A stretch of DNA of 40,644 nucleotides from Bacillota bacterium (lineage in GTDB: Bacteria; Bacillota; SHA-98; UBA4971). This document shows, piece by piece, positions 1 through 40,644 of the stretch. Made by a program: the position numbers and the translations under genes. Positions within the stretch are counted from its first letter, which is position 1. The number at the start of each line of letters is the position of its first letter. Under the pieces are notes generated by a model, which did not search any database, was not told the DNA's origin, and worked only from the letters and a program-made list of their open reading frames with translations. The stretch is taken from contig JASEJE010000027.1 of NCBI GenBank assembly GCA_030024085.1, positions 1-40,644 of the forward strand, in the 5' to 3' direction.

Positions 1-54
1 AGGGCAGTACCGGCAACCCTGGAAAAGTGGCGGTGATTTCTGAACCCACACTTA
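1..54 (+). repeat. Family B palindromic element, right-hand part (cut by window edge)
   Basis: The segment holds the internal arm ACCGGCAACCCTGG followed by the family B terminus AGTGGCGGTGATTTCTGAAC...ACACTTA. The same terminus recurs at 8640-8675, 23925-23950 (reverse), 36205-36236 and 36705-36734. The element appears to end at a TA dinucleotide (53-54). The left half lies outside the window. No coding potential is seen here. Confidence 0.65.
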
Positions 55-83
55 GACTCGGCCGCCCGGCCACCGCAAGACGA

Positions 84-190
84 GGACCTCCACTACTACT
101 CCGTTACGTATGGATCTCCTGGTACTGCCGTCGCCCGAGCTGACAGCTGACATACGTCACGGGTTTTTCGTTAGGCGTCCCACCCCCCTT
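84..190 (+). repeat. Copy of the leading segment of the 34.8-kb ACGTCA array
   Basis: About 90 bp here align almost base for base, with roughly ten substitutions, to 34796-34890. Shared landmarks are GTTACGTRTGGAT, CTGGTACTGCCGTCGC and ATACGTCACGGGTTTTTCG. At 34.8 kb this sequence leads into the phased ACGTCA array. Here it stops after a single ACGTCA motif (154-159). It lies directly upstream of the pcrA promoter. Confidence 0.7.
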
Positions 191-214
191 CATGAGTCTC
201 GCCCGATGTACGGA

Positions 215-243
215 TTGTGCAAAGGTCCCGGTTGCGTTACAAT
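215..243 (+). promoter_or_regulatory. Putative sigma-A promoter of pcrA
   Basis: A -35-like TTGTGC (215-220) and a -10 TACAAT (238-243) are separated by 17 bp. The predicted start of transcription is near 250, which would give a very short leader beginning almost at the ribosome site GGAGGG (251-256). Prediction by eye only. Confidence 0.45.
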
Positions 244-262
244 GCTGGCAGGAGGGCGATCG

Positions 263-2770
263 ATGGCAGCAACTGGCGACATCCTGGAGAACCTCAATCC
301 CGTACAGCGGCAGGCGGCCTGTCACACCGAGGGGCCGCTGCTCATATTGGCGGGCGCCGGGTCTGGCAAGACTCGGGTGCTCACTCACCGCATCGCCTAC
401 CTCATCGGCGAGAAAGGCGTTTTCCCCGACAACATCCTGGCCGTGACGTTCACGAACAAGGCCGCCAACGAGATGCGCGACCGCGTCGCGCGCCTCGTGG
501 GCCCGTGGAGCCGCAGCGTGTGGGTGAGCACGTTCCACGCTTTCTGCGCTAGGGTGCTAAGGCGCGATAGCGAGAGCCTCGGCATCTCCAGGAGCTTCAC
601 CATCTTCGACGAGGCTGACCAGAGGTCGGCCATGAGGCGCGCTCTGCGTGAGGTCGGTCTCGACGACTCCAGGTTCCAGCCTGAGGCCGTCCTCAATGCT
701 GTGAGCGGAGCCAAGAACGAACTCGTCGGGCCTGAAGAGTTCGAGAGGCAGGCGAGCGGGTTCTGGCAGGAGACGGTGGCGCGCATCTATCATGTGTATC
801 AGAAGGTTCTCCGCGACAGCAACGCTCTGGATTTCGACGATCTCCTCGTCGAGACCGTGCGCCTCTTCAGAGAGTGCCCGTCGGTGCTCGAATGGTATCA
901 GAGACAACTCAAGTACATCCTTGTGGACGAGTACCAGGACACCAACCGCGCCCAGTACGAACTCGTAAACCTGCTTGCCGCCGGCCACCGCAACATCTGC
1001 GTGTGCGGCGACCCAGACCAATCCATCTACCAGTGGCGCGGGGCAGACATTCGAAACATCCTGGATTTCGAGAGCGACTATCCCGACGCCACTGTGATCA
1101 AGCTGGAGCAGAACTACCGGTCCACCCAGGTGATACTGGACATAGCGAACCAGGTGATAGCGCAGAACAGGTCGCGCAGGGAGAAGAACCTCTGGACTAC
1201 CAACGGCCGAGGGCGCGAGGCTATCTACTACGAGGCCTGGGACGAGCGCGACGAGGCTGCGTTCGTGGCGTCGGAGATCGAACAGGGCGTGCTGAAAGGA
1301 CGGCGGCCCGCGGATTTCGTGGTTCTGTACCGCACGAACGCGCAGTCCAGGGTGTTTGAGGAGACGTTCATGGAGAGGGGCCTGCCGTACAAGGTCGTGG
1401 GTGGCCTCAAGTTCTATGAGCGCAAGGAGATCAAGGACATCCTCGCCTATCTCAAGCTCATCCTGAACCCCGACGACCGGGTGAGCCTTTCGAGGGTGGT
1501 CAACGTGCCCAGGCGCGGGGTGGGCGAGGCTACGCTGGCGAAGTACGTGAACTACTCCAGGGATGCTGGGGTGCCGCTGCTCCTCGCGCTGGACGACCCG
1601 GACGGGGCCGTTGCCGGAGTCAGCTCGAAGACCAGGGCCGCCCTGTCGGAGTTTGCCACGCTTGTCCAGGGTCTTGCGCAGGTGCAGGACAGGCTGCCGG
1701 TTTCGGAGATTGCGAAGAGACTCATAGACGGCTCCGGGTACCTGCAAGCGCTGAAAGAGGAGCGTACCGTCGAGGCGGAAACGAGGGCCGAGAACATCAG
1801 GGAATTCCTCTCGGTGACGCGGGAGTTCGACAGTCGAGACAGCGAGCACAGGGGACTGGCCGCATTCCTCGAAGAGGTCACCCTCGCAACTGACGTGGAC
1901 CTCCTCGATGAGCGGCAGGAGGGCGTCACGCTCATGACGCTCCATGCGGCGAAGGGCCTGGAGTTTCCCGTGGTGTTTCTGGCGGGCATGGAGGAAGGGC
2001 TTTTCCCTCACTCGCGGACCCTTGACGATGAAGAGCAACTCGAGGAGGAGCGGCGCCTGTGCTACGTCGGAATAACCAGGGCCAGGGAGGCGCTGTACTT
2101 CACCCGCGCCCAGCAGCGCCTGCTTTACGGCGAGGTCGTGGCAAACGAACCTTCCCGGTTCCTCGGGGACGTTCCTGAGGACCTGTGTCGCAACGTGACG
2201 CGGCGCCCCGGGCTCGGCTGGGGGACGGTGCGGCGGGTGCTTGCCGAGCCTGCATGGGGCGGAGGTGCTTCCGGCAGAGATGGGGATCAGGCCAGGGCGG
2301 GGCGTGATGATTGGCGTGGGCGGCCGGCCACCGGCGCGCGCGGGCCCTGGTCCGAGTCGCCGGGCGGCGGCAGGCGATCGCACGGTGGCGGCGACGAGAT
2401 CCCACCGGAGGCAGATCCCGAGGCACGCCTCGAGATGCGGTTGTCCCGGCGGTCGCACCAGGGCCTCTCCGGTAGACTCATGTCTTCGTCTGGCGGCGCC
2501 TCCATGCTGCGGCAACCGTCAGTGGACCAGGCGGCTTCCCCCGTGGATCCTGGCAACCCTGGGGACCGCGGGGATCGCGGAGGTCGTGCGGGTCGTGGGG
2601 AGACCGGCCCGTACCGCCCGGGCGACAAGGTGAAGCACGGCGAGTGGGGGGTCGGCACGGTCGTGAGCGCCGATGGCGAGGGGAGAAACGCCATAGTGAC
2701 CGTGGCGTTCCCAGCCGTGGGTGTCAAGAGGCTGGCAGTGGCCTATGCGCCCATCGAGCCTATGCTGTAA
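263..2770 (+). CDS. pcrA: ATP-dependent DNA helicase PcrA/UvrD (SF1A)
   Basis: 3'-5' DNA helicase used in repair, plasmid replication and clearing of recombination intermediates in Gram-positive bacteria. The 835-residue product shows the Q motif (Q15), Walker A AGAGSGKT (30-37), Walker B VDEYQDT (221-227), GDPDQSIYQWRG (249-260), and late motifs TLMTLHAAKGLEFP (about 554-567) and YVGITRAR. The start is ATG 263 because GGAGGG sits 6 bp upstream; upstream in-frame starts read into repeat DNA. Family members are usually about 720-740 residues. The excess is a Gly/Arg/Asp-rich linker (about 655-785) between the helicase core and the C-terminal RNAP-binding-type domain (KVKHGEWGVGTVV). It is followed by ligA, the usual neighbour in Bacillota. 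Confidence 0.97.
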   Translation: MAATGDILENLNPVQRQAACHTEGPLLILAGAGSGKTRVLTHRIAYLIGEKGVFPDNILAVTFTNKAANEMRDRVARLVGPWSRSVWVSTFHAFCARVLRRDSESLGISRSFTIFDEADQRSAMRRALREVGLDDSRFQPEAVLNAVSGAKNELVGPEEFERQASGFWQETVARIYHVYQKVLRDSNALDFDDLLVETVRLFRECPSVLEWYQRQLKYILVDEYQDTNRAQYELVNLLAAGHRNICVCGDPDQSIYQWRGADIRNILDFESDYPDATVIKLEQNYRSTQVILDIANQVIAQNRSRREKNLWTTNGRGREAIYYEAWDERDEAAFVASEIEQGVLKGRRPADFVVLYRTNAQSRVFEETFMERGLPYKVVGGLKFYERKEIKDILAYLKLILNPDDRVSLSRVVNVPRRGVGEATLAKYVNYSRDAGVPLLLALDDPDGAVAGVSSKTRAALSEFATLVQGLAQVQDRLPVSEIAKRLIDGSGYLQALKEERTVEAETRAENIREFLSVTREFDSRDSEHRGLAAFLEEVTLATDVDLLDERQEGVTLMTLHAAKGLEFPVVFLAGMEEGLFPHSRTLDDEEQLEEERRLCYVGITRAREALYFTRAQQRLLYGEVVANEPSRFLGDVPEDLCRNVTRRPGLGWGTVRRVLAEPAWGGGASGRDGDQARAGRDDWRGRPATGARGPWSESPGGGRRSHGGGDEIPPEADPEARLEMRLSRRSHQGLSGRLMSSSGGASMLRQPSVDQAASPVDPGNPGDRGDRGGRAGRGETGPYRPGDKVKHGEWGVGTVVSADGEGRNAIVTVAFPAVGVKRLAVAYAPIEPML

Positions 2771-2781
2771 GAGCGGCGTTC

Positions 2782-5050
<2,269 letters not shown>

Positions 5051-5163
5051 TCCCTCGCGACTTGAGTGCGCTGGGGCCGGCGATACGGACGGAGCAACGC
5101 CGGCGTAGCAACGGGGTGACGATCCCGGGCGACCTGACCTGGGGTCTTCGGAGGGGATGGGAT

Positions 5164-5457
5164 TTGAAGATCGCCAAGGAAGATGTGGACCACGTGGCCA
5201 TGCTGGCGCGGCTCGAGTTCGACGAGGCCGAGAAGGCGGGTGTGGCCAGGCAGCTTTCGCGCATCGTGGAGTACGTGGAGAAGCTGAACGAACTCGACAC
5301 CGAGGACGTAAGCCCGACGGCCCACGCCGTGCCGCTACGTAACGTGCTGCGGAACGACGAGGTGCGGCCGTCCCTCGATCCTGGGGAGGCGCTCCGGAAC
5401 GCGCCGGACCGGGAGGGTGGATTCTTCCGGGTGCCCAGGATTCTGGAGTCCGAGTGA
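5164..5457 (+). CDS. gatC: Asp-tRNA(Asn)/Glu-tRNA(Gln) amidotransferase subunit C
   Basis: Small subunit that stabilises the GatA-GatB heterotrimer, which converts misacylated Glu-tRNA(Gln) or Asp-tRNA(Asn) to the amide form. The 97-residue product shows the family pattern: helical start ([15 protein letters not shown]), middle [16 protein letters not shown], and C-terminal [10 protein letters not shown]...FRVPRILE. Start TTG 5164 is chosen because GGAGG (5150-5154) lies 9 bp upstream and the length matches the family (about 95). In-frame codons further upstream would add about 39 non-homologous residues. First gene of gatCAB; 35 bp separate it from gatA. Confidence 0.93.
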
Positions 5458-5492
5458 GCGTGGGTAATCGCGTCCGCGAGGGGAGGATACGG

Positions 5493-7091
5493 TTGGAGCT
5501 ATACGAACTTGCTGCGTACGAGCTTAGAGAGAAGATCGAGCGGCGCGAGGTCGGGATCGAGGAGACCGTCCGGGCGGTGCTGGGCAAGATAGCCGAAGTG
5601 GACGGTGCTGTGCGCGCATACGTAACGGTCGCGCGCGAGCAGGCGCTTGCGAAGGCGCGCGCAGCCGACGAGAGGCTTGCCCGTGGCGAGCCCGCAAGGC
5701 TGCTGGAAGGCGTCCCGATTGCCATCAAGGACAACATGTGCACGAGGGGGGTCGAGACGACCTGTGCGTCGAAGATCCTCAAGGGGTTCGTCCCGCCCTA
5801 CGACGCCACAGTCGTCGAGCGGCTTGAGGGCGCCGGCGCCATAATCGTCGGCAAGACCAACATGGACGAGTTCGCCATGGGGTCGTCCACGGAGAACTCA
5901 GGGTTCTTCCCGACCCGGAATCCCTGGGATCTCGGGCACGTTCCCGGTGGGTCGAGCGGCGGGAGCACGGCAGCGGTCGCGGCGGACGAGGCCGTCGCGG
6001 CCCTGGGGTCCGATACCGGCGGCTCGGTGCGGCAGCCGGCCGCGCTCTGCGGCGTGGTGGGCCTGAAGCCCACTTACGGGCTGGTGTCGAGATACGGGCT
6101 TATCGCGTTCGCCTCGTCCCTCGACCAGATCGGCCCCATCACGAAGGACGTGCGCGACTGCGCCATGGTGCTCGGCGTCATCGCCGGCCACGATCCTCGC
6201 GACTCCACGTCGGTGCCCCGCAAACCCTGCGACTACCTGAAAGGGCTCGTGCCCGACGTCCGGGGCGTGAGGATAGGCGTCCCGAAGGAGTACTTCGGCG
6301 AGGGTATGGCTCCGGGTGTAATGGCGGCCACCGGTGCGGCCCTCAAGACGCTCCAGGACATGGGGGCCATCCTGGCGGACGTGTCGCTTCCCCACTCCGA
6401 ATACGCCCTCGCCACCTACTACATCGTGGCCCCGGCCGAGGCAAGCTCGAACCTTGCACGCTACGACGGCGTCAGGTACGGTTACCGCGCGCCGGGGTGC
6501 CCCGACTCCGTGACGATGATGACGAAGACGAGGAGCGAAGGGTTCGGCTCCGAGGTGAAGCGCAGGATCATGCTGGGCACCTATACCCTGAGCGCAGGGT
6601 ATTATGAGGCATACTATCTCAAGGCGCTCAAGGTGCGCACCCTCATCACCCGCGACTTCGACCGCGCTTTCGAGAAGTGCGATTGCCTGGTTTCGCCCAC
6701 CTCGCCGACGGTGGCGTTCAGGCTCGGAGAGAGGACGGATGACCCGCTCGCCATGTACCTATCCGACATCTACACCGTCACCGCGAACCTCGCCGGCATA
6801 CCCGGGATATCGATTCCGTGCGGGTTCGGCGAGGATGGCATGCCCGTGGGCCTGCAGATCCTGGGGAAACACTATGATGAGGCCACCTTGCTGCGCGTGG
6901 CGTACGCCTTCGAGCAGGCGACGGACTTCCACAGGATGAAGCCCGCGCTTCGCGCTACATCCACATCCGGATCGGCATCGGCATCGGCATCTGCACCTGC
7001 GTCTGCGTCTACATCTACGTCTACATCTCCATCCGCATCTGCGTCCGACTGCTGCGGGCGCGCTCCAGCGGGAGGTGAGCGGCATGCCTGA
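5493..7091 (+). CDS. gatA: Asp-tRNA(Asn)/Glu-tRNA(Gln) amidotransferase subunit A
   Basis: Glutaminase subunit of the amidotransferase; amidase-signature enzyme that releases ammonia from glutamine for GatB. With start TTG 5493 (SD GGGGAGGA just upstream) the Ser-cis-Ser-Lys triad falls at K79, S154 and S178, as known for GatA of Staphylococcus aureus, which supports this start over GTG 5454. The conserved protein ends near residue 485 (...FHRMKPAL). A further ~47 residues are almost entirely Ser, Ala, Thr and Pro, encoded by a hexanucleotide-type repeat (6958-7048). The stop overlaps the start of gatB by 8 bp. Core function is certain; the tail is probably dispensable (inference). Confidence 0.96.
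6958..7048 (+). repeat. Hexanucleotide-like simple repeat in the 3' end of gatA
   Basis: Runs of GCATCG, GCATCT, GCGTCT and ACATCT-type hexamers encode a Ser/Ala/Thr/Pro tail on GatA. The hexamer period keeps the reading frame. It looks like replication-slippage expansion at a gene end. Confidence 0.8.
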
Positions 7092-8634
7092 CGAGACCTT
7101 GACGATGTCCGGGGAAGCCGGGACGGCGCGAAAGCACCAAACCACCGGGCCTGGCAGGCGGACCGGCGACGCCGCCGACGAATCGCAGTTCGAGCCGGCC
7201 ATCGGACTCGAGGTCCACGTGGAGCTCTCCACGGAGTCCAAGCTGTTTTGCGGGTGCTCGACGGCATTCAACGCCCCGCCGAACAGCCACACCTGTCCGG
7301 TGTGCCTGGGGCTTCCCGGGGTGCTGCCGGTTGTCAACCGCAAGGCGGTGGAGTTCGGGATCAGGACGGCCCTCGCGCTGAACTGCGAAGTGGCGGGGTT
7401 CTCCAAGTTCGACAGGAAGAACTACTTCTACCCCGACCTCCCGAAGAACTACCAGATATCCCAGTACGACCTGCCGCTTGCCTCCGGTGGGCACATCGAC
7501 GTCCCTGTGGACGGCGGCGGGGCGAGATGCGTGCGCATAAAGCGCGTCCATCTGGAGGAAGACGCCGGGAAGTCCGTGCACGAAGGCGGGACCATCACGG
7601 GGTCCAGCTTCTCGCTGGAGGATTACAACCGCACCGGGGTGCCGCTCCTCGAGATCGTGAGCGAGCCGGACATCAGATCGCCTGAGGAGGCATACGCATA
7701 TCTTTCGATGTTGAGGAGCGTCCTCCGGTATCTGGATGTGTCCGACTGCAAGATGGAGGAAGGCTCGCTTCGGTGCGATGCGAACATCTCGGTGAGGCCG
7801 AAGGGGTCGTTCGTCCTCGGGACGCCCATCGAGCTCAAGAACCTCAACTCCTTCAGGGCCGTGGAAAAGGCTCTTGCATACGAGGCGAGGCGCCAGGCGG
7901 AGGCGCTCGGGGCGGGCGAGCGCATCGTGCGCGAGACCCGTCACTGGGACGAATCCCGCCAGGTGACGGTGTCCATGAGGCGCAAGGAGGAGGCCGACGA
8001 CTACAGGTACTTCCCCGAGCCGGACCTCGTCCCCCTCGAGATAGACGAGGGGTGGGTTGACGAGGTGCGGGCGACGCTTCCTGAGCTTCCGGGCGCGCGC
8101 CGCGAGCGCTTCATGCGGCAGCACGGCTTGCCTGCGTACGACGCGGCCATCCTGACCGAGTCGAAGGACGTCGCCGACTACTTCGAGGCGGCGGTCGCGG
8201 CGTACGGCGGCGATGCGAAAGCCGTCAGCAACTGGGTGATCGGCGAGCTTGCGCGGCTCATGAACGCGACCGGCACTGACATACGGGACGCGCGTGTCGC
8301 GCCCACTGCGCTCGCTGCGATGCTGAATATGATAGACGACGGGACCATCAGCGGTAAGATAGCCAAGACTGTCTTCGAGGAGATGTTCGCCACCGGGAAG
8401 ACGCCCGACCAGGTGGTGGCGGAGAAGGGCCTCGTGCAGATAGCCGACGAGAGCGAGCTTGCGAGGATCGTTGACGAGGTCGTAGCCGAGAACTCCAGGG
8501 CGGCCGATGAGGTGCGCGCAGGCAAGGACAGGGCCATCGGGTTCCTTGTCGGCCAGGTGATGAGGAAAACGCGCGGCCGCGCGAACCCCCAGGCAGTGAA
8601 CAGGCTCCTCCAGGAGCGGCTTTCCAGGGACTGA
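7084..8634 (+). CDS. gatB: Asp-tRNA(Asn)/Glu-tRNA(Gln) amidotransferase subunit B
   Basis: tRNA-binding and kinase subunit: phosphorylates the misacylated Glu or Asp on tRNA, then accepts ammonia from GatA. The 516-residue product includes the catalytic cradle ([27 protein letters not shown]), [20 protein letters not shown], a typical [14 protein letters not shown] segment, and the C-terminal YqeY-like helical tail ending in a [13 protein letters not shown] motif. ATG 7084 is preferred over GTG 7075 because GGGAGGTG (7069-7076) lies at good distance. It begins with an unusual polar ~40-residue lead before [12 protein letters not shown], absent from most relatives. Overlaps gatA, implying translational coupling. 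Confidence 0.97.
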
Positions 8635-8639
8635 ACCGG

Positions 8640-8675
8640 AAGGGAAAGTGGCGTCGATCTCTGAACCCGTACTTG
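8640..8675 (+). repeat. Family B element terminus (solo end)
   Basis: The stretch GGGAAAGTGGCGTCGATCTCTG...GTACTT matches the family B terminus found at 22-54 and 36205-36236. No internal arm or second end is visible, so this is a remnant. It sits directly after the gatB stop (8632-8634). Confidence 0.55.
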
Positions 8676-8696
8676 GGAAAGGTGGAAGGCGGGGAC

Positions 8697-9659
8697 GTGA
8701 CACCTGACATCCGTGAGCGTTCGGGCCGCGGCAGATTCTGGGCAGACCCGGTCCATCGGCAGTGGATCGCCGATGGATCTCTCGTTATGACGACCCTCAT
8801 CTGGGGCGCGACCTTCGTCGTGGTGAAGGATATCGTGGCGAGGGTCGACGCCGTCGCCCTCGTGGCCGTGCGCTTTCTCATGGCGGCGGTGGTCATGGTA
8901 GTGGCGGTTGCGCCGAGGCTCAGGCGCATGACGCCCAGGCTCGCTGGAGCGGGCGCCTTGGTTGGGCTTGCGCTGTTCATCGGGTACGCCTTCCAGACCA
9001 TGGGGCTCGAGCACACGAGCGCGTCCAAGGCGGGGTTCATCACAGGGCTCTCGGTGGTGCTCGTGCCGGTCCTGTCAGCCGTCATCCTCAAGAGGCCGCC
9101 GGAGCCTGCCGCCATCGTTGGGGTGGCGTGCGCCACCGTGGGCCTCGCGCTCCTCACGCTTAGGCTGGGCGGGGCACCCCTCTTCGAGATAGGCGACATC
9201 CTCGTGCTCGTCGGCGCCGTGGCCTTCGGTCTTCACATCGTGGCGGTGGGCAGGTTCGCCCCGGTGTTCGACGTCCCGCTGCTCGTGACGGTGCAGCTTG
9301 CCACCGTGTCCATCGCCGCCTTCGTGGTCCTCGGCGTTCGGGTGCTGGGGCTCGGCCACCACGTGGCGATGCCGGTATCGTGGTGTGACCTCGGGGGCAT
9401 CGCGTTCCTCGCGGTCTTCGGGACCACGATGGCGTTCTTCATCCAGAACGTCGCCCAGCGCTTCACCAGCCCCACCCACGTGGCCATCGTGTTTGCGACG
9501 GAGCCCGTATTCGCCGGGGTCTTCGGGTGGCTTCTCCTCGGCGAGCGGCTGACCCCCGCCCAGCAGGTCGGCGCCGCGCTCATCCTCGCGGGCATGCTGG
9601 CATCGGAGGTCGAGTTCCCTTGGAAAGCGCGCAGGGCCGGGCCAGACCCCGGGCGATAG
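8697..9659 (+). CDS. EamA/DMT-superfamily transporter
   Basis: Predicted 320-residue inner-membrane protein with about ten hydrophobic helices arranged as two EamA repeats (roughly 25-155 and 170-310). Signature features are TTLIWGATFVVVKD at the first helix, QTMGLEHTSASKAGFITGLSVVLVP in the first repeat, and FFIQNVAQRFTSPTHVAIVFATEPVFAGVFGW...GERL in the second. DMT-family proteins export amino acids, nucleosides or other metabolites; the substrate cannot be told from sequence. Start GTG 8697 has GGAAGG (8684-8689) 7 bp upstream; TTG 8673 lies inside repeat DNA. No functional link to neighbouring genes is evident. Confidence 0.9.
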   Translation: MTPDIRERSGRGRFWADPVHRQWIADGSLVMTTLIWGATFVVVKDIVARVDAVALVAVRFLMAAVVMVVAVAPRLRRMTPRLAGAGALVGLALFIGYAFQTMGLEHTSASKAGFITGLSVVLVPVLSAVILKRPPEPAAIVGVACATVGLALLTLRLGGAPLFEIGDILVLVGAVAFGLHIVAVGRFAPVFDVPLLVTVQLATVSIAAFVVLGVRVLGLGHHVAMPVSWCDLGGIAFLAVFGTTMAFFIQNVAQRFTSPTHVAIVFATEPVFAGVFGWLLLGERLTPAQQVGAALILAGMLASEVEFPWKARRAGPDPGR

Positions 9660-9820
9660 ATGATACCCATGTTCTGCAGCGCTTCGCCTCGCCTGTCATG
9701 GTCCCCGTCCTCCGGCCTCGTGCAGGTCCCTCCAGCGGGACCGAAGACTGCAATGTAGCCTCAGACGATTTCCGGGCACCTTCGTATTAGTAAGTGGAAG
9801 GGTGAGGCGGGGATCGGGAC

Positions 9821-10432
9821 ATGGACGATGCGGCCGTGGTGGACAGGGTGCTCGCAGGCGACCGGGAGGCCTTCGCCGACCTGGTGAGAGAGCACGGTCC
9901 CGGGGTCCTGAGGCTTGCGGCGAGGATGCTCCCCTCGAGGGAGCTTGCCGAGGACGTGGCCCAGGAGACCTTTCTCCGCGCCTATTCCAACCTTGCAAGG
10001 TACGATCCCAGGTACCCGTTTCGATCATGGCTGTACCGGATAGCGTCCAACCTGTGCGTGGACGCTCTGCGGCGGTGGAAGGCCGCGCCGTCGAGCGTAT
10101 CCATCGACGTGGTCGCCGAGGGAGGTAAGGCAGGGGCTGGCCTAGCCGACGTCGTCGGCGGGCTTGTATCCGGTGATGTCGGGGGCGGCGATCCGGCGCT
10201 TGAGGCGGAGCGTGCTGAGACCGCAGCTACGGTCAGGGCGGCGGTGCGGGAGCTTGAGCCGGAGTACAGGCTCCTCATCGTGATGGCCCATTTCGAAGGG
10301 ATGAAGAACGATGAGATCGCCGAGGCGACGGGGCTTTCGCCGGGGCTCGTGAAGAACAGGCTATATCGGGCTCGCAGGATGCTGCGGGCAAAGCTGTCAG
10401 GGCTATCCGGGGCGCTCGCCGGAGAGGCGTAG
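9821..10432 (+). CDS. ECF-type RNA polymerase sigma factor (SigW-like)
   Basis: 203-residue alternative sigma factor. Region 2 (about 8-75) includes GDREAFADLVREH, EDVAQETFLRAY and the -10-recognition/melting segment RYPFRSWLYRIASNLCVDALRR. Region 4 (about 140-195) has LEPEYRLLIVMAHFEGMKNDEIAEATGLSPGLVKNRLYRARRML, a helix-turn-helix for -35 binding. The linker between them is Gly/Asp-rich and longer than usual. The next gene is a membrane protein with an anti-sigma zinc motif, so membrane-tethered control of this sigma factor is likely (inference). Start ATG 9821 follows a GA-rich stretch (GGGTGAGGCGGGG). Confidence 0.93.
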   Translation: MDDAAVVDRVLAGDREAFADLVREHGPGVLRLAARMLPSRELAEDVAQETFLRAYSNLARYDPRYPFRSWLYRIASNLCVDALRRWKAAPSSVSIDVVAEGGKAGAGLADVVGGLVSGDVGGGDPALEAERAETAATVRAAVRELEPEYRLLIVMAHFEGMKNDEIAEATGLSPGLVKNRLYRARRMLRAKLSGLSGALAGEA

Positions 10433-10437
10433 GCATG

Positions 10438-10520
10438 GGCGTGTGAGCCATAGGCACATCGACGTGTGAACCATAGGCGCGTGAGCGCGTGAGCATGAGC
10501 ATATGAGCGCGGGGGCGTCT
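10438..10520. repeat. Short imperfect direct repeats between sigma and anti-sigma genes
   Basis: CGTGTGAGCCATAGGC (10440-10455) is repeated as CGTGTGAACCATAGGC (10463-10478), followed by several GTGAGC/ATGAGC units. The remainder of the 194-bp gap shows no gene. Function unknown. Confidence 0.5.
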
Positions 10521-10626
10521 GTGCGAGAAGGGAGGAAGGCCGGCATCATCGCGGTCCTGGTGGCGCGGCCCAGCAGGGAGGGGCCGACGGACGAACGGGC
10601 AGACCGCGGCGATCCGGCAGTGTGCA

Positions 10627-11610
10627 GTGCAGTGCAGCAGGGTGCAGGAGATCCTCGATGACTACATCTTTACTCGCGGGGCACGAGTGCGAGGGGCACT
10701 GGTGCCCGCGCCCAGGCTCATGCCCACGTCCGTGTCGAGATCGGGGTCCAGGTCGAGGTCACAGCGGGGGCCAGCACCGAGGCCAGCACCGGAGCCGGGA
10801 CTGAAGCCGGACCAGGAGTGGGTCCGCAGGCGGGATGGCGGCGAGTGCGGCCCTGAAAAGGCCGCGATGACGTTGGGCCGCGAGGTGCCCGGAGGCGAGG
10901 CGACGTCTGAGCCCGCGGCGCCCGCGGAGGGCAGCACCGCTCCTTTCCTGAGGGGCGCAACGGGAGCGCCCGAGATCCCCGATGATCTGCCCGGCGGCGT
11001 GAGGGAGCACGTGGCAGCTTGCCCCAGGTGTCGGAGGGCGTTGCGTGAGATGACAGTGCTCGCGGCAGCCCTCGGCCGTGGCCGCGCCGAGCCAGAAATG
11101 CCCCCCGCACTGGGTGCGGACCAGCTTGCCGAGCGCGTAATGACGGCGATCCGGGCGGGCAAGGTGCCCCACCCGGCGCCATCGGTCTATCTAGCGGGGG
11201 AGGCCCGGCTGGCGCCGGCGGCCCGTGTCCAGCCCGGTTGGCACAGAGGGAGCCTGCTGCGTGACATGCTGGTCCTGGCCGGTCTTGCGGCCGCGGCAGT
11301 CCCGGTGGTCCTCGCCACCAGCGTCATGGTGGTGTTCCAGATGCTCGATGCCCGCGCAGCCCTTGCGACGCCATTGCGCATAGCCGGCCTCCTCTTGCGC
11401 CCGGCCGCGGTGGCCGTGAACACCCTGGCCGACCTCGCCCTCGACGGCCTTGTGGGCATCATCCGGTTCTGGAGCCTGGTGTCGTCAGTGCTCTTCGATG
11501 TCGGTGGAGGGCCGATGCTGGCCCTCTTGGCCTTCACCCTGGGCATGGGCCTGCTCCTCGTGACACTCCTCGCGAGATCGGGGTGGGAGGAGGCAAGGCC
11601 TGTCGGCTGA
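10627..11610 (+). CDS. Membrane-anchored zinc-finger anti-sigma factor with split ZAS motif
   Basis: 327-residue protein encoded downstream of the ECF sigma factor and probably its antagonist. It has the N-terminal C3 of a zf-HC2/ZAS domain (MQCSRVQEILDDY), and the matching H128-x3-C132-x2-C135 (REHVAACPRC) appears about 125 residues later. In normal family members these are about 30 residues apart. The intervening region (about 17-115) is Pro/Arg/Ser/Gly-rich and built from simple repeats, so it looks like an insertion. Hydrophobic segments lie at about 222-245 and 299-318, with an amphipathic stretch between them. The start GTG 10627 lacks a convincing ribosome site and other starts are possible. 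Zinc binding and sigma binding are inferred. Confidence 0.72.
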   Translation: MQCSRVQEILDDYIFTRGARVRGALVPAPRLMPTSVSRSGSRSRSQRGPAPRPAPEPGLKPDQEWVRRRDGGECGPEKAAMTLGREVPGGEATSEPAAPAEGSTAPFLRGATGAPEIPDDLPGGVREHVAACPRCRRALREMTVLAAALGRGRAEPEMPPALGADQLAERVMTAIRAGKVPHPAPSVYLAGEARLAPAARVQPGWHRGSLLRDMLVLAGLAAAAVPVVLATSVMVVFQMLDARAALATPLRIAGLLLRPAAVAVNTLADLALDGLVGIIRFWSLVSSVLFDVGGGPMLALLAFTLGMGLLLVTLLARSGWEEARPVG

Positions 11611-11612
11611 GG

Positions 11613-11632
11613 AGGCGCCTGAGGGGGCGCCT
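11613..11632 (+). terminator. GC-rich hairpin after anti-sigma gene
   Basis: AGGCGCC (11613-11619) and GGCGCCT (11626-11632) form a perfect 7-bp stem with a 6-nt loop, immediately after the stop codon. There is no T-tract, so it may be only a weak or factor-assisted terminator. Confidence 0.35.
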
Positions 11633-11637
11633 GATCT

Positions 11638-11796
11638 CGCAGGTCTTCGGCCGCTGCGGTGGGTCTCTGGCCAGTGCGGCAGGTCCTGGCCGGTGGCGCA
11701 GGCCTCCGGGAGACAGCGCAGCTCTCGGGCAGATGGCGCGGGTCTCGCGTAGATTGCGCACGTCCGGGGTAGATCGCGCAGGTCCCGGCAAGGCGG
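11638..11796. repeat. 20-bp-period imperfect tandem repeat (8 units)
   Basis: Eight consecutive units, the first of 19 bp and the rest of exactly 20 bp, each begin CGC or CGG and most continue with RGGTCT or similar (unit starts 11638, 11657, 11677, 11697, 11717, 11737, 11757, 11777). The period equals about two helical turns and is not a multiple of three, so the array is unlikely to encode protein. It fills most of the 324-bp gap between the anti-sigma and bactofilin-like genes. The rest of the gap shows no gene. Confidence 0.8.
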
Positions 11797-11934
11797 TCCC
11801 AAAGTAAGCCGCCGCTGCGCAGATCTGTTCGCGGTCGCGTACACTGACGTGCGTAGAGTCGCCAGTCGCCAGCCCGCTACCCTGATGCAAGGCGCGGTGC
11901 TGGCTCCCAAGAGAACATGTGAGGAGTGTTGAAA

Positions 11935-13035
11935 ATGGGCATCAAAGTGGGATCGATCGTGTCACGGCAGAGGAAGGGGTTCGCGGCGGTCGCGGTGGTG
12001 CTGGTCCTGGCAGCCGCGGTCGTGCTGGGGGGCTTTGTCGGGTCAGCGTCCGCTGAGGAGAGACGAACCGGGGGCTCCGTTGTGTTCGGCGGCCCGGTTC
12101 ACGTGCAGGCAGACGAGGTCGTTGAAGGCGGCGTGGTCTCCCTGGGCGACAGGGTCACCGTGGACGGGCGCGTGACAGGGGACGCCGTTTCCATCGGGTC
12201 GGTGGTCGAGGTCAACGGCGAGGTGGACGGCGACGTGGTATCGGTTGGATCCACGGTGATTCTCAGCGATAACGCGAGGGTCGGCGGGGATGTGGCGAGC
12301 ATCGGAGGGTCGGTGCAGAGGTCTCCCGGCGCGGTCGTGGGTGGCTCGGTCACGAGCGGCGGGGTCCCGTTCAGGTTCGACTTTCGCGGCATCACGTGGC
12401 CGATGCACCGGGGGGCGTGGCACATGCCGTGGGCGTCCTTCGGCTTCATGTGGCTCGCACGCCTCGTGGGCGCGCTGGTGCTGGCGCTAGTCATCGTGGC
12501 GATCTGGCCGAACAATGCAGCTGCCGTGGGGGCCGCGATTGAGACGAGACTCGGGCGGGCCGCGCTCATCGGGCTCGTGGCGTGGCTGCTATTCGTGCCC
12601 GGCATGATACTCCTTGCGATCACGCTCATAGGCATCCCGCTGGTGCCGGTGTGGATACTGTTCTATGTGGCGGCCGGGGCGCTCGGCCATGCGGCCATCT
12701 CGGTGGTCGTGGGCGACAAAGTGGCGAGGCTCGCGAACGCGAACATGTCGATCCTCGCCAAGGTCCTCGTGGGCGCGCTCATCATGGCCCTGCTGAGCTG
12801 GATCCCTGCGGCCGGGTTCCTCGTGAGCATCGCGGTAGCGGTCATCGGCCTCGGGGCCGTCCTGGATACGAGGTTCGGCACCAACAGGCCCTGGTTCCCG
12901 CCGCGCCAGCAGCAGCCTGTGCATCCACTGCCACGGCCGCAGGAAGGGACGCGAACGGCGCAGCCGGTAGAGCCGGCGGAGCCGGCGCACCCGACGGAGC
13001 AGCCGGAGCCTTCAGATCCCCTGCAGGAGCAGTAG
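11935..13035 (+). CDS. Bactofilin-like polymer-forming envelope protein with C-terminal membrane domain
   Basis: 366-residue exported or membrane protein. An N-terminal basic segment and hydrophobic stretch (about 15-40, ending ASA) look like a signal peptide or anchor. Residues about 45-145 form a right-handed-helix-type repeat of short valine/glycine units (GDRVTVDGRVTGDAVSIGSVVEVNGEVDGDVVSVGS), typical of the polymer-forming/bactofilin class. Then come several transmembrane helices (about 175-310) and a Pro/Glu-rich tail. ATG 11935 follows GAGGAG; GTG 11926 and TTG 11929 are alternatives. It lies downstream of the ECF sigma/anti-sigma genes, and may be a target of that sigma factor in an envelope-stress response (inference). 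Confidence 0.8.
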   Translation: MGIKVGSIVSRQRKGFAAVAVVLVLAAAVVLGGFVGSASAEERRTGGSVVFGGPVHVQADEVVEGGVVSLGDRVTVDGRVTGDAVSIGSVVEVNGEVDGDVVSVGSTVILSDNARVGGDVASIGGSVQRSPGAVVGGSVTSGGVPFRFDFRGITWPMHRGAWHMPWASFGFMWLARLVGALVLALVIVAIWPNNAAAVGAAIETRLGRAALIGLVAWLLFVPGMILLAITLIGIPLVPVWILFYVAAGALGHAAISVVVGDKVARLANANMSILAKVLVGALIMALLSWIPAAGFLVSIAVAVIGLGAVLDTRFGTNRPWFPPRQQQPVHPLPRPQEGTRTAQPVEPAEPAHPTEQPEPSDPLQEQ

Positions 13036-13169
13036 CAGCCCCTGCAGCGGCCCTCGCCGCCGCCGCCGGGACAGCATGAGCAGCGACGGCGCGCCGCTCG
13101 CAGACGTCGCTCCGGAAGAAAGCGACAACTGCCGCGTGGGATGTAATGGACGAAGCAACACACGACCGT

Positions 13170-13209
13170 GGAAGGTGCCAGCCCGTTCCGTCGGGTCCCG
13201 GCACCTTCC
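13170..13209. terminator. Inverted repeat between convergent genes (bidirectional terminator candidate)
   Basis: Perfect 10-bp arms GGAAGGTGCC (13170-13179) and GGCACCTTCC (13200-13209) flank a 20-nt loop. It lies midway in the 230-bp gap between the convergent bactofilin-like and histidine kinase genes. No T-tract follows either side. Confidence 0.5.
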
Positions 13210-13265
13210 CGTGTACGTTGCTCCTTGGCCCGGCGCTGTGCATGGCAAGCCGCCGGGGCGCGGGG

Positions 13266-14669
13266 TCAGCGCGCGACGGGGAGGGTAAAGGTGAAGGTGG
13301 CGCCCTGGCCGGGCGCACTGTCGGCCCATATACGGCCGCCGTGGGCCTCCACGATGCCCTTCGCGATGGCAAGACCGAGGCCCGCACCGCCTGCAGCGCG
13401 GTCGCGGGCTTCGTCCGTCCGGTAGAACCTGTCGAATACGTGCGGGATGTCCTTCTCGGCTATCCCCGGCCCCGTGTCCCGGACGGACACGGCGACCCAC
13501 CCGCCTTCGTCGTGACCCTGGCGGCGGGCGGACACGGTGACGGCGCCCCCGTCGGGCGTGTGGCGCATGGCGTTGGCGAGGAGGTTCACGAGCACCTGGG
13601 CTATGCGATCCGGGTCCGCCTGGACCTGCGGGAGGTCGGGGTCGGCGGTCGTCTCGAGCCGGATCCCGCGCGAGTCAGCCTCCGGGCCGAAGACTGCGGC
13701 CACGCGCGCAACGACGTCGCCAATACATGTGGGCACGAGGTGGAGAGGAAAGCCCCCTGACTCCATCTGCCCGAGGTTCAGGAGGTCCTGCACGATCCTG
13801 GACAGGCGAATCACCTCGTCGTGCAGGGAGACGAACATCTCAGGGGTGGGTTCGGCCACGCCCTCCTGCAGGGATTCGAGGTTTCCGCGCAACACCGCTA
13901 GGGGTGTGCGGAGCTCGTGCGCCACGTCGGCCATGAGCTTATGCCGGACGTCTTCGCTGGCCTTGAGGCTGTCCTGCATGAGGTTGAAGGCCTTTGCCAC
14001 GTCCCCGATTTCCCCCTCAGGCTCGAGTGCAACCTTCCCGCTGAAGTCGCGCCTGGCTATCCGGCGCGCGGCTCGTGCAAGTTCAGCGAGGGGCGTGGAG
14101 ATCTGCCGCGAGAAGGTGGACGCGAGCGCAACCCCGAGGAGGGCGGCAAGCAGCGCCCCGAGGACGGTCGAAACCGTCACGCGGCGCAGGAACTCAGCCT
14201 CCAGGGTCACGAGCCCCCTCTGAAGCGGGGTCACCAGGGCCACGGTGCCGACGCGTCGATCGTCCACGACGACGGGCAGGGAGAACCTGGCCGCTTCCTC
14301 ACCCAGGAACGAACCGGTGGCCGTGCCTTCGGAATCCGCCACGACCATGCCGGTCTCGTCGGCGAGCACCACCCGCTCGCCCCTGGCCTCCGCTGCCGGG
14401 GCGCCCGCCCATCGCCTGCCGAAGCCCCTACCGCGTTCCGGCCCTGGCCCAGCCGCCTGCAGGAGGGCCTGGACGCCGGACCAGGAGCCTTTCTGGCCGT
14501 AGTAGGCGGCGAAGAGATCGCGCCACTGCTCAGCCCGGGCTATCGTGATCCGCCCGACGTACCAGTCGAAAACCGAGCGAGTCGCCGTGTTCGCCACGAC
14601 CGCGGTAAGAAGAGCGCCGCAGACGGCGACGGCTGCAAATGCTATGGAGATCCTGCGTCCGATGGTCAT
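13266..14669 (-). CDS. HAMP-domain sensor histidine kinase
   Basis: 467-residue membrane kinase of a two-component system. Transmembrane helix 1 is at about 8-29 (ISIAFAAVAVCGALLTAVVAN), an extracytoplasmic sensor region follows, helix 2 is at about 165-186, then HAMP (about 187-240). The HisKA domain carries phospho-acceptor H251 in MADVAHELRTPLAVL. The HATPase domain has N-box NLLANAMRHTPDGG, G1 DTGPGIAEKDI, F-box FDRFYR and G2 GGAGLGLAIAKGI. Start ATG 14669 is preceded by GGGAGGGAG; an adjacent GTG at 14672 is possible. It is transcribed behind the response regulator (75-bp gap). The sensed signal is unknown. Confidence 0.95.
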   Translation of the reverse strand: MTIGRRISIAFAAVAVCGALLTAVVANTATRSVFDWYVGRITIARAEQWRDLFAAYYGQKGSWSGVQALLQAAGPGPERGRGFGRRWAGAPAAEARGERVVLADETGMVVADSEGTATGSFLGEEAARFSLPVVVDDRRVGTVALVTPLQRGLVTLEAEFLRRVTVSTVLGALLAALLGVALASTFSRQISTPLAELARAARRIARRDFSGKVALEPEGEIGDVAKAFNLMQDSLKASEDVRHKLMADVAHELRTPLAVLRGNLESLQEGVAEPTPEMFVSLHDEVIRLSRIVQDLLNLGQMESGGFPLHLVPTCIGDVVARVAAVFGPEADSRGIRLETTADPDLPQVQADPDRIAQVLVNLLANAMRHTPDGGAVTVSARRQGHDEGGWVAVSVRDTGPGIAEKDIPHVFDRFYRTDEARDRAAGGAGLGLAIAKGIVEAHGGRIWADSAPGQGATFTFTLPVAR

Positions 14670-14744
14670 CACGCCGCTCCCTCCCCGCGCGGCCGCGTCA
14701 CCATGAGGTGCAGACGCAGCGCATCGCAGCGATCATGCATGAAT

Positions 14745-15455
14745 TCACCCCTGGTGCCGCTCGCCGGGTTCCGCGAGCTTGTAACCCAGGCCGTACACCG
14801 TGACGAGCCGCCTGGGGCTGGATGGATCCTCCTCTATCTTCTTTCGCAGGTTGCTGACGTGCGTATCGATAGACCGCTCATATCCGGCGTACGCCTCCCC
14901 GAGCGCGGCGTTGACGAGCTGCAAGCGACTCGCGACCCTCCCCGGGCGCTCGGCGAGGAAACTCAAGATGGCGAATTCTGTTGGCGTGAGCACCACGGGG
15001 CGACCGGCCACCTGGACCTCGTGGCGGTCGGTGTCGATGACGACATCGCCGACCTCGAGAACGGTGTTCTTCTGGCCGGCGGCGTCCTTGTCGGCCCTTC
15101 GAAGGACTGCCCGCACGCGGGCCGCTAGTTCGCGGAGGCTGAATGGCTTCGTGACGTAGTCATCTGCGCCGAGCTCCAGCCCCACGACGCGATCGACCTC
15201 CTCTGACTTCGCTGTGAGCATGATGACCGGGACGTCGCTTTCGGCCCTGATCTCGCGGCAGATATCGAGCCCGCTCTTGCCAGGAAGCATGAGATCGAGG
15301 ACGATGAGGTCCGGGCGCGCCCTGCGGAATGTGTCGAGGCCGGAAGGCCCGTCGGGGGCCCAGTCCACCCGGTAGCCCTGGGCATCGAGGTAGTCCCTGA
15401 CCATTGTGCCAATTGCGGCTTCATCGTCTATCACGAGTATGCGCGGTCGGTCCAC
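14745..15455 (-). CDS. OmpR/PhoB-family response regulator
   Basis: 236-residue DNA-binding response regulator, partner of the downstream histidine kinase. The receiver domain (about 4-118) has the acidic pair D10/D11, phospho-acceptor D54 (PDLIVLDLMLPG), the conserved Thr in MLTAKSEE and Lys in VTKPFSLREL. The C-terminal winged helix (about 135-230) shows LTPTEFAILSFLAERPGRV and the recognition segment SIDTHVSNLRKKIEEDP, ending RLVTVYGLGYKL. Start GTG 15455 has a G-rich site (GAGGGGGG) about 8 bp upstream and gives the normal family length; longer in-frame readings upstream lack homology. Targets may include the secreted-protein gene on the same strand (16143-16802), which is a guess. Confidence 0.95.
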   Translation of the reverse strand: MDRPRILVIDDEAAIGTMVRDYLDAQGYRVDWAPDGPSGLDTFRRARPDLIVLDLMLPGKSGLDICREIRAESDVPVIMLTAKSEEVDRVVGLELGADDYVTKPFSLRELAARVRAVLRRADKDAAGQKNTVLEVGDVVIDTDRHEVQVAGRPVVLTPTEFAILSFLAERPGRVASRLQLVNAALGEAYAGYERSIDTHVSNLRKKIEEDPSSPRRLVTVYGLGYKLAEPGERHQG

Positions 15456-15682
15456 ATGCCGCCCCCCTCTGCTTTCAAGCCGATCCGCCTCGCCCGGGCG
15501 AGCTTCGCTGCCCGTCGGGCGACCCGTCACAATCGGCGCGTCCGGAACCGTCAGCCCAGCCCGGCCCAGGTTTCGCAGGCGGAACATGCCGCATCCCGAT
15601 TACCGATGGCCCTTGGCCTCGTGGATTCGCAGAAGATCGCCGCTTGGTGGTTCTGCGGTCTTCTGAGCGATCCCAACTCGCA

Positions 15683-15703
15683 ATTTGACGCGGTTTGTCA
15701 AAT
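15683..15703. promoter_or_regulatory. Short inverted repeat upstream of the response regulator
   Basis: ATTTGAC (15683-15689) and GTCAAAT (15697-15703) form a 7-bp palindrome with a 7-bp spacer. It lies about 230 bp upstream of the response regulator start and could be an operator. No good -10 sequence was found nearby. Confidence 0.3.
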
Positions 15704-15757
15704 CCCACATACGGGAACCAGGCATCAGGATCATTGTGCCCGATAATGCCCAAAGTT

Positions 15758-15787
15758 GCAAGGGAAGGCCCGAAGACCTTCCCTTGC
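15758..15787. repeat. Perfect 11-bp hairpin in intergenic region
   Basis: GCAAGGGAAGG (15758-15768) and CCTTCCCTTGC (15777-15787) are perfect complements around an 8-nt loop. No T-tract follows. The surrounding 15456-15938 contains no gene I can support. It could be a terminator for the minus-strand secreted-protein gene or an element remnant. Confidence 0.5.
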
Positions 15788-15938
15788 GAGGAGATGATCC
15801 GGTGTGAGCCTGCCCCAATGGAGGTTCGAGGCCGCTCGCACCCTGGGGGACTGCCACCTTTCTTCGCTGGTAGACCGTACGCCTCAATGTACCTGCGCCC
15901 AGCTGGCGGTGTCCCAGTGCTGCGTCCAGTGCCGAGCT

Positions 15939-16145
15939 TAAGTATGGCGCCATAAGTTTGTGCCATCTTCGCTGACGGTGCTGGGGTTGCCGGTGCTTGC
16001 ACGACGGGGCGTCGAGAATTTGGCTAGCCCGCGCGCCAAATTCGAACGAGGCGCGCCGCAAGCGCGCCGTCCCCGGAGGGCAACACCGGCAACCCTGAAC
16101 AGGACACCCGCACAAGAGTGGCGCGAACTTGTGGCGATCTACTTA
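15939..16145 (+). repeat. Family A palindromic element, full form (copy A2)
   Basis: Ends TAAGTATGGCGCCATAAGTT (15939-15958) and, on the opposite strand, TAAGTAGATCGCCACAAGTT (16145 back to 16126) agree at 16 of 20 bases. Inside is the perfect 12-bp pair GGGTTGCCGGTG (15984-15995)/CACCGGCAACCC (16084-16095). Inside that are hairpins AATTTGGC/GCCAAATT and GGCGCGC-CGCAA-GCGCGCC. The outer dinucleotides are TA on both sides, as expected for a TA-targeting MITE of the Tc1/IS630 type (inference). The right terminus contains the stop codon of the minus-strand gene 16143-16802. Confidence 0.82.
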
Positions 16146-16802
16146 GTTCTGAGTCTGAGTCTGGGTTTGGGTTTGGGTCTGCTGCCAGAACGGACAGTCA
16201 GCGGGACCCTGTCCGAGCCCCATGCCCGCTCTGAAGCCACGCTTGAACCCGCGCTCCCATCCCCGACGGTAAGCTGCGCCGAACCCTGCGCCGACGCCGG
16301 CGCCACCGCGCCGACCTGCGCTGGGACTGCGGCCTATCCTGAGGCCTGCTCCCTGCGGGCCGACGGCGGTCCGGGTGATGGCCGCCTGAAGGTTGGTCCG
16401 CACGTTCGTGAGCACCTGCTCAGCCTGGGCCTGGGTCATCCTGCCGCTTGCGACGAGGCTGTCAACGTAGGCCTTGGCCTGGGCCATGAGGGTCTCCAGG
16501 AGCTGGGCCTCGCTTACGCCTCTTTCCTTCGCGATGTCAACGAAGGACTTGCCTTGCTGTCTCGCCGCGACGAGGTCTTCCACCTTCATCCCGAGGATGT
16601 CTGCGATCTTCGTCACGAGTGGCGTCCTCTGGGCACCACCGAACCACGGGTTCGCGGGGGTCGTCGGCGCTATGCCCGTTGCTGCGGGCTGCTGGGGCGC
16701 CGCGGTTTCCTGTGCGAAGGCCGCGCCCGCAACGCCTGTCAGGGCCACCGCAAACGCGAGCACGCCCGCGATGAGTGTGTTGTGTATCCTTGTCCGGATC
16801 AT
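16143..16802 (-). CDS. Small secreted protein (DUF2680-like) with Gln-Thr repeat tail
   Basis: 219-residue exported protein of unknown function. An N-terminal signal peptide (MIRTRIHNTLIAGVLAFAV...AFA) is followed by a Pro/Ala spacer and a helical region (about 50-130, LVTKIADILGMKVEDLVAARQQGKSFVDIAKERGVSEAQLL) resembling the LGIS-VEEL-KEGKS-IAEIA pattern of DUF2680 repeats of Firmicutes. The C-terminal third is Gly/Arg-rich and ends in a short QTQTQT repeat. ATG 16802 has a near-perfect site (GGAGGTG, 8 bp upstream). The TAA stop lies in the end of the family A element. The family assignment is from pattern memory and moderate. Confidence 0.75.
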   Translation of the reverse strand: MIRTRIHNTLIAGVLAFAVALTGVAGAAFAQETAAPQQPAATGIAPTTPANPWFGGAQRTPLVTKIADILGMKVEDLVAARQQGKSFVDIAKERGVSEAQLLETLMAQAKAYVDSLVASGRMTQAQAEQVLTNVRTNLQAAITRTAVGPQGAGLRIGRSPSAGRRGGAGVGAGFGAAYRRGWERGFKRGFRAGMGLGQGPADCPFWQQTQTQTQTQTQN

Positions 16803-16942
16803 TCTCCGGCACCTCCTTTCGAATCCATTGTAACTTGCCTGTTTCAAGATCCTGCGAGACGAATGTGAAGGTCTTGTCAAGATTCGCGGGAGATGGGGTC
16901 ATCTTGAAACGTCCATCTACCAGCGTGTTTGCATGACACCAA

Positions 16943-17078
16943 ACATCCACCCACCGGCGAACTGGCAACCGGCCAGTCAGCCGGTGGCTGGCCAGTTCAC
17001 ATCATGCAAAACGTCCACGCACTGGCGGATTGGCAACTGGCGCATCAGCCTGCGGTTGGCGAACTCTCCGGTGATGGA
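16943..17078. repeat. Two-copy 68-bp imperfect direct repeat with internal palindromes
   Basis: Unit 1 (16943-17010) and unit 2 (17011-17078) share ACRTCCAC.CACYGGCG, TTGGCAACYGGC-type blocks and the same order of motifs. Unit 1 contains nested palindromes: CACCGGC (16952-16958)/GCCGGTG (16980-16986) and GAACTGG (16959-16965)/CCAGTTC (16992-16998). It lies in the 780-bp divergent gap between the secreted-protein gene and phosphomannomutase. No gene is seen in that gap. Confidence 0.55.
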
Positions 17079-17201
17079 TCACGTACTGTTGGCGGCTCTA
17101 CGCCACGCGAATTACTGGACGTGTAAACGGGCGGGGGAAGGACAACGGGCCAACGTGTCAAAGAGAACACGGTGGAATACACCATGAGCGCGTGACGGCG
17201 C

Positions 17202-17260
17202 TATACTGTGTACGGAGGAACCCCGGCTACTCGGGCCCGGTGTGACTTCGGAAGTCGCAC
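17202..17260 (+). promoter_or_regulatory. Possible -10 box and 5' leader hairpin for the phosphomannomutase gene
   Basis: TATACT (17202-17207) resembles a -10 box but has no good -35. Downstream, GTGTGACTT-CGG-AAGTCGCAC (17240-17260) forms a 9-bp stem with one G-U pair and a 3-nt loop. If transcription starts near 17214 the leader would be about 370 nt. No known riboswitch class was recognised. Confidence 0.3.
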
Positions 17261-17491
17261 ACGTCCGCCAGCAGGCCTTTGGTTGCCCGTGCTACGTTTT
17301 CGCGAGTCGCCTACGCTACCCCCTCAGTGCCGGGCACCGACAGCCAACGGCCGACAGCCGATAGCCAACGGCAGACCGCCGAGAGCCGAGAGCTGACAGC
17401 CGGTAGCGGGCTCTGGAACACGCGCGACCAAGCATCCCTCGGGGTCCCGTGGGATCCCTCGGGAGTCGTGGTTCCTGCGACCCGCATTGGA

Positions 17492-17567
17492 ACCCGGAGA
17501 CATGGACTGGACCCGGAGACATGGACTGGACCCGGAGACATGGACTGGACCCGCAGACCCGGGTTGG
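17492..17567 (+). repeat. 19-bp tandem repeat before phosphomannomutase
   Basis: Three exact copies of ACCCGGAGACATGGACTGG (17492-17510, 17511-17529, 17530-17548) and a diverged fourth (17549-17567). The array ends about 15 bp before the chosen start codon, overlapping the region where the ribosome site begins. A 19-bp period breaks frame, so it is probably in the leader. Confidence 0.9.
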
Positions 17568-17582
17568 AGAGGAAGTGAGTGT

Positions 17583-19130
17583 TTGAAGGTGAAAGCAGGC
17601 CACTACGACGGAGGTGTCGCCGACCCTGGTGGACCCGGCCCTGGGGGGCCGCCGCTGGCGGTGGACCACGTATTCCGCGAATACGACATCCGCGGGGTGG
17701 TGGGGAAGGAGCTATCACCCGAGTTCGTCCACCGGCTGGGACGGGCGCTCGGGACGTTCTACCGGCGCCACGGGGTGGGGAAGGTGTCTCTCGGACGAGA
17801 CGCGCGCACAAGTTCGCCTGTGTTCCGCGACGAGATGGCCTGTGGCCTCGTGGAAAGCGGCGTGGACGTCCTCGACATCGGGCTCGTGCCAACGCCGGTT
17901 CTCTACTTTTCCCTCTTCAACCTCGACGTCGGCGGCGGCGTCATGATCACCGGAAGCCACAACCCCCCCGACGAGAACGGCTTCAAGGTGTGCCTCGGCA
18001 GGACGACCATATACGGCGACGCCATCCACGACGTAAGGAGGATCATGCTCGAGAGTGACTTCGTCACCGGCGCGGGCGCGTACCTTGCCATGTCGGTCAA
18101 CGACGCTTATGTCAGGACCATCTCGGAGGATCTCGCCGGTGACATGAGCAGGGGACGGGCCGCGACCAGGGACGGGGCCGGGGCGGGAGGGCAAGACGGG
18201 GCCGCGGCCCGCCGCCGGGTGAAGGTCGTAGTGGACGCAGGAAACGGGACGGGCAACATCGTCGCTCTCGATCTTTACAGGAGCCTCGGCCATGATGTCG
18301 CAGGCCTGTACTCCGAGCCGGACGGTGCGTTTCCGCACCATCACCCCGACCCCACCATCCCTGCGAACCTCCAGGGCCTCATTGCCGAGGTTCGCAGAAC
18401 CGGCGCTGAGCTGGGCATAGCGTTCGACGGGGATGCCGACCGCATCGGCGTGGTGGCCGCGGATGGCACCATCCTGTGGGGCGACCAGATGCTCATCCTG
18501 TTCGCCAGGGACGTCCTCGCGACGCGCCCGGGGGCGAAGATCATCGGCGAGGTGAAGTGCTCGGAGGCGCTCTTCGACGAGGTCAGGAAGGCTGGGGGCG
18601 TGCCTATCATGTGGAAGGTCGGCCACTCCCTCATCAAAGCCAAGCTCAAAGAGGAAGGCGCGCTTCTCTCCGGCGAGATGAGCGGCCACCTGTTCTTCGC
18701 CGACAGGTATTACGGGTACGACGACGCCATATATGCGGGGGCGCGGCTCCTGGATCTCCTGTCCCGCTCAGGCCGCTCTCTCGACGACCTCGTGAGGACG
18801 CTGCCGAGGATGTACAACACGCCCGAGATCCGCGTGGACTGCCCCGAGACCGCCAAGAAGGCGGTGGTGGAGCGCGTGGCGGCCGTGTTCGGCCGAACGC
18901 ATCAGGTCAACTGCGTGGACGGGGCGCGGATCCGGTTCGCACACGGGTGGGGGCTGGTGCGGGCCTCCAACACCCAGCCCGTCCTCGTGCTCAGGTTCGA
19001 GGCCGAAAGCCCATCGGCGCTCGAGGAGATCAGGGAGACCGTTTTTCGCGAAGTCCGGGCGGCTATGGGTGCAGACTTGCAGGACGCCGGCGGTCTGCCG
19101 AAGGCTCCGGGATCGGGGCATGCGCGATAG
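17583..19130 (+). CDS. Phosphomannomutase/phosphoglucomutase (alpha-D-phosphohexomutase)
   Basis: Interconverts hexose 1- and 6-phosphates, linking glycolysis to nucleotide-sugar or glycogen synthesis. The 515-residue product has all four family loops: phosphoserine loop TGSHNPPDENG (S125), Mg-binding DGDADR (D282, D284, D286), sugar-specificity loop GEMSGH (E365) and phosphate-binding RASNTQPVLVLR. An insertion of Gly/Ala/Arg simple sequence (about 188-213) interrupts domain 2. Start TTG 17583 follows GGAGAGGAA; GTG 17589 and upstream starts inside the 19-bp repeats are alternatives. Which hexose is preferred cannot be told, but GlgP, GalT and GlgA occur nearby, so a glucose-1-phosphate role is plausible. 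Confidence 0.93.
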   Translation: MKVKAGHYDGGVADPGGPGPGGPPLAVDHVFREYDIRGVVGKELSPEFVHRLGRALGTFYRRHGVGKVSLGRDARTSSPVFRDEMACGLVESGVDVLDIGLVPTPVLYFSLFNLDVGGGVMITGSHNPPDENGFKVCLGRTTIYGDAIHDVRRIMLESDFVTGAGAYLAMSVNDAYVRTISEDLAGDMSRGRAATRDGAGAGGQDGAAARRRVKVVVDAGNGTGNIVALDLYRSLGHDVAGLYSEPDGAFPHHHPDPTIPANLQGLIAEVRRTGAELGIAFDGDADRIGVVAADGTILWGDQMLILFARDVLATRPGAKIIGEVKCSEALFDEVRKAGGVPIMWKVGHSLIKAKLKEEGALLSGEMSGHLFFADRYYGYDDAIYAGARLLDLLSRSGRSLDDLVRTLPRMYNTPEIRVDCPETAKKAVVERVAAVFGRTHQVNCVDGARIRFAHGWGLVRASNTQPVLVLRFEAESPSALEEIRETVFREVRAAMGADLQDAGGLPKAPGSGHAR

Positions 19131-19230
19131 GGCTTCGGGGTCTCCGATATTCGCTGGCCCGAGGCGCGGACATTCAGCAGATGAACCATCCCATGCCGCA
19201 AATTCCGATACTGCGTGGGCTCTTAGTTGA

Positions 19231-20478
19231 TCAACGCACTACCTTGAAGGCCCAGAAGATGGTGTTTCGATCCCAGCCGAGGTCCCATGGCACGCGGTGG
19301 CGGTCGGCGGTGTGGGTGTTTACCAGGACATACCCTGACGGGTCCTTGGCCGTGATCACGGCGAAATGCTGTATCTCGCCCTTCTCCTCGTAGGCGATGA
19401 TGTCGCCGGGCTCGAGCTCTCCGACGGCGCCTCTCGGGAACCTCGGTGTCGGAGCCTGTACGTCCCTGAAGGATCCCCGGGCCAGGAGGCGCGCCATGCC
19501 GCTGCTCGTAAGGTGCGCGGCGAAGGCGTCTGTCTCCACCCACGCCCTGCTTCCCCCTTTCGGTGAGCTATAGTCATAGTGCCAGGCGGAGTCGTGTGGG
19601 AGCCCCCCGGCCTTGCTGTCTCCGAGTACCTGCGAGACGAAGTTGGTGCAGTCGCCTCCCATGTCGGTGTAGTCGCGGTAGAGGGGGTTGTACCCGGACT
19701 CCCTGCCAGCCGCCACCTTGACCCCGCAGTACCTGTCAGCGTAGGCCACGGCTCTCGCACGGTCGTATTGCCGACCCCGCATGGTGCTGCCAGGGGAACG
19801 GGCTGCTGCGGCCTCGGGAGGCAGGGCGTCCGGGTCGTCTGGAGGGTATACGAAATCGACCGAGTCTGCAGGCTCGAGCCATGCCGCGGGCGCGACCTCG
19901 GGCGCAAGGGTGTCCTCGCCGAGGGGATCGGTGTATTCGTCGGCGCGGACGACCCACTTTCCGCCCTTTTGGACGAGCGTCATGTTGTGGCGGGTCCGGA
20001 TGCCGAAGGCGGTGTCGGCTGCCGCCGGGCGCGCCGAGGGCCTATACCTCACGTTGAGGCTCTGCCACACCACGGTGCTGGCGACGTCGCGCCCCAGGGC
20101 GACCGACTTGACCTGGAGGTGTGTGTCTGCCCCCGTAATCGTGACCCTGCGCTTCGAGGCCCAGGCCTGCACGTATCGAAGCTTCCGGGCTTCATGTTCC
20201 AGGGCCTTCCGGGCCGTTGCCGGGCCGCCGGTCTCATAGAGCGCCTCGATGAGCGACGGGTCGCCCTTTACAAGGGCTGCGGCACGTGCGTCGAAGATCT
20301 CGTTGAGAGCAGAGACGATGACCCTTGAGGCCGGCCGCCTCGGCGGAGTTGCCTGTCCCGGCCACACGTCCGGCGCAAGCCTTGCGCCCGCGAGCGCAGC
20401 TGCCGCAACCGCCGTCCCGATGAGAAACCACGCCCTCCTGCGCCCCTTCGGATGATGACCACCCACCGCACTGGCCAT
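19231..20478 (-). CDS. Secreted or membrane-anchored amidase_6-domain protein
   Basis: 415-residue protein with one N-terminal hydrophobic segment (about 16-33, AWFLIGTAVAAAALAGA), a middle region (about 55-185) resembling a SnoaL/NTF2-like accessory fold, and a C-terminal amidase_6 domain (about 235-415). That domain shows YDRARAVAYADRYCG, NPLYRDY, the catalytic-type GGDCTNFVSQVLG (C277) and QHFAVIT (H371), consistent with a papain-like cysteine hydrolase. Such proteins are common in spore-forming Firmicutes and are thought to act on cell-wall or peptide amides; the substrate is unproven. ATG 20478 follows GGAG with a 7-bp gap. It converges with phosphomannomutase and diverges from the ChrB-like gene. 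Confidence 0.85.
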   Translation of the reverse strand: MASAVGGHHPKGRRRAWFLIGTAVAAAALAGARLAPDVWPGQATPPRRPASRVIVSALNEIFDARAAALVKGDPSLIEALYETGGPATARKALEHEARKLRYVQAWASKRRVTITGADTHLQVKSVALGRDVASTVVWQSLNVRYRPSARPAAADTAFGIRTRHNMTLVQKGGKWVVRADEYTDPLGEDTLAPEVAPAAWLEPADSVDFVYPPDDPDALPPEAAAARSPGSTMRGRQYDRARAVAYADRYCGVKVAAGRESGYNPLYRDYTDMGGDCTNFVSQVLGDSKAGGLPHDSAWHYDYSSPKGGSRAWVETDAFAAHLTSSGMARLLARGSFRDVQAPTPRFPRGAVGELEPGDIIAYEEKGEIQHFAVITAKDPSGYVLVNTHTADRHRVPWDLGWDRNTIFWAFKVVR

Positions 20479-20511
20479 CCTGCGTCTCCGTCCTTTCGCG
20501 CTATGATTCCA

Positions 20512-20517
20512 GTATAG
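20512..20517 (-). promoter_or_regulatory. Possible -10 box for the amidase_6 gene
   Basis: On the minus strand TATACT lies about 34 bp upstream of ATG 20478. No convincing -35 box was found, so this is only tentative. Confidence 0.3.
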
Positions 20518-20567
20518 TGTCACCCCACTGGGCCAGAATGATGATAAGGGCGTCCATGTTTCCCTAT

Positions 20568-20621
20568 CAGATGTTGCGTCTAGCTGCAACGGCTGTTACA
20601 ATAGGACCGGTGAAACATCTG
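20568..20621 (+). promoter_or_regulatory. ChrB-like operon promoter flanked by inverted repeats
   Basis: -35-like TTGCGT (20574-20579) and extended -10 TGTTACAAT (hexamer 20597-20602) are spaced by 17 bp. Inverted arms CAGATGTT (20568-20575) and AACATCTG (20614-20621) bracket it exactly, the first overlapping the -35 and the second near the expected transcription start. A further pair GTTGC/GCAAC (20573-20577, 20586-20590) lies inside. This is the layout expected of a repressor operator. Confidence 0.5.
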
Positions 20622-20644
20622 TTGCACGGAAAGAGGGCGGGATA

Positions 20645-21397
20645 GTGTCCGACGGGTCTCAGGAGCGAGAGCGAGCGAGAGAGCAAGAGCGCGGACAGGA
20701 GCGGAAACGGGAGCTGGAGCTGGAGCGAGCGGCGGACCGGGACGAGGAGCAGGACGAGGAGCAGGAGCAGGGAGGGGAACAGGAGCGGGAACACAGACAT
20801 GGGCCGGAGCACGGGCCGCCCCCTGGTCGCCGACCCGGGCGCGAACGCGGGGAGGGCGTGGTAGAAGCCCGATGGCTGGTCTTGGTGTACCGCGCACCGG
20901 TGGAGCCTTCAACCGCGAGGGTCAGGGTGTGGCGTAAGGTGCGTGAGCTGGGCGGCCTCTATATCCAGCAGGCTGTGAGCGTCTTTCCCGCGCGTCCCGA
21001 GATCGAGCGAGCCGTGATTCGCCTTGCGGAGGAGATACGCGAAATGGGTGCGGAGGCATTCCTCTTCCGCACTGTGACGGAGTCGCGTGACGCGACTGAA
21101 CTCGTGGAGAGGTTTCGTGCCCAGAGCGACCAGGAGTACCGCGAGATACTCGAGCAGTGCCGCGGACTCCTGGAGGAACTTGCCGCTGAGACTGCGAAGG
21201 GTAAGTTCACTTTCGCCGAGATCGAAGAGAATGAGGGCGATCTTGCATACATCGACCGCTGGGCGGAGAAGGCAAAGGCCCGCGATTTCTTCAAGGGCGC
21301 GCTGAGCGATGAGGTGGTCCGCAAGGTGGAGGAGTGCAGGGCGCGCATGGAGGAGTTCGAGCGCGAGGTGTTCCGCCGCCATAGCCACGAGCACTGA
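20645..21397 (+). CDS. ChrB N-terminal-domain protein with charged N-terminal extension
   Basis: 250-residue cytoplasmic protein. Residues about 75-245 match the N-terminal domain of chromate-resistance protein ChrB: WLVLVYRAPVEPSTARVRVWRKVRELGGLYIQQAVSVFP, then a long helical part. ChrB proteins are described as regulators or sensors of chromate/oxyanion efflux. The first ~70 residues are Glu/Arg/Gln-rich low-complexity sequence from GAGCGA-like repeats (20660-20800). GTG 20645 has AGAGGG about 8 bp upstream; GTG 20858 would remove the extension, but its GGAGG is only 2 bp away. It is followed at 21 bp by an MFS transporter, so a regulator-transporter operon is likely. True chromate function is unproven. 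Confidence 0.75.
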   Translation: MSDGSQERERAREQERGQERKRELELERAADRDEEQDEEQEQGGEQEREHRHGPEHGPPPGRRPGRERGEGVVEARWLVLVYRAPVEPSTARVRVWRKVRELGGLYIQQAVSVFPARPEIERAVIRLAEEIREMGAEAFLFRTVTESRDATELVERFRAQSDQEYREILEQCRGLLEELAAETAKGKFTFAEIEENEGDLAYIDRWAEKAKARDFFKGALSDEVVRKVEECRARMEEFEREVFRRHSHEH

Positions 21398-21418
21398 TCA
21401 TCCAAAGGGGGGTCCGGC

Positions 21419-22780
21419 ATGTTCAACGTAATCATTCTTGGCATCGTGAGCCTGCTCACCGACATCAGCACCGAGATGGTCTATCCTTTGCTACCTCTTT
21501 TCCTCACGACCCGACTCGGCGCGAGCCCGGCCGTCATCGGCCTCATCGAGGGCATAGCGGAGAGTCTGGCGAGCCTGTTGAAGGTGTTTTCCGGGTACCT
21601 GGCCGACCTCTTCGGACGGAAGAAGCCCCTCGCCATCCTCGGCTACGGTTCGTCCACCGTGGGCAAGGTGGTCCTCTACGTTGCCGGCTCGTGGCCTGCG
21701 GTTCTCGCGGCCAGGATCATCGACAGGTTCGGCAAGGGCATCCGCACGGCGCCCCGCGACGCCCTGATCGCGGACTCCTCCACCCCTGGGACGCGAGGAC
21801 GCGCCTACGGGCTTCACAGGGCCATGGACACCCTTGGCGCGGCGGCCGGGGTGCTCCTCGCGTACTACTTCATCACTACCTATAAGGGCGACTACTCGCG
21901 CGTGTTCCTGTGGGCCATGGTCCCGGCCTTTCTGGGCGTGGGCGCGCTGTTCTTCGCGCGAGAAACCAGGACGAGGGCAGGGGAGACATGCACCGACGGT
22001 TGCGGCGACGGCGACGCACATGGCGACGTCGCCACCGCCACCACTACCGCTTCCGTTACCACCGCCGCCGCCACCACCACCGCTGCCGATGCCGATGCCA
22101 CTGTCGCTGCCAATATCGGTGCCGGTGCCGGGGCTGCCCCTGATGCGGTGGGCAGTGCTGGTGTCCGGAACGGGACCGGACCCAACACAGGGACCCCAGT
22201 TCGGGTGGCAAGACGCAAGGGGCTGCCGTCCTTTCAGTGGTCGAAGCTGGACCGCCGGCTCCGGGGTTTTCTCATTGTGGTGTTCCTTTTCGCGCTTGGC
22301 AACTCGTCCAACCAGTTCCTCCTTCTGCGCGCCGGGAACCTCGGCTTCGGCCCGGCGGCGGTGCTTCTCGTGTATTTCCTGTATAACATGGTTTACTCGG
22401 TGCTTTCATATCCCGCCGGGCGGCTCTCTGACATGATAGGCCGCAAGACGCTCCTCGTGGCTGGATACGCAATGTACGGCCTGGTTTACCTGGGCTTCGC
22501 CCTTGCGAAAGCATCGTGGCACGTGTTGGTGCTCTTCGCTCTCTATGGGGCATACATCGCGTTCACGGAGGGTATCGAAAAGGCCCTCGTGGCGGACATC
22601 GCGCCGCTGGACCTGAGAGCGACAACCATCGGTCTCCATGCGACGCTGGTCGGCATCGGCCTTTTGCCGGCCTCGCTCCTCGCAGGGCTGCTCTGGAACC
22701 TCTTCGGACCCCAGGCGACGTTCGTGTTCGGGGGTGTGATGGGCCTGCTTGCGGCGGTGGGCATCTGGGCGGTCGTGTAA
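21419..22780 (+). CDS. MFS transporter with expanded central loop
   Basis: 453-residue major facilitator with about 12 helices in two halves. The N-terminal half begins VIILGIVSLLTDISTEMVYPLLPLFL and contains loop motif GYLADLFGRKKPLA; the second half repeats it as GRLSDMIGRKTLLV. The loop between helices 6 and 7 (about 182-265) is an Ala/Thr/Gly/Asp-rich insertion encoded by GCC/ACC-type triplet runs. ATG 21419 follows AAAGGGGGG. It is co-directional with and 21 bp after the ChrB-like gene, suggesting export of a toxic or regulatory small molecule. The substrate is unknown. The TAA stop (22778-22780) is formed at the end of a family A element. Confidence 0.9.
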   Translation: MFNVIILGIVSLLTDISTEMVYPLLPLFLTTRLGASPAVIGLIEGIAESLASLLKVFSGYLADLFGRKKPLAILGYGSSTVGKVVLYVAGSWPAVLAARIIDRFGKGIRTAPRDALIADSSTPGTRGRAYGLHRAMDTLGAAAGVLLAYYFITTYKGDYSRVFLWAMVPAFLGVGALFFARETRTRAGETCTDGCGDGDAHGDVATATTTASVTTAAATTTAADADATVAANIGAGAGAAPDAVGSAGVRNGTGPNTGTPVRVARRKGLPSFQWSKLDRRLRGFLIVVFLFALGNSSNQFLLLRAGNLGFGPAAVLLVYFLYNMVYSVLSYPAGRLSDMIGRKTLLVAGYAMYGLVYLGFALAKASWHVLVLFALYGAYIAFTEGIEKALVADIAPLDLRATTIGLHATLVGIGLLPASLLAGLLWNLFGPQATFVFGGVMGLLAAVGIWAVV

Positions 22781-22841
22781 GTAGATCGCCACAAATTCGC
22801 GCTGCTTTTCGGCGCGCAGGTCCTCGCCAGAGTTGCCGGTG
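22778..22841 (-). repeat. Family A element, end fragment (copy A3)
   Basis: TAAGTAGATCGCCACAAATT followed by CGCGCTGCTTTTCGG...CAGAGTTGCCGGTG matches the reverse complement of the right part of the 15939-16145 element. The internal arm TTGCCGGTG is reached, then similarity stops, so this copy is truncated. The first TAA is the stop of the MFS gene. The remainder to 23050 (about 210 bp) shows no gene. Confidence 0.7.
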
Positions 22842-23052
22842 GCGGCCGTTGACGGTCGTGGTCGTGCGGTGCCGGACGACTGCGGCTCTCTGTCTTCAGA
22901 ACGACAGCCTCGTTCGCCGCTGCGCCGGGCCATGCGAGGCTCGCTTGAGGCATAGCGATCGCCGGCGGTCCACCCCGCCGTGCCCGCAGGCAGCATGGGT
23001 GCAGACGACATCGCGACCCACCCCACCAGCTTGCGCGGCTTGATCTTGGGCA

Positions 23053-23081
23053 TTGACATGAACCTGAGTTCGATCTAGACT
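23053..23081 (+). promoter_or_regulatory. Putative sigma-A promoter of the TrmB-type regulator
   Basis: A perfect -35 TTGACA (23053-23058) and -10 TAGACT (23076-23081) are separated by 17 bp. Transcription would start near 23088, just before the two CACGTGG-type palindromes. Confidence 0.6.
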
Positions 23082-23102
23082 GCGTATAGTGTTTCGATAA
23101 CG

Positions 23103-23134
23103 AACCACGTGGTTGCCAATAGAACTACGTGGCC
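23103..23134. promoter_or_regulatory. Paired palindromic operator sites
   Basis: AACCACGTGGTT (23103-23114) is a perfect 12-bp palindrome. AACTACGTGGCC (23123-23134) is a degenerate second copy starting exactly 20 bp later, so both face the same side of the helix. They lie between the promoter and the regulator's start, suggesting autoregulation (inference). Confidence 0.55.
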
Positions 23135-23150
23135 AGAAGGGGTGAGGTGA

Positions 23151-23927
23151 CTGGACGCTGTAAATGCCCTGGTCGCCCTGGGCTTCACGGAATACGAGGC
23201 AAAGACGTATACTGCCTTGCTACGGACCAGCCCTGCCACAGGGTACCAGATAAGCAAAGAGGCCGGGATCCCGAGGTCCATGGTGTACGAGGCCCTCGGC
23301 CGGCTGGTCAACCGGGGGGCCGTTCTCACGCTGCCTCAGGGCGACACCACCCGTTACGCGCCGGTGCCCGTGAGCGCTCTCCTTGACGGCATGCGTCACA
23401 TCTACGAGAACGCTATCGACGCTGCGCACGAGAGCCTGTCCCGTTACGAGGCGCTCGTTCCCCTGGAGCAGGCGTGGAACCTCGAGGGGAGGGACGCTAT
23501 ACTCGGCCGCGCCAGGGACATGATAGCAAATGCCCGGGATGAGCTGCTGCTGGCCGCAAGCGACCGGACTCTCCTGGATCTGGTGCCCCTGCTCCGCGCG
23601 GCGCACGAGAGGGGCGTTCGGGTGCGGGTGCTCGTCTCCGGTGACGCTGAGCTCGACTTCGGCCAGACCGTGCGGCACCCGCAGGCTGAGAGCGCGTTCC
23701 AGCAACTCGGCCAGAACATAGTCGTGGTCGCTGACGGCTCCCATGCGCTCGTGGGTGGGACGGGCGCCGACGATACGGCGGTCTGGACCGGCAACCGCCA
23801 CATCGTATTCATTGCCCGGCAGTACATCTGGCAGGAGATGTTTACCCAGCGGGTGTCCGAGAGGCTGGGGAAAGAACTATGGCCGGTGCTGAGCCCGGAA
23901 GAGCACAAGGCCATCTTCGGAGACTGA
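23151..23927 (+). CDS. TrmB-family transcriptional regulator, probable CTG start
   Basis: 258-residue regulator: N-terminal winged helix (LVALGFTEYEAKTYTALLRTSPATGYQISKEAGIPRSMVYEALGRLVNRGAV), coiled linker (about 70-100), and a C-terminal PLD-like TrmB domain (RDAILGRARDMIANARDELLLAAS, about 112-255). Homology runs unbroken to 23151, directly after an in-frame TGA (23148-23150), and no ATG, GTG or TTG occurs in frame before 23217. TTG 23217 would delete the first HTH helix. CTG 23151 with AAGGGG (23136-23141) 9 bp upstream is therefore the likely start; a frameshift or sequencing error is the alternative. It may control the adjacent P-type ATPase or itself. The TGA stop lies in a family B element end. 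Confidence 0.8.
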   Translation: MDAVNALVALGFTEYEAKTYTALLRTSPATGYQISKEAGIPRSMVYEALGRLVNRGAVLTLPQGDTTRYAPVPVSALLDGMRHIYENAIDAAHESLSRYEALVPLEQAWNLEGRDAILGRARDMIANARDELLLAASDRTLLDLVPLLRAAHERGVRVRVLVSGDAELDFGQTVRHPQAESAFQQLGQNIVVVADGSHALVGGTGADDTAVWTGNRHIVFIARQYIWQEMFTQRVSERLGKELWPVLSPEEHKAIFGD

Positions 23928-24027
23928 GTGAGGGTTCGTCGATTCCTCCCCGTTTTCCGGAGGCTCCCGGGTTGCCGGTGTCGCACCCGAGGACGGCGCC
24001 CCAAGCGGGGCGCGCTTCGCCAGAATA
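23925..24027 (-). repeat. Family B palindromic element, diverged (copy B2)
   Basis: It begins TGAGTGAGGGTTCGTCGATT, comparable to the reverse complement of the terminus at 22-54 (TAAGTGTGGGTTCAGAAATC). It continues through TTTTCC and the internal arm GGGTTGCCGGTG to a core hairpin GCGCCCC-AAGC-GGGGCGC (7-bp stem). The far end is not recognisable, so its right limit is uncertain. It lies between the TrmB-type gene and the P-type ATPase gene. Confidence 0.6.
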
Positions 24028-24069
24028 GTACTCGGGTAACGTGTTATCTCGGAAGAAGGAGCGAAGACC

Positions 24070-26694
24070 ATGGCGGTGCAGAATCTTGAGGCATACTGGG
24101 GTCCTTTCGACGGGCTTTCCGACGGCGAGGTGGAGGAGCGCCGGAAGACGTATGGGCCGAACGTCCTCCCGTCGCGCAAGGGGCCGTCGAGGCTCGCCAT
24201 CTTTCTATCGCAATTCACGAGCCCGCTCGTGTATGTGATCCTTGGAGCGGGCCTCGTGTCCCTGATTCTCAGGGAGTATAGCGATTTCCTCATCATCATG
24301 GCTGTCGTGGTCTTCGATGCCGTGCTTGGATTCGTTCAGGAGTACCAGGCCAGGCGCACCTACGAGGGCCTCCAGAAGCTGGTCAAGCCGGTCGTGACTG
24401 TGGTCAGATCTGGAGAGCGGCGGGAAGTCGAGGTCCGCGACCTCGTCCCGGGGGATGTGGCGATCCTGGCCGCCGGCGACAAAGTCCCGGCGGACGGCCG
24501 GGTACTCGAAAGCGTGAAGATGTCCGTGAACGAGGCCATCCTGACGGGCGAGAGCGAACCCATCATCAAGGGAGAGGCACCCGGCCGGAATGAAGTCTAC
24601 ATGGGCACCACGGTGCTCTCGGGTCGGGGGATCATCGAGGTCACGCGGACTGGGAAGAATACCGAGCTGGGGAAGATCGCCACGAGCCTTTCAGAGACAG
24701 AGGAGCGAGCAACGCCCCTGCAGGTCAGGCTGGCCGTTTTCAGCCGCACGCTCACCAGAATAGTGATCGGCGTCACCATAGCGATCTTTCTCATCGGTCT
24801 CCTCACAGGCAAGCCTGCGCTGGAGATGGTGCGCGTGGCGATTATCCTTGCAATCGCGGCCATTCCCGAGGGGCTCCTGATCGCCGTCACCATCATACTC
24901 GTTATCGGCATGCGAAGGATCCTGAAACGGAATGGCCTTGTGAAAAAGCTCCTGGCCGTGGAGACCCTGGGATCAGTGACCACCATCTGCACCGATAAGA
25001 CCGGCACCCTCACAAAAGGCGTCATGGCGGTCACGCGCACCGAGTTTGACCTCCCCGAGCGGGCCGTCCAGGCGCTCGTGCTCTGCAACAACCTCGAGGA
25101 CTCGCTCGAGGTGGCCCTGTGGGAGTTTGCGCGTGAAAACGGCATCGAGGACCCGGAGGCGTTCGCCAGGCGTGCAGAGCGCATCGATGAGGAGCCGTTC
25201 TCCAGCGAGACCAGGTTCATGCGGACCGTGAACACGATTGACGGAAAGCCCGTGGCCTTCGTGAAAGGGGCGCCGGAGGTGGTCGCCGCCATGTGCGACC
25301 TTGCGCCAGATCGCAGGAAAGAGATCGCCCGCACGGTGGAATCCTGGGCCGACCAGGGGCTGAAAGTGCTCGGCCTCGCAGTCAGGGAAGGCGCCGCCGT
25401 GACCGCCGGGACCGCTGCGACCGCCGCGACTGCCCCGGCCGGACCAGCCGGTCCGGCGGATCCAGGGGATCCGGCAGATCCGGCAGATCCGGCTGCTTCG
25501 GCTGCGCCGTCGGGCATGGCTGGTCCAGCGCGTCCGGATGGTCTGGGAGGCTACACGTGGGTGGGCCTCGTGGGCATCGAGGACCCCATCCGCGAAGAAG
25601 TGGCCGGGGCCATCCGGACATGCCGCGATGCGGGGATCAGGGTGAAGATCATCACCGGCGATTACGAGCGCACGGCTATGCACGTGGCCAGGCACCTCGG
25701 CCTCGAGGTTACGGCGGACGCCGTCGTGGACGGGAAGACGCTCGAGGCCATGAGCGAGAACGAACTTGCCCGCCGCGTGCGCGACATCGTTGTGTTCGCG
25801 CGGATCCCACCGCACCAGAAGCTCAAGATAGTCGCCGCGCTCCAGGATGCGGGCGAGGTGGTCGCCATGGTGGGCGACGGGGTGAACGACGCCCCGGCGC
25901 TCAAGAAGTCCAACATAGGAGTAGTTGTGGGTGGTGCCACAGACGTCGCCAAGGAGACCGCCGACCTCATCCTCCTGGACAGCAACTTCAAGACCATAGT
26001 CGCCGCGGTCGAGGAAGGCCGCGTGGTTTTCGACAACATCAAGAAGGTAGTGTCCTATACGCTGTCCAACTCGTTCGCGGAGATACTGCTCATCTTCGGC
26101 GCGATGGTCATGCGATGGGCGGCGCCCCTGGTGGTGGCGCAGATTCTGTGGATCCACCTCATCTGTGACGGCCCCGTGGATATCGTGCTGGGCTTCGAGC
26201 CTGCAGAGGATGGTATCATGCGCGAGAGGCCCAAACCGCTCTCCGAGCCGATCCTCGGGCGCCTCGGCATCGGCCTCATCGCCGCCATCAGCATCACGGC
26301 GGCGGCAGGGTGTCTTGCCATGTTCGGCCACTACTGGCTGGTCCATCGCGAGCTCCCGTTGGCGCGGACCCTGTCCTTTGCGACGCTCGCGATCATATCG
26401 CTCGTGTACGTGTTCGCGTATCGGAGCATGCGGAGGAGCATATTCCACGCAGGCCATCTTCTCGCCAACAAGCCGCTTCTGGTTTCGGTGGCGGGCGGCT
26501 TCGTTCTGGCCATCGGGGCGGTAGTCGTGCCCTCGGTGCGCAGGCTCCTTGGGGTCGTGCCCCTCTCGGCCGGCGAGTGGCTCATGGTGTTCGGCCTCGC
26601 TGTGGCACTCCTCGTTATCGTGGAGGTGGGCAAGTTTCTGGCGCTTGCAAGGCGACGAAGGTTGCGGTCGCCTGTGCCGGGCACAGCGGATTGA
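24070..26694 (+). CDS. P-type cation-transporting ATPase (type II-like)
   Basis: 874-residue membrane pump that uses ATP to move a cation. It has an N-terminal cation_ATPase_N segment (1-60), actuator motif TGES (159-162), phosphorylation motif DKTGTLT (D309), KGAPE in the nucleotide domain, TGD, and the hinge GDGVNDAP (about 602-609). Transmembrane motif IPEGL in helix 4 resembles Ca2+/Na+ type II pumps. Helix 6 reads HLICDGPVDIVLGFEP instead of the usual N-L-x-T-D-x-x-P-A, so the ion is uncertain. Residues about 442-490 are an Ala/Pro/Asp/Gly simple-sequence insertion near the N-P domain boundary. ATG 24070 follows AAGGAG (9 bp). It is preceded by the TrmB-type regulator. Confidence 0.93.
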   Translation: MAVQNLEAYWGPFDGLSDGEVEERRKTYGPNVLPSRKGPSRLAIFLSQFTSPLVYVILGAGLVSLILREYSDFLIIMAVVVFDAVLGFVQEYQARRTYEGLQKLVKPVVTVVRSGERREVEVRDLVPGDVAILAAGDKVPADGRVLESVKMSVNEAILTGESEPIIKGEAPGRNEVYMGTTVLSGRGIIEVTRTGKNTELGKIATSLSETEERATPLQVRLAVFSRTLTRIVIGVTIAIFLIGLLTGKPALEMVRVAIILAIAAIPEGLLIAVTIILVIGMRRILKRNGLVKKLLAVETLGSVTTICTDKTGTLTKGVMAVTRTEFDLPERAVQALVLCNNLEDSLEVALWEFARENGIEDPEAFARRAERIDEEPFSSETRFMRTVNTIDGKPVAFVKGAPEVVAAMCDLAPDRRKEIARTVESWADQGLKVLGLAVREGAAVTAGTAATAATAPAGPAGPADPGDPADPADPAASAAPSGMAGPARPDGLGGYTWVGLVGIEDPIREEVAGAIRTCRDAGIRVKIITGDYERTAMHVARHLGLEVTADAVVDGKTLEAMSENELARRVRDIVVFARIPPHQKLKIVAALQDAGEVVAMVGDGVNDAPALKKSNIGVVVGGATDVAKETADLILLDSNFKTIVAAVEEGRVVFDNIKKVVSYTLSNSFAEILLIFGAMVMRWAAPLVVAQILWIHLICDGPVDIVLGFEPAEDGIMRERPKPLSEPILGRLGIGLIAAISITAAAGCLAMFGHYWLVHRELPLARTLSFATLAIISLVYVFAYRSMRRSIFHAGHLLANKPLLVSVAGGFVLAIGAVVVPSVRRLLGVVPLSAGEWLMVFGLAVALLVIVEVGKFLALARRRRLRSPVPGTAD

Positions 26695-26734
26695 CCGCGC
26701 AGCCGCGCGCAGCGAAAGGTTGCCTTTAGCACCA

Positions 26735-26774
26735 GGAGTCCAGGTCCGGCTCACTGTCCTCGAACCTGGACTCC
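26735..26774 (+). terminator. Hairpin after P-type ATPase gene
   Basis: GGAGTCCAGGT (26735-26745) and ACCTGGACTCC (26764-26774) form a perfect 11-bp stem with an 18-nt loop. A small stem AAAGG-TTG-CCTTT lies just upstream. There is no T-tract, so termination strength is uncertain. Confidence 0.5.
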
Positions 26775-26800
26775 CTGCCCTGGATCCCGGCCACTGCGAT

Positions 26801-26830
26801 CTGGCATACTCCCCCCATGTGTGGTACAAT
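26801..26830 (+). promoter_or_regulatory. Putative promoter of the diguanylate cyclase gene
   Basis: CTGGCA (26801-26806) and extended -10 TGGTACAAT (hexamer 26825-26830) are separated by 18 bp. The predicted leader is about 70 nt to GTG 26907. Confidence 0.4.
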
Positions 26831-26906
26831 CTGGACAAGGGGGACAGGCGCCGGCGCACCTGCCGGCCGGCGTTCGACCGGTCGATGGCCGAGCGGGGGG
26901 ATCCAG

Positions 26907-28091
26907 GTGGACCAAGAACGGGGCCTTCGGGCCTACGAGTGGGGAACAGGCATCCTCGGTGCGGCGATTCTCGTCCATGCCGCGGCCGTGCGGGGTCTCG
27001 ACCAGGACTGGCTGCTCGTCACGTTCTGGTCCCTCGCGCACCTCTTCTTTGCGGACAAGGGTGTTCTCCTGCTCCCTGACGTCGCGTTCATACCGGGCTA
27101 CCCCATAACCATCGCCGCCCTGGCCACAACCGGCCTCGCCGGGCTTGCGCCGCTAGTGGTGTCGTCCATGATATGGAACGGCGTCTGCAAGGGCCGCAGC
27201 GTTTCGCGGATCGCCTTCAACATCGGGCACATAGCCCTTGCCGCCGCAGCCGCAAGAGGCGTTGCGATCCTCCTCTGGGGGACGTGTCGGCTCGACCATC
27301 CAGTATCGCCCCAGGGCCTCGTCCATGGCCTCGTCATCGTTCTCACCTTTCATGCGGTTTTCACAGCAGCCCACACGCTTCACAGGTACCTGCGCGATCC
27401 GGCGATTACCTTCCACCTGAGGCTGGGCCGGGCGCTCGCAAGAAGCCTGAAGGCCTTCGTGCCAAGCTACTATTTCTTCTCGGTGCTCCTCGTGCACCTC
27501 GTGCAGACGGGAGGCCCCATAGCAGGTTTTCTGTTCCTATCCGCAATCTACGCTCTCTGGCAGCAATTCTACCTCGTGAACGCCTACAGGGAGGAGGTGA
27601 GGAAGGCGACGACAGACGCCCTCACGGCGCTCGCCAACCGGGAGGGCCTCGAGAGGTCCCTCGACATCATGCTGCGGAAAGACAGGTTCCCGGTCTCCGT
27701 GCTCTTCGTGGACATTGACGACTTCAAACGTGTCAACGACACCTATGGCCACGACACGGGCGATAGGGTGCTGCGTACAATAGGGACGCTGCTCCGTGAT
27801 TTCGTGCGTGAGGACGATGTGGCGGCAAGGTGGGGCGGAGAGGAGTTCGTGGTGGTCCTCTGGCGCACGCCGCTCGCGGAGTCGTTTCAGATCGCCGAGC
27901 GCATCCGCAATGCTGTCCGTTCGACTTCGTTTCCCGAGGGCGTACACATCAGCGTGAGCATCGGCTGCGCTGCGGCTTACGCCCCGGACGACGTGTCACG
28001 TCTTCTCTCGCTGGCCGATTCCGCTCTTTACCGCGCCAAGGGGCAGGGTAAGGACCGGGTGTTCGTGGCTGCCGCCTCATCCAGGGAGTGA
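26907..28091 (+). CDS. Membrane diguanylate cyclase (GGDEF)
   Basis: 394-residue protein that should make cyclic di-GMP from GTP. The N-terminal half (about 10-220) contains around six hydrophobic segments of an unnamed sensory membrane module. The C-terminal GGDEF domain (about 235-390) has DALTALANREGLE, FVDIDDFKRVNDTYGHDTGD, catalytic RWGGEEF (GGEEF about 310) and SIGCA. An I-site RxxD (REDD) precedes GGEEF by five residues, so product inhibition is expected. Start GTG 26907 has a G-rich site (GCGGGGGG) about 6 bp upstream; GTG or ATG codons further up lack one. It is a single gene convergent with glgP. The signal sensed is unknown. Confidence 0.93.
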   Translation: MDQERGLRAYEWGTGILGAAILVHAAAVRGLDQDWLLVTFWSLAHLFFADKGVLLLPDVAFIPGYPITIAALATTGLAGLAPLVVSSMIWNGVCKGRSVSRIAFNIGHIALAAAAARGVAILLWGTCRLDHPVSPQGLVHGLVIVLTFHAVFTAAHTLHRYLRDPAITFHLRLGRALARSLKAFVPSYYFFSVLLVHLVQTGGPIAGFLFLSAIYALWQQFYLVNAYREEVRKATTDALTALANREGLERSLDIMLRKDRFPVSVLFVDIDDFKRVNDTYGHDTGDRVLRTIGTLLRDFVREDDVAARWGGEEFVVVLWRTPLAESFQIAERIRNAVRSTSFPEGVHISVSIGCAAAYAPDDVSRLLSLADSALYRAKGQGKDRVFVAAASSRE

Positions 28092-28163
28092 ACGTACACA
28101 CTGAGGAGCGTGCATCCCTTCCAGGCTAATCGCGCGAGCGCGGGAAACGCCCCGCGGAAAGAC

Positions 28164-28192
28164 AAGGCGGCGGGCTGCGCGCGCGCCGCCTT
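28164..28192. terminator. Inverted repeat between convergent genes
   Basis: AAGGCGGCG (28164-28172) and CGCCGCCTT (28184-28192) form a perfect 9-bp GC-rich stem between the convergent diguanylate cyclase and glgP genes, suitable as a bidirectional terminator. The AA...TT ends give weak A/T flanks only. Confidence 0.5.
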
Positions 28193-28293
28193 CGGTATTC
28201 GACCCATCATCTTCGCCCTATCTTCGACCAATCATCGATCCCCTGATCCGTCGGTCCATCGTCGATCCCTCGAACCGGCACCTGAGAGGGCCG

Positions 28294-30102
28294 TCAACAA
28301 CCTGCGGACGAAGCTGCGACCTGCCTGGATGCCGCGACTGGAATGTAGAGGCGGCTGTAGTATTCCTGGAGCATCCGGTGGGAGGAGAACTTCTCGGCCG
28401 TCGAGGCTATGCTCGCTTTCATCATCTCCACCCACTTCTCACGGTTCTCGTAGTAAGTCGGCAGGACCTCGCCGAGCAACACCTTGTAGAGAGCGTCAAG
28501 GTCGTGGTCGTCCTGCCCGGGCCCCTCGTATCCGTCACCGAACTGCCAGCCGTTCTCAGCGTGCCGACACGCCTCAGGCCACCAGCCGTCGAGCACACTC
28601 ACGTTGAGCACGCCGTTCATGGCGGCCTTCATGCCGGACGTGCCGCTCGCCTCCATGGGCCGTACGGGGTTGTTGAGCCACACGTCGCATCCCCGCGTCA
28701 TGAGGCGTCCGACCTTCATGTCGTAATCCTGCAGGAACGCCACGCTCCCCGGGTATCGCTTCGTCATTCTCACGAGGTTTGCCACGATGTCATGGCCCAC
28801 ATCATCGAGGGGATGCGCCTTACCGGCGAATACCAGTTGCAGCCTGCCGCTCTTGAGATATGGCTCGATGATGTCCGGCCGGCGGAAAATGAGGTCGCTG
28901 CGCTTGTACGGCGCCGCGCGCCTCGCAAACCCCACGACGATGCTGTCCGGCCTCAGAGCGACGCCGCACCTGGCCTCGATTTCGGCGAGGAGCGCCGTCT
29001 TCGCCTGCATGTGCGCGCCCCACAGGTCTCCTCCTGAGTCGCAGGCTCTGCGCACGGTCTCGTCCTGCCAGGTGCCCGGGTGGACGCCGTTGGTGACCGG
29101 GATGATGGGCGCCCTGCCCGCGACATCCTGCCACATCCTGTTAGCCGTCTCACAGTGCAACTCCGCTACAGCGTTGGAGATGCGCGAAAGACGAAGACCT
29201 GCAACGGTCATGTTGAACGGGTCGCCGCCGATCTGAACCATCTGCTCCTTCGAAAGGCCGTTGTACGCCCCCATGTAGCGCAGGAGATCGTGCCTGTGCG
29301 ACTCGTTGCCCTCCTTCACCGGTGTATGGGTGGTGAAGACTATCTCCAGGCGCGTCGCGTCAAGCGCCCTGTCAAAGCTCGCACCGCGCGACATCTTCTC
29401 GCGGATGAGTTCCACGGCCGCAAAGACCGGATGGCCGTCATTGAAATGATATACGTCCACATCTATGCCGAGGGCCCGGAGCGCCCTGACCCCGCCTATT
29501 CCCAGCACCATCTCCTGGGCGACGCGCTCCTCACCGAACCATCCGTAGAGCTGACCCGTGATCCACCTATCCTCATTGCCTGGGACATTCGTGTCGAGGA
29601 GGTACAGCGGAGCGTTTCCGTAACTATCAACCATCCAGATCTTGCACACGACGTCGCGGCCGCGAATCTTCACGGTCACGGTCTTTCGTGTGTCCTTGAG
29701 GAAATCGTACGAGTGACAGGGGTACGCGTCGAACGGCCTTCCATCCTCGCCAATGAGTTGTTTCGTATACCCCTGCCTCCAGAGTATGCCGATTCCCACC
29801 ACAGGCAGACTGAGATCGCATGCCGACTTCAAGTAGTCGCCCGCCAGAATCCCAAGACCGCCTGCGTAGATGCGGAGATCCTCGTGGAGCCCGAATTCCA
29901 TGCAGAAGTAGGCCACCCTGGGCGGCTGCGTGGCGCTGTCTGTGTACATAACTCTCCCCCTCGCGCGTCCGGCGTCATCCGCGTCTGGGAGCCAGGAGTC
30001 TGGGAGCCAGGACCTGCCGATGCCCGCTGCCATCCTGCCGGCAAGGCGTGCGACGGCACCCTGCAGATCCCTCATGAATCTCCCGAAAGACGCGGTCGCC
30101 AT
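28294..30102 (-). CDS. glgP: Alpha-glucan (glycogen/maltodextrin) phosphorylase, short GT35 type
   Basis: Releases glucose-1-phosphate from glycogen or maltodextrins with a pyridoxal-phosphate cofactor. The 602-residue product is of the short bacterial/archaeal type rather than the ~800-residue classical form. Recognisable segments are VAYFCMEFGLHEDLRIYAGGLGILAGDYLKSA, HFNDGHPVFAAVELI, TTHTPVKEGNESH, VTNGVHPGTW, and the PLP region EASGTSGMKAAMNGVLNVSVLDGWW with the cofactor lysine. ATG 30102 has AGAGGA 6 bp upstream; an earlier in-frame ATG at 30162 would overlap the promoter. A good promoter lies just upstream. It works with the phosphoglucomutase and glycogen synthase elsewhere in the window. 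Confidence 0.95.
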   Translation of the reverse strand: MATASFGRFMRDLQGAVARLAGRMAAGIGRSWLPDSWLPDADDAGRARGRVMYTDSATQPPRVAYFCMEFGLHEDLRIYAGGLGILAGDYLKSACDLSLPVVGIGILWRQGYTKQLIGEDGRPFDAYPCHSYDFLKDTRKTVTVKIRGRDVVCKIWMVDSYGNAPLYLLDTNVPGNEDRWITGQLYGWFGEERVAQEMVLGIGGVRALRALGIDVDVYHFNDGHPVFAAVELIREKMSRGASFDRALDATRLEIVFTTHTPVKEGNESHRHDLLRYMGAYNGLSKEQMVQIGGDPFNMTVAGLRLSRISNAVAELHCETANRMWQDVAGRAPIIPVTNGVHPGTWQDETVRRACDSGGDLWGAHMQAKTALLAEIEARCGVALRPDSIVVGFARRAAPYKRSDLIFRRPDIIEPYLKSGRLQLVFAGKAHPLDDVGHDIVANLVRMTKRYPGSVAFLQDYDMKVGRLMTRGCDVWLNNPVRPMEASGTSGMKAAMNGVLNVSVLDGWWPEACRHAENGWQFGDGYEGPGQDDHDLDALYKVLLGEVLPTYYENREKWVEMMKASIASTAEKFSSHRMLQEYYSRLYIPVAASRQVAASSAGC

Positions 30103-30127
30103 GCCGGTCCTCTTTCCCACGTGCCCG

Positions 30128-30156
30128 ATTATAACGCAAGATTCCATCGCGGGCAA
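30128..30156 (-). promoter_or_regulatory. Sigma-A promoter of glgP
   Basis: On the minus strand, -35-like TTGCCC (30156-30151) and a perfect -10 TATAAT (30133-30128) are 17 bp apart. The predicted transcript starts about 20 bp before ATG 30102, which supports that start over ATG 30162. Confidence 0.7.
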
Positions 30157-30303
30157 CTTCATGTCGACCAGTCCTTCGTCCAGTTACAGTCTCCTGAGGT
30201 CCGGTCTATCGTCCAGTTCCGGTGTCCGGCTCTGTCGTCCCTGTCGTAGTCTCATGGTCCCACGGCCGGTCGCTTCGTCTGCGTCGGTAGGTTCGCTTGC
30301 GGG

Positions 30304-30362
30304 CTGCCGCGAAAGCAGCTGCCGCGAAAACCGTGGCAGGGACGGTATACGCATGGTAAAAT
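30304..30362 (+). promoter_or_regulatory. Extended -10 promoter and direct repeat before the GTPase gene
   Basis: TGGTAAAAT (hexamer TAAAAT, 30357-30362) is an extended -10 without a good -35. Upstream, CTGCCGCGAAA occurs twice 15 bp apart (30304-30314 and 30319-30329), a possible activator site. The rest of the 337-bp divergent gap to glgP holds only the glgP promoter and GTCCAGTT-type short repeats. Confidence 0.4.
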
Positions 30363-30439
30363 GATAGGGGCCGGCGGGCCATGTGATCCTGCCTATCCAG
30401 GCAATACCTATGTATGAGTATGAGGACGAGTGAGAGCTG

Positions 30440-31423
30440 ATGCCAGCAAACCTCACACCGCAGTATCTCGAGGCCGAGCAGGCCTTCAAGGAAGCGAAGA
30501 CCACTGCCGAGAAGATCGCTGCGCTCGAGGAAATGCTCGCCGTCATTCCGAAGCACAAGGGCACCGAGAAGCTCCAGGCCGACATAAAGCGACGCCTGTC
30601 GAAGCTGCGGGAGGAGGGTGAGCGGAAGGCGAAGACCGGCCGCCAGGACCCGTTCCTCATAGAAAGACATGGCGCGGGGCAGGTGGTCCTCGTGGGGTTT
30701 CCGAACTCCGGCAAGTCGGCCATCGTGGGCGCTCTGACAAGGGCCAAGGTGACGGTTGCCGAGTACCCGTTCTCCACAGCCCTGCCGCTGGCCGGGATGA
30801 TGCAGTTCGAGGACATCTGGATACAGCTTGTGGATATGCCCCCGGTGACCGAGGAGGAGATGCCGGCCGGGATGAGCGGCGCTCTCCGCAACGCCGACGC
30901 GCTCCTCATCGTCGTCGACGTCTCGTCCGATGACTGCCTGGATCAGCTCGAAGGCGTTCTCAGGCATCTCCGGGAGAAACGAATCCTCCGAGACGACTGC
31001 GAGATGGCAGCGGGGGTTCGAGGGCACACGCTCACCGGTTGCATGGTTGCGGCAACCAAGATCGACTTACCCCGATCCCGCGACAACCTGGAGATACTCA
31101 AGGAATACGTGCCACCGGCCCTCGAGATGGTCCCTGTGTCGGTGGCCTCGCGAGAGAACGTGGAGACCCTCCGGCGGCGAGTGTTCGATCTGCTCGGGAT
31201 CATCCGGATTTATACGAAGGTGCCAGGAAAGCCGCCAGACATGGGCCAGCCGTTCGTCCTGAAGAGAGGGAGCAGCGTCGTGGACATGGCCGCAGCGGTC
31301 CACCGGGACTTCCCGTCGAAGCTGAAGAGCGCCAGGATATGGGGGTCTGCGAGGTTCGACGGGCAGTCAGTGCCGCGCGACTATATCCTCCACGACCGGG
31401 ACATCGTGGAACTCCATGTATAG
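30440..31423 (+). CDS. Obg/DRG-type GTPase with C-terminal TGS domain
   Basis: 327-residue GTPase. An N-terminal coiled helical region (about 1-70, EKIAALEEMLAVIPKHKGTEKLQADIKRRLSKL) precedes a G domain with G1 GFPNSGKS (86-93), G2 around YPFSTALP, G3 DMPP and G4 TKID. A TGS domain ends the protein (about 255-327, IRIYTKVPGKPPDMGQPFVLKRGSSVVDMAAAVHRDF). This layout resembles archaeal/eukaryotic DRG proteins more than canonical bacterial Obg. The typical role is ribosome- or RNA-linked regulation; the substrate here is unknown. G3 reads DMPP rather than DxxG, so catalysis may be altered. ATG 30440 has only a weak GAGG site. Confidence 0.9.
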   Translation: MPANLTPQYLEAEQAFKEAKTTAEKIAALEEMLAVIPKHKGTEKLQADIKRRLSKLREEGERKAKTGRQDPFLIERHGAGQVVLVGFPNSGKSAIVGALTRAKVTVAEYPFSTALPLAGMMQFEDIWIQLVDMPPVTEEEMPAGMSGALRNADALLIVVDVSSDDCLDQLEGVLRHLREKRILRDDCEMAAGVRGHTLTGCMVAATKIDLPRSRDNLEILKEYVPPALEMVPVSVASRENVETLRRRVFDLLGIIRIYTKVPGKPPDMGQPFVLKRGSSVVDMAAAVHRDFPSKLKSARIWGSARFDGQSVPRDYILHDRDIVELHV

Positions 31424-31542
31424 GCGTCCCCGGCCTGGCGGCAGGTTCACTTCTGCCCGCAGGTGCACGCTTGCGGCGGGCCGGCGGGTTCGCGGTTGAC
31501 GGTGAGGCGCGGCCGGCGTTGTTACGCGCAAGAGGGAGGGGT

Positions 31543-32370
31543 ATGCCAGTGACGTCCGGCATCCAGGCCAAAGTGGCTGAGATTGCGGCATCTTCCGGGG
31601 GGGTCTTCGGTGTCGCGGCGCGAAGCCTTCACACCGGTGAGGAGGTTTTTCTCAATCCAGACGAGCCGTTCAACGCGGCCAGCGTCATCAAGATCGCCAT
31701 CATGGTCGAGGTATTCAGGCAGGCCGAGGAGGGCCTCCTCCGCCTCGAAACCCGGCTCAGGCTCGCCGAGACCGACAAGGTCGGGGGGTCAGGCGTCCTG
31801 CAGGTGCTGTCCCCCGGTATCGAGCTTCCCATCATCGATCTCGTGCGTCTCATGATAGTGGTGAGCGACAACACCGCATCCAACCTGCTCATGGACATGG
31901 TCGGTGCGGACAGGGTGAACCAGACCATGCGAGATCTCGGGTTTCCTGGCATCGTCGTTCGCCGCAAGTTCATGACGGTGCCGGTCGCAAGGCCCGTGCC
32001 CAACTCCATAACCCCTCGGGACGTCACGGGCCTTCTGGAGAAGATCGCCAGGGAGCAGGTGGTCTCTGCCTGGGCATGCCGCCAGATGGTCGGGATCATG
32101 AAGCAGCAACAGTACAACGATCTCATTCCCGCCCTCCTTCCCGTGCCGGGCGATGAGGATGAACTCCTGGCAGGAGAGATGCCTCGCCTGGAGGTCGCCC
32201 ACAAGACCGGGTCGGTGTCGCGGGTCCGCCATGACGCCGGGATAGTGTACGTCCCGGGCCGCGACTACGTCGTCACCATCCTTACGAAGGAGCTTCCGCG
32301 TCCTCGCGACGGGGAGGACGCCATCCGCAGGATCTCCCTGGAGATCTACAGACATTTCGCCGGCGCATGA
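31543..32370 (+). CDS. Serine beta-lactamase-like hydrolase (beta-lactamase2 fold)
   Basis: 275-residue soluble protein with the penicillin-recognising triad of motifs: SxxK (S47-V-I-K50), SDN (108-110) and KTG (about 221-223, AHKTGSVS). No ExxLN motif of class A beta-lactamases is seen between SDN and KTG, so deacylation would be slow. A peptidase, esterase or cell-wall role is more likely than drug resistance. No signal peptide is visible, which is unusual for a cell-wall enzyme. ATG 31543 follows AGGGAGGGG. The PIG-L deacetylase and GH4 genes follow within 50 bp, so it may belong to the same sugar or muropeptide-handling operon (inference). Confidence 0.87.
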   Translation: MPVTSGIQAKVAEIAASSGGVFGVAARSLHTGEEVFLNPDEPFNAASVIKIAIMVEVFRQAEEGLLRLETRLRLAETDKVGGSGVLQVLSPGIELPIIDLVRLMIVVSDNTASNLLMDMVGADRVNQTMRDLGFPGIVVRRKFMTVPVARPVPNSITPRDVTGLLEKIAREQVVSAWACRQMVGIMKQQQYNDLIPALLPVPGDEDELLAGEMPRLEVAHKTGSVSRVRHDAGIVYVPGRDYVVTILTKELPRPRDGEDAIRRISLEIYRHFAGA

Positions 32371-32415
32371 ACGCGCCTCCACGCGGATTCCCAAGCACTG
32401 AGCGGGGGTGGTCTC

Positions 32416-33159
32416 ATGGGTCTCAAGGACTTTCTAGGCGTTCCGAGACTCGAGACGGCAAAGCGGGTGCTGGCCGTCCAGCCTCATCCCGACGACAACG
32501 AGATCGGCGCGGGCGGCACCCTGGCGTGGCTTGCCAGCCTCGGCGTCGAGGTCGTCTACCTCACCGTGACCGACGGGTGCATAGGCACACAGGACCCATC
32601 GACGAGCCCGGAGAAACTGGCGGAGATCCGGCGGGGTGAAGCAGAGCGCTCGGCCCGGCACCTTGGAGTGTCCCGGCTTCTGTGGCTCGGGTATCACGAC
32701 GGTGACGTCCCTGAAGAGCGTGAGCTCACCGCAAGGATCATGGGCATCGTGCGAACCGTGAAGCCCGATGCCGTCCTCGTTCCCGACCCGTGGCTCCCGT
32801 ACGAGGCCCACAGGGACCACCGCCTGACAGGCCTCGCCACGGCAGGCGCGTGCATACTGGCGGGTTTCCCCCACGCGAGCTCGGAGCCGGATGCGCCTCC
32901 ACACGCTGTCCCGTCCGTCGGGTTTTACTGCACCACGAGGCCGAACACCTGGATCAACGTGGACAGAACCTGGGGCAAGAAGATGGAGGCCGTAAGGATG
33001 CATGCGAGCCAGTTCCCAGAGGGCTGGACGATGATCTCCATGTACCTGGACATGAAGGCGCGGGAACTTGCGAAGGGCCGGGGCTTTGCGCGGGCTGAGG
33101 CCCTGAAGGTGCTCCCCACGCTGCTTCTCCACTTCAACGTGGACACGGAGGGATACTGA
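32416..33159 (+). CDS. PIG-L (LmbE) family zinc deacetylase
   Basis: 247-residue zinc-dependent N-deacetylase. Motifs are HPDDNE (H24, D26, D27) near the start and AHRDHR (about 131-136) for metal binding. The family removes acetyl groups from N-acetylglucosamine-containing compounds, including GlcNAc-malate (bacillithiol), GlcNAc-inositol and diacetylchitobiose. ATG 32416 follows a GGGGGTGG-like site. The stop TGA overlaps the ATG of the GH4 gene (TGATG), implying tight coupling, so the substrate may be an acetylated glycoside later cut by GH4 (inference). The exact substrate cannot be fixed. Confidence 0.92.
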   Translation: MGLKDFLGVPRLETAKRVLAVQPHPDDNEIGAGGTLAWLASLGVEVVYLTVTDGCIGTQDPSTSPEKLAEIRRGEAERSARHLGVSRLLWLGYHDGDVPEERELTARIMGIVRTVKPDAVLVPDPWLPYEAHRDHRLTGLATAGACILAGFPHASSEPDAPPHAVPSVGFYCTTRPNTWINVDRTWGKKMEAVRMHASQFPEGWTMISMYLDMKARELAKGRGFARAEALKVLPTLLLHFNVDTEGY

Positions 33160-34517
33160 TGCCACCAGGACGGGTATGCTCAGGTGGTCTCAAGCTCGCG
33201 GTCATAGGCGGGGGCTCGAGCTACACGCCCGAACTCGTGGACGGGGTCATTCGCAGGGCGGATGAGCTTCCAGTGAAACGCATTGCCCTCGCGGACATCC
33301 CCGATAGCCGCGAGAAGCTGGACATCATCGCCGGCCTCACCCGGCGGATGATCCAGCGGGCGGGGCTGGACATTGAAGTGACCGCGGGCTTCGACAGGGA
33401 GAGGGCCATCTCCGGCGCGGACTTCGTGGTGACACAGTTCCGGGTCGGGGGGCTTGCGGCGCGCGCCCAGGACGAGCGCATCCCGCTCAAATACAACATC
33501 ATCGGCCAGGAGACCACAGGTCCCGGCGGGTTCGCCAAGGCCCTTCGGACCATTCCGGTCGCCCTCGACATCGCTCGCGACGTGGAGCGCCTCGCCCCGG
33601 ACGCGTGGCTCATCAACTTTACCAACCCTTCGGGGATCGTGACGGAGGCCGTGACCCGGCACACCGGCGCCCGGTGCATCGGTCTGTGCAACGTCCCCAT
33701 GAGCATGCAGAGGATGATCGCCGCACGTCTCGGCATAGATCCTCGCAGCGTGAAGGTAGAGTTCGTAGGCCTGAACCACCTCAGCTGGGCGCGCAGGGTG
33801 ACCGTGAACGGCACGGATGTGACCCGAGCCATCCTCTCGCACGACCTCGTAAGGCGCGAGTTCGAGCACGCGGGAGGCGTCGGGGGCGCCGCGGACGCCC
33901 CGGGGCTCCTGGACGCGCTCGGCATGATCCCGTCCTACTATCTGCGCTACTACTACTTCCATGACGCCCTTGTGGAGGACGAGAAAAGGCAGATCCAGGA
34001 GGGGCGCGGCACCCGCGCGGACCAGGTCATGGCCATCGAGAAGGAGCTCTTCAAGCGGTACGCCGACCCGGGCCTCTCGGAGAAGCCCGCCGAGCTTTCA
34101 CAGAGGGGCGGGGCGTGGTATTCGGAGGCGGCGCTCGCATGTGTCTCGGCCATCTACAACGACAGGGACGAGGTGCACGTGCTGAACGTGCCGTCGCGGG
34201 GGGCGGTGCCCGACCTTCCGGACGACGCCGTGGTCGAGACGAACTGCCTGGTGAACGGGACGGGAGCGCACCCCGTGGCTCAGGGGCCTCTACCCGACTC
34301 CATCCGGGGCCTCGTGCAGCATGTCAAGGCATACGAACGGCTGACTGTGGAGGCGGCAGTGAAGGGTGACGCGGGTGTGGCATATCTCGCCCTTCTTGCG
34401 CACCCCCTGGTGCCTGGCGCAGCTATCGCGAGGTCGCTCCTTGAAGACATTCTGCGCGCCAACGCCGGGCATCTGCCAGGCTTCGAAAAACCCCTGAAGG
34501 ACAACAAGGATTCGTAG
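33159..34517 (+). CDS. Family GH4 glycosidase (6-phospho-beta-glucosidase-like)
   Basis: 452-residue NAD+- and Mn2+-dependent glycosidase that works by oxidation at C3 and elimination. An N-terminal Rossmann motif (KLAVIGGGSSYTPELV), NFTNPSGIVTEAV, metal ligands C177 (GLCNVPMSM) and H207 (GLNHLSW), and a C-terminal helical region are present. The C-N-V-P form is typical of the 6-phospho-beta-glucosidase branch rather than the alpha-galactosidase or alpha-glucosidase branches. ATG 33159 overlaps the PIG-L stop; the conserved fold begins near residue 11, so a slightly later start cannot be excluded. No PTS genes are seen nearby, so the phosphorylated substrate's origin is unclear. Confidence 0.93.
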   Translation: MPPGRVCSGGLKLAVIGGGSSYTPELVDGVIRRADELPVKRIALADIPDSREKLDIIAGLTRRMIQRAGLDIEVTAGFDRERAISGADFVVTQFRVGGLAARAQDERIPLKYNIIGQETTGPGGFAKALRTIPVALDIARDVERLAPDAWLINFTNPSGIVTEAVTRHTGARCIGLCNVPMSMQRMIAARLGIDPRSVKVEFVGLNHLSWARRVTVNGTDVTRAILSHDLVRREFEHAGGVGGAADAPGLLDALGMIPSYYLRYYYFHDALVEDEKRQIQEGRGTRADQVMAIEKELFKRYADPGLSEKPAELSQRGGAWYSEAALACVSAIYNDRDEVHVLNVPSRGAVPDLPDDAVVETNCLVNGTGAHPVAQGPLPDSIRGLVQHVKAYERLTVEAAVKGDAGVAYLALLAHPLVPGAAIARSLLEDILRANAGHLPGFEKPLKDNKDS

Positions 34518-34691
34518 GCTTCGCGCTCACTTTGCTTTTTCTGGTGGCGTGCATCTGTCACCCCTCCCGAGTTCGACAGTCACAAGGCACACAGAGGGGA
34601 TTTCCGGGATCGGGGATCTAGATTTCATGCGGTTCCGGGCGTTCGGTCAGGTCCGAAACTCGAAAAGTCAATAGGCACACGTATGATTGCA

Positions 34692-34789
34692 GCTCCAGAA
34701 CGTCGGGTTGCTGATACGACGCGTGGCGAAAGGCCACGCAGATGTGATGTTTACGTCGTGGCCTCATTGGAAACGGGGCGTTCTGGAGC
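34692..34789. ncRNA. Candidate structured element before the ACGTCA array
   Basis: Perfect 11-bp outer arms GCTCCAGAACG (34692-34702) and CGTTCTGGAGC (34779-34789) enclose a nested stem ACGACG/CGTCGT and a 7-bp hairpin GCGTGGC-GAAAG-GCCACGC. It could be a structured RNA, a cruciform or a small mobile element. I recognise no known riboswitch. The flanking 34518-34690 contains no gene. Confidence 0.4.
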
Positions 34790-34795
34790 GGCCTT

Positions 34796-35300
34796 CTAAT
34801 TCTACTCTGTTACGTGTGGATTTCCTGGTACTGCCGTCGCTTGAGCCGACAGCTGACGTACGTCACGGGTTTTTCGTTAAGCGTTCCCTACGTCATCAGT
34901 GAGGGCTGTCGAGTGACGTACATCACTGGTCCCGGCCTTACCCGTTCCCTCCGTCACACATGCGAGGGGATGGATGACGTACGTCACTCGTCAGGCTCTT
35001 CCCGTTCCGTACCTCACGCATCTGAAGCCAAACGGTGACGTGCGTCATCGTTCCCGCCTTACCCGTTCCCTGCGTCACGGGTTCTCCACCAAGCGTTCCA
35101 TACGTCACTCGTCGGAGCGGCACCAGTGACGTACGTCACTGGTGCCTCCTGAGCCGTTCCCTACGTCATCATTGGGAACGATCGACTGATGTACATCACT
35201 GGTCCGGGCATTACGCGTTCTCTGCGTCACGCGTCGAATCCAACTGCTGACGCATATCACTACTCCCGCCTTACCCGTTCCGTACATCACGGGTGCTCCA
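34796..35300. repeat. Phased ACGTCA repeat array (15 motifs, 30-31 bp apart)
   Basis: ACGTCA or a one- or two-base variant occurs at 34860, 34890, 34920, 34951, 34981, 35011, 35042, 35072, 35102, 35133, 35163, 35193, 35224, 35254 and 35284, each 30 or 31 bp from the last. Alternate motifs sit in a palindrome TGACGTACGTCA, giving a 60-61-bp higher-order unit with a conserved CCCGCCTTACCCGTTCCC filler. One unit has an extra half (35036 to 35127). The array lies between convergent genes. It is not CRISPR-like because the fillers are similar to each other. Confidence 0.9.
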
Positions 35301-35382
35301 GGAAGTGCACGGTCAAGGACCACCAGGGCCAGGAGTCGCCATGCCAGACAAGCCCGCCAGGCCCACGAGGCCGGGTGGCATT

Positions 35383-35952
35383 TCATATCTGACAAAGTAG
35401 TATTAGCAGGGAGGGTTGCGCGGCCGTAGAGCCGCCAGGTCGCGGCTCTGCGACGACGGTCGGCGCGGCGGCAGCGGCCAGGCGATCAAGCGCAATGGCG
35501 AGCCATCTGACAGTGAAGGTGCGTGGGCTTCCAGCGAAGTGCTTGAGTCGTATGGTAAACGTGCCGTTGTAGGGTTTGCGGACCATCGCCGAGAGATGCA
35601 CGGGCACTTCCGTAGGGGGACCGCCTGACTCAGACCGGCTGTCGATGGATTCGTAGTAGTCGAACTCCTGTAGATCGAGCCCGAGAACCACTGCCACGGG
35701 GACTCTTCCGAGGCTGTGGTTTACTGTTGTGTGCACCGCTTCGCGGGAGGGTGCAGTTATGGTTACCGATCCACATGAGGCGCGTAGAGTAGCTTCGCCC
35801 CAGGCGCCGCCGGGCGTGCCGCGCGCATCCAGGGGGGCGTGCCGCTGCTCGCGTATGGACACGAGCAGGGTCAGGCCGAGACAGAGCGCGATACAGCCGG
35901 CGACCAGGAGGCCGCATGTGAGTGCTCGAAGGAATCCCGCTCGAAGGGCCAT
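35383..35952 (-). CDS. Membrane-anchored hypothetical protein
   Basis: 189-residue protein that I do not recognise with confidence. Residues about 8-34 form one hydrophobic helix (FLRALTCGLLVAGCIALCLGLTLLV), a likely anchor or uncleaved signal. The remainder is a predicted beta-rich domain: GSVTITAPSR, TVNHSLGRVPVAVVLGL, VPVHLSAMVRKPYNGTFTIRLKHF and FTVRWLAIAL. The spacing and the final VRWLAIA strand recall the H-type lectin or related phage-type sandwich domains, a weak resemblance. ATG 35952 has GAGGGG about 7 bp upstream; ATG 35979 lacks a site. It is convergent with the repeat array and GH4 gene, with no clear operon partner. Confidence 0.6.
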   Translation of the reverse strand: MALRAGFLRALTCGLLVAGCIALCLGLTLLVSIREQRHAPLDARGTPGGAWGEATLRASCGSVTITAPSREAVHTTVNHSLGRVPVAVVLGLDLQEFDYYESIDSRSESGGPPTEVPVHLSAMVRKPYNGTFTIRLKHFAGSPRTFTVRWLAIALDRLAAAAAPTVVAEPRPGGSTAAQPSLLILLCQI

Positions 35953-36117
35953 CTTGCTGCCCCTCTCACTCGCCCGCATCCGGCGGGCCCCCTTGGCCTG
36001 CTCACAATCTAACTATGCTCCGCAGGCATGGCATATGATGTGCTGTGATGCGCCCTGTCAGGGGTGCCGGCGGCTCGGAGTGAGGCCTTGCGCCTGCATT
36101 ACCCCTGCAGCGGGTTC

Positions 36118-36236
36118 GAGTCACCGGTGCCGGGCCTGGTCAGTGCGCCTCGTCAGGGGCGCTGAGTTAACTGCACGACACCGGCGACTCCTGTAGAACT
36201 GGCTGGAAGTGGCGGTCATCTCCGGGTTCCCACTCA
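36118..36236 (+). repeat. Family B palindromic element (copy B3)
   Basis: Internal arms GAGTCACCGGTG (36118-36129) and CACCGGCGACTC (36179-36190) pair at 11 of 12 positions. They correspond to GGGTTGCCGGTG/CACCGGCAACCC of family A with matched changes on both sides. The right terminus ...AGTGGCGGTCATCTC...CCACTCA ends at the stop codon of the minus-strand DUF1657 gene. The left limit is uncertain. The rest of 35953-36117 shows no gene. Confidence 0.65.
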
Positions 36237-36500
36237 GTGTTGCTGTTCCGGCTGCCTGGGTTCGGGTTGCTGCCCCTGCTGCATCGCCTGCTGATAGACC
36301 TTGTACTGGGGTTCCTGCGCCTCGATGTAATTCACCCGCGACTTGAGCGGGTTTATGACCTGGTTGTGCAGGGTCTCCGAGAGCTGCGCGTACAGCTTTT
36401 GCGCGTTCTGATCCTGGGTGTCCAGGGCGAAGCTGCGGAAATCCGCGGCCACGCTTTCGAGCTGGGTCAAGCACTGATGAACCTTCTGGCCTACAGTCAT
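36234..36500 (-). CDS. DUF1657 small protein
   Basis: 88-residue protein of a family found in endospore-forming Firmicutes, often near spoVA-like and DUF421 genes. Diagnostic segments are MTVGQKVHQCLTQLESVAADFRSFALDTQDQNAQKLYAQL and the end PLKSRVNYIEAQEPQYK. The Gln-rich tail (QQAMQQGQQPEPRQPEQQH) is longer than usual. Function is unknown; all-helical and cytoplasmic by appearance. ATG 36500 matches the family start and has GGAGGTGAGG just upstream, whereas ATG 36515 overlaps that site. It stands alone here without spoVA genes. The TGA stop coincides with the end of a family B element. Confidence 0.88.
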   Translation of the reverse strand: MTVGQKVHQCLTQLESVAADFRSFALDTQDQNAQKLYAQLSETLHNQVINPLKSRVNYIEAQEPQYKVYQQAMQQGQQPEPRQPEQQH

Positions 36501-36542
36501 TGTCCTCACCTCCATGCATCATCGGGCGGCAGATCTGCTGCC

Positions 36543-36734
36543 TGAGCGTGGGCTCATGAAGCCGTACCGGTCTGGTCGAGACCGCCGGGGTGTGGTGCCT
36601 GCCCGACGGGGCGCCTCCGATTCGGCTGGCCTCAAGCGCCAAATCCAACGAGGCGTGCCGTGAGCGCGCCGTCCCCGGCGTGCAGCACCGCGAGCCTGCT
36701 GGGAGAATGGCGGCAACCTCTGAGCCCACATTCT
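36543..36734 (+). repeat. Family B palindromic element with both ends (copy B4)
   Basis: Terminal arms GTGGGCTCA (36548-36556) and TGAGCCCAC (36721-36729) are perfect complements. The core from about 36603 to 36700 aligns with 16002-16097 of the family A element (GACGGGGCG...CGCCAAAT.C.AACGAGGCGYGCCG...GCGCGCCGTCCCCGG). This copy therefore joins B-type ends to an A-type core. It lies in the divergent gap between DUF1657 and the DUF2148 gene. The rest of that 371-bp gap shows no gene. Confidence 0.7.
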
Positions 36735-36871
36735 GGCGGCTCGCCGCCTGTGTCATCATGCATAGGATGGCACATTCCTGGCGCCGGGATTCAGCCCTAC
36801 CCGGCAAACGTGCAGACCCCGACGAGGAATTCCAGGGCACGTGTGGAATACTCTGGCCGGAGGTGGGCAAA

Positions 36872-37393
36872 GTGAAGGATGCAGTAAGAGTCGTTGCGGA
36901 TCTCATGTGTCTTGCGGCCAGAACCGCCCCGAAGGCGGCGGGGAGAGATTTCATCGTCACGTCGGTGGTGGAGGGCGATGCGCTCAGCCGTCTCGCACAG
37001 GCCATGGTGGAACACGGCAAGGAGTCCGGCAAGAGAAACTTCGATCGTGACGGCGCCAACGTGGCGGCAAGCGACGCGTGCGTGCTCATCGGCCTGAAGG
37101 GGGCCCAGGTGACGGGGCTGAACTGCGGCGCGTGCGGGAATGACACGTGCGCCGGCCTCGCCCGTCTTCACGAAGGCACGGAATTCGCCGGGCCCTTCTG
37201 TGCCTGGAGGCTCATGGACCTCGGGATCGCCATGGGCTCCGCCGTCAAGACCGCGTCCATTCATAACGTTGACAACAGGATCATGTATCGAGTGGGCGTG
37301 GCGGCAAGGCGCATGGGGCTCATCGACGCCGACGTGGCGGTGGGGATACCGCTATCCGCAACAGGCAAGAGCATCTATTTTGACAGGGGATGA
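36872..37393 (+). CDS. DUF2148 ferredoxin-domain protein
   Basis: 173-residue protein of the DUF2148 family, annotated as ferredoxin-like. A cysteine cluster CGACGNDTCAG and a later GPFCAWRLMDLG could bind an iron-sulfur cluster. The remainder contains LAARTAPKAAGRDFIVTSVVEGD and a C-terminal IMYRVGVAARRMGLIDADVAVGIPLSATGK. The family occurs mainly in anaerobes, and its reaction is unknown. Start GTG 36872 has GGAGGTG 6 bp upstream and gives the family length; upstream in-frame sequence is repeat DNA. It is a single gene about 190 bp before galT, in the same direction. Confidence 0.88.
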   Translation: MKDAVRVVADLMCLAARTAPKAAGRDFIVTSVVEGDALSRLAQAMVEHGKESGKRNFDRDGANVAASDACVLIGLKGAQVTGLNCGACGNDTCAGLARLHEGTEFAGPFCAWRLMDLGIAMGSAVKTASIHNVDNRIMYRVGVAARRMGLIDADVAVGIPLSATGKSIYFDRG

Positions 37394-37456
37394 CGGGGGG
37401 CTACGAGTCTTTCGGTCCATGTATCATCCTCGCCAGGGCAAGGAACGCTAAAACGT

Positions 37457-37481
37457 AACCAGGCGGCCGTTCGGGCTGGTT
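37457..37481 (+). terminator. Weak hairpin between DUF2148 and galT genes
   Basis: AACCAG (37457-37462) and CTGGTT (37476-37481) form a 6-bp stem around a GC-rich loop. No T-tract. It may mark the end of the DUF2148 transcript. Confidence 0.3.
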
Positions 37482-37585
37482 GAGCGGCGAGGTCACAGGG
37501 CCTCGGCGCCAGCCCCGCGACCAGCGGCGTACGAGGCCGGGCACCCGGGCGGGCCGCATGTTCCTTGCGCGCGAGGAGGCATACG

Positions 37586-38731
37586 ATGCCAGAGCTGAGA
37601 CGGGATCCTGCTTCTCGATCGTGGGTGGTGATAGCGACAGAGCGAAGCCGTCGCCCTTCCGATTTCCGCGTCTCGCGGGACGAGCGAAAGGGCGGCGTGT
37701 GCCCGTTCTGTTACGGTAACGAACATATGACCCCTCCGGAGGTGCTGGCGCTCGGTAGAGACGCCGACGCCCCCAACGACAAGGGCTGGTCGGTGCGCGT
37801 GGTGCCCAACAAGTTCCCGGCGCTTACCCTCGACGCCGGTGACGCGACGGGCGATGGTGGGGGGGACGGCGGCACCCACGGGGTTGACGGCCCCGACGGG
37901 CTGTACGAGCACCTGCCTGCCGTCGGCGTTCACGAGGTCCTGGTGGAGTCGCCTGACCATGACTCGACTTTCGGCACTCATTCCCAGAGCCAGATGGAAG
38001 ATGTCCTGGAGGCTATGGTGGCACGGGCGAGGGCGCTTGCCGGCGACCACAGGCTGCGTTACCTTCAGGTGTTCAAGAACTGGGGCCGCATCGGCGGGGC
38101 GTCGCTCGAGCACACCCATTGCCAGCTCATCGCCACACCCATCGTGCCCGCCGTCGTAGAGGAGGAACTCGCCGCCGCCCGTGAGCACTATGATAAGACC
38201 GGGAAGTGCCTCTACTGTGATATCGTCAGGGCTGAGATCGATGTGGCGGAGCGGGTCATCGAGAAGTCCGACCACTTCCTGGTGTTTTGTCCTTACGCTG
38301 CCAGGCTTCCCTTCGAAACCTGGATCGTCCCCAGGGCGCACGGTGCCAGGTTCGAGGACATCGGCGGGGCTGAGCTTGCGGATCTTGCAGGGGTCCTGCG
38401 TCGCACCGTGAGGCGGTTCGAGCTTGCGTTCGAGGTCCTCCCGTACAACCTCATCTGGCACACGAGTCCATGGACAGGCGATTTTGGAGCATACTATCAC
38501 TGGCACCTCGAGCTCGTTCCGCGACTGGCGATCCTGGCGGGGTTCGAGCTCGGCACAGGGTACTACATCAATCCCACGGCCCCCGAGTCCGCTGCGGCGT
38601 CGCTACGCGAGTGTGCGCCCGAGAGCGTGCTGGAGACTGACGACGAAGCGAGGGTCACGACATTGCTCGTGGACGAGCGTGCCGCCAGGGCGGCCGAGCG
38701 GGGCCTGGAGGAAGGGGCACTTGAGAAGTGA
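37586..38731 (+). CDS. galT: Galactose-1-phosphate uridylyltransferase
   Basis: HIT-superfamily enzyme exchanging UMP between UDP-glucose and galactose-1-phosphate, or acting as a related nucleotidyltransferase. The 381-residue product has zinc-type cysteines (C39-P-F-C42), the GASLEHTHCQLIATP segment with the catalytic H-x-H (H176, H178), CLYCD, and the C-terminal HWHLELVPR. A short Gly/Asp-rich insertion (about 84-105, GDATGDGGGDGGTHG) is unusual. ATG 37586 has GAGGAGG 6 bp upstream. Its stop overlaps the glgA start (GTGA), so the two are translationally coupled. GalT-GlgA pairs suggest a sugar-1-phosphate link to glucan synthesis; ADP- or UDP-sugar preference is open. Confidence 0.92.
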   Translation: MPELRRDPASRSWVVIATERSRRPSDFRVSRDERKGGVCPFCYGNEHMTPPEVLALGRDADAPNDKGWSVRVVPNKFPALTLDAGDATGDGGGDGGTHGVDGPDGLYEHLPAVGVHEVLVESPDHDSTFGTHSQSQMEDVLEAMVARARALAGDHRLRYLQVFKNWGRIGGASLEHTHCQLIATPIVPAVVEEELAAAREHYDKTGKCLYCDIVRAEIDVAERVIEKSDHFLVFCPYAARLPFETWIVPRAHGARFEDIGGAELADLAGVLRRTVRRFELAFEVLPYNLIWHTSPWTGDFGAYYHWHLELVPRLAILAGFELGTGYYINPTAPESAAASLRECAPESVLETDDEARVTTLLVDERAARAAERGLEEGALEK

Positions 38732-40215
38732 CGGTTCAGGAGCTCGATGAGACATACAGGATCCTCGTGGCCTCTCCTGAGGTCGCGCCATTTGCGAAGA
38801 CCGGGGGCCTGGCCGACGTGGCGGGATCGCTTCCGAAGGCGCTGGCTGCCATGGGCAACGACGTGCGTGTGGTGATGCCCCGGTACAGGGGGATCACGGA
38901 TGTCAGAACAATCGGCGATTTCCCGGTGTGGGTGGGATGGCGCAAGGTCACCGCCATCTTGCGTGAGGGGGTGATACGGGCCCGGCTCAACGGCGCCGAG
39001 AAGCTGGTCCCTGTCTACTTCATCGACAACTATCACTACTTCGACAGAGACAACATGTACATGTACTTCGACGAGGCCGAGAGGTTTGCGTTCTTCTCCA
39101 GGGCGATACTGGAGATGATCCGCCATCTGGGATGGGCGCCGCACATCATCCACTGCAACGACTGGCAGACCGGGCCGGTGCCGTTGCTCCTGCGCGAGCA
39201 GTACTCGCACGACCCGCTCTACCAGGGGATAGCCACCGTTTTCACCGTCCACAACCTCCAGTACCAGGGCAACTACCCCAGAGAGACCTTGCACCTCCTG
39301 GGCCTCGGGGATGAGTACTTCACTCCGGAGCGCGTCGAATTCTACGGCGACGTGAGCTTCATGAAGGCGGGCATCCTCTACGCGGACGTCATCAACACGG
39401 TGAGCAAGACGTATGCCAAGGAGATCCAGACCCCGGAGTATGGGCAGCGGATGGAGGGGGTGCTGCGGGCCCGCTCCAAGGACCTGCACGGCATCATGAA
39501 CGGTCTCAACTACCACGAGTTCAACCCCGAGACCGACGCGCGCATCTATCGGAACTATGGCCTCGGGAACATCGAGGACAAGAAGGAAAACAAGTATGCG
39601 CTACAACGGGACATGAACCTGCCGTCGTCCACCGCCCCGCTCCTCGGTGTGGTGTCCAGGCTTGTCGACCAGAAGGGTCTTGACCTCATCGCCGACGTCA
39701 TGGACGAGATGATGGACATGGATCTGCAGTTCGTGCTGCTCGGCACGGGCGACCCGCACTACGAGAACCTCTTTCGGTCGCTGAGGCAGAGACATCCTGA
39801 CAAGATAGCGGTGGAGATCGGCTTCAACGTGGTGCTTGCCCAGCGCATCTACGCGGGGTGCGATATGTTCCTCATGCCGTCCAGGTTCGAGCCGGGGGGC
39901 CTCGGACAGCTCATCGCCATGCGCTACGGCACGATCCCGATCGTTCGAGGCACTGGCGGCCTTGCGGACACCGTCACCAACTACGAACTCGAGAGACAGG
40001 TGGGGAACGGGTTCACGTTCGCGGAATACTCGGCGGACGCTCTGCTTGACGCGATGAGACGGGCGATTGAGGTATACCGGGACCGGCGCAGGTGGACTGC
40101 GCTCGTCGAGAACGCCATGCGCCACGACTTCTCCTGGAACAGGTCGGCCGCGGAGTATATGGGGCTCTATGGAATAGCCAGGAACAAGCTCGAAGCCGTT
40201 CCCGTGCCTGCGTAA
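38728..40215 (+). CDS. glgA: Glycogen synthase (GT5)
   Basis: Extends alpha-1,4-glucan from ADP- or UDP-glucose. The 495-residue product has the N-terminal nucleotide-sugar loop KTGGLADV (K24), HCNDWQTGPVPLLL, FTVHNLQYQG, GIMNGLNYHEFNP, GVVSRLVDQKGLDL and the C-terminal SRFEPGGLGQL. Family members normally read R-F-E-P-C-G-L at this site; here Cys is Gly, while the catalytic Glu is kept. Start GTG 38728 overlaps the galT stop. With GlgP and the phosphohexomutase in the window this indicates glycogen storage; no branching enzyme or GlgC is seen in this stretch. Confidence 0.95.
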   Translation: MTVQELDETYRILVASPEVAPFAKTGGLADVAGSLPKALAAMGNDVRVVMPRYRGITDVRTIGDFPVWVGWRKVTAILREGVIRARLNGAEKLVPVYFIDNYHYFDRDNMYMYFDEAERFAFFSRAILEMIRHLGWAPHIIHCNDWQTGPVPLLLREQYSHDPLYQGIATVFTVHNLQYQGNYPRETLHLLGLGDEYFTPERVEFYGDVSFMKAGILYADVINTVSKTYAKEIQTPEYGQRMEGVLRARSKDLHGIMNGLNYHEFNPETDARIYRNYGLGNIEDKKENKYALQRDMNLPSSTAPLLGVVSRLVDQKGLDLIADVMDEMMDMDLQFVLLGTGDPHYENLFRSLRQRHPDKIAVEIGFNVVLAQRIYAGCDMFLMPSRFEPGGLGQLIAMRYGTIPIVRGTGGLADTVTNYELERQVGNGFTFAEYSADALLDAMRRAIEVYRDRRRWTALVENAMRHDFSWNRSAAEYMGLYGIARNKLEAVPVPA

Positions 40216-40328
40216 CCAGGCACTTCCCGGCCTGCCCCGGGCCCACGCTCTCATGCGTGCTCTCGTGCGCACGCTCTGGTGCGGAGTTTCTCATGCGCAC
40301 TATCGCGCGCATTCTCACGTGGGCGCCA

Positions 40329-40508
40329 TCACGCGGGGCCTTCCACGGGTACCGGCACACTGCGGATGATGTCCTCCACGACCTCCTCCCCGTCGGCCAG
40401 GAGCGCGGCGAGCAGAAGGCGCACCACGTCTCGTTTCCCGACGATCACCTTCTCCACGCTGTCCATGACTGCGCACCCCGCCGTGCGGACCCCGTCAGCT
40501 CGAGCCAT
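40329..40508 (-). CDS. Short MoxR-like N-terminal fragment or small protein
   Basis: A 59-residue reading frame starts at ATG 40508 behind a good site (GGGAGG, 7 bp). Its middle, MDSVEKVIVGKRDVVRLLLAALLADGEEVVEDI, closely resembles the start of MoxR-type AAA+ ATPases (VEKVIVGKxxVVxLLLxALLAxGHVLLED). It ends before the Walker A motif (P-G-x-G-K-T) that should follow. It is therefore either a decayed moxR remnant or a small protein derived from one. It converges with glgA. The 40216-40328 gap shows no gene. Confidence 0.45.
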   Translation of the reverse strand: MARADGVRTAGCAVMDSVEKVIVGKRDVVRLLLAALLADGEEVVEDIIRSVPVPVEGPA

Positions 40509-40591
40509 CCAGATGCCTCCCTTTCAGTGCAACGCAGCGATCTTCGACCCAGGATGCGTTTTCCCTGCCTGGGTCGAGGCCTGCGCGGGTC

Positions 40592-40644
40592 TAGGTAGAT
40601 CGCCACAAGTTCGCGCTACTTTTCAGCGGGTGAGTCCTGTCCAG
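40592..40644 (-). repeat. Family A element end (copy A4, cut by window edge)
   Basis: TAGGTAGATCGCCACAAGTTCGCGCTACTTTTCAGCGGGTG...CCTGTCCAG matches the reverse complement of 16091-16145. The copy continues beyond the window. It lies just upstream of the MoxR-like fragment. Confidence 0.7.

Follow-up and report, generated by a model that had tools for sequence, protein, structure and literature searches.

Stop codons supplied by CTAG-targeting MITEs in a Bacillota genome

Results

Element ends at four neighbouring stop codons

The window analysed here, 40,644 nucleotides long, is the whole of contig C19 of a GC-rich 3.11-Mb genome that is 96% complete. Four of its genes, coding for an MFS transporter, a secreted protein without a match in a Pfam search, a TrmB-type regulator and a DUF1657 protein, stop within the terminus of a repeated element (Table 1). 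The first-pass annotation of this DNA had read these four stops as the first three bases of element ends; its stop coordinates are correct and the words that follow them are those of element ends, three of them clear and the fourth, at the DUF1657 gene, decayed. What it had called an A terminus at 16145 and 22778 is in both places a certain A1 end. Its B terminus, TGAGTG, is an element end in both places too, but the name pooled two different end types, B4 at 23925 and a B1-like end at 36236. TGAGTG has arisen by decay from TAAGTG, and the same end types elsewhere in the genome also drift (TGA, CAA, TAG). The end at 36236 scored above all 300 shuffles in a global alignment to the B1 consensus, and the DUF1657 stop of the sister species G002 carries an unmistakable B4 end (TAAGTGAGGGTGCGTTAGTTC). 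As for the shared polarity of gene and element, it is true but trivial, given that reading inwards from a stop necessarily follows the direction of the gene.

Table 1. Genes ending in element termini, and elements of the same family, in the window.
Feature	Position	Strand	Evidence or remark
B1 end truncated by contig start	16..54	-	B1 E 6e-16
Shorter decayed A2/A1 MITE, 3' of UvrD/PcrA-type gene, away from stop	2782..2921	+	A2 E 6e-8
Solo B1 end, closely upstream of gene 8682-9659, away from stop	8642..8675	-	B1 E 1e-9
Complete A1/A2 MITE, 207 bp	15939..16145	-	A1 E 4e-11, A2 E 6e-14
Secreted-protein stop TAA from A1 end	16143..16145	-	G002: AAC-TAG (CTAG), without element
Secreted-protein gene	16880/16802-16143	-	Ends ..AAC TAA GTAGATCGCC
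MFS gene	21419-22780	+	PF07690; ends ..GTG TAA GTAGATCGCC
MFS stop TAA, supplied by element end	22778..22780	+	
Left half of A-type MITE with its A1 end; decayed right half	22778..22841	+	A1 profile E 8e-14
TrmB-type regulator gene	23217-23927	+	PF01978; ends ..GAC TGA GTGAGGGTTC
B4 end and core of B3/B4-type MITE, right end lost	23925..24026	+	B4 profile E 5e-5
B1-like end, degenerate, with the DUF1657 stop TGA as its first three bases	36187..36236	-	B1 consensus alignment; local profile E 0.17
DUF1657 gene	36515-36234	-	PF07870; ends ..CAC TGA GTGGGAACCC
Core of decayed MITE	36594..36690	-	79.6% to 16145 core; weak B2-like (36546) and B1-like (36730) ends
A1 end truncated by contig end	40592..40644	+	A1 E 9e-15

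The 207-bp copy is laid out as an A1 end (16145-16109), a core (16096-15984) and an A2 end (15939-15983), with TA duplicated on both sides, and has at least 39 more near full-length relatives in the genome (about 40 among those scored). The element at 22778 is 78% identical to its left half. Regarding the element at 23925, its first three bases, TGA (a decayed TAA), are the TrmB stop, and 43 places in the genome are similar to it. The decayed copy at 2782..2921 has an A1-like right end (CTAAGCAGATCG). MITE ends also lie at the starts and ends of contigs, in the window (1-54 and 40592-40644) and in many others, where the assembly breaks in repeats. The window further contains an array of palindromic repeats of the TGACGTACGTCAC type (34854-35291, spacing 30 to 121) and a related pair of 98-bp copies at 84-181 and 34790-34887.

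An abundant family of non-coding elements

From 834 kb of genome stretches we modelled six end types (A1, A2, B1, B2, B3 and B4). They pair specifically, A1 with A2, B1 with B2 and B3 with B4, as imperfect terminal inverted repeats that have TAAGT in common, and the consensus of each begins C-TAAGT. Between them lies a common core that contains inner hairpins, GGGTTGCCGGTG..CACCGGCAACCC. The sample holds 110 elements, 72 of them paired and most of these 180-225 bp long; being 27% of the genome, it suggests a total of about 400. Genome-wide, A1 ends with at most three mismatches number 175, against 1 for a reversed control pattern, and a second family is common too. Short, non-coding, dispersed in many copies and with defined ends, these elements qualify as MITEs (non-autonomous transposons), very probably of the IS630/Tc1-mariner type. 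Of 61 genomes, 14 carry them; these belong to the genus, to its family and to a second family of the class. The stretch C1:1-400000 of genome G015 is almost devoid of them.

The 15939-16145 copy folds as a whole with -107.5 kcal/mol (z -6.2). An Rfam search of the elements gave no match at E<=1, and compensatory changes in the core were found in only 2 of 24 pairs of an imperfect alignment, so that we claim no conserved RNA.

Other readings of the repeats were considered. REP/REPIN sequences consist of a short palindrome headed by GTAG, are moved by a Y1 transposase (RAYT) and leave no target duplication; the TA duplication and the long inverted repeats speak against them here. On contig 22, two A1 ends that face inward 5 kb apart might be read as a composite transposon; they enclose metabolic genes (fatty-acid type), and that reading was rejected.

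Besides, a repeat of ~95-110 bp with ends GAGRCTGTTGAT...ATCAACRGYCTC sits inside MITE ends of this genome, at C33 ~94204-94299, C44 ~104096-104191 and ~58971, and C62 ~32433-32527, with apparent 6-bp direct repeats (CGCCAT, GTGCAG, GTTCAG). It is a nested MITE with an apparent preference for the host element. A sub-threshold match to the c-di-GMP-II riboswitch (44 bits, E 6e-7) was also seen near a MITE in the related genome G013 (L136, 2015-2097).

The coincidence with stop codons is genome-wide

Using a Markov gene caller written for this analysis, we called 664 genes in the 834 kb and recorded the offset of each element end to the stop codon. Thirty of 182 ends lie at an offset of exactly 0, and any other offset within 60 nt is taken at most three times. 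A count that is independent of the profiles agrees: 12 of 97 TAA stops read TAAGTA, all 12 of them element ends, and GTA is the commonest triplet after TAA stops. The 30 stops at element ends are TAA in 15 cases, TAG in 9 and TGA in 6, and either end of an element can occupy them (A1 ten times, A2 ten times and the B types ten times). The same spike was found in genome G001 (3 ends) and in the same-genus relative G003 (8 ends), in all cases with C before the stop. The coincidence seen in the window is therefore real and confirmed genome-wide. At C33:15841-16022 one element supplies, with its two ends, the stops of two convergent genes, an arrangement that would be expected had these stops overlapped in one CTAG; with its mixed end types (B1/B3), this element is possibly a composite.

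Protein length is kept at the occupied stops

One could argue that elements land randomly near gene ends and that their in-frame TAA truncates the protein, the stop being a by-product of C-terminal loss. A1 ends do provide stops in two frames, and in three genes the end lies 4 nt before the stop, with the internal TAG of TAAGTAG terminating translation; some insertions did strike coding ends. Against this stand the orthologues of sister species G002, which we located with a chimeric query of 29 C-termini and which, with the MFS and secreted-protein loci, gave 30 comparisons. In 25 of the 30 the protein ends at the identical codon (binomial P 2e-8 against 1/3), in 21 of these without an element, and the vacant stops are mostly TAG (14 of 21, vs 30% of stops overall). 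Only in the remaining five does the length differ, by -5 to +17 residues. Truncation is thus contradicted, and we give it next to no credence; orthologues that continue past these stops, the finding that would have spoken against neutral insertion, are not the rule.

At the loci of the window, the TrmB orthologue of G002 ends at the same codon, there TAG, and the MFS orthologues of G001-G004, G013 and G015 also keep the end codon. The MFS stop is preceded by G instead of C; most orthologues have GTC, and GTC to GTG is possibly a later synonymous change.

When the flanks of our elements are joined by a single TA, C-TA-G, five of them can be aligned across the junction with empty sites, showing that TA was duplicated. 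For pyruvate kinase the joined flanks read ..AGGATC-TA-GAGGAAAC, compared with ..AGGATCTAGAGGAAAC in G002, or in a longer form CACAGGATC-TA-GAGGAAACTTC compared with CACAGGATCTAGAGGAAACTTC. Unchanged orthologue lengths and reconstructed empty sites support the earlier proposal that TAA is rebuilt when an element whose first base is A enters the TA of a stop, and that such an insertion is neutral. Two elements are common to both genomes at the same stop. At two other stops, those of a 75-aa gene (C33:15841) and of the DUF1657 gene, the end types differ between the two species, so stops can be struck or re-struck independently. In a separate observation, the MFS stop of G001 (L146) holds a decayed A2-like end (TAGGTGCGGCGTCATGGGTTTTCACC) where an A1 end is found here, one stop having been used repeatedly.

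CTAG targeting accounts for most or all of the excess

The flanks of the paired elements are C...G in 61 of 72, and C precedes the stop in 27 of 29 stop-located elements vs 23 of 185 vacant TAG stops (Fisher P 2e-18). This sharpens the earlier inference, for the target is CTAG and C-preceded TAG stops are the ones used. We also considered that the C before TAAGT belongs to the element and that the stop is recognised otherwise, for example through transcription or translation termination. Although nearly every end has C before it, whether at a stop or not, the base in front of the stop comes from the gene: the same C is present at orthologous empty sites, and the one case preceded by T has T in both species. 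We regard this alternative as very improbable and retain CTAG as the target.

The comparison of stops with other sites that the first-pass annotation had proposed was run on the 834-kb sample and revealed an excess at stops, whose size depends on the expectation. Of the 110 elements 29 are at stops, where random intergenic placement predicts 0.5 (P 3e-42), equal use of all intergenic and stop TAs 7.8, and equal use of all intergenic and stop CTAGs 18.2 (P=0.006). By occupancy, 27 of 50 CTAGs at stops (54%) are taken in this genome and 72 of 188 other intergenic ones (38%; P=0.053); 152 CTAGs in coding sequence are vacant. G001 and G003 show no stop excess over the CTAG expectation, and in the three species pooled the occupancy is 38 of 104 (37%) at stops and 121 of 420 (29%) elsewhere (P=0.15). 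CTAG targeting, together with removal of coding insertions, accounts for most or all of the stop excess, with a possible residual preference for stop CTAGs in this genome.

That residue bears on a further explanation, also raised in the first-pass annotation, by which elements are kept at stops as hairpin 3'-end structures (terminators or mRNA stabilisers). The very stable fold of the 207-bp copy and the slightly higher occupancy of stop CTAGs in this genome would fit such a role, whereas the pooled data do not show a difference. Moreover, the shares of tandem, convergent and divergent gaps are alike for elements away from stops and for vacant CTAGs (P=0.32). Stop-located A elements resemble other A elements in fold energy (P=0.41), in completeness (P=0.50) and in their identity to the consensus (0.903 vs 0.885, P=0.50). 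The ends have no U-tract, and the secreted-protein locus keeps, downstream of the element, the GGGAAGG/CCTTCCC terminator-like hairpin of the sister species. Since the tests of occupancy, gap orientation, conservation and folding lend it no support, selection for 3'-end structure appears improbable, and target choice remains our explanation.

A candidate parent among IS630-family elements

PMC2170065 cites a paper by Tenzen and Ohtsubo (1991) whose title gives the TA in 5'-CTAG-3' as the preferred site of IS630, and insertion of the IS630 type duplicates TA (PMC2170065). A search of our 96% complete genome for an IS630 transposase (PF13358, NF033545) gave none over the cut-off, and the parent element may have been lost from it. 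In G015, a genome of the same class, we found an IS630-family transposase (NF033545, 254 bits) that contains one in-frame TGA and lies in an element of 1141 bp (L193 883-2024), flanked as C-TAAGTTA...TAACTTA-G at a CTAG target; the element ends read C-TAAGTTAGTGTCCAATTAAATTTGCCACTTTGCCAGG and C-TAAGTTAATGCAC... In G014, also of this class, a left end C-TAAGTAAGAGTTCTTTTACATTTGCCACTTTACCAGG precedes the transposase.

A terminus-profile search at the DDE_3 loci of relatives returned nothing; the common C-TAAGT ends came from a looser search. The left ends from G015 and G014 match the MITE B1 end at 24 of 38 positions, a value that none of 799,926 background positions reaches, and between the G014 end and a G015 MITE end 26 of 38 agree, with one of 799,926 background positions as good. 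When the five TAAGT bases are left out, the similarity has an uncorrected P of about 1e-4 to 1e-5 for the best of some 24 comparisons. The IS630 copies and the MITE ends are similar, not identical. Judged by these end sequences, an IS630-family IS in a same-class genome is the likely parent, a case that is good if not conclusive.

Discussion

We have demonstrated the CTAG target, the TA duplication and the unchanged protein length, with exact coincidence of element ends and stops in three species. The reading that very probably holds is that MITEs of IS630/Tc1-mariner type insert in CTAG and regenerate the stop codon, keeping the length of the protein. Insertion into the TA of the palindrome, with TA duplicated, would give C-TA-AGT...ACT-TA-G, so that NNC-TAG becomes NNC-TAA-GT.. 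and translation would stop at the same residue. As both ends of every subfamily have A directly after TA, either orientation would rebuild TAA, and the new stop could later drift among TAA, TAG and TGA, leading to the TGAGTG forms. The concentration of CTAG between genes and at C-preceded TAG stops, combined with the purging of hits in coding sequence, would leave many surviving copies exactly in stops. The mobilising enzyme would be an IS630-family transposase, now missing here and still present in same-class genomes with similar ends.

These results provide a simple, testable rule for harmless insertion at stops: a CTAG target and an end starting with A convert C-TAG into C-TAA. With half of the C-TAG stops taken in the sampled part of the genome, stop-codon usage and 3' untranslated regions are visibly reshaped. 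In annotation, IS630-type MITEs should be kept in mind as an origin of TAA stops, and these stops offer clean pairs of empty and occupied sites for measuring transposition. One could go further and ask if the ends are tuned to stops, as A follows the duplicated TA at both ends in every subfamily of the genus and in those seen in another family of the class. We find this doubtful; were it so, stop codons would have evolved into a safe harbour for the elements, which in turn would be a force mutating TAG stops to TAA genome-wide.

Our elements are like IS630 and ISY100 (IS630-Tc1-mariner family) in duplicating a TA target and, as for IS630, in preferring CTAG, and an IS630-family copy with similar C-TAAGT ends occurs in genomes of the same class; unlike them they encode nothing, and no transposase over the cut-off was found in this genome. 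MITEPsy1 of Pseudomonas syringae also inserts at CTAG (or YTAA), but it is IS5-like and duplicates the whole 4-bp site instead of TA (PMC3189936). TA-duplicating IS630 MITEs are already known from RUP of Streptococcus pneumoniae, the MITE of IS630-Spn1, as the available text of PMC2229807 and PMC3049150 describes. RUP is likewise a small, hairpin-forming, non-autonomous element with ~100 copies, a TA target and a presumed IS630 transposase acting in trans; it differs in sequence, in its size of 107 bp and in a reported preference for IS elements, and the same text mentions no coincidence with stop codons.

Within the sources available in part to a search of journals other than subscription titles, we found no account of CTAG targeting as the cause of stop-codon insertion and no report of half of the C-TAG stops being occupied. 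That MITE ends supply stops is known from QMITE1 and QMITE2 of Coxiella burnetii (PMC5896051), which provide 2 bp of the ubiB stop and 3 bp of that of CBU_2020. The accessible portion of that paper mentions no CTAG target as an explanation. Like our elements, the QMITEs are landing sites for another element; they differ in that the cases are few and that other Coxiella genes gain C-terminal residues, whereas here the length of the protein is unchanged.

Follow-up and report, generated by a model that had tools for sequence, protein, structure and literature searches.

Dispersed repeats such as BIME/REP, Correia and similar sequences bind host proteins, for instance IHF or gyrase. An extinct transposase source is common for MITEs, and subterminal motif arrays are found in plant CACTA elements and, as TnsB sites, in Tn7. 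Among sequence-specific regulators, CRP/FNR proteins have an operator geometry of TGA-N6-TCA with an outer A/T at +/-10.5. Our literature search found no description of IS701 MITEs with operator arrays.

Here we analyze a stretch of 40,644 nucleotides from a Bacillota bacterium (GenBank assembly GCA_030024085.1, contig JASEJE010000027.1), referred to as the window, in which a first-pass annotation made from the sequence alone had noticed an array of regularly spaced motifs. The array belongs to an element of a known kind, a MITE, in a form for which we found no description, with a long phased operator array and two half-site types.

A phased array of operator-like sites

The fifteen sites of the array (window positions 34854-35300) start at 34860, 34890, 34920, 34951, 34981, 35011, 35042, 35072, 35102, 35133, 35163, 35193, 35224, 35254 and 35284, with successive intervals of 30, 30, 31, 30, 30, 31, 30, 30, 31, 30, 30, 31, 30 and 30 bp (mean 30.29). 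The pattern NYRTCA was matched by 14/15 sites and was absent off-phase within the array (Rayleigh R 0.998), and the longest chain of 30/31-bp steps among 1000 dinucleotide-preserving shuffles was 3. The phasing at 30-31 bp reported by the first-pass annotation is thus real and stricter than had been claimed. Its description of fifteen ACGTCA motifs was correct for the number and phase of the sites; the exact word is found on the + strand at only 6/15 positions, the other sites being related words (ACATCA, GCGTCA, CCGTCA and so on).

The sites are of two types. R1 sites follow A-N4-TGA-N6-TCA-N4-T and R2 sites follow A-N3-G-TTC-N6-TCA-N4-T, with 7 and 8 of them, respectively, in the window array (Table 1). 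They alternate, save for one R2-R2 step. The exact 12-bp palindrome TGACGTACGTCA, in which the earlier annotation had every second motif embedded, occurs at three positions (34854, 34975 and 35127); in the literature this 12-mer appeared only in unrelated cancer papers. The 91-bp interval (35036 to 35127), said to add one extra half unit, does so.

Table 1 Features of the element and its array in the window.
Feature	Position	Strand	Basis or remark
Left target-site duplication, CTAA in the window copy, YTAR type	34796..34799		alignment of copy ends
Left terminal inverted repeat (TTCTACTCTGTTACGTGTGG...)	34800..34823	+	copy-end alignment
Whole gene-less element, IS701-type MITE by its sequence	34800..35402	+	dispersed loci with common boundaries
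Right terminal inverted repeat	35380..35402	-	copy-end alignment
Right target-site duplication, TTAG in the window copy	35403..35406		copy-end alignment
Phased array of 15 operator-like sites	34849..35294	+	site-phase analysis; length 446 bp
R1 sites, TGA-N6-TCA	34854-34865, 34914-34925, 34975-34986, 35036-35047, 35127-35138, 35187-35198, 35248-35259		both triplets intact in 162/168 (24 copies)
R2 sites, TTC-N6-TCA	34884-34895, 34945-34956, 35005-35016, 35066-35077, 35096-35107, 35157-35168, 35218-35229, 35278-35289	+	both triplets intact in 180/192 (24 copies)
28-bp perfect palindrome around one R1 site	35119..35146		inverted-repeat pair
Second copy, truncated left end, one site, 5' of a uvrD/pcrA-like gene	105..180	+	sequence

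The array lies within a dispersed mobile element

A search for other arrays in the genome of the window (G000), proposed in the first-pass annotation, returned ~40 dispersed loci on 26 contigs, mostly 70-91% identical, many of which end at the same two boundaries. These enclose an element of ~603 bp, without called genes in any of 37 copies, which has terminal inverted repeats (TACTRCTCTGTYA...) flanked by 4-bp YTAR duplications. Identical duplication pairs were found at four loci (CTAG at L027 and L029, TTAG at L028 and CTAA at L042), and the window copy is flanked by CTAA on the left and TTAG on the right. The element's ends, without the array, also delimit short elements of 125-158 bp, two of which likewise lie between identical YTAR duplications (CTAA at L079 and CTAG at L086). 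A TA target duplication, of the IS630/Tc1-mariner type, was dropped in favor of YTAR once all ends had been compared.

Another genome of the same class, G013, carries an IS701-family transposase (NCBIfam NF033540, 397 bits). The ends of this IS701-family element, which lie on different contigs, are identical to those of array copy L021 at 22/24 positions on the left and 25/29 on the right, and the G013 element is without the array. Because of the inverted ends, the YTAR duplications, the matches to IS701-family ends and the short array-less elements with the same ends, the window feature is, judged by its sequence, a MITE of the IS701 type with the array inside.

The transposase that moved the element was sought within the genus. 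No matching IS701-type transposase was found, with no DDE_5 match in a profile search of G000-G005, of which the draft G000 assembly may miss it. Nor was an autonomous partner found in G000, where the end matches listed included no facing pair 0.8-4 kb apart. DDE_3 matches in the genus were rejected as the element's transposase, being without its ends, and a phage or plasmid origin was rejected for want of a match in plasmid or phage records.

Genes around the copies were called from codon usage, with a simple program that had been trained on the window. None of 37 G000 copies lies within a called gene; 22 are between tandem genes, 9 are divergent, 5 are convergent and 1 is unassignable. The window copy follows a GH4 glycosidase gene (+) that ends at 34517, and the next called gene is on the - strand. 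The convergent intergenic setting described earlier therefore holds for this copy and is not general. For copies between tandem genes, the + strand of the element runs against the gene strand in 17 cases and with it in 5. The boundary of several elements coincides exactly with the stop codon of a neighboring gene, the TAG/TAA of which lies in the YTAR target.

Twenty genes facing the arrays had no function in common. This counts against a dedicated regulon and favors either a role in the chromosome at large or one that belongs to the element. We also rejected a regulon reading on the grounds that the neighboring genes are unrelated and that six of the seven solitary sites inspected in other genomes are inside open reading frames, probably by chance.

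A second dispersed repeat is found at 36541-36730 and 1-56 of the window. The end of this repeat (...CTGGAAAAGTGGCGGTGATTTCTGAACCCACACTTAG) is joined without a gap to the left ends of array elements L021, L024, L025, L028, L033, L037, L042 and L043, as if that TTAG were a favored target.

Phased arrays in other families of the class

Within the genus, matches to the element were found in G001-G004 and none in G005. In a class sample of 17 genomes, a strict pair pattern, defined as two palindromes 30 or 31 bp apart, matched G015 and G016, which belong to two other families, and its reversed control gave 0 matches. The arrays of these two genomes are composed mostly of R1 sites, with TTC-N6-GAA and TGA-N6-GAA sites in addition. 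Almost all of the sites keep to a single phase of 30-31 bp; L185 and a stretch of L147 are less regular. The two half-site types occur in G016 in free combination on a common grid, and the arrays of this genome are dispersed repeats themselves, with a different left end. Spacers in the G015 and G016 arrays are largely different, although some segments adjoining sites look homologous, and no IS701-type ends were seen at these arrays. The first-pass annotation had pointed to loss of phase in relatives as an outcome that would speak against its reading; phase is kept in the G015 and G016 families, whereas the sites are decaying at an orthologous copy in G001.

Two further observations concern these families. 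In G015, IS701-family-like ends at L120, L121 and L122 adjoin pieces of another transposase (IS1634-like by our reading), an arrangement suggestive of hybrid or nested elements. Immediately downstream of the L185 array (G016, contig C10) is an open frame, the start of which looks, again by our own reading, like an AbrB-type regulator.

A scan of the collection for palindromes paired at a distance of 30-60 bp gave related matches in this genus only, and other matches at varied spacings in unrelated taxa; the scan did not return G015 or G016 and is thus not exhaustive. Unrelated phased sites of the TGAYGTACRTCA type were seen in other taxa (L165, L167, L169, L172, L173, L174 and L175). A Verrucomicrobia contig has four such sites spaced at 42 bp and Labilibaculum has three, spaced at 40 bp; in Prevotellaceae there are iterons of 21-22 bp, and two viral contigs have 42-bp pairs.

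Conservation of the site letters

To compare the sites with the rest of the element, 24 copies (23 from G000 and one from G002) were aligned and folded onto the site phase. Only 17/2159 cells (0.8%) varied in the TGA, TTC and TCA triplets, compared to 15.5% in the spacer (16.7% without CpG positions), 14.0% in the inner hexamer and 3.3% at the +/-10.5 positions. When the triplet mask was shifted by 4 to 28 bases, variation was 9-19%. Private changes, i.e., those seen in a single copy, which may partly predate insertion, amounted to 0.144 per triplet column versus 0.491 per spacer column. The 13 private changes in the 90 triplet columns were below all 20000 base-matched draws (mean 32, lowest 16). 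The pair of G000 and G002 copies at C1 (L037/L097) was set aside as a test of selection, since its left junctions differ by an insert of ~207 bp. Judged from the substitutions in the aligned copies, selection seems to act on the array in this lineage.

Selection of this kind could stem from transposition itself, with the array acting as a subterminal binding array for the mobilizing transposase or an accessory factor, and with constraint on source copies only. The array does travel inside the MITE, shared triplet variants are far rarer than private ones (2 versus 13), as constraint on source copies would give, and the G001 ortholog decays. However, the ends that are needed for transposition vary by 15-22% (15-16% among the 16 copies that have both), like the spacer or worse, and the triplets do not. 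Copies with a lost or badly decayed end, such as L026, L023, L032, L034 and L037, retain 88-90 of their 90 triplet letters. Since the ends decay like spacer and copies lacking an end keep their triplets, the sites would seem to be kept for something other than moving the element. The same ends are also found without the array, both in the IS701-family element and in the short elements, and the arrays of G015 and G016 have other ends. On balance, a role in transposition is rather unlikely.

At the orthologous copy in the sister-species genome G001, triplets (7/54 changes) and spacer (28/153) showed no significant difference (P 0.41), and constraint appears to be relaxed there. Apparent orthologs at the same insertion place measure 609 bp in G000 and 336 bp in G002, suggesting that the length of the array can change by blocks of whole half-units.

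A candidate binding protein

The genome encodes one full-length CRP-type protein (L201:1492-2199; cNMP_binding 97 bits, HTH_Crp_2 63 bits), whose recognition helix reads TRETVTR. The CRP/FNR operator core is present in the 7 R1 sites of each copy, and R2 sites have one such half only. This match in operator geometry, together with the single full-length member in the genome, makes a CRP/FNR-type protein the leading candidate for the binder of the array. A CRP-type protein is found in all array-bearing genomes, with no strong match in genus g2; this co-occurrence is weak evidence, because G005, G013 and G014 have the protein and no array was found in them. CRP alone would not explain the R2 half-site (GTTC). 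R2 and TTC-N6-GAA do not fit a plain CRP operator, and the GTTC half-sites perhaps reflect a partner protein or an alternative half-site. On contig C3 of G000, array copy L035 is ~2 kb from the CRP-type gene, which with ~40 copies can be chance.

Discussion

A mobile element with defined ends has spread a phased array through this genome, and the contact letters of its sites are constrained. We think it probable, from the sequence patterns, that this IS701-type MITE carries 15 operators for a dimeric, sequence-specific DNA-binding protein, placed about three helical turns apart on the same face of the DNA. Short triplets that do not vary, placed symmetrically with six bases between them and an A/T further out, are the pattern that a dimeric helix-turn-helix protein would read, and at a spacing of 30.3 bp bound dimers would face one side of the DNA, where they could touch their neighbors or bend the DNA in phase. 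Binding of the protein would presumably be cooperative, and the arrays would be of use to the host, or to a resident factor, and not to transposition. The cooperative DNA-binding array suggested by the first-pass annotation stands as the best reading, since the conserved letters make up a symmetric, operator-like pattern of 22 bp, three families keep the phase and the triplets are strongly constrained. A single origin, a partition site close to the origin or a boundary between convergent genes is unlikely because the array is part of a mobile element at ~40 dispersed loci.

A role at the RNA level, with the element transcribed and its palindromes folding into hairpins that are recognized or that stabilize transcripts, is improbable. 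Folding is stronger than in dinucleotide shuffles for either strand (z -6.0 and -6.9), but palindromes together with inverted ends would be expected to fold strongly in any case. Furthermore, the triplets are invariant rather than covarying, the TTC of R2 cannot pair with TCA, no Rfam match was found at the gathering score and the orientation of the element relative to genes is mixed. It is likewise improbable that the array is a partition or centromere-like site, like those of SopC or ParR, of an integrated plasmid or the chromosome: tandem palindromes at regular spacing do resemble partition and iteron arrays, but the copies number ~40 and are spread over 26 contigs, the neighbors scanned include no partition genes, and plasmid and phage records gave no match. 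Finally, a neutral satellite, whose spacing would be a mere by-product of tandem duplication inside the MITE and which could account for length changes by whole half-unit blocks, is strongly disfavored to the point of being hardly credible, with a ~20-fold depletion of change in the triplets and a phase kept across families with largely diverged spacers.

Operator arrays for a dimeric protein might also be part of something wider. As a tentative proposal, a host-maintained system may exist across the class, in which dispersed phased operator arrays form nucleoprotein assemblies at ~40 chromosomal sites, with TCA and GAA as interchangeable half-sites on one three-turn grid, spread by MITEs and retained for chromosome organization or silencing. 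Should the constraint be borne out, some forty platforms, each with multiple docking sites for protein, would have been planted across a bacterial chromosome by a transposable element and retained once that element had lost its mobility. Mobile DNA would then have become chromosome architecture, in a case that can be tested directly.

The element shares its inverted ends, 4-bp YTAR duplication, lack of coding capacity and dispersed intergenic copies with MITEs of the IS701 family. Unlike these, it has a 446-bp array of 15 phased sites with contact letters apparently constrained after insertion, and no transposase was found in its genus. With BIME/REP and Correia repeats it has in common a dispersed, intergenic distribution, a mobile origin and probable binding sites for host proteins; those repeats have one to few sites each, whereas the window element has 15 sites in strict three-turn phase and of two half-site types. 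SopC, ParR and iteron arrays likewise consist of tandem palindromic or iterated sites at fixed spacing, yet a replicon has just one or a few such loci, to which genes are linked, in contrast to the ~40 dispersed loci found here. CRP/FNR operators share the TGA-N6-TCA geometry and the outer A/T, and the genome has a CRP-type protein with a RETVxR helix. The window array differs from such operators in its alternating GTTC half-sites, its tandem arrangement of 15 sites and its neighbors, which are not regulon-like.
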